Source of the DNA: Pirellulales bacterium
Lineage (GTDB): Bacteria; Planctomycetota; Planctomycetia; Pirellulales; PALSA-1355
Length of the DNA: 64,000 nt
Assembly: GCA_022844125.1 (NCBI GenBank)
Contig: JALHMI010000015.1
Location: 1 to 64,000, forward strand
Reading direction: 5' to 3'
Both the position numbers and the translations under genes were made by a program. Numbering within the stretch: position 1 is the stretch's first letter; each line of letters starts with the position of its first letter. This document shows positions 1 to 64,000 of this stretch, in pieces. The notes beneath the pieces were generated by a model. That model was not told the DNA's origin and ran no database searches. It worked only from the letters and a program-made list of their open reading frames with translations.

Positions 1-3000
1 CTGCCCGAGAATTGCAGGGCCACCTTGTCCGTCGCAATGGCCGCGTTAGAAGCCGCCGACGTCGTGATTCCGGCGCTATTGGCGTCGAACTTCGACTGGT
101 TGTAGAAGATGCGACGACCAACCACCGAAGCGCTCGCAGGAGGCACGATCGTGTAGACCTGTCCGTTGAACCCTGCAGCCAGGTCATTGCCCGCCAGGTC
201 TTCGATGCTGTTGTTATTCACCAGGTTAAGCCCCAGCGTGCCAGCACCGGCGATGCCGTTCACAGTGACGCTGTAGACCGCACCACTGCCGGACACAACC
301 ACCGGCGTTGAAGCCGTCGTCGCTCCGGTCAGAGCCAAGGCAAAGTCCGTTGCATCAACCCCCGTCACGGCCTCACTGAACGTGACCGTGTAAATCACGC
401 TGCCCGGAGGAGCGTTGGGACCGACGGGCGTGGTGCGGTTGATCGACTGCACCGTCGGTGCAATCACGTCGCCAGCGACTCGCGTCAAAACGACATCGTT
501 ACCGGTCCCACCCGTGTAGCTCACCTGATAAGTCTGGGCACCGATGCTAACGGTTCCACCCTGCGGGACACCGGCAAACGTGCCGCTTACCGGATCAACG
601 CCGTCATTGTCGATGATCGTGAACGACTGCCCAACGGTCGGCGTGAAGCCGGCACCCAGCGTGCCGTTGAACGTGGCGCCACCCAGATTGACCGCCCCGG
701 TGACCCGGAGCTGACTGTTGATCATGCTCAAGGTGCGGACTTCGTCAACCGTGAAGCGGGTGGGGACGTTTGTCAGGCCGTTGGCCAAACCTTGGTCGCC
801 GCCGAACAACCAGCCGGCGATGTTGCCCAGGTCCAGGTTGCTGTGCGGACCGGTCAGGTCGATCGTCGGCGTCAGCAGGTTGATCACGACGTCCGTGTAG
901 GTCGTCGAGCTCAACTCAGTGGCGTCGATGTACCAGGCATTCACATTACCGAACGTGTCAATAAGACCAAAGGCGAACACTTTCGTCTGGTTGTCGGCCA
1001 GCAGCTTGACCTTCAGGATGGCGTGTGAGTCACCGGTAAGGTCGGTGCCCAAGAGCTGGAACTTACCATCGTTCGGGCCCCCGACGATCGGTGCGTTTTT
1101 TGATCCGAAGAGGAACTCGTACTGTTCACCGTTCGTCGCCGTGCCGCCGACGGTAAGCTGACCGTTGCCGTCCTGGACGACGCTGCCAAACCAGCTAAAC
1201 AGAGCACCATAGGGAGAGGGCACGACGCCAACCTCTTGAAGATCAGCCGGCGGTTCCGAGAACGGATAAGTCGCCGCACTGTTGAAGTCAAACACCGTGC
1301 GGGTGCCGGTGTCTCCCGAGAGCAGACTCGAGAAGGTCGAGCTCGAACCGAACGTTACGCTGCCCGTCGTGTGGGCATCTGCGTTGGGAGCCGGGTTGGT
1401 CGGCGCGTTGCCGATCGTGTTCGAAAAATACGGGTCCTGGAAATCGTAGTTGAACATGACCGGACTCAGCTCACCGTTGCCGATGACCTGCACGCTCATG
1501 GCGGCGAAGTTTTTGGCGTTTTGCATGGAGCCTGTGGCGACGCTGTTCTGGCCGACCACGACGTCCGTACCGTTGCCGTAAAAGCGGCCACCGGAGAACA
1601 TGATCATGTTCTTATTGCCGGTGAATATCCCGTTGGCCGGGGGCGTAACGCTCGGGGCATTGAGTTGTTCCGCTCGCACGCCGACATTGAAGCCGGTAAC
1701 CGTGAACTCCTCGGTGAGCAACACGTTCGCGGCATGTTGGTCGCCGGGACTGGTGTTCACCAGGACGCCGATTGAGCCGGCCGGAGCGCCGGCAGGGCCC
1801 GTGATGTAGGACTCAAAGCCGATAAACGGATGGCGGTCGTTGTTGCCACCAGCCACGGACAACGGGCTGTTCTGCACCTGGACACCGGTCTTCAGGCCGG
1901 TGATCGTAGCACCGACGAGGAGCGAACGGCTGCGATTCAGATAGACGCCCACGGCGTTGTTGGCGGGATTGCTGTGCGTGATTTTCCAGCGAGGGGCGTC
2001 CGTGCGGCTGCCGTCGTACACGGCGATGCCGTACACCGCAGGATCGACGACCGTGACGTTGCGAATGTACGACTGGTTGTTCGCCAAATTCGAATCACCG
2101 AACGAACCGCCCACATTATCGCCGAACGGGGTGGTCTTCACACCGACACCCACGTTGGTGATCGTGGTGTTGGCGACGTTGCCACCGCTGGCGTTTTCGT
2201 CGGTCAAATTCTGCAGCAGCACGCCGATGCGGTTGACGTCCTTGGTGTCACCCACGTTGGTAATCGTGGAGTTGCGAATCTGCAGGTTGAAGTTCTCGTT
2301 GTTGCCGGAGTCGAAGGAGTGATTGAACAACGGCGAGATCGTGGCCCCGTGCCAATACACGTTGCTGATCGCCAGGTTGTCATAATCGAGCGCCGGCACC
2401 GAGTTGCGCGGGCGATTCGGCTGGCCTTCCACATCGGGGCCGTTCAGGACGCCGAGGTGAATCAATGGCAGGGAGCCGTTACGCAGCGAGCTGTAGTTCC
2501 CACCGTTCTGCGTGTCGTACAGGGTCGTGATGCCATGGTGGTAGTGGAGGCCGGCCGGGAGTGCGTTGTTGCCCGAACCGTTGATGATCACGTCCTTCAC
2601 CGTGACGGTCGGTGAATAGACGATAATGCCCGAGCGGGTGCCCACACCGAAGTTCTCTTGGACGGTGGCCGAGACGACTTCCGGAACGATCGTGGAGACC
2701 TTGTTGCCGTTAAACAGTCGACCCTGGAACGTCATCGGGCGGTCGATGACGATGTCCGATTCCTTCATGGTGCCCGGCAGGAGGTTCAGCGTTCCGCCCG
2801 AGTCCGTGTTCTGAATGGCCGAGTGGATCGTCGCGAACTGGGCCAGGCTGAGACCTGCGACGATGCCGAAAGCATCGAAACCATACTCGGCCACGACGAT
2901 GGTGCCCGGGTCGCTGGAGCTGCGCACCTGGTCGCCTTCTTCCAGCGTGGGTCCGAAACCGGCCACGAACTGCCAGTTGTCGTTGACGTAAGTGACCGCA

Positions 3001-3116
3001 GCGAGCATTTTGCGGTCTTCAAGCGGCTCGAGACGAACGTTCGTGTACTCGGGCCGAGCCGGCGTTGCCGCCGATAGCGAGCCAGCGATGCGACCAAACA
3101 AGGTCTTGCGATTCAT
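1..3116 (-). CDS. Secreted beta-helix surface protein with LEPR-type N-terminal motif (3' end beyond window)
   Basis: An uninterrupted minus-strand frame runs from an ATG at 3114-3116 off the left edge, giving at least 1038 residues without the C-terminus. AGGAG lies about 8 nt before the start. Residues 28-39 read RLEPLEDRKMLA, the LEPR-type motif near the N-terminus of many large exported planctomycete proteins. Residues about 85-500 look like a right-handed parallel beta-helix: many short Ile/Val/Asn-rich turns such as VTVKDVIING and TITNVGVGVKT. Around residues 840-880 comes GTFAGVPQGG followed by YTGGTGNDVVLTRV, a strand-rich repeat common in such adhesin-like proteins. Then follow an Ig-like or CARDB-like stretch (VQSINRTTPVGP onward) and, near residue 1003, RIFYNQSKFD with NAAIATDK, which typically lies near the C-terminus of these proteins. 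Probably a cell-surface or extracellular structural or carbohydrate-interacting protein; no catalytic residues could be assigned. Confidence 0.85.
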   Translation of the reverse strand, partial: MNRKTLFGRIAGSLSAATPARPEYTNVRLEPLEDRKMLAAVTYVNDNWQFVAGFGPTLEEGDQVRSSSDPGTIVVAEYGFDAFGIVAGLSLAQFATIHSAIQNTDSGGTLNLLPGTMKESDIVIDRPMTFQGRLFNGNKVSTIVPEVVSATVQENFGVGTRSGIIVYSPTVTVKDVIINGSGNNALPAGLHYHHGITTLYDTQNGGNYSSLRNGSLPLIHLGVLNGPDVEGQPNRPRNSVPALDYDNLAISNVYWHGATISPLFNHSFDSGNNENFNLQIRNSTITNVGDTKDVNRIGVLLQNLTDENASGGNVANTTITNVGVGVKTTPFGDNVGGSFGDSNLANNQSYIRNVTVVDPAVYGIAVYDGSRTDAPRWKITHSNPANNAVGVYLNRSRSLLVGATITGLKTGVQVQNSPLSVAGGNNDRHPFIGFESYITGPAGAPAGSIGVLVNTSPGDQHAANVLLTEEFTVTGFNVGVRAEQLNAPSVTPPANGIFTGNKNMIMFSGGRFYGNGTDVVVGQNSVATGSMQNAKNFAAMSVQVIGNGELSPVMFNYDFQDPYFSNTIGNAPTNPAPNADAHTTGSVTFGSSSTFSSLLSGDTGTRTVFDFNSAATYPFSEPPADLQEVGVVPSPYGALFSWFGSVVQDGNGQLTVGGTATNGEQYEFLFGSKNAPIVGGPNDGKFQLLGTDLTGDSHAILKVKLLADNQTKVFAFGLIDTFGNVNAWYIDATELSSTTYTDVVINLLTPTIDLTGPHSNLDLGNIAGWLFGGDQGLANGLTNVPTRFTVDEVRTLSMINSQLRVTGAVNLGGATFNGTLGAGFTPTVGQSFTIIDNDGVDPVSGTFAGVPQGGTVSIGAQTYQVSYTGGTGNDVVLTRVAGDVIAPTVQSINRTTPVGPNAPPGSVIYTVTFSEAVTGVDATDFALALTGATTASTPVVVSGSGAVYSVTVNGIAGAGTLGLNLVNNNSIEDLAGNDLAAGFNGQVYTIVPPASASVVGRRIFYNQSKFDANSAGITTSAASNAAIATDKVALQFSG

Positions 3117-3684
3117 AAGAAACTCCTACCAAGGACATTAGCCTACCGGCGTTGCCGATAGGGCGGCCAGGGGCGATCCGCCGGGTTGTATGGAAAGACA
3201 CCGATGAGAGATATGGCCGTGTGGAACTGGCTCGTTGGACTGTAGGGGAGTTCCCGACCACACGGATTCTATTGAAACCCCACAATCTCACTGTGTCAAC
3301 TAGCTTCGGAAAATAATTTTAGAAATTTTGGCAAGTTGGCTTACGCCGCCACCCAATTCACAAGCGGCTCTACACTTGCGAATTCGTTCACTTGGTCGCT
3401 AGCTATTCCCCGGGGAATGGCCCGCTCCCAGGGGAGCTTCCGTGCTGCGGTTGCGCCGTGCGGCCGCCGCGTCGGGGGGCCGATCGACAGTCAGTCAATT
3501 TTCAGCGGCTTCTTGACGTACGCTTGAGTTTCCCAGCAATTTCGCTCAGGGCTGCGCCGCACCCCCTCAAAGTGCCAAGAAAAAAAGCCAGTAATCCCTT
3601 CCGTAACGCGATCTGATTGACAGTCGCCGTACCGGTCGCGCAAACTGGGCCCCCGCGCGCGAACCTCGGAATTGGAGCACAACC
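3117..3684. other. Intergenic region upstream of two divergent genes
   Basis: No credible gene in 568 bases. It lies between the divergent starts of the surface protein (minus) and the cytochrome-like lipoprotein (plus) and should hold both promoters. An AT-rich patch sits at 3300-3335. A perfect 14-base dyad, ATTCCCCGGGGAAT, lies at 3405-3418 and could be an operator; nothing else supports that. Confidence 0.5.
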
Positions 3685-4452
3685 ATGTCAAACTCGCTAA
3701 GCCGATCCGTGAAAATCTTCTACGTAATGGTTGCCGTGACCTGGCTGCTGTTGGGATGCAGCGGGTCGGACGCCCGGGCGGAAATGCCCAGGCCGTCGAG
3801 TTACGCTCCCCAGGCCGACTTGCTTGGCCAAGTGGATTTCTTCCTCGCGCGGATCGATCAGACGCTGTCCGCGGGCGAAGTCGACATGGCAGGCCAATCT
3901 CGACTGCTTAAGGACGCCAATACGCTGGCCATGCTGGGGTTGGTACTGTCGCAGCACGACACGGATTTTCCGGAGAAATCCGCGATGTCAGCCTTTGTGA
4001 AGGCGGCCCAATCGCTGGCTGCCGCCGCAGGTGATCTGGGCAAGTCCAAGGCCGCATTCTCCGAGTTGCAGGCAGCCCGCGCCGGCAAAGGGACGGCCGA
4101 AGTGCCGCCGCTCCGCTGGCAACGCGTGGCTTCGTTGCCACTGGTGATGAAGCAGGTGCCGCTAATCCACGCGGGCCTCAAACGCGGAACAGGTCGGCGG
4201 CTGGAGCGAAACAAGGAACAAGCGGCCGGACAGGCCGCGGCGCTGGCCGCAATCGCCCAGGCGTCGATCTTTGACGACGAGTATGCTTCCACGCCGGAGG
4301 ATGTCGCGGCCTGGCAGAAGTATTGCGCCGAAATGCGCGATGCCGCGGGTGAAGTGAACGTTGCCGCTCACGCGGGCGACGCCGATCGCGTAGAATCGTC
4401 GATGACCAAAATGCTGCAAAGCTGCGAAGCTTGCCACGAAAAGTTTCGCTGA
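3685..4452 (+). CDS. Cytochrome c'-like lipoprotein
   Basis: A 255-residue exported protein. Residues 8-25 are a hydrophobic signal segment ending in a lipobox (LLLGC, lipidated Cys25), so the mature protein is probably membrane-tethered. The body is helical and Ala-rich. The extreme C-terminus is CEACHEKFR, placing a CxxCH c-type haem attachment site at Cys247, Cys250 and His251 followed by KFR. A single CxxCH at the very C-terminus of a four-helix protein is the hallmark of the cytochrome c'/c556 family. A role in periplasmic electron transfer or gas binding is inferred from the family; nothing in the neighbourhood shows a partner. The domain before the haem site is longer than a standard cytochrome c' of about 130 residues, so the N-terminal half is additional sequence of unknown role. 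Confidence 0.75.
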   Translation: MSNSLSRSVKIFYVMVAVTWLLLGCSGSDARAEMPRPSSYAPQADLLGQVDFFLARIDQTLSAGEVDMAGQSRLLKDANTLAMLGLVLSQHDTDFPEKSAMSAFVKAAQSLAAAAGDLGKSKAAFSELQAARAGKGTAEVPPLRWQRVASLPLVMKQVPLIHAGLKRGTGRRLERNKEQAAGQAAALAAIAQASIFDDEYASTPEDVAAWQKYCAEMRDAAGEVNVAAHAGDADRVESSMTKMLQSCEACHEKFR

Positions 4453-4654
4453 GCGGCAGGAAGCGTAGAGTTGATCGCGAGGCAACGCGATCGACGCGAG
4501 ACCGGGTGGTGCGACCTCAATCGTGCCCAACCTCAGGTCCGGCAGGCTTTCGCGCATTGGACCAGCAGGTTCAAGTGCTACGGCGGGTTACAGGCGGACG
4601 GAATTTTCGTCCTTCGTCACAGCCCTGGAGGGTCTTGGCACTCGGCTGAGTGGT

Positions 4655-6790
4655 ATGTTTGCTCCGGAGCAAATTCATTCCAAGGTCGATAGTTTGAGTG
4701 CGCTTGACATGCTCATGTTGCATCGGCATCCAGCCCTGCAGTTCAGCCATCCGCTGCCCTATGGGGCCATCGTGCACGACAGCGGCGTGCAATTCGTGAC
4801 CTTCAGCCGTTCGGCGACCGCGATGCGCGTGTTGCTGTACGATCATGTCGACGATCGCGAGCCGTCCGAGGTTCTCGCGTTCGATCGCAATACCGATCGC
4901 TGGGGAGATATCTGGAGCATCTTCGTGCCTGGAATCAGCGCGGGACAGCTCTACCACTTTCAGGCCGACGGTCCCTATGACCCCGAGCGTGGGCATCGTT
5001 TCGATCGCATGGCTCGTCTGATCGATCCCTATGCCCGGGCGCTGGCCGGCGAGTTTCAGGAGTCGGACGACGGCATCATCCGGCCGCCGAAGTGCGTGGT
5101 GATCGACGATCATTTCGACTGGCAGGGCGATCGCCACTTGCGCCGCGAACTGTCAGAAACGATTATCTACGAGATGCATGTCCGCGGCTTCACGCGCGGC
5201 AGTTCGAGCGAGGTGGACCATCCCGGCACGTACCTGGGCATCATCGAGAAGATCCCGTATCTCAAGTCGCTGGGCGTGACGGCCGTGGAACTCATGCCGG
5301 TGCATGAATTTCCCACGAACGGTTTCTGGGGCGAAAAGCTCTCGCGGCCCAACTACTGGGGATACGACCCGCTGGCATTCTTCTCACCGCATCGAGGTTA
5401 TGCCGCGGGCAGCCAGCCGGGCGCGCAGGTCAACGAGTTCAAGCAGATGGTGCGAGCCCTGCATCAGGCCGGCATCGAAGTGATTCTGGACGTGGTGTTC
5501 AATCACACCTGCGAGGGCAACGAGCTCGGCCCGACGCTCAGCTTCAAAGGCCTGGAGAACCAGGTCTATTACATGCTCGAGGGAGGCGGGCACTACTACA
5601 AGAACTTCTCGGGCTGCGGCAACACGATCAACGGCAACCATCCGATCGTGCGCGAGATGATCTTCTTGTGCCTCAGGCACTGGGTCCACAATTACCACAT
5701 CGATGGCTTCCGCTTCGACCTGGCGTCGATCTTGAGCCGTGGCCGCGACGGCGAGCTGGTTCCCAATCCGCCCGTGGTCGAGACGATCGCGGAAGATCCG
5801 CTGCTGGCAGACAGTAAGATCATTGCCGAAGCGTGGGACGCCTCGGGCGCGTACCAGGTCGGTTCGTTCGCGCAGCTTCGCTGGGCGGAGTGGAACGGCC
5901 GTTATCGCGACGACATTCGCCGTTTTTGGCGGGGCGACAGTGGGCAAACGCCGGCCATTGCCACTCGCCTGGCCGGTTCTAGTGATCTGTACCAGGCCGG
6001 TGGGCGGCAGCCGTATCACAGCATCAACTTCATTACCTCGCACGACGGCTTCACGATCAACGACTTGGTGTCGTTCAAGGACAAGCACAACGAAGCGAAC
6101 CAGGAAGGCAACCGCGACGGCGACAACAACAACTACAGCGACAACTATGGCGTGGAAGGGCCCAGCCGCCGGCCCGAGGTCGAGGCCTTGCGTTTGCGGC
6201 AGATCAAGAACATGCTCGCCACGCTGTTTTTGAGCCAGGGTGTGCCAATGCTGCTGATGGGCGACGAATGTCGGCGCACGCAGCGCGGCAACAACAATGC
6301 GTACTGTCAGGACAACGCAATTTCGTGGTTCGACTGGAAACTGGTTGAGAAAAACGAAGGGCTGCTGCGGTTCACCAAGTCGCTCATCGAGTTTCGTCGT
6401 CAGCAACCGGCCGTGCGCCGCATCGACTTTCCCAACGGCGACGCGCCACGACCGGGAGAACTTCCCGATGTGCTGTGGTTTGGTCCCGACGGCCGTCGCA
6501 AGGATTGGCGCGCGGGTTGCCCGAGCCTGACGTGTTTGTTCTCGGCGCCGCCGGCGGACGCGACGAACCCCAAGCCGCGGCACGTGCTGATCATGATGCA
6601 TGCCGGCCGCCAGCCGCGTGAGTTCACGATTCCGCTGTTGCCAAAGCCGGTCAACTGGCGAATCTTCCTCGATACACGGCAGAACAGTCCGAACGATATT
6701 TTCCCGGCGCTCGACGGACCGTTTCCGCCGCCGCTGGGGCGCGTGTGTCTCGATCACCATTCGATCATGGTGTTCGTTTCCACGGAGTGA
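4655..6790 (+). CDS. glgX: Glycogen-debranching enzyme, GlgX/isoamylase type
   Basis: A GH13 enzyme that hydrolyses alpha-1,6 branch links in glycogen. From this start it has 711 residues. An N-terminal CBM48-like domain (PLPYGAIVHDSGVQFVTFSRSA) precedes the TIM barrel with EMHVRGFT, VELMPVHEF, LDVVFNHT, GFRFDLA (nucleophile Asp355), IIAEAWD (acid/base Glu392) and TSHDGFT (Asp464). All three catalytic acids are present, so it should be active. The open frame extends up to 4523 but that N-terminus (MPNLRSGRLSRIG) does not look like the family. ATG codons at 4655 and 4709 are both plausible starts; neither has a strong ribosome-binding site. The gene is closed by a very strong intrinsic terminator at 6885. 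No other glycogen genes are adjacent. Confidence 0.92.
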   Translation: MFAPEQIHSKVDSLSALDMLMLHRHPALQFSHPLPYGAIVHDSGVQFVTFSRSATAMRVLLYDHVDDREPSEVLAFDRNTDRWGDIWSIFVPGISAGQLYHFQADGPYDPERGHRFDRMARLIDPYARALAGEFQESDDGIIRPPKCVVIDDHFDWQGDRHLRRELSETIIYEMHVRGFTRGSSSEVDHPGTYLGIIEKIPYLKSLGVTAVELMPVHEFPTNGFWGEKLSRPNYWGYDPLAFFSPHRGYAAGSQPGAQVNEFKQMVRALHQAGIEVILDVVFNHTCEGNELGPTLSFKGLENQVYYMLEGGGHYYKNFSGCGNTINGNHPIVREMIFLCLRHWVHNYHIDGFRFDLASILSRGRDGELVPNPPVVETIAEDPLLADSKIIAEAWDASGAYQVGSFAQLRWAEWNGRYRDDIRRFWRGDSGQTPAIATRLAGSSDLYQAGGRQPYHSINFITSHDGFTINDLVSFKDKHNEANQEGNRDGDNNNYSDNYGVEGPSRRPEVEALRLRQIKNMLATLFLSQGVPMLLMGDECRRTQRGNNNAYCQDNAISWFDWKLVEKNEGLLRFTKSLIEFRRQQPAVRRIDFPNGDAPRPGELPDVLWFGPDGRRKDWRAGCPSLTCLFSAPPADATNPKPRHVLIMMHAGRQPREFTIPLLPKPVNWRIFLDTRQNSPNDIFPALDGPFPPPLGRVCLDHHSIMVFVSTE

Positions 6791-6884
6791 ATCAGCGTAG
6801 TGGGTGAACGCTCGGGGCGCGGGGAACGCACGAGCGCGATCAGGGTGCGAGGCTCTTACGTTAGTCTCCTCGTAAGGGTCCGAG

Positions 6885-6929
6885 TGCGGCGAGCTTGCCA
6901 AGGGACGGCAAGCCCGCCGCATTTTTTTT
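6885..6929 (+). terminator. Intrinsic terminator after glgX
   Basis: A stem of 15 pairs with one mismatch (6885-6899 with 6907-6921, arms ending GCTTGCC and GGCAAGC) with a 7-nt loop is followed at once by eight T residues at 6922-6929. A second, weaker hairpin (6851-6860 with 6871-6880, core CTTACG/CGTAAG) lies just upstream. The 370-base gap 6791-7160 holds these and otherwise only Arg/Cys-rich noise frames. Confidence 0.85.
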
Positions 6930-7160
6930 GCGCGCATCGCTGTTCTGGTCGTGCGCCGCCAGCGCGTTGCGGGCGCCCTTGTTCCGCACTCTTTTCGCAC
7001 GATGCACAAGCGCTCGCTTGCGCGCGTTCGCAACAAGCGTTGCCACGAGCGCGCGGGCGGAAGAATCTCTTGCAGAAAGTTGCTTTCTTTGTGTGTCGTT
7101 CGCGCTGCGTCGTTCGATATCTACTCTGCACAGCAACCAACACTCTGCGAGGGCCTGCGG

Positions 7161-7634
7161 ATGATCGTGCGACTTTTCTGGTGCGTAACCGCGGGACTTT
7201 GTTTGTGGGTGGATCCGGCAGCGGCCAGCGACGTGACCCCGAAGCAAACCTCTCCAGGCGCCCGGGAGGTCGCCTGGCACCAGGACATTGATGAGGCCTG
7301 GCAAGCAACCCAGCAGAACGGGCGACCGCTGCTCGTGTTCGTCACCAGGGATCAGTGTTACTATTGCGACAAAATGAAGGGCGGTACGCTGGCCAGCCCA
7401 GCCGTCCTCGCCAGCCTTCAAGGTTCGTTCGTGCCGCTGATCCTGGATGGACGCCGGCAGTCGCCGCTGCTGAAGGAGCTGAACGTCCGCGGCTATCCCA
7501 GCACGTTTGTGATCTCGCCGGACGCCGTCGTGCTCGATCGCATCGATGGCTACGTAACTCCCGAGGTGCTGGCGACTCGGCTGAAGGCAATTCGGCCTCG
7601 ACCGCCATCGGAAAAGCTCGCAGCCGACCCGTAG
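7161..7634 (+). CDS. Secreted thioredoxin-like protein
   Basis: A 157-residue protein with an N-terminal signal peptide (MIVRLFWCVTAGLCLWVDPAAA). The mature part is a thioredoxin fold: a beta strand PLLVFVTRD leads into the active site CYYC (Cys66 and Cys69), and the cis-Pro loop is GYPSTFV. The shape matches the thioredoxin_7/DUF255-like branch used for periplasmic thiol-disulfide exchange. The frame is open to 6951, but the upstream part is Arg/Cys-rich and the signal peptide begins exactly at 7161, so the start was moved. It stands alone between two strong terminators, so it is a single-gene transcript. The redox partner is unknown. Confidence 0.82.
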   Translation: MIVRLFWCVTAGLCLWVDPAAASDVTPKQTSPGAREVAWHQDIDEAWQATQQNGRPLLVFVTRDQCYYCDKMKGGTLASPAVLASLQGSFVPLILDGRRQSPLLKELNVRGYPSTFVISPDAVVLDRIDGYVTPEVLATRLKAIRPRPPSEKLAADP

Positions 7635-7659
7635 CCTACAATTCGAGTCACGTCTGAGA

Positions 7660-7701
7660 GCGAACGCGGCCGGATCCCCTTCGGCCGCGTTCGCATTTTT
7701 T
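7660..7701 (+). terminator. Intrinsic terminator after the thioredoxin-like gene
   Basis: A perfect 13-bp GC-rich stem (7660-7672 with 7682-7694, GCGAACGCGGCCG and its complement) with a 9-nt loop is followed by A and six T residues at 7696-7701. Confidence 0.9.
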
Positions 7702-7811
7702 GTTGGCGGCCCCGGGCTCGCAACTCGGCCGGGCCTGTTCCTAGGCCTGCGAGACGTGCATAATTGCCGTCAAAGCTGCGTCTGTTTCTTCCTGGGCTAC
7801 GAGGTTTCGGA

Positions 7812-8321
7812 ATGCCTTCTGCTGCTGCAAAGTTGACTGCCGCCGACGTGATGTCTCGTGCGCTGGTGCTGGCTCGGCCCGAACAGGATCTGCTTGAGGT
7901 CGAGGGCGTGCTGTTCGAGCGGCGGATCAGCGGATTGCCCGTGGTCGAAGATGGCAAGCTGATTGGCGTGGTCAGCGCCGGCGACGTAGCCCGCGTGCAG
8001 GTGTTCATGAACTCGCTGGATGGACAGGTCGACGACAACCAGGAATGGTCGTCGCAGGCCGATGGTTTTCAGCATGCCGAGCCGCCCGCGTTTCATGGTT
8101 TTCGCGAGATGATCGCGAAGTTCAAGGTGCGCGACGCGATGAACGACCAGGTGCTCACCTGCGCCCCCGGCACTCCGCTCGCCAGCGTTGCCGAACAGAT
8201 GCTCGCGGAACGTGTGCATCGGGTGATTGTCGTGGAACAAGGTAAGCCGGTGGGCATCGTGAGCAGCCTCGACCTGGTGAAAGTGCTGGCGGATCAACTC
8301 GCGACCGCGGTGGAGAAGTAA
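7812..8321 (+). CDS. CBS-domain pair protein
   Basis: A 169-residue soluble protein made of two CBS motifs: about residues 8-60 ([14 protein letters not shown] through [13 protein letters not shown]) and about 106-165 ([14 protein letters not shown] through [13 protein letters not shown]). CBS pairs bind adenine nucleotides and act as energy sensors. A linker of about 40 residues ([17 protein letters not shown]) separates them. ATG at 7812 has GAGG at 7801-7804; the frame is open to 7764 but the earlier start lacks this. Only 4 bases separate it from the next gene, so it is probably translated in one operon with the PhyH-type oxygenase; whether it regulates it cannot be told. Confidence 0.88.
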
Positions 8322-8325
8322 ATAC

Positions 8326-9192
8326 ATGGCAACGGACTTGGCGACGAAGCACGGGCCGGTTGGCGACTTGCTGAAAGAGACGCTGACGCGCGAATTTCGC
8401 GAGTTCGAGCTCACTCGCGCTGAAATTGAGCAATTTCACGAGCTGGGTTACGTCTCCGGCATTCGCGTATTAAGTGACGAGCAGGTGGAGCAGTTGCGCG
8501 CCGAGTTGGCGGAGCTGGTCGATCCGGCGCATCCGGGCAATGAGCTGTTCTACGAGTACAACTCGAACGAATCGGTCGATCCTTCGCGGGTGTTGTTTCA
8601 TGCGCTGGGCGCCTGGCGAATCTCGCCGGGCTTTCACGATCTGCTGTGGAACCCGGCGTTCACCGTGCCAGCTAGCCAGCTCTTGGATGGCCCGGTGCGG
8701 TTCTGGCACGACCAGCTTTTCTGCAAGCCGGCCAAGCACGGCGGCGTCGTGGCCTGGCATCAGGATTATTCCTACTGGACGCGGACCAAGCCGATGGCGC
8801 ATCTCACTTGCTGGATCGGGCTGGATGACGCCACGCGCGACAACGGCTGTATGCAGTACATTCCCGGCAGCCACAAATGGGAACTGCTGCCAGTCACCGG
8901 GCTGGCCGGCGACATGGACGCGATTCAAACCGTTCTCAGCGACGAGCAGAAGGCAGCGTTCAAGCCCGTTGCGATCGAGCTTAAGAAGGGCGAATGCACG
9001 TTCCATCATCCACTGATGGTACATGGCTCTTACGAAAACACGACGGATGGCCCACGCCGGGCGGCGGTGCTGAACGTGTTCCGCGATGGCGTCCGATCCG
9101 ACTCCGACGCGGAGCTGCTGGCCGGCGTGCCGCCGATTCCGCATGGCCAGAAGATGGAAGGCCCATTCTTTCCGCTGCTATACACACCGTAG
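8326..9192 (+). CDS. Phytanoyl-CoA dioxygenase (PhyH) family oxygenase
   Basis: A 288-residue Fe(II)/2-oxoglutarate-dependent oxygenase. The iron-binding HxD is seen in [10 protein letters not shown] (His145, Asp147), and the distal histidine in [11 protein letters not shown] (His233). The intervening [24 protein letters not shown] is the family signature around the double-stranded beta-helix. The substrate is unknown: in planctomycetes this family is numerous and mostly uncharacterised. It follows the CBS protein by 4 bases and precedes a secreted esterase by 24, so the three genes form a likely operon. Confidence 0.9.
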
Positions 9193-9216
9193 CTCAACAC
9201 CCTGAGAGGCGCATCC

Positions 9217-10113
9217 GTGTCACGCTGCATTTCGCTTATTGCATTGTCCACCTTCGCCGTTGTTGTTGGGTTGACAGTGCCGGTTCACGCGGCCGATCCA
9301 GAAGTGATTCCGCTCTGGCCGAGTGGCGCGCCGGATGCCAAGGGGACTGCCGAGAACGACATTCCCACGCTCGCGATCAGCTTGCCGCCGAAGGATAAGG
9401 CCAACGGAGCGGCGGTGATCGTTTGCCCGGGCGGCGGGTATGGCGGACTCGCGTTTGGTTACGAAGGCGTCGACATTGCAAAGTGGCTGAACGACCACGG
9501 CGTCGCCGGCTTCGTGCTCAAGTATCGGCATCGCGGCACGGGCTACGGGCATCCCACGCCTCTGCATGACGCCCAGCGAGCGATCCGGCTGGTGCGAGCG
9601 GAGTCAAAGAAGTACGGTGTCGATCCCAGCCGTATCGGCATTCTGGGCTTTTCCGCTGGCGGCCACTTGTCTGCCACGGCTGCCACGCACTTCGACGCGG
9701 GCGACAAGCAGGCGAAGGATCCGATCGACCAGGTGAGCAGCCGGCCCGACTTCGCGATCCTCTGCTACCCGGTGATTTCGTTCACAACTGAGCACACGCA
9801 CAAAGGCTCGCGAAAAAACCTGCTCGGCGAGAATCCCGATCCGAAGCTTATTGAAAGCTATTCGAACGAGCTGCAAGTCACGCCCGAGACGCCGCCGACG
9901 TTCCTCTGGCACACGGATGGCGACACGGGCGTGGTGCCTGAGAACAGTGTGCTGTTCTATCTCGCGCTGCGAAAGGCGAAGGTGCCTGCCGAACTGCATA
10001 TCTATGAACAGGGCAAGCACGGGCTGGGCCTGGCCGCGGGCGCGATCGGCGCGGAGAGCTGGCCCGACCAATGCATCGCGTGGATGAAGGGACGCGGGTT
10101 GCTGGGGAAGTGA
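9217..10113 (+). CDS. Secreted alpha/beta-hydrolase (esterase)
   Basis: A 298-residue protein starting at GTG with GAGAGG about 8 bases upstream. Residues 1-26 are a signal peptide ending VPVHA. The catalytic fold has an oxyanion loop CPGGGYGGL and the nucleophile elbow GFSAGGH (Ser146). Asp in LWHTDGDTGVVP and His in QGKHGLGL near the C-terminus complete the triad. This is the lipase/acetylxylan-esterase-like group that removes acyl groups from polysaccharides or other small esters; the substrate is not shown. It closes the operon that begins with the CBS protein. Confidence 0.88.
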   Translation: MSRCISLIALSTFAVVVGLTVPVHAADPEVIPLWPSGAPDAKGTAENDIPTLAISLPPKDKANGAAVIVCPGGGYGGLAFGYEGVDIAKWLNDHGVAGFVLKYRHRGTGYGHPTPLHDAQRAIRLVRAESKKYGVDPSRIGILGFSAGGHLSATAATHFDAGDKQAKDPIDQVSSRPDFAILCYPVISFTTEHTHKGSRKNLLGENPDPKLIESYSNELQVTPETPPTFLWHTDGDTGVVPENSVLFYLALRKAKVPAELHIYEQGKHGLGLAAGAIGAESWPDQCIAWMKGRGLLGK

Positions 10114-10178
10114 GGCAAGCTTCGCAGCAGTCGGTTCGGGTTGTCCACGCTTGGATCAGCGCCGAACTCACCGCTTAT

Positions 10179-10197
10179 CCCCCGGCAAAGCCGGGGG
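10179..10197. repeat. GC-rich hairpin repeat (CCCCCGGC-AAA-GCCGGGGG)
   Basis: A perfect 8-bp stem with a 3-nt loop, continued by CTACCGGGCGG. A related element with the same core lies at 46296-46314, again in a non-coding gap. Two copies in the window make a dispersed repeat family likely. Confidence 0.6.
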
Positions 10198-10238
10198 CTA
10201 CCGGGCGGCGTTGCCGTGACTCGCGCCCAAGCGGAGTA

Positions 10239-10275
10239 ACAAAAAAGCCCCGCGACGCACGACGTCGCGGGGCTT
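10239..10275 (-). terminator. Intrinsic terminator for the minus-strand gene at 10313
   Basis: A 13-bp stem (10245-10257 with 10263-10275, core GCCCCGCGACG) with a 5-nt loop. On the minus strand it is followed by a run of six T residues (A run on plus at 10241-10246). It sits between convergent genes, 38 bases after the minus-strand stop. Confidence 0.88.
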
Positions 10276-10312
10276 GAAAGTTCTCGATAAAGGCAACGGC
10301 TGGCCGCCGGCG

Positions 10313-10822
10313 TTACTTGCGGACCTTCGTCTTCTGTGGCGAAGCTACGTCGGGCGTCGTCACCGGGGCGTTCTTCCAATGCTTGATGACCGGGATGTCC
10401 CAGAACACGCCGCCGGACGGCTGACGCTTGCCGTCGACCGTGAGCGAGATGATCCGGATCTTGGCGCAGTCGGCAAACTTCTTGGGAATCTGGACCTGAC
10501 CCACGAGGCGGCCGTCTGCGGCCTTCTTCAGCTTGAGGGGCTCCATCACGTCGTACGCGCGGCCGCCCTGGTTGTCGGTCTGCTTGCTGAACGCCACGAC
10601 GTCGAAGGAATAGATGGGTCGCAGTCGGCCTTCGTCGGCAAGCGTGAACCCGACAGTCAACGTGTCGCTGTCGGCGTCTTGGACATCCACTTCGTACTTC
10701 AAGCCCCACTCGTCCGCCGAGGGCGGCAGTCCCTGCCGGATCGCCCAACTGTGGTCGGCCGTCAAAACCACCGCCGCGACCGCCAAGATGCCCATCGCCG
10801 CGCGTGAAAGTCGAATGTTCAT
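10313..10822 (-). CDS. Small secreted protein of unknown function
   Basis: A 169-residue protein. ATG at 10822 was chosen because it begins a clear signal peptide (MNIRLSRAAMGILAVAAVVL, then TADHSWA) and has AGGTGG about 8 bases upstream; the frame is open 24 codons further. The mature part is beta-rich (LKYEVDVQDADSDTLTVGFTLADEGRLRP) and ends in a Lys/Thr-rich tail (SPQKTKVRK). The middle contains VWDIPVIKHWK-like strands. No family was recognised; it probably acts in the periplasm or outside the cell. It is a single transcription unit ended by the terminator at 10239-10275. Confidence 0.7.
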   Translation of the reverse strand: MNIRLSRAAMGILAVAAVVLTADHSWAIRQGLPPSADEWGLKYEVDVQDADSDTLTVGFTLADEGRLRPIYSFDVVAFSKQTDNQGGRAYDVMEPLKLKKAADGRLVGQVQIPKKFADCAKIRIISLTVDGKRQPSGGVFWDIPVIKHWKNAPVTTPDVASPQKTKVRK

Positions 10823-11346
10823 TGCAGTCCACCTTATATGAATGCGGGCGGGCCACGGCCGTTCCGGTTTGGCGGCGCTGCGGCTGATGCCCAATCAGCG
10901 CGGTATTCAAGCGGGATGGGTGAATTCGGGCAAGATCAATCTGCGGGTGGATGGGGTGCTATCGCGGGGAGCGATTCGCTTCGCGGTGCAGTGTTACTCA
11001 CGCGGGGTCGCTCCACCGGGCTACATCGTTAGCCGCTTTCGTGGGTTCATCGGGTAGCAGCGACAACTTGTTGTCGGTGTGCGCAGCACCAGAGGGTTCA
11101 GGAGGAGCGTGCTTACATGGAAAACTTCATTTCGAGGAACGCATGGCCTGATCCCTCTTGGGCCAGGGCCCACTGACAAGCGATTTGTCAGTGCCAACAG
11201 TGCCACCCATTTTTTGGGTTTACGGCGTAGCCCTCTGGGGCTGGAGATGCATGCCTGGCTCGTTGACGCGCGACTTCACTCGCTGTACGACTGTGGGCGG
11301 CGACAGCCTTTCAAACTTTTTCGCCGTCAACCAAGGGACCTCGGTC
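10823..11346. other. Intergenic region with two dyad-symmetric elements
   Basis: 524 bases between divergent genes without a credible gene. Two inverted repeats stand out: CGACAA-CTTG-TTGTCG at 11061-11076, and a longer one at 11171-11193 (9-bp arms CACTGACAA and TTGTCAGTG, 5-nt loop). Both share the ACAA/TTGT core at the inner end of the stem. The second is followed by CAGTGCCACCC, which makes it look like part of a dispersed repeat rather than a terminator, since no T run follows directly. Confidence 0.5.
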
Positions 11347-13155
11347 ATGGCAGATGCAGCATTGGGATCGAACGCCGGCGAAGCACCCGAGAGCGTACCT
11401 GCCGGAGAAGCTAAGAGCGTGCGGCCGCGGGTGTGGCCAGCGGTGCTCTTGATCGTCGCGTTTTGGACCTGGTTCGTCGTGCTGAACCTGGTGCTGGACA
11501 TGGTCATCTCGCTGGGCTTCATGATGACGGCCCTGGGGGCGATGGCCACGCTGCTGCTCTTCGCTATCTGGTGGCTGGGGGCCAGCCGGGTGCCGGCAGT
11601 CGATCGCCTGGGCTTCTTCCTGCTTGCCGCCGTGGCTGCGACGCTGACCGCGCTCGTTTCGCGGAAGACGCTCGGCGGCGACGTGGCCCTGTTCATGGGC
11701 CTGCCGCTGATGATGACGCTGTGGTGCGGCTGGCTGCTGGTGAGCGGCAAACTCTCCTGGCCGGCGCGCCGCGCCGGGCTGTCGATTGTGATCGTTGCGG
11801 TCTGGGCGCTGATCGCCTGCCTGCGGATCGATGGCGTGCTGGGCAAGATGACGGAGTCGACCGGCATTCACTGGCGGTGGACGCCCACGTCCGAGGAGGA
11901 GTACTTGGCGGCGCGCGAACGCGGCGACATTGCCGTCAGCGACGTGTCGCCCGTGACGGAAACGCTGACGCTCTCCGAGGGTGACTGGCCGGGTTTCCGC
12001 GGACCGGCGATGCGCGGACAACAGACGCACGCGGCGATTGCGACCGATTGGAAAGCCTCGCCGCCGAAGCAACTTTGGAAGCGGCCAATCGGGCCTTCGT
12101 GGGCGTCGGTCGTGGTGGTCGGCGACAAGCTCTTCACGCACGAACAGCGAGGCGAGGAGGAGGCCACCGTTTGTCTCGACGCGGCGAGCGGCAAGGAGAT
12201 TTGGGCGCACATCGACAAGGCTCGATTCTGGGATGGCCAGGCGGGCGCGGGTCCGCGCGGCACACCGCTATTTCACGAGGGAAGGCTTTATACGTACGGC
12301 GCGACGGGCATTTTGAACTGTCTGGACGCCGCCTCGGGCAAGCTGCTCTGGAAACGCGACGTGGCGGCCGAGACCAAGGCCCCGCTGCCGATGTGGGGCT
12401 TTTCGAGCTCGCCGGTCGTCGTTGGGGATGTCGTGGTCGTGTACGCAGGCGCGGCGAACGACAACGGGCTGCTTGCATATCGCACCGACTCGGGCGAACC
12501 GGCCTGGCACTCGGCATCCGGTGCAATCAGTTACAGTTCGGCCCAACCCTTTGTGGCAGACGGAGTCGAACAGCTCGCGCTGCTAGATGATCTGGGCATC
12601 GTGGGGATCGATCCGGCCAGCGGAAAGAAGCTGTGGACGTACGACGCGCCGGCGAACGGCATCTGGCGCGTGGCTCAGCCGCGGCAAATTGCCGACGGAA
12701 CGTTGCTGGTCGGCTCCGAAGATTTGGGACTACGGCTACTGGAGATTTCGCGCGAGGGGGACGGCTGGAAAGTGAACGAAGCGTGGCAGACGAAGCAGAT
12801 GCGGCCGGCGTTCAACGACCTGGTGACGATCGGCGACGTGGCGTATGGCTTCGACAAGGGGTTGTTCTGTGCGACCGACCTCAAGACCGGCAAGCGACTG
12901 TGGAAAGGCGGACGTTTTGGCTTCGGGCAGGTGCTGCTGCTGGAGCCACAGAACGTGCTGGTGGTGCTCTCGGAGCAGGGGGAAGTGGTGCTGCTCGCGG
13001 CAAACCCGGAAAAGCTTGAGGAGCTCGGTCGGATTCCGGCGCTGAGCGGCAAGACGTGGAATCACCCGGTGGTGGCGCATGGCCGCCTGTATGTGCGGAA
13101 CGACACCGAGATGGCGGCGTTTGAGCTGGCGCCGGCGCCGGGCGAGGGGAGTTAG
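11347..13155 (+). CDS. Membrane-anchored PQQ-type beta-propeller protein
   Basis: A 602-residue protein. Residues about 28-155 contain four to five hydrophobic helices (for example VWPAVLLIVAFWTWFVVLNL and LGFFLLAAVAATLTALV). The rest (about 200-600) is a propeller of PQQ/quinoprotein-like blades: GDWPGFRGPAMRG, then repeated units of the form CLDAASGKEIW, CLDAASGKLLW, GIDPASGKKLW and TDLKTGKRLW. The DxxSGxxLW motif is typical of PQQ-like repeats; whether it binds PQQ is unknown, and most planctomycete relatives are annotated only as PQQ-binding-like. The propeller probably faces the periplasm. The start MADAAL was preferred over 11158 because the upstream stretch lies over the inverted repeat at 11171-11193 and is unlike coding sequence. 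Confidence 0.85.
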   Translation: MADAALGSNAGEAPESVPAGEAKSVRPRVWPAVLLIVAFWTWFVVLNLVLDMVISLGFMMTALGAMATLLLFAIWWLGASRVPAVDRLGFFLLAAVAATLTALVSRKTLGGDVALFMGLPLMMTLWCGWLLVSGKLSWPARRAGLSIVIVAVWALIACLRIDGVLGKMTESTGIHWRWTPTSEEEYLAARERGDIAVSDVSPVTETLTLSEGDWPGFRGPAMRGQQTHAAIATDWKASPPKQLWKRPIGPSWASVVVVGDKLFTHEQRGEEEATVCLDAASGKEIWAHIDKARFWDGQAGAGPRGTPLFHEGRLYTYGATGILNCLDAASGKLLWKRDVAAETKAPLPMWGFSSSPVVVGDVVVVYAGAANDNGLLAYRTDSGEPAWHSASGAISYSSAQPFVADGVEQLALLDDLGIVGIDPASGKKLWTYDAPANGIWRVAQPRQIADGTLLVGSEDLGLRLLEISREGDGWKVNEAWQTKQMRPAFNDLVTIGDVAYGFDKGLFCATDLKTGKRLWKGGRFGFGQVLLLEPQNVLVVLSEQGEVVLLAANPEKLEELGRIPALSGKTWNHPVVAHGRLYVRNDTEMAAFELAPAPGEGS

Positions 13156-13262
13156 CGTCGCAGAGCGGGGTCAACTAAACGCAAAGACGCGGAGCCGCAA
13201 GGACGCTACCGGAAAGAGTCTCAAGTAAGACTCTTGTCCTCCAGTCCCCTTTTTCTATCCAA

Positions 13263-13307
13263 GTTGGGCACAGGTGAGCCGCGACGCGGCCACCTGTGGC
13301 ACCCAAC
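13263..13307. repeat. Palindromic repeat, copy 1, between convergent genes
   Basis: A 45-base near-perfect palindrome: GTTGGG, CACAGGTG, then GCCGCG-A-CGCGGC at the centre, CACCTGTG and CCCAAC. Only a 3-base bulge (13299-13301) breaks the symmetry. Read on the minus strand, 28 of 31 bases match copy 3 (23867-23897), and it also matches copy 2 (17611-17649). It lies between the ends of two converging genes (13155 and 13336). Confidence 0.8.
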
Positions 13308-13335
13308 GCTCCACCTGAGAGCCCATCGGAGTCGC

Positions 13336-16275
13336 TTATTGCGGCGTTGCGACGGTGAGTTGGACGGGGATCGTGGTGGCGAAGTCCTGGCCGTTGTACT
13401 TGACGGCGGCCTTCACGTTGAACTTGTAGGTGCCGGCGGGAACATCGGCCGGAATGTCGAAGGCCAGGTTGCCGGCCGCCGCGTCTGCGGGAAGCGTGGC
13501 CGTCGTGGCTTTGATACCTTTGACTTCGCCATCCGCCACGACTTCGAGGGGTACCTCGCCGGTGTAGCCGGCCAGACGCGCGACTTTCAGCGGCAGGTCG
13601 ACTTTGCCGCCGGGTTGAGCGGTGGTGGTCGAGGCGGTTTCCAGGCCGATCGGCGACTCGAGCACCTTGATCGTGACCACGGTGGACGGGAGCGCGACGT
13701 TGACGTCCTTCGGCGCGGCGGCCTTCTGTACGGCATCCAGCTCCTTGGCCACAGCGGCTTGCGTGTCGACGGCCCCCTTGGCCGTGGCCTCGGCATCGGC
13801 CGCGGCTTTTTCGGCGGCAGCTTTGGCTGCGGCTGCTTCCGCAGCCTGTTTCTCAGCGGCGGCGACGGCTTCGGTCGCGGCTTGCATCTTGGCCTGAGCT
13901 TCGGCCAGTTGCTTCGCGGCTTCTTCGGCCGCCGTCTTGGATTGCGCGAGCGTCGCAGCGACTTCGGTCACCTTGCCGTCGGCGGCGGCTTTGGCGTCGG
14001 TGGCGGCCTTTGCGGCGGCGGCAAGTTCGCCCACCACTTTGTCGACCGCGGCCTTGCGAGCCGTCACTTCGGTCACCGCCTCGGGATTCCGCGCGTAACT
14101 GACGGGCGAGCTTGCAGTGAGCATCAGTGAGTAGGTGCCCGGCGGAGTGTTCGCGCCGAGCACGAGTTCCAGATTGCCTTCAGCGGCCTCGGGCTTCAGC
14201 TCCAGCGACGGCGGCTTTACCCCCGGCGGCAGCGGGAACGGCGTGAGCGTGACGACTCCCTTGAACTCGCCGCGGCGGGCCAGCTTCACGGGAATCTGCA
14301 CCTTGCCGGCTTTGACGGATTCGAGCGGCGCAGCGGCTGCGGCGCTGACCAGGAACGGCGCCGTTTCGCCTTCGCTTACTGCGACGGCCAGGTTGCGCGA
14401 AAGACGCGTGCGGGGCGTGACACTGTTCAGTGCGCCGCCCCACACCATCGTCGCATGCCGCGCGGGATGCGTGACCTCGGCGCCTGCGATCGTGGCCTTG
14501 CCTGAGACGGTGAGCAGGCTGGTACCGGCGGGAGCATCTTCCGCGGCGGTGAGCACAAGTTCACCGACCTCCTGGCCGGGGCCAACCGTGATCGGCGCAG
14601 CGGTGACACCCGGCGGAAGACCAGTAGCCGTGACCTCGACTGCGCCGTTGAATCCATCGCGACGGAACACCAGCACATCGATCACCTCGGTGCCGCCACG
14701 GCGCAAGAGAGGGCTCCAGACAGTCGGCGGGTTCTGCACGGCGTTGTTATTGAACGGAAGCAAACGTGGCTTGGCCACCAGGCGGAAGTCGGGCTGCTCG
14801 GGGCGAACGGCCAGGCGATATTGCAGGCCCGGATCGACCGCGGCGTAGCTGGCGAGGTTTTGCACCTGAATGCGATACGTGCCATCGGCCGGGGCGACGA
14901 AGCGCGTGCCCGGGTCGTCGGTCTTCATGTCGTAGATCGCCATCCCGCGGCGCGTCTGACCCTCCGGATTGTCGAGAAAGTCGTCGACCGCGGCGATCTC
15001 CTTGATCTCTTCGCCTTTCTCGCCGGGGATTACCTGTTGGATGACAAGGGCGGGGTCGGTTGGCAGGCCGAGTCGCTGCGAGATGACTTCGATCCACAGG
15101 ACCTCGCCTTTCTTGGCCTCGAACGTGTACCAGTCGCGGTCCGGCTGTGGGCCGAAGCTGGCGGCGACTTCGGTGTTCGGAGCGAGCTTTTGGGCCTTGG
15201 CCGGCTCGTCGTTCGGCTCTTGTTCGCTGGCGACGGGCGCGGCCGCGTAACCTATCAGCACGCCGTTCGACGGACCGTTGGGGCCCGGCAGGCGATAGGT
15301 GAAACCATCGACGGCGGATTCCTCGGGCTCGATGACGGCGGCGAAGTCGAGTTGCTTCTCCGCCTCGCCACTGGGGAGCGTGATGTCGACGACGAGCGAC
15401 TCGAGCTTCTTGCCGTCGGCGGTGACGAGTTCTGTTGGCGTTCCGCCGGGCAGGTTGCGGCCGTAGAGCGTGTACTTGCCGGTCGAGCCGGGAAGACCGG
15501 CCGGCGGCATCACGAAGTCGAGATGCGGATCGGCCCCAATCGCCAGGCGGTAGAAGTACTCGGGACTGCCGGCGTAGAGGAAGTCGTGCACTTCGACGAA
15601 GTAGTCGCCATCGGCCGGGGCAGTAAAGTCGAGCAGCGGATCGCGGCGCTCGACGTCGCGGCTGCGGCCGAGTTCCTTGCCGCTGGCATCGAATACGACG
15701 AGCGACGGGTCCATTCGCGAATCGATGCGATAGGCCCAGCAGTCGGCGATGATTCGCTGGCCGGCTTTGGCCGTGATCTTGTAATAGTCCTGGTCGCTGG
15801 CGGAATCGGAGCGGCCATTAACGACGGTACCGAGCGGAACCGCGGAGGCCTGCTGTTGTGTGTTGTTCGGCTCGGTCTCGATTAACTCTTCTTGCGAGCC
15901 GATCACGAACGCCCGCGGATTCGAGATGCCGTACTTGCCGATCGCGCGGACTTCGCAAATGCCGAGCGGCGCGTCGGCGGGGATCGTGAGCGTGAACTGA
16001 TTGGGTACCGGCTGCGGGCCTTCCTGGCCGAGAGCGGGCGGCTGCGTTTTTTGAGTGGCCGTGATGCCGGCAATGGAGAACTGAAGCTGCGCAACTTTCT
16101 CCAGGTCTTCGCCCGAGATCGTGACGTCGACGCTCGTGCCTTGTTTCGCTCCGGGCGGGAAGACGCTGTACAACCGGGCGACCGGCAATTGTGCGAGAGC
16201 TGGCGCTGCACTTACCGTCAGTGCCAAGACGGCGCCGGACAGAGTACGCAGGCTGTGGGTGAGAGCGTCGAACAT
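13336..16275 (-). CDS. Secreted PPC-domain protein with an Ala-rich coiled-coil insert
   Basis: A 979-residue exported protein. The start at 16275 has GGAGG 7 nt upstream and begins a signal peptide ending APALAQ; the frame is open 32 codons further. An IPT/TIG-like domain (VARLYSVFPPGAKQGTSVDVTISGEDL) comes first. Two pre-peptidase C-terminal domains follow, at about 130-245 (ETEPNNTQQQA, SDQDYYKITAKAGQ) and 350-490 (EQEPNDEPAKAQ, RDWYTFEAKKGE). Ig-like domains come next. A 125-residue Ala/Lys/Glu-rich segment at about 737-860 (such as EKAAADAEATAKGAV) predicts a long helical coiled coil, and a final Ig-like domain ends the protein. No protease or other catalytic domain is present despite the PPC domains. 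Probably a cell-envelope structural or adhesive protein. It converges with the propeller gene across palindrome copy 1. Confidence 0.85.
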   Translation of the reverse strand: MFDALTHSLRTLSGAVLALTVSAAPALAQLPVARLYSVFPPGAKQGTSVDVTISGEDLEKVAQLQFSIAGITATQKTQPPALGQEGPQPVPNQFTLTIPADAPLGICEVRAIGKYGISNPRAFVIGSQEELIETEPNNTQQQASAVPLGTVVNGRSDSASDQDYYKITAKAGQRIIADCWAYRIDSRMDPSLVVFDASGKELGRSRDVERRDPLLDFTAPADGDYFVEVHDFLYAGSPEYFYRLAIGADPHLDFVMPPAGLPGSTGKYTLYGRNLPGGTPTELVTADGKKLESLVVDITLPSGEAEKQLDFAAVIEPEESAVDGFTYRLPGPNGPSNGVLIGYAAAPVASEQEPNDEPAKAQKLAPNTEVAASFGPQPDRDWYTFEAKKGEVLWIEVISQRLGLPTDPALVIQQVIPGEKGEEIKEIAAVDDFLDNPEGQTRRGMAIYDMKTDDPGTRFVAPADGTYRIQVQNLASYAAVDPGLQYRLAVRPEQPDFRLVAKPRLLPFNNNAVQNPPTVWSPLLRRGGTEVIDVLVFRRDGFNGAVEVTATGLPPGVTAAPITVGPGQEVGELVLTAAEDAPAGTSLLTVSGKATIAGAEVTHPARHATMVWGGALNSVTPRTRLSRNLAVAVSEGETAPFLVSAAAAAPLESVKAGKVQIPVKLARRGEFKGVVTLTPFPLPPGVKPPSLELKPEAAEGNLELVLGANTPPGTYSLMLTASSPVSYARNPEAVTEVTARKAAVDKVVGELAAAAKAATDAKAAADGKVTEVAATLAQSKTAAEEAAKQLAEAQAKMQAATEAVAAAEKQAAEAAAAKAAAEKAAADAEATAKGAVDTQAAVAKELDAVQKAAAPKDVNVALPSTVVTIKVLESPIGLETASTTTAQPGGKVDLPLKVARLAGYTGEVPLEVVADGEVKGIKATTATLPADAAAGNLAFDIPADVPAGTYKFNVKAAVKYNGQDFATTIPVQLTVATPQ

Positions 16276-16606
16276 CAGGTACCTCCGATTCGCCAGCGCC
16301 GTGGGGGGCGGCTGGAAATGGGTGAGTAGGGCTTGTTCGTCCGGAGCGAACCTCCGTGGTTCTCCGGCCATGCGTCGAGGCGGGCAATGTCAGGGCGAGC
16401 GTTATTTGTCTAAGGCGGGACTGCTGGTGGGTGCGTGGCAGACGCCGTCGATTATGGTCCGCTGAGCTGCCGATTGCAACCTGCCGAGACACCCGCCATG
16501 CGCGCCGCTAATGCCGACGCTCCCTTGTCTTACGTCGCGCCGGTCAGCTAAACTCCGAGCTTCTTTCCGCCAACGTCCCCACGAACCGTTCAGGTACCTT
16601 CGACCC
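16276..16606. other. Divergent intergenic region
   Basis: 331 bases between the starts of the PPC protein (minus) and the dehydrogenase (plus). It should contain both promoters. No hairpin, small gene or clear promoter consensus was found apart from the ribosome-binding site of the minus gene. Confidence 0.4.
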
Positions 16607-17602
16607 ATGAGCAAGCGTCCTATCGTAGTCATTACCGACTTTGTCGCCGGCGGACTGGAAACGGAGCGGCGGATTCTGGGCGAGATTGCCGATCTCGTGG
16701 CTCTCGATGCGTGCGGCGAAGATGAGATTCTCGACAAGATCGCCGATGCGGACGCGATCATGATGTATCACACCGTTTCGATCAGCGAGAAAACCATTTC
16801 TCGATTGAAGCAATGCAAACTCATCGTCCGCTGCGGCGTGGGCTACGACAACGTCGATTGGCGGCTCGCCCGCAAGCATGGCATCGACGTCTGCAACGTG
16901 CCCGATTATGGGACCGAAGAGGTTGCCGACTCGGCGATCGGCATGATGCTCACGCTGACGCGAGGCATTCACCAGCTCAATTCGCGGCTCCGGGAAAAGA
17001 AGGGTGAGTGGCTCTACAAGCAGGTCTACCCGGTGTGGCGGCTGCGAGGACGCGTGTTCGGCATCATCGGCTTGGGACGGATCGGCAGTGCCGCGGCACT
17101 GCGGGCAAAGGCCCTAGGCATGGACGTGATCTTTTACGACCCCTACGCACCGGATGGGCGCGACAAGGCGCTGGGCGTGCGACGCGTGGAAGGGCTCGAC
17201 GAACTGCTGGCGCAGGCGCACGTGGTCAGCCCGCACTGCCCGCTGACGCCGGAGACGTATCACATCATCGGCAAGGATCAGATCGCCAAGATGCCGAAGG
17301 GTTCGTTCCTGGTGAATACGTCGCGCGGTGGCGTGGTGGATGTCACGGCGATTCCCGATGCGCTCGCCTCGGGGCAGCTTGCCGGAGCAGGGATCGACGT
17401 GCTGGAGATCGAACCGCCCAATGACGATCATCCGCTGATCGCGGCCTGGCGCGACCCGAACCATCCGGCGTACGACCGGCTGGTCGTGAATCCGCACTCG
17501 GCGTTCTACTGCGAAGAGGGCATGCAGGAGATGCGTTCGAAAGGGGCCGAGGCCTGCCGCCGGGCGCTGTTAGGATTGCCGCAGCGGAACGTGGTGAACT
17601 AG
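16607..17602 (+). CDS. D-2-hydroxyacid dehydrogenase, CtBP-like
   Basis: A 331-residue NAD-dependent dehydrogenase. The nucleotide site is GIIGLGRIGSAAALRAK (Gly155, Gly157, Gly160). The catalytic residues are Arg240 (NTSRGG), Glu269 and His297 (HSAFYCEEG). VRCGVGYDNVD and the HSAFY context put it in the C-terminal-binding-protein-like branch rather than among SerA-type enzymes, and it has no ACT domain. It presumably reduces a 2-oxoacid or oxidises the hydroxyacid; the substrate is unknown. The frame opens at 16511, but ATG 16607 (MSKRPIVVITD) matches the family start. It converges with eutC across palindrome copy 2. Confidence 0.9.
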   Translation: MSKRPIVVITDFVAGGLETERRILGEIADLVALDACGEDEILDKIADADAIMMYHTVSISEKTISRLKQCKLIVRCGVGYDNVDWRLARKHGIDVCNVPDYGTEEVADSAIGMMLTLTRGIHQLNSRLREKKGEWLYKQVYPVWRLRGRVFGIIGLGRIGSAAALRAKALGMDVIFYDPYAPDGRDKALGVRRVEGLDELLAQAHVVSPHCPLTPETYHIIGKDQIAKMPKGSFLVNTSRGGVVDVTAIPDALASGQLAGAGIDVLEIEPPNDDHPLIAAWRDPNHPAYDRLVVNPHSAFYCEEGMQEMRSKGAEACRRALLGLPQRNVVN

Positions 17603-17610
17603 CGAGCTGC

Positions 17611-17649
17611 TGGGTGGCACAGGTGGCCGCGTGGCGACTCACCTGTGCC
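17611..17649. repeat. Palindromic repeat, copy 2, between convergent genes
   Basis: Arms GGCACAGGTG (17616-17625) and CACCTGTGCC (17640-17649) with a partly degenerate GC centre. Its first 31 bases match copy 3 at 27 positions. It occupies most of the 88-base gap between the dehydrogenase and eutC, whose 3' ends meet here. Confidence 0.78.
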
Positions 17650-17690
17650 CGTTTCAACGCATCGAAGACCCGTGGCACCAGATACGTTCG

Positions 17691-18491
17691 TCACGCGAGG
17701 CGGCTGGCTACGGACTTGCCGTCGAGGTTCACGGTCAGTTCTTCCTTGATGGCAATGCCACTGATTTGCTGCGCGACCATCTGATCGGCCAGGGCCAGGA
17801 TTCGTGCGGCGGCTTGATCCGGAGGAACGCCGCGGGCGTGGATGTTCGAAATCAGGTTGCGCTGGGCGTCGGTGTGGCCGGCCTGCGGACGATAGGCCAT
17901 GTAGGCCGAAAGGCTCTCGGCGGTCGCCAGGCCGGGGCGCTCGCCGATGAGGAGCACCGCGACGCGCGGGCGAAGCAAGGCGCCGACGTCGTTCAAAAGT
18001 CCGACGCGGCAGTGGCACACGACGAACGTTCGGCCGAGCGACCAGTTTCGCGCTTGGGCGCCTTTTGCCAACAGCGGCAGCAAGGCCGGAACCTGCGACA
18101 CCACGGCTGCCGAACTGAGGCCATCGCCGACGACGATCTGGAAGTCGACGTCCGTAGGACAGTGCGCAAGAATCGTCGCGCGTGCTTCGTCACTGAACTG
18201 CCGGCCGAGTTGGGGACGCTTGAGGAATTCGGCTTTGTCGTGAGCCTGTGTCTGCACCTCGAAGAGCTTGTACGACGCGACGAGCTGCGGATCGAAGTCG
18301 CGGTTCAGGTCCAGTTCGGAGTGAACCGCGTCGACGGCAAAGGCGTGATCCTCGCGCAATTCGAGCTGCGTATCGGTGCGATACGACGAACCGGCGCGAC
18401 CCACGACCAGCCGCGCGGGCGTCCGGGCCCGGAGCTCGGCCAAGGCCCGGGTGAGTTGGTTCTGCGGTTGTGGTTGGATTTCGCGGGCCAT
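17691..18491 (-). CDS. eutC: Ethanolamine ammonia-lyase small subunit
   Basis: 266 residues. EutC is the small subunit of adenosylcobalamin-dependent ethanolamine ammonia-lyase, which converts ethanolamine to acetaldehyde and ammonia. Family motifs are clear: TPARLVVGRAGSSYRT, FAVDAVHSELD, FQIVVGDGLSSAAV and VAVLLIGERPGL, the last close to the cobalamin-contacting surface. The ORF can be extended to 18605, but that would overlap the end of eutB; ATG 18491 (MAREIQPQ) lies 19 bases after the eutB stop and fits an operon. The gene is slightly shorter than the approximately 295 residues of the enterobacterial protein, mainly at the N-terminus. Confidence 0.93.
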   Translation of the reverse strand: MAREIQPQPQNQLTRALAELRARTPARLVVGRAGSSYRTDTQLELREDHAFAVDAVHSELDLNRDFDPQLVASYKLFEVQTQAHDKAEFLKRPQLGRQFSDEARATILAHCPTDVDFQIVVGDGLSSAAVVSQVPALLPLLAKGAQARNWSLGRTFVVCHCRVGLLNDVGALLRPRVAVLLIGERPGLATAESLSAYMAYRPQAGHTDAQRNLISNIHARGVPPDQAAARILALADQMVAQQISGIAIKEELTVNLDGKSVASRLA

Positions 18492-18510
18492 CGGCGAGTA
18501 GCGGTTCGAA

Positions 18511-19926
18511 CTATCGGACGTCGACGGCGCCGATGAGCGATTGTAGCTCACCCAGCAGCGGATGCGTGGCCATGTCGCCGATCGCCAGTTGGCCGCCTGA
18601 GACAATGCCGCGCTCCTCCAGCCAGGCGAGGAACTCCGGCGCCGGCTTCAGGCCGAACAGCCGCCGCATGGCTGCGCCGTCGTGGAAGCTGGTCGACTGG
18701 TAACTGAGCATGACGTCGTCGGCGCAGGGCACGCCCATGAAGTAATTGCAGCCGGCGGCGGTGAGCAGGGTAAGCAGGTTGTCGGCCGAGTTCTGATCGG
18801 CCTGGGCGTGGTTGGTGTAGCAGACGTCGCAGCCCATGGGCAGCCCGAGCAGCTTGCCCATGAAGTGGTCTTCGAGGCCTGCGCGGATGATCTGCCGCTC
18901 GTCGTAAAGGTATTCGGGCCCGATGAAGCCGACCACGGTGTTGACCAGGTGCGGCGCGAACGCCCGGGCGACACCGTAGGCCCGGGCTTCGAGCGTGAGT
19001 TGATCGATGCCGTGATGAGCTTCGGCCGAAAGGGCGCTCCCCTGGCCGGTTTCGAAGTACATGACATTCTGGCCGATCCAGCGCACGTCGCGCTGGGCGT
19101 GATGCTCGAGCGTTCGCTCGCGGCCTTCGCGCAAGAGGTCGAGCGAGATGCCGAAGCTGGCGTTCGCGGCCTGGGTGCCAGCGACGGACTGGAACAAGAG
19201 ATCGATCGGCGCGCCGCGCTCCAAGGCCGCGAGCTGCGTCGTGATGTGGGCGAGCACGCAGTGCTGCGTTGGCGCGCCGCTGACGGTGATCAAACGATCG
19301 AGGGAATGTAAGATTACGGCCACGGTGTCGACCGACTCGATGGCCGGGTTCACTCCGATCACCGCGTCGCCGCAGCCATAGAGCAGCCCTTCAACGACGG
19401 TGAGCAAGATGCCGCCCAGGTCGTCGGCCGGATGGTTGGGTTGCACGCGGATGCCCAGGACGCCGCGCTCGCCCAGCGTGTTGCGACAGCGCGTGACATT
19501 GCGAATCTTGGCGGCCACAAGGATCAGGTCCTTGTTGCTCATCAACTTGGCAGCGGCCGCAGCCATCTCGGGCGCGATCGCCTGCTGCACGCCGGCGATC
19601 GTCTCGCCGGTGGTGGCGTCGTCCAGGAGCCACTCGCGGAATTCGCCGACAGTCAGGCCGGCTAGCGGTGCGAAGCCGGCTGCATCATGCGAATCCAGGA
19701 TCAGTCGGCTGACTTCGTCGTTGGCGGGGTCGATGAGTGGCGTATCGAGGATCTCGCGGAGCGTTATATCGGCTAGAACGCGTTTTGCCGCCACACGCTC
19801 GCGCTGATCCGTGGCCGCGATGCCAGCCAGTGAGTCGCCCGACTTCTCTTCATTGGCCTTGGCGAAGACTTCGGCCAAGGAGACAAATGTGTAGCGCTGG
19901 TAGCGAACGGTGGTCGAATAGGTCAT
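18511..19926 (-). CDS. eutB: Ethanolamine ammonia-lyase large subunit
   Basis: 471 residues, close to the usual length of about 455. EutB forms the catalytic TIM barrel that binds ethanolamine and the adenosylcobalamin cofactor. Recognisable family stretches are LMSNKDLILVAAKIRNVTR, GEGLLYGCGDAVIGVNP-like VVEGLLYGCGDAVIGVNPA, VLAHITTQLAAL, FQSVAGTQAANASFGI, YFETGQGSALSAEAHHG and GCDVCYTNHAQADQN. It is followed by eutC at a spacing of 19 bases. No reactivase (eutA), transporter, microcompartment shell protein or aldehyde-handling eut gene is adjacent, so acetaldehyde would be released in the cytosol unless those genes lie elsewhere. No cobalamin riboswitch was seen upstream. Confidence 0.95.
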   Translation of the reverse strand: MTYSTTVRYQRYTFVSLAEVFAKANEEKSGDSLAGIAATDQRERVAAKRVLADITLREILDTPLIDPANDEVSRLILDSHDAAGFAPLAGLTVGEFREWLLDDATTGETIAGVQQAIAPEMAAAAAKLMSNKDLILVAAKIRNVTRCRNTLGERGVLGIRVQPNHPADDLGGILLTVVEGLLYGCGDAVIGVNPAIESVDTVAVILHSLDRLITVSGAPTQHCVLAHITTQLAALERGAPIDLLFQSVAGTQAANASFGISLDLLREGRERTLEHHAQRDVRWIGQNVMYFETGQGSALSAEAHHGIDQLTLEARAYGVARAFAPHLVNTVVGFIGPEYLYDERQIIRAGLEDHFMGKLLGLPMGCDVCYTNHAQADQNSADNLLTLLTAAGCNYFMGVPCADDVMLSYQSTSFHDGAAMRRLFGLKPAPEFLAWLEERGIVSGGQLAIGDMATHPLLGELQSLIGAVDVR

Positions 19927-19994
19927 GCCGCTATTCTAATGCCGCCGCTTCTCCGGAACAGCCGTTCCGCACCAGTGCTGCAGGAGACGAGGCG

Positions 19995-20381
19995 CTACCG
20001 ACCCTGGGCGGCGGGAAGCATGAACCGAGGCGGAGATTCGAGCTCGCGCGGCCTTAGGTACTCGATGGATAATAGCGATTCGGGGAACGCTCGCTTCGCC
20101 CGTTGCACCATCCGTTCGGCGTTCTCCATCGTCTCGGTGCCGGGGTCGGCGATGATCACCAGCGGCAGCTTGGCATACCCAGTCTCGCCGAACAGCCAGA
20201 GCATACCAGGCGCGGAAACGGAGTCCGAGGGCTGGAGATTCAGGGCAGTCGCAAACTCGGAGCGCTCCCGCATCCACGACTGCTGGTGGCTGGCAATGGA
20301 GAGTGTCACGGCCGTGAGGATTCCCAAGCAGAGTGCGATCTGAACTGGCCTGCGACGGGACAAGGCTGAAAGTTGTCGCAT
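19995..20381 (-). CDS. Small membrane-anchored protein of unknown function
   Basis: 128 residues from ATG 20381, which has GGAG about 7 nt upstream. A single hydrophobic helix (about residues 13-31, PVQIALCLGILTAVTLSIA) follows an Arg-rich N-terminus, so it is a signal anchor with the rest outside the cytoplasm. The distal part has a strand-helix pattern, LPLVIIADPGTETMENAERM then QRAKRAFPESLLSIEYLRP. No family recognised. It ends 68 bases before eutB on the same strand and may be co-transcribed with it. The GMC oxidoreductase gene diverges on the other side. Confidence 0.55.
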   Translation of the reverse strand: MRQLSALSRRRPVQIALCLGILTAVTLSIASHQQSWMRERSEFATALNLQPSDSVSAPGMLWLFGETGYAKLPLVIIADPGTETMENAERMVQRAKRAFPESLLSIEYLRPRELESPPRFMLPAAQGR

Positions 20382-20511
20382 ACGACATCTCCGATGGCTG
20401 GGAAGTGGTCGGGTGCAGAGGGTAGCAGGTCTCCCCATCGGAAGGAATGCCAGGGCCCGTCCGGGACGGATTTTACTTCGGCTTTTCGCTGTGCCCGGAT
20501 ACGATACCGCC

Positions 20512-22140
20512 ATGGGCGGTGAACACTTCGACTTTGACTATCTCATCATTGGCTCGGGCTTCGGCGGCAGCGTCTCGGCGCTGCGGCTGTCGGAGAAGGG
20601 CTACCGCGTTGGCGTGCTGGAACGCGGCAAGCGGTGGCAGGCAGCCGATTTTCCGCGGACGAACTGGAACCTGCGGAAGTTTCTCTGGGCCCCGCTGCTC
20701 AGATGCTTTGGCATCCAGGCGATCACGATCCTCCGCGACGTGATGATTTTGCACGGCACAGGTGTCGGCGGCGGCAGCCTGGTGTATGCCAACACGCTGC
20801 TCGTACCGCCAGACGTAGTCTTTGAGGATCCTCGCTGGCGAAACCTGGGCAACTGGAAGGACGAGCTCGCGCCGCACTATGCGACCGCTCAGCGAATGCT
20901 GGGCGCCACGACGGCCGTCTGTCCGACCGAGACCGACCTGATGCTGCGCGAGATCGCCACGGACATGGGCGTCGGCGAAACTTGGAAACCGACCCAGGTC
21001 GCGGTGTACTTTGGCGAGCCCGGCAAAACCGCGGCCGATCCGTACTTCGATGGCACGGGCCCCGAGCGCACTGGCTGCACGCAATGCGGCGGTTGCATGG
21101 TCGGTTGTCGGCACGGCGCGAAAAACACGCTCGACAAGAACTACCTGTACTTCGCCGAGAAACTCGGCACACAGATCATTCCCGAGACCGAGGTCCTCGA
21201 TATTCGCGAGCTTGCGGGCGGCGGATACGAAGTCGACACGCGCAGGATCACGGACCTGGTGTTCAAGCGACGGCGGACCTTTCGTACTCGCGGGATCGTC
21301 CTCTCCGGCGGCGTGCTGGGGACGGTTCCGCTGCTGCTGAAATGCAAGGAACGTGGCTCGCTCGCGCGGCTCTCCGATCAGCTCGGCAACTTTGTACGCA
21401 CCAACAGCGAAGCCCTGGTCGGCGCGAAGAGCCGCCGGCCGGACGTCGACTATTCGCGCGGCGTGGCCATCGCCTCGGGCTTTCATCCCACGGCGGACAC
21501 GCACATCGAGATGGTCCGTTATGGTCGCGGGCAGGACTTTATGTCCCTGCTTACGACGGTGCTGACCGGCTCCGGAGGCCAGCTGCCGCGAGCGGTTCGT
21601 TGGCTGGGCGAAATCGTGCGTCATCCGCTGAAGTTTCTGCGGGTCTCGAATCCGTTTGGTTTTGCCCGGAAGACAGGCATCTTGCTGGTGATGCAGACGC
21701 TGCCCAGTCACATGCGGCTGGGGCTGCGCCGAAAGTGGCTGTGGCCGTTTTCGCGGCAAGTCGATTCTGTGGCCGATTCGCCCGAGCAGGTGCCCAAGGT
21801 GATTATGCTGGCGAATGACGTGGCCGAGCGATTGGCCGAGAAAATGGACGGCGACACGGTGAGTGGCGTGGGCGAGGTGCTGCTAAACCTGTCGTCGACG
21901 GCCCATATCCTGGGGGGCTGCCCGATGGGAACTGACGCCTCGCAGGGGGTAATCGATAAGTATGGCCGGGCGTTCGGATATGATAACTTTTACGTTGCCG
22001 ACGGCTCGGTCGTGCCGGTGAACCTGAGCGTGAACCCGAGCCTGACGATTTGTGCTCTTAGCGAGTGGATTGCCAGTCACATTCCACCGAAAGAAACCGT
22101 CCGAGAAAACGAACCCGCAGGTGCCGCATGTCCACGATGA
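20512..22140 (+). CDS. GMC-family FAD oxidoreductase with a four-cysteine cluster
   Basis: 542 residues from ATG 20512 (MGGEHFDFDYLIIGSG); the frame opens earlier, but this start puts the Rossmann motif GSGFGGSVSALRLSEKG at the N-terminus as expected. GTGVGGGSLVYANTLL is the second FAD contact. The C-terminal HILGGCPMGTDASQGV and FYVADGSVVPVNLSVNPSLT carry the GMC active-site region, as in cholesterol-oxidase-like enzymes. Residues 189-199 read CTQCGGCMVGC, a CxxCxxCxxxC arrangement, followed by RHGAKNTLDKNYL. This cysteine cluster is shared by a subgroup of GMC proteins and resembles an iron-sulfur ligand set. The substrate is probably an alcohol. The stop overlaps the start of the aldehyde dehydrogenase by 13 bases, so the pair is translationally coupled and could oxidise an alcohol to an acid. 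Confidence 0.88.
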   Translation: MGGEHFDFDYLIIGSGFGGSVSALRLSEKGYRVGVLERGKRWQAADFPRTNWNLRKFLWAPLLRCFGIQAITILRDVMILHGTGVGGGSLVYANTLLVPPDVVFEDPRWRNLGNWKDELAPHYATAQRMLGATTAVCPTETDLMLREIATDMGVGETWKPTQVAVYFGEPGKTAADPYFDGTGPERTGCTQCGGCMVGCRHGAKNTLDKNYLYFAEKLGTQIIPETEVLDIRELAGGGYEVDTRRITDLVFKRRRTFRTRGIVLSGGVLGTVPLLLKCKERGSLARLSDQLGNFVRTNSEALVGAKSRRPDVDYSRGVAIASGFHPTADTHIEMVRYGRGQDFMSLLTTVLTGSGGQLPRAVRWLGEIVRHPLKFLRVSNPFGFARKTGILLVMQTLPSHMRLGLRRKWLWPFSRQVDSVADSPEQVPKVIMLANDVAERLAEKMDGDTVSGVGEVLLNLSSTAHILGGCPMGTDASQGVIDKYGRAFGYDNFYVADGSVVPVNLSVNPSLTICALSEWIASHIPPKETVRENEPAGAACPR

Positions 22141-23831
22141 TTGAGCGTAAACAGCAGACTCCGACTCCCGCGGATCACTTGGATCGAGCGGCTGCGGAAT
22201 TGGCGGCGGCGCGAGCACGCCTCACCGCCACCTCGCTCACGGAACGCCGCCAGTTGATGGAAGAGTGCCTCGACCGGCTGGTAGAGTTGGCTCCCCGCTG
22301 GGTTGAAGCCGCCTGCGAGGCGAAGGGGATCCCGGCCGGCAGTCCGCTGCGCGGTGAAGAAGTGGCGGCCGGCGTGGTGGCCACGGCCCGACACCTGCGG
22401 CTGTTGATCGACAATTATAAGGCGGTCGAACGCGAAGGGCACATTCCGCTGCCGAAAGCGCCGTTCACGCTGCCCGACGGTTCGCTGGGCGTGCAGGTGA
22501 TGCCCGTAAAGGGCCTGTTCGATTCGCTGGTGTTCGCCGGCTTCGTGGCTACGGCGGTGCTAGGCCCCGAAGTGAAGAAAGCCGATCTCGAAAAGCTCGG
22601 CAGTCATCTCAAGAATTTTCCGCCGGCGAAAACGGTGCTGGTGTTGGGAGCCGGAAACGTTTCGAGCATTCCGGCGACGGACGCGATCAGCAAGATTTTT
22701 CAAGAGGGGCACGTCGTCCTCCTCAAGATGAACCCGGTGAACGAGTACCTGGGGCCGATCTTCCAGCAGCTCTTCGGCCGGCTGATCGAGCTGGGCTTTC
22801 TGCGGATCATCTACGGCGGGGCCGACGTCGGCGCGGCGGCCGTCAACCACGCCCAGGTTGACGAGGTGCACATCACCGGCTCGATCCATTCGCACGACGC
22901 GATCGTGTGGGGGCCAAATGGGCCAGAACGCGAGCGACGCAAGCGCGAGAACGACCCCGTGCTCGATAAGCCGATTACCAGCGAACTGGGCAACGTGAGC
23001 CCCTGGATCATCGTGCCGGGGCCCTACTCGGAGGCTCAGCTCAAGTTCCAGGCGGAGAACGTGGCCGCTTCGATCGCGAACAACGCCTCGTTCAACTGCG
23101 TGGCCACGAAGATGATCGTGACCTGGAAAAACTGGCCGCAGCGGCAGCAGTTCCTGGATTATGTCGAGGAAGTCCTCCGCCGCGTGCCGCCGCGGAAGGC
23201 CTACTATCCGGGCGCGCATGAGCGCTATGCCAAGTTCACCGGCAAATCTCCCGCGACTCAGCCGGGAGGCGAGCTGCCGTGGACGCTGGTGCGCGATGCG
23301 AATCCTGAGACGATGCCGGTGCTGTACTGCGAAGAGTCGTTCGTGTGCGTGTGCGCGGAAACGGCGCTCGGCGCGGCCAACGAACGGGAGTTTCTGGACA
23401 AGGCCGTCGAGTTTGCCAACAATAAACTGTGGGGCACGCTCAGTGCGGCGATTACGGTGCATCCGAGCTTCCGCAAGGACCCAGCCGGGGCTAAATGCTT
23501 CAACGCTGCCCTGACAAGTTTGCGGCATGGGGCGGTCGGCATTAATCACTGGCCGGCGCTCGTGTATGCGATGATGAGCCCGCCGTGGGGTGGTTACCCG
23601 AGCGGAACGCTGGCCGACGCGCAGAGCGGCATCGGCTCGGTGCACAACACATTCATGCTCGACCACGTACAAAAGACCGTACTCGAAGGCCCGCTGACGA
23701 TCTGGCCCAAGCCATTCTGGTTTCCCACGCACAAGGCACCCGAGCCGATCGCCTGGAAGGTGCTCGAGCTGTATCACAAGCCGTCGGCTTGGAAGCTGCC
23801 GGGGCTGGTGTTGGGTTCGCTGAAAGGGTAG
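22128..23831 (+). CDS. Aldehyde dehydrogenase family protein
   Basis: 567 residues, longer than the usual 480-500 of the superfamily. The start overlaps the preceding gene. The NAD-binding region contains KTVLVLGAGNVSSIPATDAI and VHITGSIHSHDAIVWG; the catalytic cysteine is Cys324 in NASFNCVATKMIV and the late motif GHAxxSxx-type is replaced by SLRHGAVGINHWPALVYAMM. ELGNVSPWIIVPG is the conserved ELGG-like strand. The N-terminal 60 residues are helical and Ala-rich. The coupling to the GMC oxidoreductase suggests it removes the aldehyde made by that enzyme; acetaldehyde from the nearby ethanolamine lyase is a second possible substrate. Neither is proven. Confidence 0.85.
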   Translation: MSTMIERKQQTPTPADHLDRAAAELAAARARLTATSLTERRQLMEECLDRLVELAPRWVEAACEAKGIPAGSPLRGEEVAAGVVATARHLRLLIDNYKAVEREGHIPLPKAPFTLPDGSLGVQVMPVKGLFDSLVFAGFVATAVLGPEVKKADLEKLGSHLKNFPPAKTVLVLGAGNVSSIPATDAISKIFQEGHVVLLKMNPVNEYLGPIFQQLFGRLIELGFLRIIYGGADVGAAAVNHAQVDEVHITGSIHSHDAIVWGPNGPERERRKRENDPVLDKPITSELGNVSPWIIVPGPYSEAQLKFQAENVAASIANNASFNCVATKMIVTWKNWPQRQQFLDYVEEVLRRVPPRKAYYPGAHERYAKFTGKSPATQPGGELPWTLVRDANPETMPVLYCEESFVCVCAETALGAANEREFLDKAVEFANNKLWGTLSAAITVHPSFRKDPAGAKCFNAALTSLRHGAVGINHWPALVYAMMSPPWGGYPSGTLADAQSGIGSVHNTFMLDHVQKTVLEGPLTIWPKPFWFPTHKAPEPIAWKVLELYHKPSAWKLPGLVLGSLKG

Positions 23832-23866
23832 GGCAGGGGTCGCGGCGCATGAATGTCGTGCTCCGC

Positions 23867-23897
23867 TGGGTGCCACAGGTGGTCGCGTGGCGGTTCA
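23867..23897. repeat. Palindromic repeat, copy 3, between convergent genes
   Basis: TGGGTGCCACAGGTGG followed by TCGCGTGGCGGTTCA. It matches the reverse complement of copy 1 at 28 of 31 positions and copy 2 at 27 of 31. The second arm (CACCTGTGCC in the others) has decayed. It lies between the converging aldehyde dehydrogenase and methyltransferase genes. Confidence 0.75.
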
Positions 23898-23972
23898 GCG
23901 GTGATCGTTCCGCATCGTGAGACGTCGGCGCGCGAAAGCCTTGAGACGAAATGCACGGCAGCCGATTGTGCG

Positions 23973-25562
23973 CTAAGCGATCAGCATCGCGTGCGTCTTT
24001 AGTCGCTCGAGCGCGGCGGGCACCGCTTCGACGAACGCCTGGCGAATCTGCTCCGGCGTGGCAACTTGTTGCCCTGGCGCGGAGACGATCAGTTGACCGC
24101 GCTGGCTGGCGGCGACGAGTCCGTCGACAAGCGCTGCACTATTGTGCGTTCCATCGAGCAGTGTGATGACCATTCGATCGAGTGCATCGAAGCGGACGGC
24201 ATGATGGCGGCGGCTGGTGACAATCTCACTGCGGCCGCCCTGCAGTCGCGCGAGCGGGCTAACCGAGGGTTTCTCGCTGATCTTCGCGACATAGGCGTCG
24301 GGCCCGCAGCTGGCCTGCACGACCCCGCCAACGAGGCACTGCAAGAGATTGTCTTGCAGGCGCTGGATTTCTGCGGGTCCCGGCGGCGGGGCGCCAACTG
24401 CCTGAACTCGGCTGGTCGCTTCGCCGACCAGGTCGTCGATGGCGACCGACGCCGGCCAGAGTTCGCCCAGGTGCTGCAGCGCCGCCTTGGCCAGCACGAC
24501 CGGCGTGCTGATCCGTCCGCCTGCGAGTGTTGTGAAATGCGAAACTCCGTCGGACCTGAGATCGACGGGCGGATTCTCGGGTTTGACCGCGGCCGAGAAG
24601 CGCATTCCGGCGAGAAACGCGGTTTCCATGGTGGCGGACACTTGGGCGGTCTGGGGCACGAGGAGCGTCTGGCGAATCGCTCGGTTGCGAATGATGTCGC
24701 GAAACTGTTCCTGCTGAATCGGGTCACTGGTGAGTGCCGCTAGATGTTGTTCGGTTTCCGGGTCGAGCATGTCGATTGGCCGGACGCCCAGCGTGGCCTC
24801 GCCTAGAAGTTGAAGCTGGTGTCGAGCGGCATGGGCCATGAAGTCCTTGAAGAGCACGGGATGGCTCGCGGGCGCCAGGTGGTCGTGCCACAGATATGCA
24901 TCTGGAAGCTGCGCGAGCGGAGCTAGTTCCTCCTGAATCAAGTTATCGAGCGCCCGCTTTTCGTCGAAGCACTGTTTGAGCAACTCGAGCAATTGGCGCG
25001 ACTTCTGCATCTGCTCGGCGGGCGTAACGGCGACCCGCGCGTCATACTTCATCATGTGCCGAAACACGTCGTGCAGCCGCCAACCAGGATACGTCTTATA
25101 GCTGATGAACGCCACGCCTTGCGGCGCGAGTTGGTCGCGACAGATGGCCAGCAGCCGTTCTCGCACAGGCTGCTCGACCCAGGAGTAGACACCCTGGGCC
25201 AGGATGTAATCGAATTTGTTCTCGGAGGGCGTGAAGTCGACGAGATCTTGAAGTTGGAATTCAACGTTCTTGAGCGAAAGTTCGGAGGCGATGGTGCGTG
25301 CTTCCTGAATCTGCCGCGGTGAGACGTCAACGCCGACGAAGGTGGCCTCGGGATAGCGCTCGGCGAGCGGCAGTAAGTTCTGCCCGGCCGCACATCCCAG
25401 TTCCAGCACGCGCGCCCGCGCGGCGGGAGCCGGTGTCAGGCCGCGCAGGCGGGCGACCGTCTCGAGAAAGTCGGGCTGCGAGCGAGTGACCGCGAGTCCG
25501 GGGTAGGGAACTGCGTCGTACGACTGAGCGATCAATTGCGAGCTGACTGTTTGCGCCGCCAT
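23973..25562 (-). CDS. Class I methyltransferase with regulatory domain, paralogue 1
   Basis: 529 residues. The N-terminal third is an SAM-dependent methyltransferase: motif I is VLELGCAAGQNLLPLAERYP (about residue 52) and Asp79 in FVGVDVSPRQ should contact the ribose. FDYILAQGVYSWV is motif IV. The middle, YKTYPGWRLHDVFRHMMKYDAR onward, matches the methyltransferase regulatory domain of the protein-lysine-methyltransferase-like group known from rickettsiae. The C-terminal 200 residues (about SLFEPAEIQRLQ-like region) hold a further helical domain present in both paralogues. The substrate is unknown; outer-membrane or surface proteins are one possibility by analogy. It lies 39 bases after the paralogue on the same strand. 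Its product shares the opening YDxVPxP with the neighbour. Confidence 0.85.
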   Translation of the reverse strand: MAAQTVSSQLIAQSYDAVPYPGLAVTRSQPDFLETVARLRGLTPAPAARARVLELGCAAGQNLLPLAERYPEATFVGVDVSPRQIQEARTIASELSLKNVEFQLQDLVDFTPSENKFDYILAQGVYSWVEQPVRERLLAICRDQLAPQGVAFISYKTYPGWRLHDVFRHMMKYDARVAVTPAEQMQKSRQLLELLKQCFDEKRALDNLIQEELAPLAQLPDAYLWHDHLAPASHPVLFKDFMAHAARHQLQLLGEATLGVRPIDMLDPETEQHLAALTSDPIQQEQFRDIIRNRAIRQTLLVPQTAQVSATMETAFLAGMRFSAAVKPENPPVDLRSDGVSHFTTLAGGRISTPVVLAKAALQHLGELWPASVAIDDLVGEATSRVQAVGAPPPGPAEIQRLQDNLLQCLVGGVVQASCGPDAYVAKISEKPSVSPLARLQGGRSEIVTSRRHHAVRFDALDRMVITLLDGTHNSAALVDGLVAASQRGQLIVSAPGQQVATPEQIRQAFVEAVPAALERLKTHAMLIA

Positions 25563-25601
25563 GGCAGGGTCCTACTCGAGGATGGGCTGAAATCTTACTT
25601 C

Positions 25602-27182
25602 CTAATCAACAAGCAGCGCATTCGATGCTAATTTGGCGAGCGCTTCGTCGAGCGTGGACTGCAAGGTCGTGCGAACCGCCTCACCGCTCGTGGCAGGAAT
25701 GCCGTCTTTGAGAATTGAAATCTCGCCGCGATCGACCGCTGCCATCAACTCGCCGAGCAGTGAAGCTCGGTCCCGATGCCCGTCCAGATAGATCAACACG
25801 TTACGCGTACCATCATCCAGATCGACGATTTCGTTGCGACGATTCGTGACGCGCGATCCGCTGCGAGCCTCGGCCCGGGCGAGTCGACTGGTTTGCGGCT
25901 GGTCGCTGATCCTGGTGGTGAAAGCGTCGGGACGGCTGTTGATTTCCAGCAGGCCCGTGGCGATGCACTGAATCAGGTTTTGTCCGAGGCCTTCGCGAAC
26001 GCTGGCAGGGAGCTCCGCGGTGCTTGGTCCTCCCAATCGCTCCGAGACGGCGGCCAGCAGCTCTGGGAAAGAGAACGCCCGCGGCCAGGCATCGTTCAAT
26101 AGGCAGAGCGCGGCCTTCAGCCCGGGCGCGGGCGTCGAAAGACCGACCCCGTTGGGGGCCTTAAACGTCTCCAGTTCGCGTGACTTCAAGTCCAGATTCG
26201 GGTTCTGCGGGGCTACGCGTCCGTAGAAATACAGCGACTCAATCCGATCCGGGAGCAGATGTCTGCGCAACGGTACATCGGGGAGGCAGAGCAACGTCTG
26301 GCGAAATCCCCGGGTTCGCAGGATGTCCAGATGCTGTTCGGTTGAAATCAGATCCGGGCACAGGCCTTTCAAATGTTCTTCGGCCTTGGCGCCGAAGTTC
26401 GAGGCGAACATCGTCGCCACGGCGGCTTCGCCGAGATACTGCAGGTTCGCAGCTTGCGCGTGTTCGACAAACTCGTGGAAATAGAGCGGACGATTGTCGC
26501 TCTCGTAGTACTCGTGATAGATGTAGCCGTCGGGAAGCTTGAGGATCGACTCGGCTTCCAGCTTGAGCAGTTCGCCATAGGAGGTCTTCTGGCGTTCGCC
26601 GGCCTTGGCGAAGAACTCCAGCAGCGCTCGCCCGCGCGCGAGACGCGAAACTGCCGTTGCGCCGGCCGGGGCAAAGTCGAACATCATCTCCCGTAGCATC
26701 AACCGCAGGTACCAGCCGGGATTCGTGTTGTAACTGACGTAGGCGATGCCCTGGGGTGTAAGCGAGTGCTGGATCAGCTCCAGGATCTTTCGCTGCAGAT
26801 CATCGGACACCCAGGAGTAGACGCCGTGGCAGACGATGTAGTCGAACTTGCCGAGCGAGTCATCAAGCGTGTTGATGTCGGCATGGCGCAGCTCGACGTT
26901 CCGCAAATTCAAGAGCGATGCGGCGCGTTCGGCGGCCTGCACTTGCGCGCGAGCGTAGTCCACGCCGACGAAGTGGCTGTCCGGAAAATGCTCGGCCATC
27001 GGTAGCAGGTTGCCCCCGGTGGCCGAACCGAGTTCCAGCACGCGGCAGCGGTCGGCCGGCGGCGGGGTCATGCCAAACAGCGTGCCAATCGCAGCCAGCC
27101 GATCGGGCAGCGTCTGCGGCAGCGGCTGGCTTGGAAACGGAACCTCGTCGTAGGGATTGAGCGTGATAGCGGATGCAGACAT
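25602..27182 (-). CDS. Class I methyltransferase with regulatory domain, paralogue 2
   Basis: 526 residues from ATG 27182 (MSASAITLNPYDEVPFPSQP); the frame is open 61 codons further, but this start aligns with paralogue 1. Motif I is VLELGSATGGNLLPMAEHFP (about residue 48), Asp75 follows in FVGVDYARAQ, and FDYIVCHGVYSWVSDD is motif IV. YNTNPGWYLRLMLREMMFDFAPAG begins the regulatory domain. The layout and length are the same as in the downstream paralogue, which points to a tandem duplication that has since diverged well. The two genes are 39 bases apart and probably co-transcribed. The pyrophosphatase gene lies 61 bases upstream on the same strand. Confidence 0.85.
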   Translation of the reverse strand: MSASAITLNPYDEVPFPSQPLPQTLPDRLAAIGTLFGMTPPPADRCRVLELGSATGGNLLPMAEHFPDSHFVGVDYARAQVQAAERAASLLNLRNVELRHADINTLDDSLGKFDYIVCHGVYSWVSDDLQRKILELIQHSLTPQGIAYVSYNTNPGWYLRLMLREMMFDFAPAGATAVSRLARGRALLEFFAKAGERQKTSYGELLKLEAESILKLPDGYIYHEYYESDNRPLYFHEFVEHAQAANLQYLGEAAVATMFASNFGAKAEEHLKGLCPDLISTEQHLDILRTRGFRQTLLCLPDVPLRRHLLPDRIESLYFYGRVAPQNPNLDLKSRELETFKAPNGVGLSTPAPGLKAALCLLNDAWPRAFSFPELLAAVSERLGGPSTAELPASVREGLGQNLIQCIATGLLEINSRPDAFTTRISDQPQTSRLARAEARSGSRVTNRRNEIVDLDDGTRNVLIYLDGHRDRASLLGELMAAVDRGEISILKDGIPATSGEAVRTTLQSTLDEALAKLASNALLVD

Positions 27183-27243
27183 GCGATTTACCTTATTCCG
27201 CGGGACGGTCCATCGGAGCCTCGCGGCTCGGCCGGCTCGGGTC

Positions 27244-27795
27244 TTACCGCGGATTAAGGAACCCGCGGCGGCGCTCGGTGCTGTAGGCTTGCAAGGCCGA
27301 CTCAATGATGGGCAAGGTTGTGGATGCTTCCTGAAACTCGTCGACTTCCACGGCCTTCTGCTCAAGCGTCTTGTAGTCCTGGAAAAAACGTCTGAGCATC
27401 ATCAGGCGGTGCGGCGGCAGCTCGCGGCAGTCATAGAATCCATGATACTCGGGATCGTTCGTGGCGACGGCCAGAATCTTATGATCGCGACGGCCGGTGT
27501 CAATCATCGTCATCAGGCCGATGGCTCGGGCGTGCACGAGCGTGAGCGGCGCGACCGGCTCCTGGCACAACACCAGCACGTCGAGCGGATCGTCGTCCTC
27601 GGCCAGGGTCTGAGGAATAAAACCGTAGTTGGCCGGATAATAAACAGCCGAGTACAGCACACGATCGAGCTTCAAGAGCCCGGTCTTCTTGTCGAGCTCA
27701 TACTTGACGCTCGACCCCATGGGGATTTCGATCACCGCGGTGAACTCACGCGGCAAGGACTCTCCGGGCGTAACGTCATGCCACGGATGCGTCAT
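27244..27795 (-). CDS. ppa: Inorganic pyrophosphatase, family I
   Basis: 183 residues, compared with 176 in E. coli. Hydrolyses pyrophosphate in the cytoplasm and so drives biosynthetic reactions. Key residues are present: Glu23, Lys31, Arg45, Tyr53 and Tyr57 (YYPANYGFIPQT), and the metal-binding acids in EDDDPLDVLVL (Asp67, Asp69, Asp72). The start at 27795 has GAGGAG about 8 bases upstream; the longest frame (to 27912) has an N-terminus unlike the family. Minus-strand neighbours downstream are the two methyltransferases, which could be read through from here as no terminator is seen in the 61-base gap. Confidence 0.94.
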   Translation of the reverse strand: MTHPWHDVTPGESLPREFTAVIEIPMGSSVKYELDKKTGLLKLDRVLYSAVYYPANYGFIPQTLAEDDDPLDVLVLCQEPVAPLTLVHARAIGLMTMIDTGRRDHKILAVATNDPEYHGFYDCRELPPHRLMMLRRFFQDYKTLEQKAVEVDEFQEASTTLPIIESALQAYSTERRRGFLNPR

Positions 27796-28109
27796 AACGA
27801 TTAGCTCCTCAACTTTCGAACAAAGGTGGGCAGGAAGGCGGCTTTCCATTCTCGCCAAACTGCCAGGGCAAGGTTTTCGCCCCCGACTGCAGTTTACGCC
27901 CTGCTTATACACCTAACCATATCTTGCGAAAGGCGTTGCGGTAGGCCAAAAAGCGGCGCGTTGGGGGCCCAATTGACCTTTACCCCAGGAGTCGATCTCG
28001 GCAGAATACCGCCCGCGAAAAACCAGGGGTAGGGGTGGCAACAGCTAGGAGCCGGTTTTGCGCGGTCTGGTCCGTTTCCGCCAAGCGCTTCTTGAGGAGT
28101 TCCTTTAAG

Positions 28110-28757
28110 ATGAGACCTTCGCTCGCCCTTAGCACACTACTGGCTGTTGCCGTCGGGCCGTTTTTGAAGTCCGCCGCGCTCGGACAGGCACCTCCTGCTC
28201 GGCGTTCTGGTACGGCCGTGGTCGATATGGCCACGATTATGAAGGGCGCCAACCGGTTCAACGCCGCGATGGAAAAGCTGAAGGCTCAGTTCGAAGCCAA
28301 GGGTGAGGAACTCAAGAAGGACGGCGAACGCGGCAATCAACTCACCGAAGAGCTGCGAAAGCTTCCGCAAAACAGCCCCCAGCGCAAGGAAATGGAAGAC
28401 AGCATTCTACGGCTGCGGGCGGACTACGAACTCAAGGGCAAACGCGTCACGGAGGAAATCCGCGACAGCGAGTCGAGGCTGGTGCTGGGACTGGTGGGCG
28501 AGGTGCGCGGAGAACTGGAACGCTATGGCCAGGCCACGGGAACTCAGCTCATCTTGCGTGCGAATCCAATTCCTCCGAACTTGAACGATCCCCGCATCAT
28601 CCTGCAAGAGATTCACAAGCCGATCGTCTATCAGGCACCGAATACAGATGCGACGACGCTGATCCTCGATTCGCTCAACCGGGGCGCGCCGAGTGCTCCG
28701 CCGGCCGGCGCCGCGCCGACCGCCAACCGGGCTGCTCAGCCGGCCGCACGCCGGTAA
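28110..28757 (+). CDS. OmpH/Skp-like periplasmic chaperone
   Basis: 215 residues from ATG 28110, which has GAGGAG at 28094-28099. A signal peptide (MRPSLALSTLLAVAVGPFLK) is followed by AVVDMATIMKGANRF, the strand-helix opening of Skp/OmpH proteins. Residues about 45-120 are strongly charged heptad-like helices (KLKAQFEAKGEELKKDGERG), which form the tentacles that hold unfolded outer-membrane proteins. A C-terminal low-complexity Pro/Ala tail (APSAPPAGAAPTANRAAQPA) is unusual for the family. It is a single-gene unit with its own terminator and converges with the PIG-L gene. Confidence 0.82.
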   Translation: MRPSLALSTLLAVAVGPFLKSAALGQAPPARRSGTAVVDMATIMKGANRFNAAMEKLKAQFEAKGEELKKDGERGNQLTEELRKLPQNSPQRKEMEDSILRLRADYELKGKRVTEEIRDSESRLVLGLVGEVRGELERYGQATGTQLILRANPIPPNLNDPRIILQEIHKPIVYQAPNTDATTLILDSLNRGAPSAPPAGAAPTANRAAQPAARR

Positions 28758-28781
28758 GATCAACAAACGCAATACCCCGCG

Positions 28782-28812
28782 AAGCCCAGTAGGCTTCCCG
28801 GGCTTATTTTTT
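28782..28812 (+). terminator. Intrinsic terminator after the Skp-like gene
   Basis: AAGCCC (28782-28787) pairs with GGGCTT (28800-28805) and six T residues follow at 28807-28812. An alternative shorter hairpin (GAAGCC with GGCTTC, 28781-28797) nests inside. Confidence 0.75.
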
Positions 28813-28820
28813 GCGCTCGC

Positions 28821-29753
28821 TCACTTGCCCAAGAACGGGAACAGCTTGCGGAGTTCCGCTTCTTCCGGGCGGCGGCCGTACTCGCAGATCTCGAACGCCT
28901 CGGCGTACTTGACCTTCTGCGCTCGCTCGGCGCCGTACCAGTGCTCGAGCGCATCGCGGTACTTGTCGGCCACGGCGGCATAGCGCCCGCCGTGCACTTT
29001 GATCAGCCAGGCGCGCTGGCCGGCCGCGTCGTCTGGCACTTCGGCTTCGAACGCTTCAGAGCCGGACGCGCCACCTTCGTAAACTTGCGAGGGCAGCGAG
29101 TGTACGGCCGCGAGCTTTTTGTCCATGACGTCGTCGATGGCCACGATCACATCCGGCGTGAACGGGTTTGGTTTCTCGAAGCGATCGGAGTAATAGAAGA
29201 AGACCGGATTCTCCTTGAGCGCTGGCACGTCGGGGCAGAAGAACGGCACCGTGACCATGAACGCGGCGTCCTGTACGAGAATGCCCGTGTAGCGATGGTC
29301 GGGGTGATAGTCGTTGGGCCGGTGGGACATCACGATGTCGGCTTCCCATTCGCGGATCAGTCGCGTGAGCTGGCGACGGTTCTCGAGCGTCGGTTCAAGC
29401 TCGCCGTCGTGATTGTCGAGCACCTCGGTTTCGATGCCGAGGATCTTGGCGGCTTCCTTGACTTCCGCTCCACGGCGCAAGGCCAGCGGTCCGCCCGCGG
29501 CGCGCCAGTGGCCGATGTCGCCATTGGTGACTGAGACGAATTTGACTTTGTGTCCGTCGGCTGCCCATTTGGCGGCGACACCGGCGGCTTTGAACTCGGC
29601 ATCGTCCGGATGCGCGCCGAAGCAGATGATGCGGAGTTTCCCGTTCTCATCGGCGGCTTGAACTGATGAGCAGGCCAGCGGGCCCGCGGCGGAAACCGCC
29701 AAGATGAATAATGCCAGGCGAGTGGTCGTCAGATGACGCGGCAGCAGGTACAT
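28821..29753 (-). CDS. Secreted PIG-L family deacetylase
   Basis: 310 residues. A signal peptide (to about residue 33, CSSVQA) leads into the zinc-dependent LmbE/PIG-L fold: AHPDD at 47-51 gives the metal-binding His and Asp, and HPDH near residue 160 gives the remaining ligand. Relatives remove N-acetyl groups from GlcNAc-type sugars. Export of this copy suggests a sugar or glycoconjugate substrate outside the cytoplasm. The neighbourhood gives no substrate; it converges with the Skp-like gene and no gene is close on the same strand (68 bases to the next). Confidence 0.88.
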   Translation of the reverse strand: MYLLPRHLTTTRLALFILAVSAAGPLACSSVQAADENGKLRIICFGAHPDDAEFKAAGVAAKWAADGHKVKFVSVTNGDIGHWRAAGGPLALRRGAEVKEAAKILGIETEVLDNHDGELEPTLENRRQLTRLIREWEADIVMSHRPNDYHPDHRYTGILVQDAAFMVTVPFFCPDVPALKENPVFFYYSDRFEKPNPFTPDVIVAIDDVMDKKLAAVHSLPSQVYEGGASGSEAFEAEVPDDAAGQRAWLIKVHGGRYAAVADKYRDALEHWYGAERAQKVKYAEAFEICEYGRRPEEAELRKLFPFLGK

Positions 29754-29821
29754 GCGATGCTCCTCGTAGTGGAATGTCGCTGGACATTCTACTTAACCGG
29801 TTCGGGAGCATGCCAGCGGCG

Positions 29822-30058
29822 CTACTGTTTTTGCGATGATTCTTCGTGCAGCCTCTGATAAGTCCGCCCGAAATGGAACGACATCGCGGTGAAGGCGATG
29901 CCCAGAATCGAGAAAAAGCTGGCCGTCACGATGCGCCAGGCCTCGGGTTGATCACCGTCGCCGCCGACCATGCCGAAGTAAACCGCCGCAGCGCTCGCCA
30001 GGAAGATCAGGCCGATGAGAACTGAAGGCAAATCAAACCAGATTCGTCGAATTCGCAT
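29822..30058 (-). CDS. Small two-helix membrane protein
   Basis: 78 residues from ATG 30058; an in-frame GTG-type start at 30085 is possible and would overlap the previous stop by 7 bases. Two hydrophobic helices, LPSVLIGLIFLASAAAVYFG and ASFFSILGIAFTAMSFHFG, are joined by a short acidic loop (GGDGDQPEAW), and a basic tail follows. No family recognised. It follows the SDR gene at 20 bases on the same strand, so the two are probably co-transcribed. Confidence 0.6.
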   Translation of the reverse strand: MRIRRIWFDLPSVLIGLIFLASAAAVYFGMVGGDGDQPEAWRIVTASFFSILGIAFTAMSFHFGRTYQRLHEESSQKQ

Positions 30059-30078
30059 GCTGGACCCTGCCGGACTGG

Positions 30079-30900
30079 TTACCAAAGTGTGTATCCACCA
30101 TCGATCACGACCGTCGCACCCGTAATATACCGCGCCGCGTCACTTGCCAGGTAGACGGCCAGCGGCCCCAGATCCTCGGCCTGGCCGAATTGACCGGCGG
30201 GAATCTGCTCCTTGTAGAGATCGAATAGCTGGGGGTGTTCCTGTGACCAGCGGACGTTTGGCTCGGTCATGAAAAAGCCGGGGCAGATCGCATTCACGGT
30301 AATCCCGTGCGTTGCCCAGTCGGCGGCCGTGGCCTTGGTGAAGTGAATCACCGCGGCCTTGGCCGTCTCATAGCTGCGGCCGCCAATCCCTCGGTTCACG
30401 ATCAGGCCGGACATCGAGGCTACGTTGATGATCCGGCCACCCCGCGCGGCCGCGATCATGGCGCTACCGAGAATCCGGGTGCACAAGAACGTGGCAGTTA
30501 GATTCAGGTTCAGAATCTCCTGCCACTTGTCGAGCGGGAGCTGGGCGGTGGGAATATTGAAGCGCCGCCCGCCGACATTATTGATCGCAATGTCGATCGG
30601 GCCAAAGTCCGCGAGCACCTGTTCGCATGCCTGCTCGACCGATTCTGGCCGCGAAAAGTCCGCGGCGATCGTGTGGGCTGCGCGCCCGAGCGCGCGGATC
30701 TCCTCGGCCGTAGTTGCGAGGCTGTCGACATCCCGGGCAGCGAGGACGACGTCGGCGCCCGCCTCGGCGATCGCCAGAGCCATTTCGCGACCGAGCCCGC
30801 GGCTGCCGCCACTGATGAACAGGCGGCGACCATCGAGACGGAAGCGGTCCCAGAGCGAAGGGCGAATCGTGGACATATCTATCGTCGAATCTGGTGACAT
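30079..30900 (-). CDS. Short-chain dehydrogenase/reductase
   Basis: 273 residues from ATG 30900. Classical SDR: cofactor loop SGGSRGLGREM (30-40), NNVG at 107-110 in place of NNAG, and the catalytic Tyr177 and Lys181 (SYETAKAAV) with Ser162 or Ser164 before them. GFFMTEPN and a C-terminal TGATVVIDGGYTLW complete the fold. The GNNVGGRRF stretch and ending are like gluconate 5-dehydrogenase-type enzymes, which interconvert a sugar acid and its keto form, but the substrate is not proven. ATG 30876 is an alternative start; neither has a clear ribosome-binding site. Confidence 0.87.
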   Translation of the reverse strand: MSPDSTIDMSTIRPSLWDRFRLDGRRLFISGGSRGLGREMALAIAEAGADVVLAARDVDSLATTAEEIRALGRAAHTIAADFSRPESVEQACEQVLADFGPIDIAINNVGGRRFNIPTAQLPLDKWQEILNLNLTATFLCTRILGSAMIAAARGGRIINVASMSGLIVNRGIGGRSYETAKAAVIHFTKATAADWATHGITVNAICPGFFMTEPNVRWSQEHPQLFDLYKEQIPAGQFGQAEDLGPLAVYLASDAARYITGATVVIDGGYTLW

Positions 30901-31066
30901 TGAGCGCGATTGACTGCGCTGAATTATATGCCAGGGGTGCGGCGGTGACCTCAGATTAACTCGGTTGAGCGCGGCAATTTGCATTGGTGTCAGCCGGTCG
31001 TTACTGTGATCTTGTCTGGTTTACCCGCCCCGACACCCGCCTGCTTCGCCCTCCTGACATACCGAG

Positions 31067-33436
31067 GTGATGATGGTTTTTCGTATAGCGGTCGCATTGT
31101 TGCTGGTTGCGGTTTCAGTGAACGTGGTGCTGGCTGAAAAGGATGCCCGGCCCGAAACCTCGCTCCCCGCGGCTGCCGCCAAGCCCGAGGACAAACCGGC
31201 CGACGCTAAACCCACCGAACCAGAGCTCAAAGCCGGACACTCGATGCACGGCGAGGCGTTCAATGAAGGGCCCAGGCAGCGCGCCTACTTGATGCCGGGC
31301 ATGGCTAACGTTCATTTTCCGGTTACGACCAAGGTTCCCGAGGCTCAACAGTTTTTCGATCAGGGCGTGTCGCAACTGCACGGGTTCTGGTACTTCGAAG
31401 CCGAACGCTCGTTCCGGCAGGTGCTCGTCTTCGATAAGAACTGCGCGATGGCCTACTGGGGGTTGGCGATGGCCAACGCCAACAACGATAAGCGAGCCAA
31501 GAGCTTCATTGAAATTGCAGCGCAGCTGAAGGACAAGGCATCGCCACGCGAGGTGAAGTGGATTGACACTCTGAGTGCCTGGTACGCCAGCGAGGACAAC
31601 ACCGATCGCCGGCGAAAGTATGTGCGCGAACTGGAGTCACTCGTGCAAGACGACCCGACGGACGTCGAAGCCAAGGCCTTCCTGGCGCTCCAAGTCTGGA
31701 AGAACGGCAGCTGGATGACTGACAGCAAGAAGCAGCTTCCGATCTCCAGCCATCAGGCGGTCGACGCGATTCTCGACCAGGTGTTCGCGCTCAACCCGAT
31801 GCATCCCGCCCATCACTATCGGATTCATCTGTGGGATGACGAAAAGCCGGCCCGGGCGCTGGTGTCCGCCTCGCTTTGCGGACAAACGTCCCCCGGTATC
31901 GCCCACATGTGGCACATGCCAGGACATACCTATTCCAAGCTGCATCGCTATGTGGACGCGGTCTGGCAGCAGGAAGCTTCAGCCCGTGTGGATCATGCCC
32001 ACATGATGCGCGACGGCGTGATGCCGGATCAGATTCACAACTATGCGCACAACAACGAGTGGCTGATTCGCAACTGGGCGTTTCTGGGTCGGGTGAACGA
32101 CGCAATCGCGCTGGCCGAGAACATGATCTCGCTGCCGCGGCATCCGCAGTACAACAAGCGGGACAAACGCGGCACGAGCGCGGACTTTGGCCACCGCCGC
32201 CTGGCCGAAGTGCTCGAACAATACGAATGTTGGGAGTTGATCCTGGGGCGAGCCGCCCCCCACCTGCAGAACCCGGCAAGCAAGGATCCGGGCGCGCGCC
32301 TGGAGGAATTGCGGCTCACAGGGTTGGCGCAATTCGGCCTGGGCAAGACCTCTGAAGGACGTGAACAAGTGACGGCGCTTGAGAAGCTGCTCGAAGAGCA
32401 GCGGGCCGAGCGTATCAAGGCCGCCGACGAGGCGGAAGCAAAGGCCCGCGGCGAGAAAAAGTCGGACGCCGACGTTACCAAGGCCATGGCTGATGTGCTG
32501 CAGTCGAAGTCACCGAATCTGCGCAAGATTGAACACGCAATCGCTGAACTCAAAACCCATGCATCACTAGCGGCAGGAGATGTGCCGGCCGCCAAGGCGG
32601 AGCTCGATAAATGCAAGGATTCCAGCCTGCTTAGTAAGCTGCAGAAGGCACGCTTGTACTCGTTGGTGGCCGATCATGCCGAGGCGGAGAAACTGGCCCG
32701 GGAGCTGGTGAAGTCCGGCGAAGGCCAGGTGCTGCCGCTCGCTTTGCTGGTGGAAGTGTTGCACCGGGCTGACAAGAAGGCGGATGCGCGGTGCGAGTTC
32801 GATCGCTTAAGTCCGCTGGCCGCCTGGGCCGATCTTGACGTGAGGCCGATGCAGAGACTCGCCCCTATTGCGTCTGAGTTTGGAGCCGCGGCCGACTGGC
32901 GCGGACCGCGCACACCGGCTGCCGATGTAGGCATTCGCCCGGAACTGGACACCTTGGGGCCTCTGCGCTGGTCCCCCACGCCGGCCACGGACTGGGCACT
33001 CACTGCGGCCACTGAGAAGACGCTTTCGATGACGGACTTTTCGGGTAAGCCCGTGGTGCTGATCTTCTATCTCGGTTCGGGTTGTTTGCACTGCGTCGAG
33101 CAGATTCAGAAGTTCGTGCCAGAGACGGCCAAGTTCGCCGAGGCCGGCATTTCGATTGCGGCGATCTCTACCGAGCCGCTCGATGTTTTGCAGGGTTCGC
33201 TCGAAAAGCTTTCGCCGAAGGAAACCGTGCCGTTTCCGCTGGCGGCCGATCCGGAGATGAGCGTTTTTAAATCGTATCGGGTGTTTGACGACTTTGAAAA
33301 CACACCGTTGCACGGCGTGTTCTTGATCGATGGAACCGGGCAGATCCGCTGGCAGGACATCAGCCACGAACCGTTCACGGACGCGCAGTTCCTGCTAGAG
33401 GAAGCCCAGCGACTGCTAGGCAAGAAGTCGAACTGA
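31067..33436 (+). CDS. Secreted TPR-repeat protein fused to a thioredoxin/peroxiredoxin domain
   Basis: 789 residues, signal peptide 1-23. Residues about 95-470 are alpha-helical repeats of TPR type (QFFDQGVSQLHGFWYFEAERSF and CAMAYWGLAMANAN). A His-rich stretch at about 245-330 includes HPAHHYRIH, HMWHMPGHTYSKLH and DHAHMM. A charged helical linker (EEQRAERIKAADEAEAKARG) separates two TPR blocks. The C-terminal 150 residues are an AhpC/TSA-like thioredoxin fold: VVLIFYLGSGCLHCVEQ carries Cys673-Leu-His-Cys676, and ADPEMSVFKSYRVFDDFE is the typical peroxiredoxin-like middle. The protein combines binding repeats with a redox site; a periplasmic role in maturation or detoxification is an inference. 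It converges with the PEP-CTERM gene at 30 bases. Confidence 0.83.
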   Translation: MMMVFRIAVALLLVAVSVNVVLAEKDARPETSLPAAAAKPEDKPADAKPTEPELKAGHSMHGEAFNEGPRQRAYLMPGMANVHFPVTTKVPEAQQFFDQGVSQLHGFWYFEAERSFRQVLVFDKNCAMAYWGLAMANANNDKRAKSFIEIAAQLKDKASPREVKWIDTLSAWYASEDNTDRRRKYVRELESLVQDDPTDVEAKAFLALQVWKNGSWMTDSKKQLPISSHQAVDAILDQVFALNPMHPAHHYRIHLWDDEKPARALVSASLCGQTSPGIAHMWHMPGHTYSKLHRYVDAVWQQEASARVDHAHMMRDGVMPDQIHNYAHNNEWLIRNWAFLGRVNDAIALAENMISLPRHPQYNKRDKRGTSADFGHRRLAEVLEQYECWELILGRAAPHLQNPASKDPGARLEELRLTGLAQFGLGKTSEGREQVTALEKLLEEQRAERIKAADEAEAKARGEKKSDADVTKAMADVLQSKSPNLRKIEHAIAELKTHASLAAGDVPAAKAELDKCKDSSLLSKLQKARLYSLVADHAEAEKLARELVKSGEGQVLPLALLVEVLHRADKKADARCEFDRLSPLAAWADLDVRPMQRLAPIASEFGAAADWRGPRTPAADVGIRPELDTLGPLRWSPTPATDWALTAATEKTLSMTDFSGKPVVLIFYLGSGCLHCVEQIQKFVPETAKFAEAGISIAAISTEPLDVLQGSLEKLSPKETVPFPLAADPEMSVFKSYRVFDDFENTPLHGVFLIDGTGQIRWQDISHEPFTDAQFLLEEAQRLLGKKSN

Positions 33437-33466
33437 GTCGGGAGTGCGGCCCCGGAGACGCGCGGT

Positions 33467-34525
33467 CTATCTCAACTTCTTGTGCCGACCAATGATTACA
33501 ACAAACAAGCCAGCGATCGCGCACAGCTCGATTGCACTCGGCTCTGGCACCACCGCAACGGCGAACGCGTCCACCCAGAGGTCGGTCCCCTCGGCAATGA
33601 TTGAAGGGTCCCCCGTCAGCCCGTCGAAAGATCGAAGCGTGGGTAGCAGAAAAGCTGCCCCGCCCCCGACGTCCAGCACGACAATGTCGCCCGTCGGCAA
33701 ATGGGCGTCGAGATCAATCGGGTTGTACCAGAGATTTGCGCCGCTAACGACTTCCGTTCGGTCGCCCGATTGATCTTCGAATCGCAGAAGTCGCGGCAAC
33801 GCAGTCACTGCCGCTCCGCCCAGATCCAATACAATCGCATCGCCATTGGCATCGGCGGTGATCCGAGTAGCGTCGTACCACAAATCAGACCCTTGTGCGA
33901 CCACGGAAGCATCGCCGGTTAGGCCATCGAAACGTCGAATCGCTTGCGGATCTATCGCCGCCACGCCACCTAGGTCCAACACAAAAATGTCACCCGAAAC
34001 TGGATCAGCCACAAGATCCACGGCATTGTGCCAAAGATCGTGACCGGCAGCGATCACCGATCGCTGGCCAGTCTGACCGTTAAACCGCAGCAGCGCAGGT
34101 TCAAGGAAAACGGCTCCGCCACCGTTGTCGAGCACGATGATGTCGCCGGAGTGATCGACGGTCACGGCAAGCGGATCAATCCACAAGTTTTGGCCCACGG
34201 CGACCTCGGTGCGAAACCCCGATGCCCCGTCGAAGCGAAGCAGGCGTGCAGGGTGAGTCGCCGCCGCTCCCCCAAGGTCCAGCACAATCACATCGCCTGT
34301 TGTGCGATCGGCCGCCAGGTCGAGCGGGTTGGTCCAGATGCCGTCCCCATTCACAAGCTGCGATTGATCACCGGTCGTGCTGGAAAATTCGTGAATCGCG
34401 GGCGGATTAAGCCTGGTGCCGCCACCCTTATCTCCCACGAAAATCTCGCCGGCCATTGCGGAACCGGCCACCAGCCACACCATCCAAACCGCCATCAGCC
34501 GTAAATGCCTTCTAGCCGTCTTCAT
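33467..34525 (-). CDS. PEP-CTERM protein with six 50-residue beta-propeller repeats
   Basis: 352 residues. A signal peptide ends at about residue 25 (GSAMAG). Six units of about 50 residues follow, each built as GDIxVLDxGG...LLRFDGxTGxxSVVAxGxDLWxDP; for example GDIIVLDNGGGAVFLEPALL and GDIFVLDLGGVAAIDPQAIR. The repetition and strand pattern predict a six-bladed NHL-like propeller. The C-terminus is PEPSAIELCAIAGLFVVI with a basic tail, the PEP-CTERM sorting signal that an exosortase would cut. The protein is thus exported and processed at the cell surface. No exosortase gene lies in the window. Confidence 0.87.
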   Translation of the reverse strand: MKTARRHLRLMAVWMVWLVAGSAMAGEIFVGDKGGGTRLNPPAIHEFSSTTGDQSQLVNGDGIWTNPLDLAADRTTGDVIVLDLGGAAATHPARLLRFDGASGFRTEVAVGQNLWIDPLAVTVDHSGDIIVLDNGGGAVFLEPALLRFNGQTGQRSVIAAGHDLWHNAVDLVADPVSGDIFVLDLGGVAAIDPQAIRRFDGLTGDASVVAQGSDLWYDATRITADANGDAIVLDLGGAAVTALPRLLRFEDQSGDRTEVVSGANLWYNPIDLDAHLPTGDIVVLDVGGGAAFLLPTLRSFDGLTGDPSIIAEGTDLWVDAFAVAVVPEPSAIELCAIAGLFVVIIGRHKKLR

Positions 34526-35056
34526 TCGACAACCTTTCAGCCGTCTGATTACGGCGTGTCACCAACCTTGAGCGGTATCAAGTAGAACGATAAGACAAGT
34601 GTCCGTTGGAAGCAGACGACTCGGCAGCAGTTTCCCGAACCTTTCCCATCGGGCCGAGCGGGGAGCCGATCCAGGTTCAGTCTGGTCAAGATTGTAGCAA
34701 CGCGACTTACCCCGCGTCTGGCGCGTGGCGTATTTTTCCGAATTTTTTTGCGTGCCTTGCCTGCGCCCGACCGCGAGATTCGCCTTCGTGCTGAGAATCG
34801 CCGCACTCCAGTGCCGTCAGCCCGAAAATACTCTTAAAGTTCGCGGTTGGCGGGTAGCCCAGGCATCCGCGGTGAGCTGGCTGCCCAGGAACTGGCTGCC
34901 TTAGCGACCTGACAAAAACAACCGACGAATCCTTGCTTTAGTTCACCCATCGGGCCCTCTGCCCGCAGGGCATCAACGCGGAAAAATCGCATCGGCCTTT
35001 CGAGTGCCAGGCGCAAGTCACATTCCAATTAGCCGGAGGTCGAACAGAAATGTGGG
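34526..35056. other. Intergenic region without recognised feature
   Basis: 531 bases between the PEP-CTERM gene (start at 34525) and the end of the DUF1501 gene, both on minus. It must hold the PEP-CTERM promoter; an AT-rich patch is at 34730-34750. No hairpin, repeat or small gene was supported. Confidence 0.4.
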
Positions 35057-36463
35057 TTAACAGAGCCCTGGAATTGGCTGGCCGCCTTCTTGCACGATCG
35101 GAATGGGCCGGCCCTGGTTGTTCGTCCAGGCAGCGTTCAGGTCGATGCCCAGGTGGCGGAATGTCGTGGCCGCGATGTCCTGCGGCATCACACGGTCTTG
35201 CGTGGGGGCGTAGCCTTTGTCGTCGGTGCGGCCGATCACCTGTCCGCACGGTAAACCGCCACCGGCTACCAGCATCGACATGACCGGCGTCCAGTGGCCG
35301 CGTCCGGCCGTCTGGGTCATCACCGGAGAACGGCCGAACTCGCCCATCATCAGCACGAGCGTCGAGTCCAACAGTCCGCGCTGCTCGAGATCGGTGATGA
35401 GCGCATGCATGACCCGGTCGACCGTAGGCAGGAGCGGGGTAAGGCCTTTCACGATGCCGCCCCATTGCACCTCGTCGCCATGGTGATCGAAGTACCCCCA
35501 GGCTCCGCTAACCACGGTGAACGTGACGCCGGCCTCGACCAGGCGGCGGGCCAGCAGGGCCTTTTCGCCAATGCTTGCCCGGCCATAAGCGTCGCGAGTC
35601 GCCTCGCTTTCCTGACTGATGTCAAAGGCTTGTTGCACCTTGCCGGACACGACCATGTCGTAGGCCATCTTGGTATAGTGGTCGGCCGATTCCAGTGCGC
35701 GGGTGCGGTCGAGGTCGCGCTCGAGACGGTCGAACTCACGCCGCAGTGCGTGGCGATTCTGCAGGCGGTCGATGTCGATGCCTTTCGGCATGGCTAGCCG
35801 CCCGGTAAGTTCCTTGCCTTGCAGCGGCTCGTAGGCATTGCCCATGTGGCCGGCGCCCCAGATGTCGGCCTTCATGCTGTCGGCCAGGGCGACGAAGGGA
35901 GGCATGCCCTGCACGTTAGGGCCGCGAAACTTGGCGGCAACGGAGCCCATCGAAGGATAGCCGGCGCCGTCGTTGCCATCGTCGGTGCGTCGGGCCAGGG
36001 GGTTGCCGGCCTGCAAGGTGATCGGCGTATGGTTGCTCGCCGAACAATCGACCGAGCGAATGATGGTCAGCTTGTCTATGATCGAGGCTTGCAGCGGCAA
36101 ATGCTCGCAAACCTGGATGCCGGGAACCTTGGTCGAGATCGGACGGTACGGCCCACGGATTTCAGCCGGGGCGTCCGGCTTGGGGTCCCACATGTCGATG
36201 TGGCTCGGTCCGCCTGAGAGCCAGAACAGGATCACCGACTTTTTGCTGGGTGTGGCCGCGCCAGGCGATGTGGTTGCCGCGGCCGCGGAGAGCCGCAACG
36301 TGTCGGCGAGCGAAACGCCGGCCAGCCCGGCCAGGCCTGTCTGCAAGAACCAACGCCGTGAGCCGACGCGAATCAGATCGCGGGGGGAAGGCCGCAGCGG
36401 TTGCTTTCCCTGAGCCAGAACGTGCGACTGGTGATGGGTCGTGGTGCGATCGGCGCTGGCCAT
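35057..36463 (-). CDS. DUF1501 (sulfatase-like) exported protein
   Basis: 468 residues. A twin-arginine-type signal (SRRWFLQTGLAG, residues 35-46) is followed by KKSVILFWLSGGPSHIDMWDPKP, the opening of DUF1501, an alkaline-phosphatase-like fold abundant in planctomycetes. Further conserved stretches are SNHTPITLQAGN, VVSGAWGYFDHHGDE and LVLMMGEFGRSPVM. The metal-ligand layout resembles sulfatases, but the nucleophile Cys/Ser context is not obvious, so catalysis is unproven. The family usually pairs with a DUF1549/DUF1553 gene; none is next to it here. Neighbours are divergent (tsaB) or far (PEP-CTERM). Confidence 0.9.
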   Translation of the reverse strand: MASADRTTTHHQSHVLAQGKQPLRPSPRDLIRVGSRRWFLQTGLAGLAGVSLADTLRLSAAAATTSPGAATPSKKSVILFWLSGGPSHIDMWDPKPDAPAEIRGPYRPISTKVPGIQVCEHLPLQASIIDKLTIIRSVDCSASNHTPITLQAGNPLARRTDDGNDGAGYPSMGSVAAKFRGPNVQGMPPFVALADSMKADIWGAGHMGNAYEPLQGKELTGRLAMPKGIDIDRLQNRHALRREFDRLERDLDRTRALESADHYTKMAYDMVVSGKVQQAFDISQESEATRDAYGRASIGEKALLARRLVEAGVTFTVVSGAWGYFDHHGDEVQWGGIVKGLTPLLPTVDRVMHALITDLEQRGLLDSTLVLMMGEFGRSPVMTQTAGRGHWTPVMSMLVAGGGLPCGQVIGRTDDKGYAPTQDRVMPQDIAATTFRHLGIDLNAAWTNNQGRPIPIVQEGGQPIPGLC

Positions 36464-36658
36464 GGCGGGCTCCGTCGTGCGCTTGGGGCGGGTGGGACGG
36501 CCAAGTATAACGAATCAGCGCCGGTTGATGCAATTATGGATACTGAGTATCTGCTCCGCTGCTAAAGACATCGGCCCTTGATCTATTCGCCGCTGGAGTT
36601 CACAGTACGCCGAGGGCCAGGTGGCCCAAATTGCTGAGGCTTAGAACTGCGAGGCAGC

Positions 36659-37345
36659 ATGCGGATTCTGGCGATTGAAACCATCGACAAGACCGGTTCG
36701 GTCGCGGCTTTGGACGGCGAGCAACTGCTGGCCGAGCGCATGCTGGGTGATCGGCAGCGCAGTCTCCAAACGCTCGTTCCCGCGATGCGTCAGATTCTCG
36801 ATGAGGTCGGCTGGCGGCCGCGGGACGTTGAGCTCGTGGCGGTCGCGACCGGCCCGGGCTCCTTTACCGGTCTGAGAATTGGCGTGGCTACGGCGAAGAC
36901 ATTTGCCTACGCGGCGGGAAGCCAGGTCATGGGCGTCGGCACCATGCCGGTCCTTGCTGCCCAGGTGCCCTTTGAACACCGGTGTTTCTCGATTGTGGTT
37001 GATGCCCAGCGCGAAGAGCTGTTTGTCGCCGATTTCCAGCGAGACTCAGGTGGGAACGCCACTCAGCAAGCGGAACCGCGAATCGTCAGTGCAGCCGAGT
37101 GGCTCACATCTCTGGATCGGGGCGATGTTGTCGCCGGGCCAGGGCTGAACAAATGGCAGGCGCGGATCCCGGCCGAAGTGACCGTGACTGCCCCCGAGCA
37201 TTGGCAGCCGCGTGCCTCGACAGTCGGCCACTTGGCGGCGCGCGCGTTCGAGCTCGGCAAGCGGGAGGAACTTCTGGCGATCGTTCCGCATTACTTCCGC
37301 GAGACCGCCGCCGAAGAGCAATGGCGGCGGAAGCAGAATCGTTGA
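36659..37345 (+). CDS. tsaB: tRNA threonylcarbamoyladenosine modification protein TsaB
   Basis: 228 residues, typical for TsaB, an ASKHA-fold partner of TsaD in making t6A at position 37 of tRNAs reading ANN codons. It opens MRILAIETIDKTGSVAALDG and has the diagnostic VAVATGPGSFTGLRIGVATAKTFA. VDAQREELFVADF follows. Starts at ATG 36659 with GAGG 5-8 bases upstream. The usual neighbours (tsaD, rimI, tsaE) are absent, so it is monocistronic here. The 195-base gap to the divergent DUF1501 gene shows no feature. Confidence 0.93.
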   Translation: MRILAIETIDKTGSVAALDGEQLLAERMLGDRQRSLQTLVPAMRQILDEVGWRPRDVELVAVATGPGSFTGLRIGVATAKTFAYAAGSQVMGVGTMPVLAAQVPFEHRCFSIVVDAQREELFVADFQRDSGGNATQQAEPRIVSAAEWLTSLDRGDVVAGPGLNKWQARIPAEVTVTAPEHWQPRASTVGHLAARAFELGKREELLAIVPHYFRETAAEEQWRRKQNR

Positions 37346-37376
37346 ACGCGGTGAGCTCGCGCCTTGCAAGGCTCGT

Positions 37377-37422
37377 AAAATGAACCGAGCCCGCCAGCTG
37401 TCGCTGGCGGGCTCGATGGTTC
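37377..37422 (-). terminator. Intrinsic terminator for the minus-strand PEP-CTERM gene
   Basis: A 12-bp stem (37387-37398 with 37403-37414, GAGCCCGCCAGC and its complement) with a 4-nt loop is extended by GAACC/GGTTC with a 3-nt bulge. On minus it is followed by ATTTTAC. On plus no T run follows, so termination of tsaB by it is doubtful. Confidence 0.7.
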
Positions 37423-37468
37423 ACCTCAAACTTGATTCACCCGACACCGGGGCGAACCAATCACAACT

Positions 37469-38317
37469 CTAGGCATTCCGCTTGCGGGCGCGGTAGCCGA
37501 CGGTCACCAGACCGATCATGCCAAGGGCGGCCATGGCGATCGTGCCCGGTTCGGGGATCACGCGGGTGGCGTAGATATCGCCCTTGAACACCAAAAAGAT
37601 AGGTACGTCTCCAACGAACGTGGGCACGGCCACGTCGATTTTCAGATACAGGGTTTCGACAAGGCCGGCCAGGGTAACCGAGCCATCGAACGACATGTTC
37701 ATGTCGCTACCCGGAGGAAGAAGATCTCCCGTCCACTCGTTGATCGGGCCGATGCCGAAGGCCGGAATGCCGAGGCCGACGTACGAGAAGTCGTTGTGCA
37801 CCTGCAGGACGTCGAACTCGACTTGAGAGGCGTCGAAAAAGCCGCCGAAGAGAAACTGCTCACCCATCGTCACTGAGGTGAGCGTGTCCCGGATAGCGGT
37901 CGGACCGACGATCCCGCCGAACAAGTTCAGGTTGAAGCCCCACTGAGCAGGGCCGGTCGAGGGCGGCTGCGGAGCAGGTTCGGTCGTGCCGTTGGTGTAG
38001 CCCGGGGCCATCGGCGTGGGATTGTTCAGGTAGGTGAAGCTGCTGCCGGTCAGTTCGATGAATTCGTCGCCGAACGACGATGTCCGGATGGCCGAGATCG
38101 AGCCGGTCGGAATCGCGATGTCGGCACCAGCAAATTGTGCGGCGGTGGCGTCAAGAAAGCCCAGGCCAGCGCTCGTAGCATCAATCACGTTGTCGAGCTT
38201 CATGGAGCTGCGTGTTTCGTCAATGATATAGTTGACGTTCGCGGCGTAGGACACGCTCGGGACGAGAGCGCACGCGGCCACAAGAGTGGCGAGGAAGAGC
38301 TTGGTTACGGATTTCAT
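37469..38317 (-). CDS. PEP-CTERM sorting-domain protein
   Basis: 282 residues. A signal peptide (MKSVTKLFLATLVAACALVP, then SVSYAA) and a C-terminal PEP-CTERM segment (IPEPGTIAMAALGMIGLVTV plus GYRARKRNA) frame a beta-rich mature part. It contains no known catalytic motif; stretches such as FIELTGSSFTYLNN and LYLKIDVAVPTFVGDVPIFL suggest a jelly-roll or Ig-like fold. Probable extracellular matrix or surface component processed by an exosortase. The upstream 747 bases are free of genes and may hold a complex regulatory region. Confidence 0.85.
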   Translation of the reverse strand: MKSVTKLFLATLVAACALVPSVSYAANVNYIIDETRSSMKLDNVIDATSAGLGFLDATAAQFAGADIAIPTGSISAIRTSSFGDEFIELTGSSFTYLNNPTPMAPGYTNGTTEPAPQPPSTGPAQWGFNLNLFGGIVGPTAIRDTLTSVTMGEQFLFGGFFDASQVEFDVLQVHNDFSYVGLGIPAFGIGPINEWTGDLLPPGSDMNMSFDGSVTLAGLVETLYLKIDVAVPTFVGDVPIFLVFKGDIYATRVIPEPGTIAMAALGMIGLVTVGYRARKRNA

Positions 38318-39064
38318 TAGAACAGTACTCCGAGTTAAATCAGTGAGCAGTTGTGATCAAAGGTGAATCGATGTTTTGCCAGCTTCTCGAACGCGACCGA
38401 CCGGATCTGGGTGATCTCGGGGGGCGAGAACGTTCCGGGCGTTCTCGCATTGCATCCGTCACTCCATCGAGTGACATTCATCATGAATGAGCTGAGCCGG
38501 GCTTTTGCCGAGAGGAGGCAAGGCGAGAGAATCTCAAGTCAGAGATGTCGCGACACATTCGCGGAGGTCGTCGACCGGGCGAACTTCCATGACGAGACAG
38601 CCTGGGGGCCATCTGGTCACACTTACCCGCGTTGAGAGCCGAACAGCGAGAGTCGGTGTCGGCCGGGTGGCATCGGGGAAGCGGTTGACCGGCGGATTTT
38701 GGTCCGCAAGACGCTAAGCACTGAAATGAGATGAGCTCGACCGAGTAACTCGGTAAGCGGCTCATTTTCTGAGTGCATTAGCATTCCCCGACTTGTAGGT
38801 TCGTCATTAGGCAAAACACGTACATTTGTTGCCGGTTGCATAACCAGCAGTATTTACCACACCCCGACTATACTTAGCGCCTACCGGAGTTTCAAGATTC
38901 TTAGCGAATTTTTTTCGAAAAAGATTCCTGGCAGGTGTAGATTCATAAGTCGTTGACACGTTGGTAGTTGAGAGAATCGACCAAGGCCGGCCTACGACTT
39001 TCTGGGGATAGGCAAGGTTATTTTCTGGCGCATTTGCGCAGCAGTTCTCCCCTTCCGTTGCGCT
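38318..39064. other. Gene-free region with clustered hairpins
   Basis: 747 bases without a credible gene, between the PEP-CTERM start and the end of hemL, both minus. Three small dyads follow each other: 38424-38432 with 38440-38448 (GCGAGAACG/CGTTCTCGC), 38459-38464 with 38469-38474 (TCACTC/GAGTGA) and CATTCAT-C-ATGAATG near 38475-38489. A composite hairpin at 38731-38765 (ATGAGC/GCTCAT enclosing ACCGAG-TAA-CTCGGT) is followed by TTTT and looks like a plus-strand terminator, although no plus gene ends here. The stretch 38870-38940 is AT-rich. Whether this is a small RNA or only the promoter region cannot be settled from the sequence. Confidence 0.5.
38731..38768 (+). terminator. Orphan terminator-like hairpin
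   Basis: Outer arms ATGAGC (38731-38736) and GCTCAT (38760-38765), inner arms ACCGAG and CTCGGT with loop TAA, then a short T run. No plus-strand coding gene lies within 1.3 kb upstream (the last ends at 37345), so the transcript it would end is unknown. Confidence 0.4.
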
Positions 39065-40381
39065 TTACTGCACGGAAAGCGCCTGGAGGGATCGCCGCGC
39101 CGCGTCAATCGTGGCTGCAATCTCCGCTTCGCCGTGGGCGGTGGAGACAAACAGGGCCTCGAACTGGCTGCATGGCATATAAATGCCCCGCCCGATGAGC
39201 TCCCAAAAGTACTTGCTGTACCGCGCCGTGTCACACTTCGCCGCTGTCGGCCAATCGCGCACCGGCTCGCTCGCGAAAAACAGCGTCAGCATGCTGCCAA
39301 CTCGGGCTATTGAATGAGGCAGACCCACCTCGGCAGCCGCGCTGGACAGTCCCGCCGCCAGGCGGGCGCTGCGTTCTTCGAGCAGATCATAAGGCTTCTC
39401 GTCGCGCAGGACCTGCAGCGTCGCGATCCCCGCCGCTGTGGCCAGCGGATTGCCGCTCAGCGTGCCAGCTTGAAAGACCTTTCCCGCAGGGAGCACGTGC
39501 TGCATGATCTCGCGCCTGCCACCATAGGCACCCACCGGCAGTCCTCCGCCGACGACCTTCCCCAGCGTTGTGAGGTCGGGATGAATGTCGAACACCGATT
39601 GGGCGCCGCCATAGGCGACTCGAAAGCCGGTCATGACCTCGTCGCAGATCAGCAGCGCGCCGTGACTGGTAGTTTGTTCGCGCAGGGCGTGCAAGAAGGC
39701 TTTCGTCGGCACGACGCAGCCCATGTTGCCGACGACAGGCTCGAAGATCACTGCGGCAATCTGCGAACCTCGCTGGCGAAACGTCCGCTCCAAACCTTCA
39801 GCATCGTTGTACTCCAGGACAAGGGTATCTTGGGTGGTGCCGACCGTCACGCCCGGCGAGTTCGGCACGCCGAGCGTGGCCGCGGCGCTGCCGGCAGCCA
39901 CCAGCAGGCTGTCGACATGACCGTGGTAGTTGCCGGCGAACTTGATGATCGCGTCGCGACCGGTGAAACCGCGCGCAAGGCGAATCGCGCTCATCGTGGC
40001 TTCGGTGCCGGAGTTTACGAGGCGGACCTGTTCGACGGACGGTACCGCTTCGATGATCAGCTCAGCCAGTTCGCTTTCGGCCTCGGTCGGGGCGCCAAAG
40101 CTGGTGCCGCGGGCGGCCGCTTCTTGAACTGCCGCGACCACCTTGGGGTGCGAATGACCCAGGATCATCGGGCCCCAGGATCCGATGTAGTCGATGTAGC
40201 GGCGACCGTCGATGTCGACCAGGTAGGCCCCCTCGCCCCGCTCAAAAAACAGCGGTTCGCCCCCCACGCCGCCGAACGCGCGAGCCGGACTGTTCACACC
40301 GCCCGGCATGACCTTCAAGGCCCGGGCGAAGGCCGCATGGCTGCGCGGGTGACCGGGGGGGGCAGATTGGGTGCGATTCAT
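39065..40381 (-). CDS. hemL: Glutamate-1-semialdehyde 2,1-aminomutase
   Basis: 438 residues. PLP enzyme that converts glutamate-1-semialdehyde to 5-aminolevulinate, the last step of the C5 route to tetrapyrroles. The PLP lysine is Lys275 in TTLGKVVGGGLPVGAYGG; Asp247 lies in ICDEVMTGFR; KFAGNYHGHVDSLLV and VNSGTEATMSAIRLAR are family signatures. It follows hemB on the same strand by 71 bases, so two consecutive steps of haem synthesis are together. The N-terminus MNRTQSAPPGHPRSHAAF is a normal extension. Confidence 0.96.
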   Translation of the reverse strand: MNRTQSAPPGHPRSHAAFARALKVMPGGVNSPARAFGGVGGEPLFFERGEGAYLVDIDGRRYIDYIGSWGPMILGHSHPKVVAAVQEAAARGTSFGAPTEAESELAELIIEAVPSVEQVRLVNSGTEATMSAIRLARGFTGRDAIIKFAGNYHGHVDSLLVAAGSAAATLGVPNSPGVTVGTTQDTLVLEYNDAEGLERTFRQRGSQIAAVIFEPVVGNMGCVVPTKAFLHALREQTTSHGALLICDEVMTGFRVAYGGAQSVFDIHPDLTTLGKVVGGGLPVGAYGGRREIMQHVLPAGKVFQAGTLSGNPLATAAGIATLQVLRDEKPYDLLEERSARLAAGLSSAAAEVGLPHSIARVGSMLTLFFASEPVRDWPTAAKCDTARYSKYFWELIGRGIYMPCSQFEALFVSTAHGEAEIAATIDAARRSLQALSVQ

Positions 40382-40452
40382 GCGAAGACTCCCTTGGAAG
40401 CCGGTAATTGGCTTGAGATTTTGTGAGGTAGGATGCCCGGCGCGGGGCAGTC

Positions 40453-41460
40453 TTAGCGCAGCCAGGCCGCAGCTTGCTTGGCCCAGTAGGTAAGCAGAAT
40501 ACTGGCTCCAGCCCGGCGAATGGCCAGCAGCGATTCCAGCGCCACAGCCCGCTCGTCGATCCAGCCGCGCTCGGCGGCGGCTTTGACCATGCTGAACTCG
40601 CCGGAGACATTGTATGCGGCCAGCGGCACGCCGGGGAACCGCACTCGCACGTCGCGCAAGATATCCAGATACGCCAACGCCGGTTTGACCATCACCATGT
40701 CGGCGCCTTCGGCCAGGTCGAGTTCGACCTCGCGCAGGGCCTGACCGGGCGAAGCGGCAGGGTCCATCTGGTAGCTGCGGCGATCGCCGAACTGGGGAGC
40801 ACTTTCCGCAGCGTCGCGAAACGGACCATAGAAGCCGCTCGCGTACTTCGCGGCGTAACTCATGATTGGCACGTGCTCGAACGTGTGCTGGTCGAGCCGC
40901 CGCCGGAGTGCCCCGATCATGCCATCCATCATCCCGCTGGGGGCGACAATGTCGGCGCCGGCTCGGGCATGGCTGAGTGCCTGCGCGGCGATCAGCTCCA
41001 GCGTGGCATCATTGTCCACGTCAACCCGGCCGCTCTTGTCGTTCACGACACCGCAGTGGCCGTGGCTGGTGTATTCGCAGAAGCAGACGTCGGTCATGAC
41101 GAGCACGTCGGGCGCGGCACGCTTCGCCACGGCCAGCGCCTGCTGCACGATACCGCCATCGCTGGTGGAGTCGCTGCCCGTCGCGTCCTTGGAGTCAGGG
41201 ATGCCGAACAGAATGACGCCCCCCAGGCCGAGCTTCTGCACTTCCTCGAGTTCGGCCGGTAGTTGATCGGGCGAGATCTGCGAGTGTCCAGGCATGGAGC
41301 GGATCGGCTGGCGGAGGCCCTTGCCGGAGCGAATAAACAGCGGCAGCACCATGTTCGACGGCGCGAGCGTGACTTCCTGCACCAGCCGGCGCACCGCGGG
41401 ATTCTGCCGCAGACGTCGCAGCCGGGTTGCAGGAAACTGGCTGTGAGACGGGTTTTCCAT
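40453..41460 (-). CDS. hemB: Delta-aminolevulinic acid dehydratase (porphobilinogen synthase)
   Basis: 335 residues. Condenses two 5-aminolevulinate molecules to porphobilinogen. The Schiff-base lysines are Lys205 (YAAKYASGFYGPF) and Lys259 (MVMVKPALAYLDIL). Cys126, Cys128 and Cys136 in DVCFCEYTSHGHCG form the catalytic zinc site, so this is the zinc-dependent type rather than the magnesium type with Asp residues here. VAPSGMMDGMIGALR is the usual signature. First gene of a likely hemB-hemL unit; the kinase gene upstream on minus is 58 bases away. Confidence 0.96.
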   Translation of the reverse strand: MENPSHSQFPATRLRRLRQNPAVRRLVQEVTLAPSNMVLPLFIRSGKGLRQPIRSMPGHSQISPDQLPAELEEVQKLGLGGVILFGIPDSKDATGSDSTSDGGIVQQALAVAKRAAPDVLVMTDVCFCEYTSHGHCGVVNDKSGRVDVDNDATLELIAAQALSHARAGADIVAPSGMMDGMIGALRRRLDQHTFEHVPIMSYAAKYASGFYGPFRDAAESAPQFGDRRSYQMDPAASPGQALREVELDLAEGADMVMVKPALAYLDILRDVRVRFPGVPLAAYNVSGEFSMVKAAAERGWIDERAVALESLLAIRRAGASILLTYWAKQAAAWLR

Positions 41461-41518
41461 ATGTAATGGTTATAGCTTATGCCGGGCGGGAAAGACCAAC
41501 GGGGCGAGGCTGTCCCGC

Positions 41519-43255
41519 TTACGGCTGGGCAGGGGGAGCGACTTTGGTCAATCCCGCGTGCGACCGCTCAACGAGATCCGCCGCCCAGGGCTTGTTTTGA
41601 TAGAGCGCGAGCACGCCTTCGTACATCCGGCGGGCGGCGTTCGGGTCGGAAGCTGCCAGAGCGTCGGCTTTGTCCAGTCGGCCGATAACGAGCGTGCGGC
41701 TGTCCTCAATAAACTTGCCAACACGTTGTTCAAGTCGCTCGTGTTGCTGCCGGGCGAGCTTTACATAGCGGGCAGCGTTCTCGCCGGTGGCTGGACCGTC
41801 ATCGTACAGATCGATGATCGCCTGGAACCTGGCCAGCGCGACATCGGGATTGGTCAGGGCCTGCCGCCGCGCGTCGGAGAACGCGCGCTGAATCGGCGTT
41901 GCCTGTTGGGACTCGTCTTCCAGCGCGCGCACCTGCTCCGCTCGTGGATCGTCGCCATAGCGCGAGAGAAACGTTGCCATATCGCGGCGAGCGCTCTTCA
42001 GGGAGTCCACGTCTCCGGTGTTGGCCGCCGTTTCAATGCGACCGTAGAGTGCGTCGGCCGACTCGGGACGCATCAAGTACCAGCCAATCGCGACGAGCAG
42101 CGCCAGCGCGGCCGCGAGTCCCACGGTCTGCGGAGAAACAATTGCCCCCAATGCGTCCTGCAGCCAGCTCGCTTCGTCACGATCCTCGTCAACCTTGGTG
42201 AAGGTCGTCGCGGAGGAGGCCGTTTCGCGCGCAGCTCGACGCTCTCCGGCGACGGCAAAGGCCATGGTGGCGGCCGTCGCATGTTCGGGCGAAGAAAGGG
42301 AGAACTCGCGAGCCCGCATTTCGGCCAGTTGCGTGGGCGTGAGCGTCGGCGGCATGCGCGAGCTGGGATGCTCAGTCGCCTCCTCGTCCGGCGGCGGAGT
42401 AATCACGAAATCATCGCTCTCACGCGAAGTCACGACCGACAGCCCCCGCTCCATGGCTTCGAGACTGCGGGCTAAAATCAACGTGTTGGCGAAACGCCTC
42501 TGCGGATCCTTGTCCAGCAACTGCTGGATGATCCGGGCGAGTTCCGCGGGCGTTTGCGGTGCATACCGCGTGACCGGCTCCGGCAGGGCATATCGCTGGA
42601 GCTGGAGCATCTCGACCAGCGATTTGGCCTGAAACGGCGGACGCCCGGCAAGCAGCGTGTACATCACTCCGCCCAGGCTGTATTGATCGCAGCGATCAGT
42701 GACCACGCGGCCGTCGGCTTGTTCGGGGGCCATGAACTCGGCCGTGCCGAGGACGCCGCCATCGGCCGTGAGTCGTGTGTTGCCAAAGAGCCGCGCGATC
42801 CCAAAGTCCGAAAGCTTCAGTTCGCCCGAGTTGCTCAGCAACAGGTTAGCGGGCTTGAGATCGCGGTGGATGACGCCGTGATCGTGGGCGTGTTTGAGCG
42901 CCTTGCAGAGTTTGATCGCAATCTGCGTGACTTCGCGCCATTCGAACCGGCGGCCCTGGCGCAGCTCGTCTTCGAGGCTGTGCCCCTCGACCAGTTCCAT
43001 GGCATAGAACAGAGTGCCAGCCTGCTCGCCATAGCCGAACAGCCGCACGATGTTGGGATGCCGCAGTTTCTTGAGCGACTCGATTTCGGCCTCGAAGCGG
43101 ACTCGAAAGCTTTCGTCGACGGCGAGCCGCGGCGAAAGCACCTTGACGGCGGCGGGCTCGCCGGTCTCCGTATCGACGGCCGCATAAACGGCCCCCATGC
43201 CACCTTGGCCGATTTTTTTTCCCAGGCGATAGGGACCAAGCTGCTCGATTTGCAT
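41519..43255 (-). CDS. Membrane-anchored PknB-type serine/threonine kinase
   Basis: 578 residues. The catalytic domain (about 8-270) opens YRLGKKIGQGGMGAVYAAVD, with Lys38 (AAVKVL), catalytic Asp132 in HRDLKPANLLL, DFG at 150-152 and GTAEFMAPEQ after the activation loop. All residues for activity are present. A linker of about 100 residues, one transmembrane helix (about 377-395, VGLAAALALLVAIGWYLM) and a helical C-terminal domain of about 180 residues (RARPNxxxx-like, Arg/Ala-rich TPR-like) follow. The C-terminal part is presumably outside the cytoplasm and could sense a signal. Start at ATG 43255; the frame is open to 43321. A divergent MmgE/PrpD gene lies 205 bases away. Confidence 0.9.
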   Translation of the reverse strand: MQIEQLGPYRLGKKIGQGGMGAVYAAVDTETGEPAAVKVLSPRLAVDESFRVRFEAEIESLKKLRHPNIVRLFGYGEQAGTLFYAMELVEGHSLEDELRQGRRFEWREVTQIAIKLCKALKHAHDHGVIHRDLKPANLLLSNSGELKLSDFGIARLFGNTRLTADGGVLGTAEFMAPEQADGRVVTDRCDQYSLGGVMYTLLAGRPPFQAKSLVEMLQLQRYALPEPVTRYAPQTPAELARIIQQLLDKDPQRRFANTLILARSLEAMERGLSVVTSRESDDFVITPPPDEEATEHPSSRMPPTLTPTQLAEMRAREFSLSSPEHATAATMAFAVAGERRAARETASSATTFTKVDEDRDEASWLQDALGAIVSPQTVGLAAALALLVAIGWYLMRPESADALYGRIETAANTGDVDSLKSARRDMATFLSRYGDDPRAEQVRALEDESQQATPIQRAFSDARRQALTNPDVALARFQAIIDLYDDGPATGENAARYVKLARQQHERLEQRVGKFIEDSRTLVIGRLDKADALAASDPNAARRMYEGVLALYQNKPWAADLVERSHAGLTKVAPPAQP

Positions 43256-43460
43256 GGCTGCTCGGATTAACGAGGGGCGACGAGGTGGTTGCCCTGCCGG
43301 ACGGCCAGGGCCGAGATGCACTTTACCTCATCGTAACAGCGGACTTACGTACCGGCCAGCAGTGGCCTGTTTTGGCGGTTTACAACGTGGGCGGATCGCC
43401 GGTAGATTGCCCAGGGTCGAATTACACCCAGATGCGCAAACTTACGGAGGTTCCAAAAGC

Positions 43461-44978
43461 GTGTCCAATCAGTACGTGGTTCTATCTCGAGCCGAAAATC
43501 AGGCGCGCGGTATCGGGCAGTATGCGCTCGACTTTCTCAACGGAGAGTTGGGCGAACCGGACGAATCGGTGTTCGACAAGACCGAGCAGTTTCACCTGGA
43601 CAGCATCGCCTGTGGCGTTTCGGCACTGGCGTGTTGTGCCAACGCTCCGCGCGTGCTGCGTCAGGAGGCGCTGGAGTATGTTTCGCAGGAACTGGGACAG
43701 GGCGTCCCGGTCTTCGGCTCGCGGATCAACGTGATGCCTGAGAAGGCCGTGGTGGCAAATAGCTCGGCCGTGCGCGAGTGGGATTCGAACGGCACGAACT
43801 TCGGCTACAACCCGGCGCGCGGCGCGACGCGCGGTGAATTCGGCCACAACGATTTCTATCCCGTGGCCGTCGCCGCGGCACAGCTCAAAGGATTTGACGG
43901 CCGGCAGACGGTGCGGGCGATGATCCTGCTCGATGAAATCCGCGGACGGCTGGCCGAGGTGTTTGCGCTGAAGAATTACAAGATCGACCATGTCGTGCAC
44001 GGCGCAATTGCGTCGGCTGCCTGCTATGGCGCGGTGCTCGGTGCGACGGTGGAACAGATCGAGTCGGCAATTGGCATGGTCGTGGCGCATTACATCCCAT
44101 TCCGGGCGATTCGGGCCGGCAAGCAACTCTCGGACTCGAAGGGCGCCTCGGCCGCGATCAGCTCCGAGGTGGCCGTGCTGAGTATGCGCCGCGCGATGCG
44201 AGGATTCATCGGCCCGGCCGACATCTTCCGCAATCCCGAGGCGATCTTCTGCCTGTTCGAAAAGCCCAAGGAGAAGAACACCAGTCCATTCGATTTGGCT
44301 TTGGGAGCCAGCGGCGACGACTTCGCCGTGATGGGAATGCACTTCAAGCTCGGGCTGTATGAACACCAATCGGCCGGGGCGATCCAAGGTCTGATGGATC
44401 TGTTAAGCACCAATCCCGGCCTGCTCGATGATCCTGAGAACCTCAAGAAGATGCGGATCACGATCTACGAGCCGGCGTTCGGGATCATCGGAGATCCAGC
44501 CAAACGCGACCCGCGTACCCGCCAAAGCGCGGATCACTCGATGGTCTACATTATCGCGACGCTCTTGCGGAAGGCTTACCAGCAGAAGAAGCCGGGCTGG
44601 AAGGAACTGATGTTGGTGCCGGCCGACTATGACGACGATGCGATTGTGGATCCGCTCACCCGGCGGTTGATCGACTTGATCGAGTTCCGTCACGGCGGCA
44701 AAGAGTACGACGATCGCTATCCGGACGGCATTCCCACGACGCTGGAAATCGACCACGTCAAGCTCGGCCACGTCTCGAGCGGGCTGGTGATGTACCCGGA
44801 GGGTCACGCCCGCAATACCAGCGGCAACTTGAACGGCCTGCTCGAACACAAATTTCGCACGCTGGCCGGGCTCGGCGTTCGCGACGTCGACGCGCTGTAT
44901 CGCCGGTTTACCAACCTTGTCGAGAAGTCGGCGGACGAGATCGCGAACCTGTACGATTTCCAAATCGTCAATTGCTAA
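43461..44978 (+). CDS. MmgE/PrpD family protein (2-methylcitrate dehydratase-like)
   Basis: 505 residues from GTG 43461, which has ACGGAGG 10 bases upstream; the longest frame (43254) has no such site. MmgE/PrpD enzymes dehydrate 2-methylcitrate or related tricarboxylic acids. Seen motifs: WDSNGTNFGYNP, GEFGHNDFYPVAVAAAQL, KIDHVVHGAIASAACYG, and SMVYIIATLLRKA. The N-terminal 60 residues are helical. No other methylcitrate-cycle gene (prpB, prpC) is nearby, so the actual substrate is open. truB follows at 74 bases on the same strand. Confidence 0.88.
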   Translation: MSNQYVVLSRAENQARGIGQYALDFLNGELGEPDESVFDKTEQFHLDSIACGVSALACCANAPRVLRQEALEYVSQELGQGVPVFGSRINVMPEKAVVANSSAVREWDSNGTNFGYNPARGATRGEFGHNDFYPVAVAAAQLKGFDGRQTVRAMILLDEIRGRLAEVFALKNYKIDHVVHGAIASAACYGAVLGATVEQIESAIGMVVAHYIPFRAIRAGKQLSDSKGASAAISSEVAVLSMRRAMRGFIGPADIFRNPEAIFCLFEKPKEKNTSPFDLALGASGDDFAVMGMHFKLGLYEHQSAGAIQGLMDLLSTNPGLLDDPENLKKMRITIYEPAFGIIGDPAKRDPRTRQSADHSMVYIIATLLRKAYQQKKPGWKELMLVPADYDDDAIVDPLTRRLIDLIEFRHGGKEYDDRYPDGIPTTLEIDHVKLGHVSSGLVMYPEGHARNTSGNLNGLLEHKFRTLAGLGVRDVDALYRRFTNLVEKSADEIANLYDFQIVNC

Positions 44979-45052
44979 CGCGGTGCACCTTGGCGTGCAA
45001 TCCACGCTTTCCCTGCGCACGCGCTGATTACTTCATTCACCACTGAGTTCCC

Positions 45053-45922
45053 ATGCAACTTTTCGGGCTGCTGAATCTGAACAAGCCGGCGGGCATCACC
45101 TCGCGCCGGCTGGTCGACATGATCCAGCGGCTCGACCGCTCGGTGAAAGTGGGGCATGCCGGCACGCTGGACCCGCTGGCCACTGGGGTGGTGGTGGTCG
45201 GCGTGGGGCACGCGACTCGCCTGGTCGAATACCTGCAGGAGATGCCGAAGCAGTATGAGGCAGTGTTTCTGCTCGGCCGATCTAGCACGACCGAGGACAT
45301 TGAAGGCGCGATCACGGAACTACCCGATGCGGTCCCTCCTGCGCGTGAGGCCCTGGAAGAGGCTGCCCGCAGCCTCAGCGGCGAAATCGAGCAGCGTCCA
45401 CCGGCGTTCTCGGCGCTGAAAGTCGGGGGCCGCCGCGCCTACGACCTGGCCCGTGCCGGAGAGACGCCCGACCTGCGAGCGCGGATGGTGCGGGTGGACG
45501 AACTCACGATCACGCACTACGAGTATCCCGAGCTGCGCGTGACGGTGAAATGTAGCGGCGGTACCTACATCCGTTCGCTGGGCCGCGATCTGGCGGAGCT
45601 GGTTGGGTCGGCCGGCGTAATGTCGGCGCTGGCCCGGACCGCCGTCGGAGACTTCAAGCTCTCCGATTCACTCGATCCGGAGATTCTCACTCGCTATAAC
45701 CTCGCAGAGCATCTGCTTGATCCGCGACTGGCCGTGCGGGGCATCATGGAGGAGCTCACGCTATCGGCTGAGGATCAACGACGCGTCGCTCACGGGCTGT
45801 CCATCACTTTGCCTGAGGTACAGCCAGACCGGGTGGCAGCTTTGGACGACACGACGCGACTTGTGGCCGTTCTCGAACGGCGACCGGACGGCACGTTCAA
45901 AGCCGCAAAGAATTTCACGTAG
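45053..45922 (+). CDS. truB: tRNA pseudouridine-55 synthase TruB
   Basis: 289 residues. Converts U55 in the T-loop of tRNAs to pseudouridine. The catalytic aspartate is Asp40 in VGHAGTLDPLATGVV; LLNLNKPAGITSRRLVD opens the protein and GGTYIRSLGRDLAELVG is a conserved block. The C-terminal 50 residues correspond to the short PUA-like tail. No rbfA/infB genes are adjacent, unlike the common bacterial order. It converges with a small membrane protein gene 64 bases downstream. Confidence 0.95.
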   Translation: MQLFGLLNLNKPAGITSRRLVDMIQRLDRSVKVGHAGTLDPLATGVVVVGVGHATRLVEYLQEMPKQYEAVFLLGRSSTTEDIEGAITELPDAVPPAREALEEAARSLSGEIEQRPPAFSALKVGGRRAYDLARAGETPDLRARMVRVDELTITHYEYPELRVTVKCSGGTYIRSLGRDLAELVGSAGVMSALARTAVGDFKLSDSLDPEILTRYNLAEHLLDPRLAVRGIMEELTLSAEDQRRVAHGLSITLPEVQPDRVAALDDTTRLVAVLERRPDGTFKAAKNFT

Positions 45923-45986
45923 CGCTGCGCGCAAGCCCCGATACTGGTCGGCCGAACCCGCGGCGGTGGCCCCGAATGGCACCCGG

Positions 45987-46232
45987 TTATGACAGCGGGC
46001 GGTCGCCGCCACGAAACCAAAAAAACAGTCGCGCAACCGCCCCCATCAATCCAATGACGGAAAACGTCAGGGCCCAGGCCAACCAGAAGTGACGGACGTT
46101 CGATGATTTGACGTCGCTTCCGATCCAGGGGGCAACGACGGGCACGAACGACCAGGCGGTCATGAACACGCCCGCAACGAACGTGATCCAAAACATCCCT
46201 AGGAGGCTGAATTGTCGGCGGTCTTTGCTCAT
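45987..46232 (-). CDS. Small two-helix membrane protein
   Basis: 81 residues from ATG 46232 (MSKDRRQFSLLG), chosen because the longer frame upstream is Arg/Gln-rich. Two hydrophobic helices (LLGMFWITFVAGVFMTAWSF and FWLAWALTFSVIGLMGAVAR) flank a short periplasmic or cytoplasmic loop (GSDVKSSNVRH). FSLLGMFWITF-like openings occur in several short planctomycete membrane proteins. Function unknown. Confidence 0.6.
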   Translation of the reverse strand: MSKDRRQFSLLGMFWITFVAGVFMTAWSFVPVVAPWIGSDVKSSNVRHFWLAWALTFSVIGLMGAVARLFFWFRGGDRPLS

Positions 46233-46729
46233 TCCGGCATTGTAGCAGGGGCGTTTATTTAGTTGGTGCCATTCCCGGGTAGCTCCGCCGGGTAGGCCCC
46301 GGCCTTGCCGGGGCGCCGCGCGTTCGTTTTGCGCTTGAGCCGACGCGGCCGCGCGCATTTCAGGAACCCCGCTGGCAGGGCCGGGGGCTGCTGGCGGCGA
46401 AGAATCACGACTCGCTAGCCGACACGGTACTGCGAAGCAGGGCGATCACTACAACCGCGTCAGCCCCTGCCGCCACTCTAAATACCTGGCCAATCGAGCA
46501 GCGATTTCTCACACGCCTCGATTTGCATGCTAGGCTTCCAATGGACTAATCCCTGCCGAGTCTGCGACGACCGTCTGCGCGCCGCTGGCCCGTACGACAG
46601 TGCGTAGCTGGACTCAAGTACCTCGCCCAGTGACTTCGAGTGAATGGATTCGCCGCGCGGCCGTCTCACGGCTGGCCTCGCGACGACAGGCCTGCTTACC
46701 CCTGCCAAACGGGGGACGGCAAGAAAGGA
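46233..46729. other. Intergenic region upstream of ftsK
   Basis: 497 bases between divergent genes. It contains the GC-rich hairpin repeat at 46296-46314 and otherwise no supported feature. The stretch directly before ftsK (46680-46729) is a possible leader with GGGGGACGG at 46711-46719. Confidence 0.4.
46296..46314. repeat. GC-rich hairpin repeat (GCCCCGGC-CTT-GCCGGGGC)
   Basis: A perfect 8-bp stem with a 3-nt loop, preceded by TAGCTCCGCCGGGTAG. Its core is the same as in the element at 10179-10197. Confidence 0.6.
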
Positions 46730-49354
<2,625 letters not shown>

Positions 49355-49453
49355 CACACCCCCGTGGGCTACTATTTGCCAGGGCGGCCGATTGCTGGTT
49401 GAATAGGGGCGCAACCGAGCCTGCCCCCAAACCTTCCTCCTGGAGCGACCACC

Positions 49454-50320
49454 GTGACGACGCGACGAACTTTCGGAACGACTTGCCTGGCCCTGGTGGC
49501 TGCGGCCTTTTGCACAAACCTGCCCGCCGCGGATGCGCCTAAGAAGCCCGCTCGCATGCTGATGGTGACCCAGAGCGCCGGCTTCAAGCACGGCTCGGTC
49601 TCACGCAAGGAGAATCAGCTCTCGCCGGCCGAACGGGCGATGACCGAACTGGGCATTGCGAGCAACCTGTTCCGCGTCGACACCACGCAGGACGTCAGCA
49701 CGCTCACCAAGGAGCAGCTCGACGGCTATGACATCGTGATGTTCTACACGACCGGCGATCTGCCGTTCAAAGAGGAAGTGCGGGACTATCTGTTCAACGA
49801 TTGGGCGAAGCAGAAGGGGCACGGCTTCCTCGGCGCCCATTCGGCCGCGGACACCTATCACAACTACGAGCCCTATTGGGACATGATCGGCGGCACGTTC
49901 AACGGACATCCTTGGAATGCCGGCGACAAGGTGACGATCACGGTTCACGACCAGGATTTTCCCGCCAGCAAGCCCTGGGGCGACGAGTTCGAGATCACCG
50001 ACGAAATCTACCAGTTCAAGAATTGGCAGCCCGAGAAGGTGCACGTGCTGATGAGCTTGAACATGGAAAAAACGAAGCTCAAGAAGCCGTACCACGTGCC
50101 GATCGCCTGGATCAAGAATTACGGCGACGGCAAAGTGATGCACATGAGCCTGGGACATCGCGAGGATGTCTGGACCAATCCCAAGTACATGGAATCGCTG
50201 TTGGGGGGCATTAAATGGATGCTAGGCTTGGAAGCGGGAGATGCCACGCCGAATCCCGAGGTTTCCAGCCAGCAAGAGGCCAAGGCGAAAGCCGACTTCG
50301 CGGCCGCCCAAGCCAAGTAA
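49454..50320 (+). CDS. Secreted ThuA-domain protein
   Basis: 288 residues, GTG start with TGGAGC about 9 bases upstream. Signal peptide 1-26 (FCTNLPAADA). The ThuA fold, related to class I glutamine amidotransferases, shows ARMLMVTQSAGFKHGSV, YDIVMFYTTGDLPF, HGFLGAHSAADTYHNY, IGGTFNGHPW and VPIAWIKNYGDGKVMHMSLGH. The family is named after trehalose utilisation but most planctomycete members have unknown substrates, probably glycans. The RND membrane-fusion protein begins only 26 bases downstream, so the two are likely in one transcript. Confidence 0.88.
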   Translation: MTTRRTFGTTCLALVAAAFCTNLPAADAPKKPARMLMVTQSAGFKHGSVSRKENQLSPAERAMTELGIASNLFRVDTTQDVSTLTKEQLDGYDIVMFYTTGDLPFKEEVRDYLFNDWAKQKGHGFLGAHSAADTYHNYEPYWDMIGGTFNGHPWNAGDKVTITVHDQDFPASKPWGDEFEITDEIYQFKNWQPEKVHVLMSLNMEKTKLKKPYHVPIAWIKNYGDGKVMHMSLGHREDVWTNPKYMESLLGGIKWMLGLEAGDATPNPEVSSQQEAKAKADFAAAQAK

Positions 50321-50346
50321 CCCGACCCGGTTCAAAGCGGTAGTTC

Positions 50347-51561
50347 ATGGCGATCAACAGGCGATCGATGTTAGCACTGGTGCTGGCGGTCGCGCTGTCG
50401 CCAGCGCTCGTGGGTTGCGGCTCTTCGCGCGCCCAACCGCAGGTGACGATCCGCCCTGAGACCGTGACGGTTGCTCCGCCGCAGCAGATCGAGGTGACGG
50501 ACACCTACTACTTTGAAGGCTACACGGAAGCCGTCGAGAGCGTGGACGTCTACTCGCAAGTCAACGGCTATCTGAGCAAGATCTATTTCATGGATGGCGC
50601 GGTCGTCAAAGAAGGCGACCCGCTGTTCCTGATTGATCCGCGACCTTATCAGGCGGTGTACGATCAGGCCAAGGCCGAGGTGAATCGCGTCCAGCGCACG
50701 CTCGACCGACTGAACAAGGATCTGGCCCGAGCCGAGACGCTGCTGCCGAAGAAGACGATCACCCAGGAGGAGTACGATCGGGTGTTCGCCGAACATGCGG
50801 CCGCCACGGCCGAGTTGGCCTCGCGCCAGGCGGCACTCGAAACGGCAAATCTGAATCTGCATTTCGCCGCGATCCGCTCGCCCATCAGCGGCCGCATCAG
50901 CCGGCGAATGGTCACGGTGGGTAACCTGGTGACGGCCAACACCACACTGCTGACGACCATCGTCTCGATCAAACCGATCTACGCCTACTTCGATGTCGAT
51001 GAACCGACGGTGTTGCGCATCCAGCAGGCCATCCGCGAAGGGAAGATCGAGAGCGCCCGGGTGGCCAAGGTTCCGGTTTTCCTGGGGCTGGATGTTGATG
51101 AAGGGTATCCCTACCAGGGCGTAATCGACTTTGTCGACAATACGATTGACCCGAACACGGGCACGCTGAAGATTCGCGGCGTCTTTGCGAATGAGAACGA
51201 AGCGCTTTCGCCGGGGCTGCATGCGCGGATCAAGCTGCCGATGGGCAAGCCCTACATGGCGCTGGCGATTCCTGAACGTGCCATCGCCACCAACCAGGGG
51301 CGGAAAATCGCTTATGTCGTCGATGACAAGAACGTGGTTCATGAGCGAGTGCTCACGCTGGGACCGCTCGAAGGCGAAATGCGCGTGATCCGCGAGGGGT
51401 TACAGTCCGAAGACAGGGTGATCGTCAACGGCTTGCAGCGCGTTCGTGAGGGGGCAGTCGTCGATCCGCAAACGGCCGAGGGTCAGAGTAAGCTCGCCGC
51501 GGCGCCAGCGACCGCAGCGCCCTCGAAAGAATCGATACCGCAGCGAAAGGACGAGGGATGA
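50347..51561 (+). CDS. RND efflux periplasmic adaptor (membrane fusion protein)
   Basis: 404 residues. A lipobox (ALSPALVGC, Cys24) anchors it to the inner membrane. VDVYSQVNGYLSKIYFMDG starts the lipoyl/beta-barrel hairpin, and the long helical hairpin (QAKAEVNRVQRTLDRLNKDL and EHAAATAELASRQAAL) reaches to the outer-membrane channel. IRSPISGRISRRMVTVGNLV, YFDVDEPTVLRIQQ and LKIRGVFANENEALSPGLHARI are AcrA/MexA signatures. It pairs with the transporter 66 bases downstream. No TolC-type gene is visible within the window. Confidence 0.92.
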   Translation: MAINRRSMLALVLAVALSPALVGCGSSRAQPQVTIRPETVTVAPPQQIEVTDTYYFEGYTEAVESVDVYSQVNGYLSKIYFMDGAVVKEGDPLFLIDPRPYQAVYDQAKAEVNRVQRTLDRLNKDLARAETLLPKKTITQEEYDRVFAEHAAATAELASRQAALETANLNLHFAAIRSPISGRISRRMVTVGNLVTANTTLLTTIVSIKPIYAYFDVDEPTVLRIQQAIREGKIESARVAKVPVFLGLDVDEGYPYQGVIDFVDNTIDPNTGTLKIRGVFANENEALSPGLHARIKLPMGKPYMALAIPERAIATNQGRKIAYVVDDKNVVHERVLTLGPLEGEMRVIREGLQSEDRVIVNGLQRVREGAVVDPQTAEGQSKLAAAPATAAPSKESIPQRKDEG

Positions 51562-51627
51562 GCTCGGCGGTCTGAAAGGACGTCCGGCAACGATGCCAAT
51601 CTTCCGCCGCCTTGACCTCGAACAGCT

Positions 51628-54600
51628 ATGGCTCGGTTCTTCATCGACCGCCCGATCTTCGCCTGGGTGATTTCGATCGTGATCGTGTTCGGCGGGCTGG
51701 CGTCGATCTACTTTCTGCCGATTGCCCAGTATCCGGAGATCACGCCCCCCACGGTGCAGGTCTCCTGCATCTATGCCGGCGCCAGCGCGCGCGTGGTGGC
51801 CGATACCGTGGCTGCGCCCATCGAGCAGCAGGTGAACGGCGTCGAGAACATGCTCTACATGTCGTCGCAGTGTACGAACGATGGCGGCTACAACCTGACG
51901 GTGACCTTCGCGCTGGGCACGAGCCTGGACATGGCCCAAGTGCTCGTGCAAAACCGCGTTTCGCAGGCGATGCCCACTTTGCCCGACGTGGTGAAGGCGA
52001 CCGGCGTCACCGTGAAGAAACGCTCGCCCAGCATTCTGCTCGTGGTGAACCTGTATTCGGAAACCAATCCCGAGACCAAGCGACCTTACTACGATCAGCT
52101 CTATCTGTCGAATTACGCCACGATTCAGATTCGCGATGAATTAACGCGAATCCACGGCGTGGGTGATGTATCGCTGCTCGGACAGCAGGACTACAGCATG
52201 CGGGTCTGGCTGGATCCCAACCGGCTGCAGGCCCGAAACCTGACCGCGGCGGACATTGTCGCCGCGCTGCGCGAGCAGAACGTCCAGGTCGCGGCCGGGC
52301 AGCTGGGGCAGCCGCCGGCGCCAGCGGGCGTCGACTTTCAGTACACGATGACCACGCTCGGCCGCTTGACCGAGCCCGAGCAGTTCGCCGACATCATTAT
52401 CAAGACGGGCGCTAGTGGCGAAGTGACGCACCTGAAGGACGTCGCCCGAATCGAGCTTGGCGCCCGCAACCAGGACACTCGCTGCTATCTGGATGGGCAG
52501 CCGAGCGTGGGGCTGGCGACCTTTCAGCTTCCTGGCGCGAATGCGCTGGAAACAGCCGAGAGTATCCGCGCCAAGATGGACGAGTTGTCCAAAGCGTTTC
52601 GGCCGGGGCTCAAGTACGCGATCGTCTATGACACGACGCCTTTCATCGAAGAGTCGGTCGCCGAAGTGTTCAAGACATTGCGCGATGCGATTATTCTCGT
52701 GGCCGTCGTGATCCTGCTGTTCCTGCAGGACTGGCGGAGCGTGATCCTGCCGCTGATCGACGTCGGCGTCTCGTTGATTGGCACGTTCGCGGTCATGCTC
52801 GCGTTGGGATTTACGATTAACAATCTCACGCTGTTTGGTCTGGTGCTGGCGATTGGGATCGTGGTCGACGACGCGATCGTGGTGCTCGAGAACATCGAGC
52901 GGTGGCTCGCCAAGGGGCTACCGGTTCGCGAAGCCACGATCGGCGCCATGCAGGAAATCACGCCAGCGATCATTGCCATCACGCTAGTGCTGTGCTCGGT
53001 GTTTCTGCCGAGCGCCTTGATTCCCGGCATCTCGGGGCAGTTCTATCGGCAGTTCGCCCTCACGATCGCGGCGTCGATGATCATTTCGGCAGTCAACGCA
53101 ATGACGATGACACCGGCCCGGGCGACGGCGATTTTCAAGAACCGGAAGGTGAGTGCTCATGGGCACCTGGAAGGTCAGGAGGCTCTGCCGCGCTGGGGCG
53201 TGGCGCTGCTGCTTGGCTGGATTACGGGGCTGGTGCTGGCTCCGATAGTTGGCGCCGCGGGAGTCGATGTCACAAGTCCGTCGTGGAGCGCGTGGGCCAT
53301 TTACCTTGCCCTGATGCTGCCGGGTCTGATCGCAGGCTGGTTCTTGTCAGGGCTGGTCAACAAGCTGTTGGGCCTGGTGTTTAAGGGATTCAATCGTGCG
53401 TTTGACGCGTTCACGCAGTTGTATGGCGCTACGGTCGCCTGGGCCTTGCGACTCAGTTTCTTGGTTCTGATCGTCTACGGCGGACTCTTGGGGCTGACGT
53501 ATCTGGGCTTCACCCGCGTGCCGATCGGTTTCATTCCGATCCAGGACAAGGGTTATGTTCTGGCTAACATTCAGCTTCCCGACTCGGCGTCGCTCGAACG
53601 GACGATGGAGGTGGCCAAGAAGCTCGAGAAGATCGCCCACAAGATTCCGGGCGTCGCCCACACGGTTTCCATCCCCGGCCAGTCGTTCGTGCTGAACGCG
53701 GTGAGCTCGAACTTTGGCTCGATGTTTATCATTCTCGAACCGTTTCACGATCGGCACGGAGCGGCAATGAGTGCAGACGGGGTGCTGGCGCAGCTTCGCC
53801 GGCGTTGTTATGAGGAGATTCAAGAGGCGCAAGTCGCGATTTTTCCGGCCCCTCCGGTCGACGGTTTGGGAAACGCAGGCGGCTTCAAGCTGATGCTCGA
53901 GGACCGCGGCGACTTGGGGCTTGATGTCCTGCAAGGTCAGGGCGATCTGCTCGCAGCGCGCGCGAACGAGCAGCCGGGACTGGTCGGTGTGATGAACACT
54001 TTTCGCGCCGACGCCCCGCAGCTTTATGTCGACATTGACCGCAGCAAGGTCAAGATGATGGGCGTCGAACTGTCCGACGTGTTCGCCACGCTGCAGTACT
54101 ACCTCGGTGGGTACTACGTCAACGATTTCAATCGCTTCGGACGCACCTGGCAGGTGAACGTGCAGGCCGAAGCACCGTACCGTATGACTGCGGCCGGCGT
54201 GCGGCAACTGCGCGTCCGCAACAACCAGGGCGACATGATTCCGCTGGGCACGGTGGCCACGATCGAGGACACCACTGGGCCGGTGCTGCTCACTCGCTAC
54301 AACATGTACCCGGCCGCGGCGATTCAAGGCGCTTCGCTTCCCACCGTGAGCAGCGGTCAGGTAATCAGCCTGATGGAGCAAGTGGCCGCCGAGACGCTGC
54401 CAGACAGTATCGTGCCGGAGTGGACGGAACTCACTTATATGCAGATTCTGGCCGGCAGCACGGCGATCTTCGCCTTCGTCGGCGCGGTGGTACTGGTATT
54501 TCTGGTGCTGGCCGCGCAATACGAAAGCTGGTCGATGCCGCTGGCCGTGATTCTGGTCGTGCCGATGTGTGTGTTGTCGGCCGTCATTGGCGTGGCCTTG

Positions 54601-54999
54601 ATGCGGATGGATATCAACATCTTCGTGCAGGTCGGCTTCGTGGTGCTGGTAGGGCTCGCGAGCAAGAACGCGATCCTGGTCGTCGAGTTTGCCCGTGAGT
54701 TGCGGCGAGTGCAAGGCATCAGCGCCTTCGAAGCGGCGATCGGCGCCAGCAAGACCCGCTTGCGGCCAATCGTGATGACTTCCTTCGCGTTCATTTTGGG
54801 CGTTGCTCCGCTGGTCATCGCCACCGGAGCTGGCGCCGAAATGCGGCGCACCCTGGGAACCGCCGTGTTCAGCGGCATGCTGGGCGTGACGCTGTTTGGA
54901 CTGTTGCTCACGCCGGTGTTCTACTACGTGGTGGAGCGCTGGTTCGGCACGGCCGTGCCGGCGAAGCCGCCCGAGTTGGAGAAGCCGGCGACAGTTTAG
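51628..54999 (+). CDS. RND efflux transporter, HAE1/AcrB type, with an inserted helical pair
   Basis: 1123 residues compared with about 1050 for AcrB. FFIDRPIFAWVISIVIVFGG opens the first helix; the proton-relay acids are Asp414 and Asp415 in IGIVVDDAIVVLEN and the matching lysine lies in GLASKNAILVVEF. VVAQGSDL is not part of it; KRSPSILLVVNLYSE and QPSVGLATFQLPGANALETA show the docking/porter region. The pump exports a lipophilic compound with proton counterflow. Between the sixth and seventh transmembrane segments, about residues 505-590, there is an extra stretch (LEGQEALPRWGVALLLGWIT, then WAIYLALMLPGLIAGWFLSG) predicting two more membrane helices. AcrB has only a short amphipathic loop here. 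The transporter is followed by a lipoprotein and an acyltransferase gene. Confidence 0.92.
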   Translation: MARFFIDRPIFAWVISIVIVFGGLASIYFLPIAQYPEITPPTVQVSCIYAGASARVVADTVAAPIEQQVNGVENMLYMSSQCTNDGGYNLTVTFALGTSLDMAQVLVQNRVSQAMPTLPDVVKATGVTVKKRSPSILLVVNLYSETNPETKRPYYDQLYLSNYATIQIRDELTRIHGVGDVSLLGQQDYSMRVWLDPNRLQARNLTAADIVAALREQNVQVAAGQLGQPPAPAGVDFQYTMTTLGRLTEPEQFADIIIKTGASGEVTHLKDVARIELGARNQDTRCYLDGQPSVGLATFQLPGANALETAESIRAKMDELSKAFRPGLKYAIVYDTTPFIEESVAEVFKTLRDAIILVAVVILLFLQDWRSVILPLIDVGVSLIGTFAVMLALGFTINNLTLFGLVLAIGIVVDDAIVVLENIERWLAKGLPVREATIGAMQEITPAIIAITLVLCSVFLPSALIPGISGQFYRQFALTIAASMIISAVNAMTMTPARATAIFKNRKVSAHGHLEGQEALPRWGVALLLGWITGLVLAPIVGAAGVDVTSPSWSAWAIYLALMLPGLIAGWFLSGLVNKLLGLVFKGFNRAFDAFTQLYGATVAWALRLSFLVLIVYGGLLGLTYLGFTRVPIGFIPIQDKGYVLANIQLPDSASLERTMEVAKKLEKIAHKIPGVAHTVSIPGQSFVLNAVSSNFGSMFIILEPFHDRHGAAMSADGVLAQLRRRCYEEIQEAQVAIFPAPPVDGLGNAGGFKLMLEDRGDLGLDVLQGQGDLLAARANEQPGLVGVMNTFRADAPQLYVDIDRSKVKMMGVELSDVFATLQYYLGGYYVNDFNRFGRTWQVNVQAEAPYRMTAAGVRQLRVRNNQGDMIPLGTVATIEDTTGPVLLTRYNMYPAAAIQGASLPTVSSGQVISLMEQVAAETLPDSIVPEWTELTYMQILAGSTAIFAFVGAVVLVFLVLAAQYESWSMPLAVILVVPMCVLSAVIGVALMRMDINIFVQVGFVVLVGLASKNAILVVEFARELRRVQGISAFEAAIGASKTRLRPIVMTSFAFILGVAPLVIATGAGAEMRRTLGTAVFSGMLGVTLFGLLLTPVFYYVVERWFGTAVPAKPPELEKPATV

Positions 55000-55049
55000 T
55001 GTGCGAGTGGTCGTCCTACGGCGTGGTCGTCGTTACAATACTGACACGC

Positions 55050-55067
55050 GGCGGCTCGGAGGCCGCC
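55050..55067 (+). terminator. Possible weak terminator after the RND genes
   Basis: GGCGGC (55050-55055) and GCCGCC (55062-55067) form a 6-bp stem with a 6-nt loop, followed by AAAATTGTTT. The T run is interrupted, so this is only a candidate. Confidence 0.3.
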
Positions 55068-55095
55068 AAAATTGTTTCATTTGGGAGCATCTGCA

Positions 55096-55323
55096 ATGAA
55101 GCGTATTCTGGCGATGTTGTCGCTGGCGGTTCTCTTGGGCTCGACCGGCTGCGGTGCTGATGGTGATCCGATCGGCGCTGGCGTGGGCGATTCCGGCATC
55201 TCGGGCGGCACGGGTGGCGAAGGTTCCGGTCCCACGGGCACCGGCGGCGGCGTCCCCGGTGAAAATCCCGCTGGCGATGTCCTTGACTCCGGCGGCACAG
55301 GTACGGATGCACCCTCATCCTAA
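55096..55323 (+). CDS. Small Gly-rich lipoprotein
   Basis: 75 residues from ATG 55096, GGGAG 8 bases upstream. A signal sequence ends in a lipobox (LLGSTGC, Cys19). The mature part is almost entirely Gly, Ser, Thr, Pro and Asp (GAGVGDSGISGGTGGEGSGP) and should be disordered. The last codons overlap the start of the acyltransferase gene by 17 bases, so the two are translationally coupled. Function unknown; a short spacer-like surface lipoprotein is the only guess the composition allows. Confidence 0.65.
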   Translation: MKRILAMLSLAVLLGSTGCGADGDPIGAGVGDSGISGGTGGEGSGPTGTGGGVPGENPAGDVLDSGGTGTDAPSS

Positions 55324-56686
55324 GCCAGATTCGGAAAGCACGGCGGTTTTGCCGCTTCCGCTCGCGCCGTTCGAGTTGTACTACGACTTCGACGACGGGC
55401 CGGACTATCCCACGACGTTTCCCGTTGAGCTTCGATTCAGCGGGCCGCTGAATCGTGCGTGGTTCGAGCGAGCGCTCGGTGAGACCGTGGCGCGTCATCC
55501 GCTGCTGAGCGCGCGGATTCAGGAATCTGACGAAGGGCCAGGCTGGGTTGCAGGTCCAGAATCGGCGCCGCCGCTTGATTGGAACGATGAGGGCACTCCG
55601 ATACGACCGCCGCAGGGCGACGCCATCGACCTGCGAACCGGTCCGGGACTTCGCACCTGGGTACGCGCTTCTGACGCTGGGGCCCGAGTGGTGTTTCAAG
55701 TGCATCATGCCTGTTGCGACGGGCTGGCCGCGCTCGAGTGCGTCAAAGAAATCCTGGCGCGATATCGGGTGCTGGCGGGTGAGGCCGAAGCCGAGCGGCT
55801 GCTGCGTATGATTGACCCGCAATTGCTGAGCAAGCGTGAGGTGCTGGCGTCTGACCAGCCGCGCAGGCCGTCAGCCTGGTCGGGAATTCGCGATGTCTGG
55901 TACACTCTGAAGGTCTGGAGCTCGATCCTGTGGCTGTCGCCCGAAGTGCTCCAGCCTCCGAAAGGTGGCAAAGCCGAGAGACGCACGCAAGAGTTGCTGG
56001 CGTTTCAGATTAGGGAACTGGCGGCCGATGAGACGACTGCGCTGCACAACCTGGCGGCGGTGCATGGCGCTACCGCAAATGACCTCCTGCTCCGCGATCT
56101 TTTGCTGGTCCTTCGTCGCTGGAACGATCGGCAGGCGGGGCCTCGCAAGGGCCGGCTGCGCATTACGGTGCCGGTCAACGTTCGCATCCGGGCCGATGCC
56201 GCGATGCCGGCGGCCAACCGGATTGGTTATGGATTCGTGACGGCACGCTTGGACGAACGCGATGACCCGGCGGCGGTACTCGCAAAGGTGCGCGAAGGAA
56301 CTCGGCGAATCAAAGACTGGTATCTGGGTCTTTACTTTCTGGGTGGCCTGGCATTTGCGCGGAGGTTTCCCAAAGTGTTCGCCCGAGTCATGCGCGGTGA
56401 GCGGTCGTTCGCCACCGCGGTGCTGAGCAACGTAGGGAGATTCTCGCCCGACAAGGCACTCGCCCCCACGGAGAAATGGCGTTGCGGCGAACTTACCTTG
56501 GAGTGGATTGGCGGCGCGCCGCCACTGCGAAGATTGACGCGCGCGGCGATCATCGTGATCGAATACGCCGGGAGATTGTCGCTCTGCTTGCGCAGCGATC
56601 CCCATTTCTTCGATGAAGCGACCACGCGCGAATTGCTGACGGCACTCGTGGAGCAAGTCCGCGAGTCGATTCGTCGAGGTGCATGA
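55307..56686 (+). CDS. Condensation-type (PapA5/WES-like) acyltransferase
   Basis: 459 residues from ATG 55307 (MHPHPKPDSE). The superfamily active site HHxxxDG is present as HHACCDG (His133, His134, Asp138, Gly139). The second half keeps the supporting Asn/Arg pattern VPVNVRIRADAAMPAANRIGYGF and a late SNVGRFSP, which resembles the DFGW-type latch position of condensation domains. Such enzymes move an acyl group from CoA or a carrier protein to an alcohol or amine, as in wax-ester synthases, PapA5 and chloramphenicol acetyltransferase. No adenylation or carrier domain is attached. Lying head-on with a type I synthase cluster, it could release or esterify its product. The gene is coupled to the small lipoprotein and follows the RND pump. 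Confidence 0.75.
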   Translation: MHPHPKPDSESTAVLPLPLAPFELYYDFDDGPDYPTTFPVELRFSGPLNRAWFERALGETVARHPLLSARIQESDEGPGWVAGPESAPPLDWNDEGTPIRPPQGDAIDLRTGPGLRTWVRASDAGARVVFQVHHACCDGLAALECVKEILARYRVLAGEAEAERLLRMIDPQLLSKREVLASDQPRRPSAWSGIRDVWYTLKVWSSILWLSPEVLQPPKGGKAERRTQELLAFQIRELAADETTALHNLAAVHGATANDLLLRDLLLVLRRWNDRQAGPRKGRLRITVPVNVRIRADAAMPAANRIGYGFVTARLDERDDPAAVLAKVREGTRRIKDWYLGLYFLGGLAFARRFPKVFARVMRGERSFATAVLSNVGRFSPDKALAPTEKWRCGELTLEWIGGAPPLRRLTRAAIIVIEYAGRLSLCLRSDPHFFDEATTRELLTALVEQVRESIRRGA

Positions 56687-56695
56687 AGCCGCCCG

Positions 56696-57460
56696 CTACG
56701 CGTGCACTGCCGCTCCACCATCAACGGTGAGCGTTTCGCCCTGCACCAGGTCGCTCAGCGGGCTTGACAAAAAGAGCACACAGTTGGCGACGTCCTCGGC
56801 GGTCAGGTAGCGATCGCCCATCATGCTCCGCGACGCGCGAGCCGCGAAGAGCTGGTCGGCATACGGAATCCGGCGCGTCGAGTCGGTATCCACGAGCCCT
56901 GCTTTGACGATGTTCAAATTGATGTTCTTGTCGCCGAGTTCCAGGGCGAAGTGCCGGGTGAAACTTTCCAGTGCCGCCTTCGAGCCGCCAACCGCACCGT
57001 ACATGGGCAGGGCCATGTGCGAACCGTGGCTGGAAATGGCAACCACCTTGGCCCGGCCGGATGCCTTCTGCATGAGCCTGAAGCCTGACTGCACAAGATG
57101 GATCAAGGCCATAACGTTGGTCTTCATGGTCATTTCGAAGTTCTTCTGCGTGATTGCGAGCATGGGGCGGAAGCCGCCGGTGGCCGCGTTGCTGACCAGG
57201 ATGTCGAGCTTGCCGAACTTCTCGCCAATGAATTGCATCATCGACTCGCAGTCATCCTTCTCGCTGACGTCGGCCTTCACGACCGCCACGTCTCGACCCA
57301 TTGCCTGGATCACCTCGGCCACTTCTTCTGCCGCGGCGGAACTGGTGACGTAATTCAGGACGATGTCCGCGCCCGCTTCGGCCAGCCGCAGCGCGCAGGC
57401 TTTACCGATGCCGCGCGAGCCGCCAGTTACCAGGGCCGTTTTTCCAGTGAGATCAATCAT
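56696..57460 (-). CDS. SDR-family enoyl-ACP reductase, FabL-like
   Basis: 254 residues. Classical SDR cofactor motif TGGSRGIGKAC (12-22) and NAATG at 91-95. The active site is Tyr154 and Lys161 in MYGAVGGSKAALES: a Tyr-x6-Lys spacing, not the Tyr-x3-Lys of ketoreductases. Tyr-x6-Lys is the mark of the enoyl reductases FabI/FabL/FabV-type; the GGSRGIG cofactor loop and MALPMYGAVGGSKAALE context match FabL of Bacillus (NADPH-specific). It would reduce the enoyl intermediate made by the dehydratase of the adjacent synthase or by the fatty acid cycle. It ends 9 bases from the acyltransferase stop (convergent) and lies 71 bases downstream of the PPTase on the same strand. Confidence 0.82.
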   Translation of the reverse strand: MIDLTGKTALVTGGSRGIGKACALRLAEAGADIVLNYVTSSAAAEEVAEVIQAMGRDVAVVKADVSEKDDCESMMQFIGEKFGKLDILVSNAATGGFRPMLAITQKNFEMTMKTNVMALIHLVQSGFRLMQKASGRAKVVAISSHGSHMALPMYGAVGGSKAALESFTRHFALELGDKNINLNIVKAGLVDTDSTRRIPYADQLFAARASRSMMGDRYLTAEDVANCVLFLSSPLSDLVQGETLTVDGGAAVHA

Positions 57461-57531
57461 CGCTAGGGTCTCGCTAAGAGAATCGCATTTGAGTGCGGAA
57501 AATGTTCGTTTTTTGGCTTGATCGACGCGCC

Positions 57532-58296
57532 TTACGCGGCACGCGTTTTCACTTGTGAGTTATGCTGGGCAACGGCCGGACGCGGCGTGGCGACCACCAG
57601 CGCCGCAACGTGACCGTCGACGCGCCAGGTTTGCAGGCACAGCAGTTCTGCGGTCAGGACGTTGCCGGAGTAGCGCGGCGGTCTGCCGGGCACGGCCTCG
57701 ATTGCCGCCGGCTGGAAACCCTCGCCGCGCTGGCAGGCTTTGTAGAACGCCTCCTTGCGGGCCCAAAGCTCCTCGGACGCACTCGTGGCGTCTCGCGCAG
57801 CGGAAATCCACTCGCGTTCCGCAGCCGTGAACGTCCAAGCGACGTGTTGTTTAATCGCGCCCTGTGCCACGACGTCCACTCCGACCGAGGTGGTCGTGGC
57901 ATCGCCGATCGCCACCAGGACCCCCAGATCGGAATGGGCGATCGACAGCGAAAGCGGCTGCTCGACACGTGCGATCGAAAGGACTGGGCGCTCGCCATGA
58001 CCTCGCATCACCGAGCGCGATTCGACAAGAAGTTCCTTCGCTGAACGACCGCCATATCTCGAACCAAGCAGGAGTCGCTTCAGCACGATACGTCCGGCGA
58101 GAAACGTCTGTTGTCGGCTTACCGAACGCATTGCCAGGTACGCAGCTAACTCAGGCTGCGAGAGCCACGCGCGCGCGGCATCCTCGCCGAGCGAGAGCTC
58201 ACGCAGTGCGGCATATCTAGTGTGAACGCTGTTCAACGCGTTATCTCCCCCCGACGCGAACGGTTCGATATCCGTCGACTTGCAAGAGTGGTTCAT
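57532..58296 (-). CDS. Sfp-type 4'-phosphopantetheinyl transferase
   Basis: 254 residues, about the size of Sfp. Attaches phosphopantetheine from CoA to the serine of carrier domains. Motifs: LSLSIAHSDLGVLVAIGD, VGVDVV (the metal-binding Asp) and LWARKEAFYKACQRG with the WxxKEA signature. This start overlaps the end of the synthase gene by 56 bases; a TTG at 58233 just past that stop is an alternative and would leave the motifs intact. The gene order synthase-PPTase fits dedicated activation of the tandem ACPs, comparable to pfaE of polyunsaturated fatty acid synthase clusters. Confidence 0.85.
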   Translation of the reverse strand: MNHSCKSTDIEPFASGGDNALNSVHTRYAALRELSLGEDAARAWLSQPELAAYLAMRSVSRQQTFLAGRIVLKRLLLGSRYGGRSAKELLVESRSVMRGHGERPVLSIARVEQPLSLSIAHSDLGVLVAIGDATTTSVGVDVVAQGAIKQHVAWTFTAAEREWISAARDATSASEELWARKEAFYKACQRGEGFQPAAIEAVPGRPPRYSGNVLTAELLCLQTWRVDGHVAALVVATPRPAVAQHNSQVKTRAA

Positions 58297-61200
58297 CGCC
58301 TTCGCCGAAGAGCGTAAAGTCGAAGCGACTGTACTTCTCGCCGCGCTCGCGGAAGAACAGCCGAATGATGCAGGCCTCGCCTGCCCGCGGCAGCCTGGCG
58401 ATCCGCAGTCGCTCGAACTCGTAGGGCACTTCGATCACGCCGCCAAACTGCATGAACAAGTAGCCGCCGCAAGCCACGACGCAGGCATCGAGCACCGAAA
58501 TCGGGACGGTCCAGCCGTTGCCGCCGCGCTCACCGGCGAGCTCAGCCAGGTCGGGCGCGGTGATCTGCCCCCAACCACCGTCGTATTGATAGGCACAGCC
58601 GGTCAGATAGCGCAGGCCTCGGCCGTGGTACATCAGGCCGTCTTCCGGATACTGGTGCGGAAACCAACCCAGCGGCGGGCGGCCGGGCGGGTCGCAGACG
58701 AGCGGCGAGGTGTCGACGCTGGCCGGAACGAGTCCTTCGACATGCAGGCGGTTGGCGTCGATCAGTCGACCCTTGCGATCCCGTTGTTCGGTGAGCAGCC
58801 GACACTCGAGGCCCCCCTCGACAGGCGCCACTTCGACTCGGGCTTCGAGTGGGCCGCTGGGGAACGACATGCCATTGGTGATTCGTGCGTTGCGGATTTC
58901 CATCACCGTGTCACGGCCAAGCGCACAGCGGGCAGCTTCGGCCAGCGACTCCAAACCAACGACGCCGGGAAGGAACGGCTTCTGCCTCAAGCGATGTTCA
59001 CTCAGAAAGGGATCACGCTCGGGATCGAACTTGATGCGGGCAATGCCCGAAGCGACGGACTTGGGTTGCCAAGCGGCGATCAGCGGACCCAGCGAGGGCT
59101 GCGATTGCTCGGTTGCCTGGGCGGAATCTGCCGAGCCAGCGCCGATCTCCATCTCGAACGGATAGAACTGCCGCTGGAAGAAACCATCGGTGATCAGGAC
59201 TTCGCACTCGGGTGTGCCGGCGCGGAGCTCATCGATCAGGTGGTTGACGCCTTCCTCAGGCGAGATGAAGTCCATCTTGAAGGCGTTCTTGGTGATGCCC
59301 ACGCCATCTGCCAGGAGGGCCATTCCCACGGCATCCCAGGTTTGCCAGTGGAAGCAGACCGTGTGGCACTGCGGCCGTCGGCTGCGGAACCAGCCGCAGA
59401 GTTTGGCCAGCGCGTCGTTCGCCGCGGCATAGTCGCTCAGGCCATTGCCGCCAAAGCGACCACTGAGCGAGCCGAAGCCGACAAAGTATTTAAGAGGATC
59501 GTCGGCAGTGAGCTGCATGAGTGCCAGCGTGCCATCGACCTTGGGGGCGATCGTGGCTTGAAGCTTGTTGCCCACTCCTGTGCCGAAGCGAAAGCTCTTG
59601 GCATAGCCCGCGCCATGCACGATGCCCGAAATCGGTCCATCGGCGGCACGAATGTGTTTCAGTACGCGGTCGACGTCGTCCCAATCGGCAACGTCGGATT
59701 GATGGTAGGTGGCGGTCACGCCTGCAGCGCTGAACTTATCGAGCGATTCCTGGATCTCGCGGTCTTTGCGAACGCGATCCCAGTCGTCGGTGGGCGAGCG
59801 ACCTTCCTGTGTGGCTTTGCGAACAATGTCGGCTTTGATCGACTTGAGCTGCTCGTCCGTGCAGTTGCGCCACGGGGGATCCACTTCCGGCGCGGGACTC
59901 TTGCCCAAGAGGTGCAGCTTGAGGCCGTAGCGCCGGCCGAGTTCGAGTGCCGTGGCGGCGGTGATTCCGCGTGCGCCGCCTGTGACGACCCACACGCCAC
60001 CGCGCGGAAGCTCGCCGAGAGGCAGTTGCTCGACCGGTTCACGCGAGACTTGGACCACGCGTCGCTTGCCACCGCTCCAGGCGACTTCGACCTCCGGAGC
60101 GAGGTTCGCGAGTTCCTGGCAGACAGAATCGGCCAATTGCGTTGCCGGTTCGTCAGCCGGGGCATCGATTACCTTGACGCAGAACCGCTCGTGGTTGTAG
60201 CGACCGTCTTCGACAAAGATGCTCTTCAGCAAGCCCGTGAACGCGCCACCTTCGGGGGCTGGCACGGGACCGGCGAAGCCAAAGTCGCCGCCGAGCGACG
60301 TGAGGGCGACGATCGTTGCCTGGCCTGCTTCGGGCGTCTTGCTGACAAGCTGGTACCAGCGACGGATGACCCAGTAGGGCAGGTAGATGCCGCGCTCGGT
60401 GCGCTGCTGGGCGCTCGCGCGATCGGCGAGTTGCATGGCCTGCGGATCGCGTGCGGTGGCGACGATCAGGCAGCGGCTGGGGTTAGACTCGAGGAGCTTC
60501 TCGAGCTCGGAGCAGGCTGAGGCTGAGTCAGTCGTCGTACCGATCCGATCGACCCGAACGCCACGCGCCGCCAGCGTTTGAGCGAGTGCGTCCGCTCCGA
60601 CGTTATTGCCAAGTAGGATGACGGCCTGTGGGAGCGACTTGCTCTCACCCACGAGTGGTGCGTCGACCATCCGCATCAGCGTGCGATCGGCAATCTGCTT
60701 GACTGCCGACTTCGCCGCCGAGCCGACTGGATTCGCGGAGGCGGTAGCCCCCGTCACCTTTGGTACTATTTGACCCGGAGCGCCGAGCAGGTCGCAGCGC
60801 TTCGCGGTCTCGCGAACGCCGGTCCCATAGTAGCGCTGGTGATACTCCCAGTCGGTAATCATCAGTTCGACGTCGGCCGGCTTCGAGTACAGCTCCCGCA
60901 GTAGATGCTGGATGCCGGTTTGCATCGGCATCAGTCGCAGATTGCTCGCCTTGAGGATCGCTTCGGTGTCGGGACGGGCCGCCATACCCACGCCATCCCA
61001 GGGATGGAAGTGGAAACCGACCGCGTGCACTTCGGGCCGCTGGCTGCGGTACCAGCTTGTGAGCTTGCAAAGCATGTCGCTCGCGGCGGAGTAATCGGTC
61101 TGGCCATTGCTACCGAGCCGACCGCTGATCGAACCGAAGCCCAGAAAGTGCGTGATCGGATCGCTCTGCGTAAGGCTCATCAGGTGATAGGCGCCGAGAG

Positions 61201-64000
61201 CCTTGGAACCGACCGTGGCCCGCACGGACTGCGGAGTCTTCTTCTCATAGCGACACGATTGCTCGATGCCCGCGCCGTGCAGGATGCCACTGATCGGGCC
61301 GTCTTGCCTGCGGACGGCGTCAAGGACTTGGGCCAGCGCTTCACGATTGGAAACGTCGCAGGCGTGATACGTTGCGGCAACACCGGCCGCGGTGAATGCC
61401 CGCAGATTGCGGTCGATCTCGATCGCCTTCTCGACCCGAGCCCAGGCCTCGTTCGGCTTTTGGCCGTTCTTGCGAGCTTCGATGATTACCCGGCCCTTGA
61501 GTGCCGCGGTCTGCTTCTCGTCGAGATCCCGCCAACTCGGATCGATGGCGCCTGCCGGTGTCGTGCCGATCAGGTGCAGCTTCAGGCCGAATCGCTTGGC
61601 CAGCGTCATCCCGCATTCGGCCGTGATGCCGCGCGCGCCGCCGGTCAGAATCCAAACACTGCCGGGCTGGATGCTACTGGTCTCTTTAATCTCCGCGGCG
61701 ACGGGCAGGGCCACTTGCAGGTAGCGCTGGCCGCCAACAAACGAAAGCTCGTAGTCGTTCGAGCCGTGGGCCAGTTCGCGGCAGATGTTGGCGGCTAACT
61801 CGTCAGGCGACTCGTCAGCCGGTGCGTCGATTGCCTTGGCCAGAAAGCCCTTCTGTTCGCGCATGATCTGGTATTCGAGCAGCAGCGACTTCATCAAGCC
61901 CGTGGAGAAGCCCGACTCGGGCGATGCGACGTTCCCCGAAAAGCCCAGATCGCCACCGAGGTTGAGCGCGGCCACTACAGTGCAGTCGCTGATCCGCTTG
62001 GCATCGCCAGCCAGTTGCATCTGCTTCTGGCAGAGAAAATACGGCAGCATCACGCGTTGTTCATAGATCTGCGCGAAGTCCGCAGGATTGAAGCGATCGA
62101 ACTTCGTGTCATCGCGGAGCGCGGTGAGAAACAGATGCGTAAGGGGTTGTTGTTGCCAGAGCGTTTCCAACTCGGCGACTGCAGCTTCGGTCGAGGTCTC
62201 GCGCAGTCGGATGACGGTCGCCCCGCTCGCCGTGATCCGGTTGGCCAGCGCATCAGCCAAGGCGTTGGTTCCTTGAATTGCGACTGCGCCCTTCCAGGTC
62301 GGAAACTCGGCAGGCTGCTTTTCCCAAGGGGTGGGGACGATGCGAAGCACGAACCGCACGCTGTCGGGATCGACCGCGGCCGGATCCTGCAAATCGCGAG
62401 AAGTTGGCGCTTCCGCTTGTATGAGTGGCGCGGACGGTGCGACGAGTTCTGCCGGATCGCCCGCAGGTGCGCTGGGCAGCAGTGCCCCGATGTGGACGCG
62501 CTGGCGAATCGCTCCGCAGTGGATGAGCAGATCGCCGCGGGCGGCATCGACAACCGCCGACAGCTTCAAGGAGCCATTCCCGGGAACTTCGCCCAAAAGT
62601 GCGAGTAACTCGCCGGCGTCTTGCGGTTGCCGACCACTGGCGAGGCGAGCGCGGAGCCAATTGAACCGCGTCAGCGAAGCTTCGGGCACAGCCCGCGATG
62701 ACGCGCCCAGCACGCAGTGATTTGCGGCGATCACGAGGTCGGCCGCGGGTTGCTCGATGTAGTTGCGGCCGTCGTGTTCTGCCGCGGCAAGGCGTCCGGC
62801 CTGCTGATCGCTGAGGCAGGCGGTCCAGCCGCGCGTCGCATGGGCTTGCTGCAAGCCGCGCGAAGCGTGTTCCAGCGAGCCGCTGCGCTGCAGGATGCCA
62901 TCGACGCGGACGGCCATGCTGGAAGCGCTGCCGTTCGTGGTGGCCACGGTATCGACTAGTGTGCCGGTTGAAGCAGCCAGTCCATTGCCATTCAAGCCGA
63001 CCAGGCTGCCGATAATCCCGGTAAAGGTGACAGTAGCGCATGCCCAGCCGTGGTCGGGCTCGCGCACCAGGACGAGCGGCGTGAGCATCTCGGCCAGGGC
63101 AGGGGGCAGCGACAGTTCGCCGGACAGGCCATGCAGGACCTGGGTCTTGCCGCCCGAGGTGTTGACGAGCGCAACCTGGGCGGCACTGGCCGCAAAGTCA
63201 GGCAGCACGGCGAGATTCAGCGCGGCCAGGTTGCCGAGCGGCACTTCGACAGCGTCGGCCAGACCGCGCAGCTCTTCGAGCTGCGCCGGCGTGAAGTAAC
63301 GCTCGGGATTGGTGCGCGCCTCAGCCGGAATGGGCAGTTCACCCCAATCGCCGTCGGTCAGATCAGCGATTCGCCTCAGGAGGCGTCGAATTTCCGTTTT
63401 TTTTTCCGCGCCGTGCTGGAAACCCAGCTCATAGGCGCTGCCGCGAACGTGCAGGACGTCGACCTGGGCTGAGCCAGTGGCGGCGATGCCGGCCGCCGAC
63501 GTCTCGGTGGTCGGGGCGTTCGAGGAGGGGGTGGCCGCCGAAGTCGTTATCGGGGCGCCAGCCTTGGTCGGCGCTTTGGCCAGGAAGTTCACGATGTGCC
63601 GCAGCGTCGGGAAGTCGTCGAGCGTCAGGCCGTCGGTCGGCGTGACGTCGAAGTACTCCTGGAGCTCACCGAACATCTGGGCCTTTTTGATGCTGTCGAT
63701 GCCGAGGTCCGCCTCCAGGTCGGCGTCGAGCTCCACGACTTCGGGCGGATAGCCGGTTTGCTCGACGACAAAGTTCACTAGAAAGGCTTCGAGCTCGCCT
63801 GTATCGACGCCGGCCGTGGGCTGTGTGGCGGCTGCTTGGGCGATGGGCTCCGCTTGCGGAGTGGCTACGCTCGCCGTCGGTGCTGGCGCCGGAGCGGGTG
63901 CCGGTGCTTGGGTTGCGGGCAGAGCTTGTGCAGCCGGTTGCGCCGCACTGGCCGCGGTCGTGACCGGAGCGCCTGCTTTCGTCGGCGCTTTGGCCAGGAA
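58241..64000 (-). CDS. Giant type I polyketide/fatty-acid synthase, C-terminal part (5' end beyond window)
   Basis: An open minus-strand frame of 1919 residues runs from the right edge to a stop at 58241; the apparent GTG start at 63778 lies inside an ACP, so the protein continues upstream. Order seen: end of an ACP and an Ala/Pro-rich linker (63800-64000); a second ACP (about 63815-63590) with LGIDSIKKAQMFGEL, phosphopantetheine Ser at 63692-63694; a C45/Ntn-hydrolase-like domain (63460 to about 62480) opening GSAYELGFQHG; a first ketoreductase with its structural half (62330-60850; TGGARGITAE, YSAASDML); a second ketoreductase (60600-59150; TGGARGITAA, YAAANDALAK); and a dehydratase (59030-58250) with EHRLRQKPFLPG (His-x8-Pro) and SVLDACVVACGG. 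The ACPn-KR-DH order resembles PfaA; KS and AT must lie upstream. Confidence 0.9.
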   Translation of the reverse strand, partial: FLAKAPTKAGAPVTTAASAAQPAAQALPATQAPAPAPAPAPTASVATPQAEPIAQAAATQPTAGVDTGELEAFLVNFVVEQTGYPPEVVELDADLEADLGIDSIKKAQMFGELQEYFDVTPTDGLTLDDFPTLRHIVNFLAKAPTKAGAPITTSAATPSSNAPTTETSAAGIAATGSAQVDVLHVRGSAYELGFQHGAEKKTEIRRLLRRIADLTDGDWGELPIPAEARTNPERYFTPAQLEELRGLADAVEVPLGNLAALNLAVLPDFAASAAQVALVNTSGGKTQVLHGLSGELSLPPALAEMLTPLVLVREPDHGWACATVTFTGIIGSLVGLNGNGLAASTGTLVDTVATTNGSASSMAVRVDGILQRSGSLEHASRGLQQAHATRGWTACLSDQQAGRLAAAEHDGRNYIEQPAADLVIAANHCVLGASSRAVPEASLTRFNWLRARLASGRQPQDAGELLALLGEVPGNGSLKLSAVVDAARGDLLIHCGAIRQRVHIGALLPSAPAGDPAELVAPSAPLIQAEAPTSRDLQDPAAVDPDSVRFVLRIVPTPWEKQPAEFPTWKGAVAIQGTNALADALANRITASGATVIRLRETSTEAAVAELETLWQQQPLTHLFLTALRDDTKFDRFNPADFAQIYEQRVMLPYFLCQKQMQLAGDAKRISDCTVVAALNLGGDLGFSGNVASPESGFSTGLMKSLLLEYQIMREQKGFLAKAIDAPADESPDELAANICRELAHGSNDYELSFVGGQRYLQVALPVAAEIKETSSIQPGSVWILTGGARGITAECGMTLAKRFGLKLHLIGTTPAGAIDPSWRDLDEKQTAALKGRVIIEARKNGQKPNEAWARVEKAIEIDRNLRAFTAAGVAATYHACDVSNREALAQVLDAVRRQDGPISGILHGAGIEQSCRYEKKTPQSVRATVGSKALGAYHLMSLTQSDPITHFLGFGSISGRLGSNGQTDYSAASDMLCKLTSWYRSQRPEVHAVGFHFHPWDGVGMAARPDTEAILKASNLRLMPMQTGIQHLLRELYSKPADVELMITDWEYHQRYYGTGVRETAKRCDLLGAPGQIVPKVTGATASANPVGSAAKSAVKQIADRTLMRMVDAPLVGESKSLPQAVILLGNNVGADALAQTLAARGVRVDRIGTTTDSASACSELEKLLESNPSRCLIVATARDPQAMQLADRASAQQRTERGIYLPYWVIRRWYQLVSKTPEAGQATIVALTSLGGDFGFAGPVPAPEGGAFTGLLKSIFVEDGRYNHERFCVKVIDAPADEPATQLADSVCQELANLAPEVEVAWSGGKRRVVQVSREPVEQLPLGELPRGGVWVVTGGARGITAATALELGRRYGLKLHLLGKSPAPEVDPPWRNCTDEQLKSIKADIVRKATQEGRSPTDDWDRVRKDREIQESLDKFSAAGVTATYHQSDVADWDDVDRVLKHIRAADGPISGIVHGAGYAKSFRFGTGVGNKLQATIAPKVDGTLALMQLTADDPLKYFVGFGSLSGRFGGNGLSDYAAANDALAKLCGWFRSRRPQCHTVCFHWQTWDAVGMALLADGVGITKNAFKMDFISPEEGVNHLIDELRAGTPECEVLITDGFFQRQFYPFEMEIGAGSADSAQATEQSQPSLGPLIAAWQPKSVASGIARIKFDPERDPFLSEHRLRQKPFLPGVVGLESLAEAARCALGRDTVMEIRNARITNGMSFPSGPLEARVEVAPVEGGLECRLLTEQRDRKGRLIDANRLHVEGLVPASVDTSPLVCDPPGRPPLGWFPHQYPEDGLMYHGRGLRYLTGCAYQYDGGWGQITAPDLAELAGERGGNGWTVPISVLDACVVACGGYLFMQFGGVIEVPYEFERLRIARLPRAGEACIIRLFFRERGEKYSRFDFTLFGEGDEPLLQVDGYRTVRVGGR
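63567..63586. repeat. Tandem ACP linker repeat, copy 1
   Basis: The 20-base string GTCGGCGCTTTGGCCAGGAA recurs exactly at 63981-64000, 414 bases (138 codons) away. It encodes the end of an ACP, FLAKAPT. The surrounding linker codons (TKAGAP) are also shared. This marks consecutive ACP units made by internal duplication. Confidence 0.85.
63981..64000. repeat. Tandem ACP linker repeat, copy 2
   Basis: Identical to 63567-63586. It is cut by the window edge; more ACP copies probably follow upstream in the gene. Confidence 0.8.

Follow-up and report, generated by a model that had tools for sequence, protein, structure and literature searches.

A FabL-like SDR as a probable trans-acting enoyl reductase of PfaA-like synthases in planctomycetes

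The locus analyzed here raises the question of which protein, if any, serves as the enoyl reductase (ER) of a PfaA-like synthase that itself carries KR and DH domains. The window, that is, the whole stretch of 64,000 nucleotides under analysis, comprises the first 64 kb of contig C15 in the 6.44-Mb genome of a Pirellulales bacterium (GCA_022844125.1). The genes on its minus strand appear in the order class III aminotransferase, AMP ligase, metallo-beta-lactamase-fold protein (a label given on sequence reading rather than by a profile scan), thioester reductase-SCP2 protein, synthase, 4'-phosphopantetheinyl transferase (PPTase) and an SDR (Table 1). A sequence-only reading of the window had proposed that this SDR is a FabL-type enoyl reductase that completes the reductive cycle of the synthase in trans. 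The PPTase and synthase ORFs overlap at the end of the latter. Relatives of the acyltransferase encoded on the opposite strand (32-52% identity) are found within 5 kb of the reductase gene in two other genomes (G001 and G002); their alignments begin only at about residues 62-64, and the true start is therefore probably near position 55340.

Table 1. Coordinates, strands and identification of the features discussed in the text
Feature	Position in the window	Strand	Basis or remark
WS/DGAT- or PapA-like acyltransferase	55154..56686	+	convergent with the reductase gene
FabL-like SDR, proposed trans-acting enoyl reductase	56696..57460	-	NF005975, 3OIC/3OID sequence and fold matches
4'-phosphopantetheinyl transferase	57532..58296	-	PF01648, 3.6e-9
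Synthase C-terminal half: ACP, C45/AAT-like, KR-like, KR, DH	58241..64000	-	TIGR02813

The synthase runs past the window to contig position 69526, where the additional portion contains KS, CLF, ACP, ACP, AT and ACP, and consists of 3761 aa with the layout KS-CLF-ACP2-AT-ACP2-C45like-KRx2-DH, including four ACPs, two KR-like regions and a second KS that lacks the Cys (AIDAGQSSG). The full protein scores 1024.2 bits against the PfaA family (TIGR02813), above the curated cut-off of 1010.1. Pfam and NCBIfam scans of all 3761 aa detect no ER domain; hence the original observation on the visible half, KR and DH present and ER absent, extends to the whole protein, and the idea of an ER hidden upstream, which had been named as a finding that would overturn the proposal, is rejected. 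In the related synthases from 36 loci, the DH His is conserved without exception (40 of 40 rows), as is the DH Asp (39 of 39), so that enoyl intermediates should arise. Judged by its domains only, this planctomycete synthase family would be expected to make a polyene, since neither an ER within the protein nor a neighboring PfaD was found. At residues ~2028-2311 of the synthase, after the last ACP and before the KRs, there is a C45/AAT-like (penicillin acyltransferase-type) region that scores 78.5 bits, just below the cut-off of 85, appears on reading to lack the usual N-terminal nucleophile Cys, and recurs in related synthases (21 loci, E 1e-5).

The reductase ORF starts with ATG and encodes 254 aa, with N115, S144, Y154 and K161 as the catalytic residues and the motif YGAVGGSK. 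Y154 and K161 correspond in the alignment to the Tyr-Lys pair of Bacillus subtilis FabL (PDB 3OIC/3OID), numbered Y151 and K158 in the available part of a FabL study, which also gives Asn-Ser-Tyr-x6-Lys without an internal Met as the FabL signature (PMC9260719). This signature is present in the window reductase. The Tyr-x3-Lys arrangement of FabG and the classical SDRs is absent; the position four residues before the Lys (K-4), the Tyr site in classical SDRs, is occupied by Val. The N-S-Y-x6-K pattern is retained in 82 of 82 relatives with at least 55% identity (a count over overlapping locus sets rather than independent genomes), and K-4 is occupied by Ile in 75 of them and by Val in 7; the enoyl-reductase spacing noticed in the single sequence is thus not a chance feature. 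Among the 37 phmmer matches that represent SDR loci of the same genome, with one gene pair counted twice and two (L041 and L043) that do not span the motif, the Yx6K Tyr without a Tyr at K-4 is seen only in the reductase and in two FabI-like proteins, L032 and L034.

Profile and structure comparisons point in the same direction. FabL (NF005975) is the top match of the reductase among 235 NCBIfam families, with 267 bits against 190 for the next one, and is likewise the top family for all five clade members scanned; the four besides the window reductase score 252-271 bits. These scores lie below the curated equivalog cut-off of 328, which appears to be a weak test here, given that the FabI of the same genome also falls under the cut-off of its own model (285 versus 391). 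Four stand-alone planctomycete FabLs score 309.5-356 bits, one of them above the FabL cut-off. The best 25 of the 235 families are SDR families, with no PfaD or NMO family among them, and Pfam yields SDR-type matches only. A PDB sequence search places B. subtilis FabL closest (3OIC/3OID, E 2.6e-55; next entry 7.5e-36). An AlphaFold2 model (mean pLDDT 93.2) built on an alignment of 45 sequences has 3OID as its best fold match (TM 0.94, rmsd 1.1-1.2, 42-43% identity), with a small lead in Z, 38.8 for FabL versus 37.3 for the next non-FabL entries. The description of the protein as a classical SDR is thus correct for the fold, whereas the closest match is FabL and not FabG.

Phylogenetic analysis separates the reductase from FabL proper. 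In a tree built after removal of the motif columns, the 22 synthase-linked proteins included fall into a single clade (100/99), and B. subtilis FabL together with 14 stand-alone planctomycete proteins forms another (96/95); the two are neighbors with support of 94/66, which is not secure. One protein, L235, was left out of this tree and put apart from the stand-alone FabL group on account of its Tyr-x5-Lys motif; it was kept in an earlier, quick tree, where 41 synthase-linked rows are monophyletic (98) and their placement relative to FabL and FabG-like SDRs is unsettled. The motif that follows the sheet also differs: SSHG in 36 of 38 synthase-linked rows (the others being SSQG in L187 and SSAG in L197) and, at the same place, SSLG in FabL and all 14 stand-alone rows. 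Because of the separate clade, the insecure join and model scores of 252-271 bits, the protein is here named FabL-like and not FabL. Thus, of the original FabL-type assignment, the proximity to FabL by family, PDB sequence and predicted fold stands, and membership in FabL proper does not: as judged from sequence comparison, the reductase belongs to its own clade beside FabL.

The connection between reductase and synthase extends far beyond the single neighborhood. Among 296 genomes of the order, the reductase is found in 82 (cut-off E 1e-45) and the C-terminal half of the synthase in 44 (cut-off E 1e-100), with both present in 43; the only synthase genome without a reductase at this cut-off is G178. 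In 40 of the 43 pairs, the two genes share a contig, separated by 60-8094 bp (median 1.3 kb), and in the other three they lie on separate fragments of draft assemblies. The co-occurrence is highly significant when relatedness is ignored (Fisher p 1e-27). Although 39 of the 82 reductase genomes have no synthase match at E 1e-100, 19 of the 20 of these that were read encode diverged synthase domains adjoining the gene; the twentieth, on a 3-kb contig, has just a thioester reductase there. In total, 36 clusters were read, comprising that of the window, two others of its family and 33 retrieved in addition. Synthase domains are located beside the reductase in 35, with only a thioester reductase in the remaining one (a 3-kb contig), and no PfaD or NMO match was detected in any of the 36 (E 1e-8).

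A named collection, which overlaps with the unnamed locus set, shows the same pattern. Here 52 loci match the reductase at 60-85% identity, the next locus being at 38%; 51 are labelled planctomycetes, counting Kuenenia, which we take to be one, and a single record is labelled only 'bacterium'. These loci include Rhodopirellula, Stieleria and Pirellulales MAGs, and 43 contain synthase domains, seven a thioester reductase only, and two, on contigs shorter than 5 kb, neither. Synthase domains flank the gene on both sides in four loci (L103, L112, L114 and L129), and in another family of the class all five loci are synthase-linked. Among 28 loci of distant SDRs, none has matches to KR, DH or thioester reductase, and four have KS or AT matches, as expected of fatty acid genes. 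Seven public MAGs labelled Candidatus Kuenenia stuttgartiensis (L108, L111, L113, L116, L119, L122 and L130) carry a Pirellulales-like reductase gene, two of them (L122 and L130) with only a thioester reductase beside it; the taxon labels of these seven records are probably wrong.

The search for another FabI, suggested as a check in the original reading, identified one on contig C10 (L032; TYFGGEKAVPGYNVMGICK), with the motif YNVMGICK and NF005615 as the best family. A second FabI-like SDR is encoded on contig C2 (L034:508-1356; 172 bits, YGYMAPVK), and similar second copies with 33-41% identity are found in several genomes of the order. FabI with at least 50% identity to the C10 protein is present in 28 of the 29 synthase-linked genomes checked, the exception being a draft of 290 contigs (G002). 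With a separate FabI in the genome, there is no need to assign ordinary fatty acid synthesis to the FabL-like gene. The FabV profile (PF12242) has no match in this genome, and its control likewise matched no genome. An NMO search of the same genome gave six matches, none on C15 and two within a fused PfaD-PfaA-like synthase on contig C9. This second PfaA-like synthase (L024:10172-19333 and L025:67-4446; 1250 bits) begins with a fused NMO/FabK-type reductase and is followed by a KS-AT-DH protein that ends in a PPTase domain; a fused pfaDA is described in the accessible part of PMC13291983, so that the C9 fusion represents a known arrangement. Within the order, PfaD is found in 3 of 296 genomes and the reductase in 82, with no overlap, numbers too small for a test of exclusion.

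More diverged FabL-type genes outside the class show a different context. No synthase domain was detected near these genes in the 14 loci read, L235 not counted. Of 26 genomes that carry such a gene, three have a weak FabI match (~110 bits) and 23 have none; in a phylum sample, FabI of the C10 kind (E 1e-45) is found in 0 of 35 such genomes against 15.6 expected, an expectation that presupposes FabI in each of the 40 genomes from the same order and class, as the listing order suggests, and that is uncorrected for relatedness and MAG incompleteness. Only four family codes are represented among the 35 genomes, with incomplete MAGs making up many of them; the number of independent events is therefore small. 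It looks as if FabL replaced FabI in these planctomycetes (L221-L234).

Taken together, these observations make it very probable that the protein acts in trans as the dedicated, NADPH-dependent SDR-type enoyl-thioester reductase of the adjacent PfaA-like iterative synthase; the absence of an ER and the multi-genome linkage both favor the trans-acting partner originally proposed, at the level of sequence evidence. The synthase would condense (KS/CLF, AT), ketoreduce (KR) and dehydrate (DH) the ACP-held chain to a trans-2-enoyl-ACP. The FabL-like protein is then predicted to dock, with hydride transfer from NADPH to C3 and protonation assisted by Tyr154 and Lys161, and the saturated chain would be handed back to enter another round, be it in every cycle or only in some of them. 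Release of the chain, as aldehyde or alcohol, is probably accomplished by the neighboring thioester reductase-SCP2 protein. The enoyl reductase activity, the cofactor, the docking and the product are all predicted from sequence.

Linkage by itself would also be compatible with a role in tailoring or resistance. As a tailoring enzyme, the SDR would act on the finished product by reducing a ketone or some other group, its Tyr having shifted with no switch to enoyl reduction. SDRs are versatile, the remaining sequence and the fold are near those of FabG-like ketoreductases, and the position of the clade beside FabL is insecure; but the Yx6K Tyr, with none at K-4, is invariant in the 82 relatives, FabL is the top family for every clade member scanned, and the synthase already has two KR-like regions and no ER that could be found, which renders this scenario improbable. 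We consider even less plausible that the protein is a self-resistance copy of the fatty-acid enoyl reductase that shields the host from the product of the cluster. Precedents of this kind are suggested by a kalimantacin operon that carries a FabI isoform, according to a title cited in PMC5089993, and by the triclosan resistance linked with B. subtilis FabL in the portion of PMC9260719 available. Such a role, however, would leave the synthase without any ER despite its conserved DH residues, the gene accompanies the synthase almost universally and not sporadically, and the thioester reductase, PPTase and acyltransferase neighbors resemble a lipid synthesis pathway.

It is least likely, and hardly credible, that the gene encodes a housekeeping enoyl-ACP reductase placed beside the synthase by accident. 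Diverged FabL-type genes may fill such a role in other planctomycetes, as the deficit of FabI in the phylum sample indicates, but the FabI of this genome and of nearly all synthase-linked genomes checked, as well as the separation of the synthase-linked clade from the stand-alone one, argue against it here. The housekeeping reading is accordingly rejected.

With the trans-acting enoyl reductase as the preferred reading, a FabL-like lineage was probably recruited to serve a PfaA-like synthase. A broader proposition, towards which we lean with less assurance, is that in the sampled planctomycete class PfaD was replaced by an SDR lineage distinct from FabL proper, in the role of an almost obligatory trans partner to a whole PfaA-like KS-CLF-AT-ACPn-KR-DH synthase family. 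This lineage would represent a further enoyl reductase type, specialized to dock on the tandem ACPs of a megasynthase and to serve type I iterative lipid synthesis. Should the FabL-like protein indeed be the ER, largely saturated or selectively unsaturated products would be expected, and product prediction for these clusters would change accordingly; nature would then also offer an example of a dissociated FAS-II-type SDR acting on a type I synthase, which could be of use in engineering. The combination of Yx6K and SSHG can be considered a marker by which genome miners could find the family.

Among the known systems, PfaD, the trans enoyl reductase of PUFA synthases (TIGR02814), is likewise a stand-alone protein that serves a PfaA-like KS-AT-ACP-KR-DH synthase; it is an NMO/FabK-type flavoprotein with a TIM barrel, unlike the window reductase, which is a Rossmann SDR. 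PUFA-type synthases are described with PfaD in the accessible parts of PMC3098273 and PMC13291983. FabI is also an SDR enoyl reductase with Tyr-x6-Lys, but has a Tyr at the place of the catalytic Ser of the reductase and a Met within the motif, as in the FabI of the same genome (TYFG...YNVMGICK versus SSHG...YGAVGGSK); neither feature is found in the reductase. The cyanobacterial heterocyst glycolipid (hgl) island, likened here by description only, harbors a thioester reductase (HglB) and a PPTase alongside Pfa-like synthase genes. HetN, a protein encoded there, is an SDR. In the available portions of two sources, HetN is placed downstream of hglB (PMC11804610, PMC8064123) and does not act in glycolipid synthesis (PMC8064123), and a figure legend gives the hgl system an ER domain, unlike the system described here (PMC11804610). 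No FabL-type reductase that serves a PKS or PUFA synthase is among the matches listed in a search of open-access titles and abstracts, which leaves its absence from print unproven, and the accessible text of a 2025 review of planctomycete metabolites mentions type III as the only polyketide synthase (PMC12078418). The closest comparison is FabL itself (B. subtilis YgaA, enoyl-ACP reductase III), with which the reductase shares the SDR fold and the Asn-Ser-Tyr-x6-Lys motif with no internal Met. Unlike FabL, the window reductase is linked to a type I synthase, coexists with FabI, belongs to a clade of its own, contains SSHG and scores below the cut-off of the FabL model.
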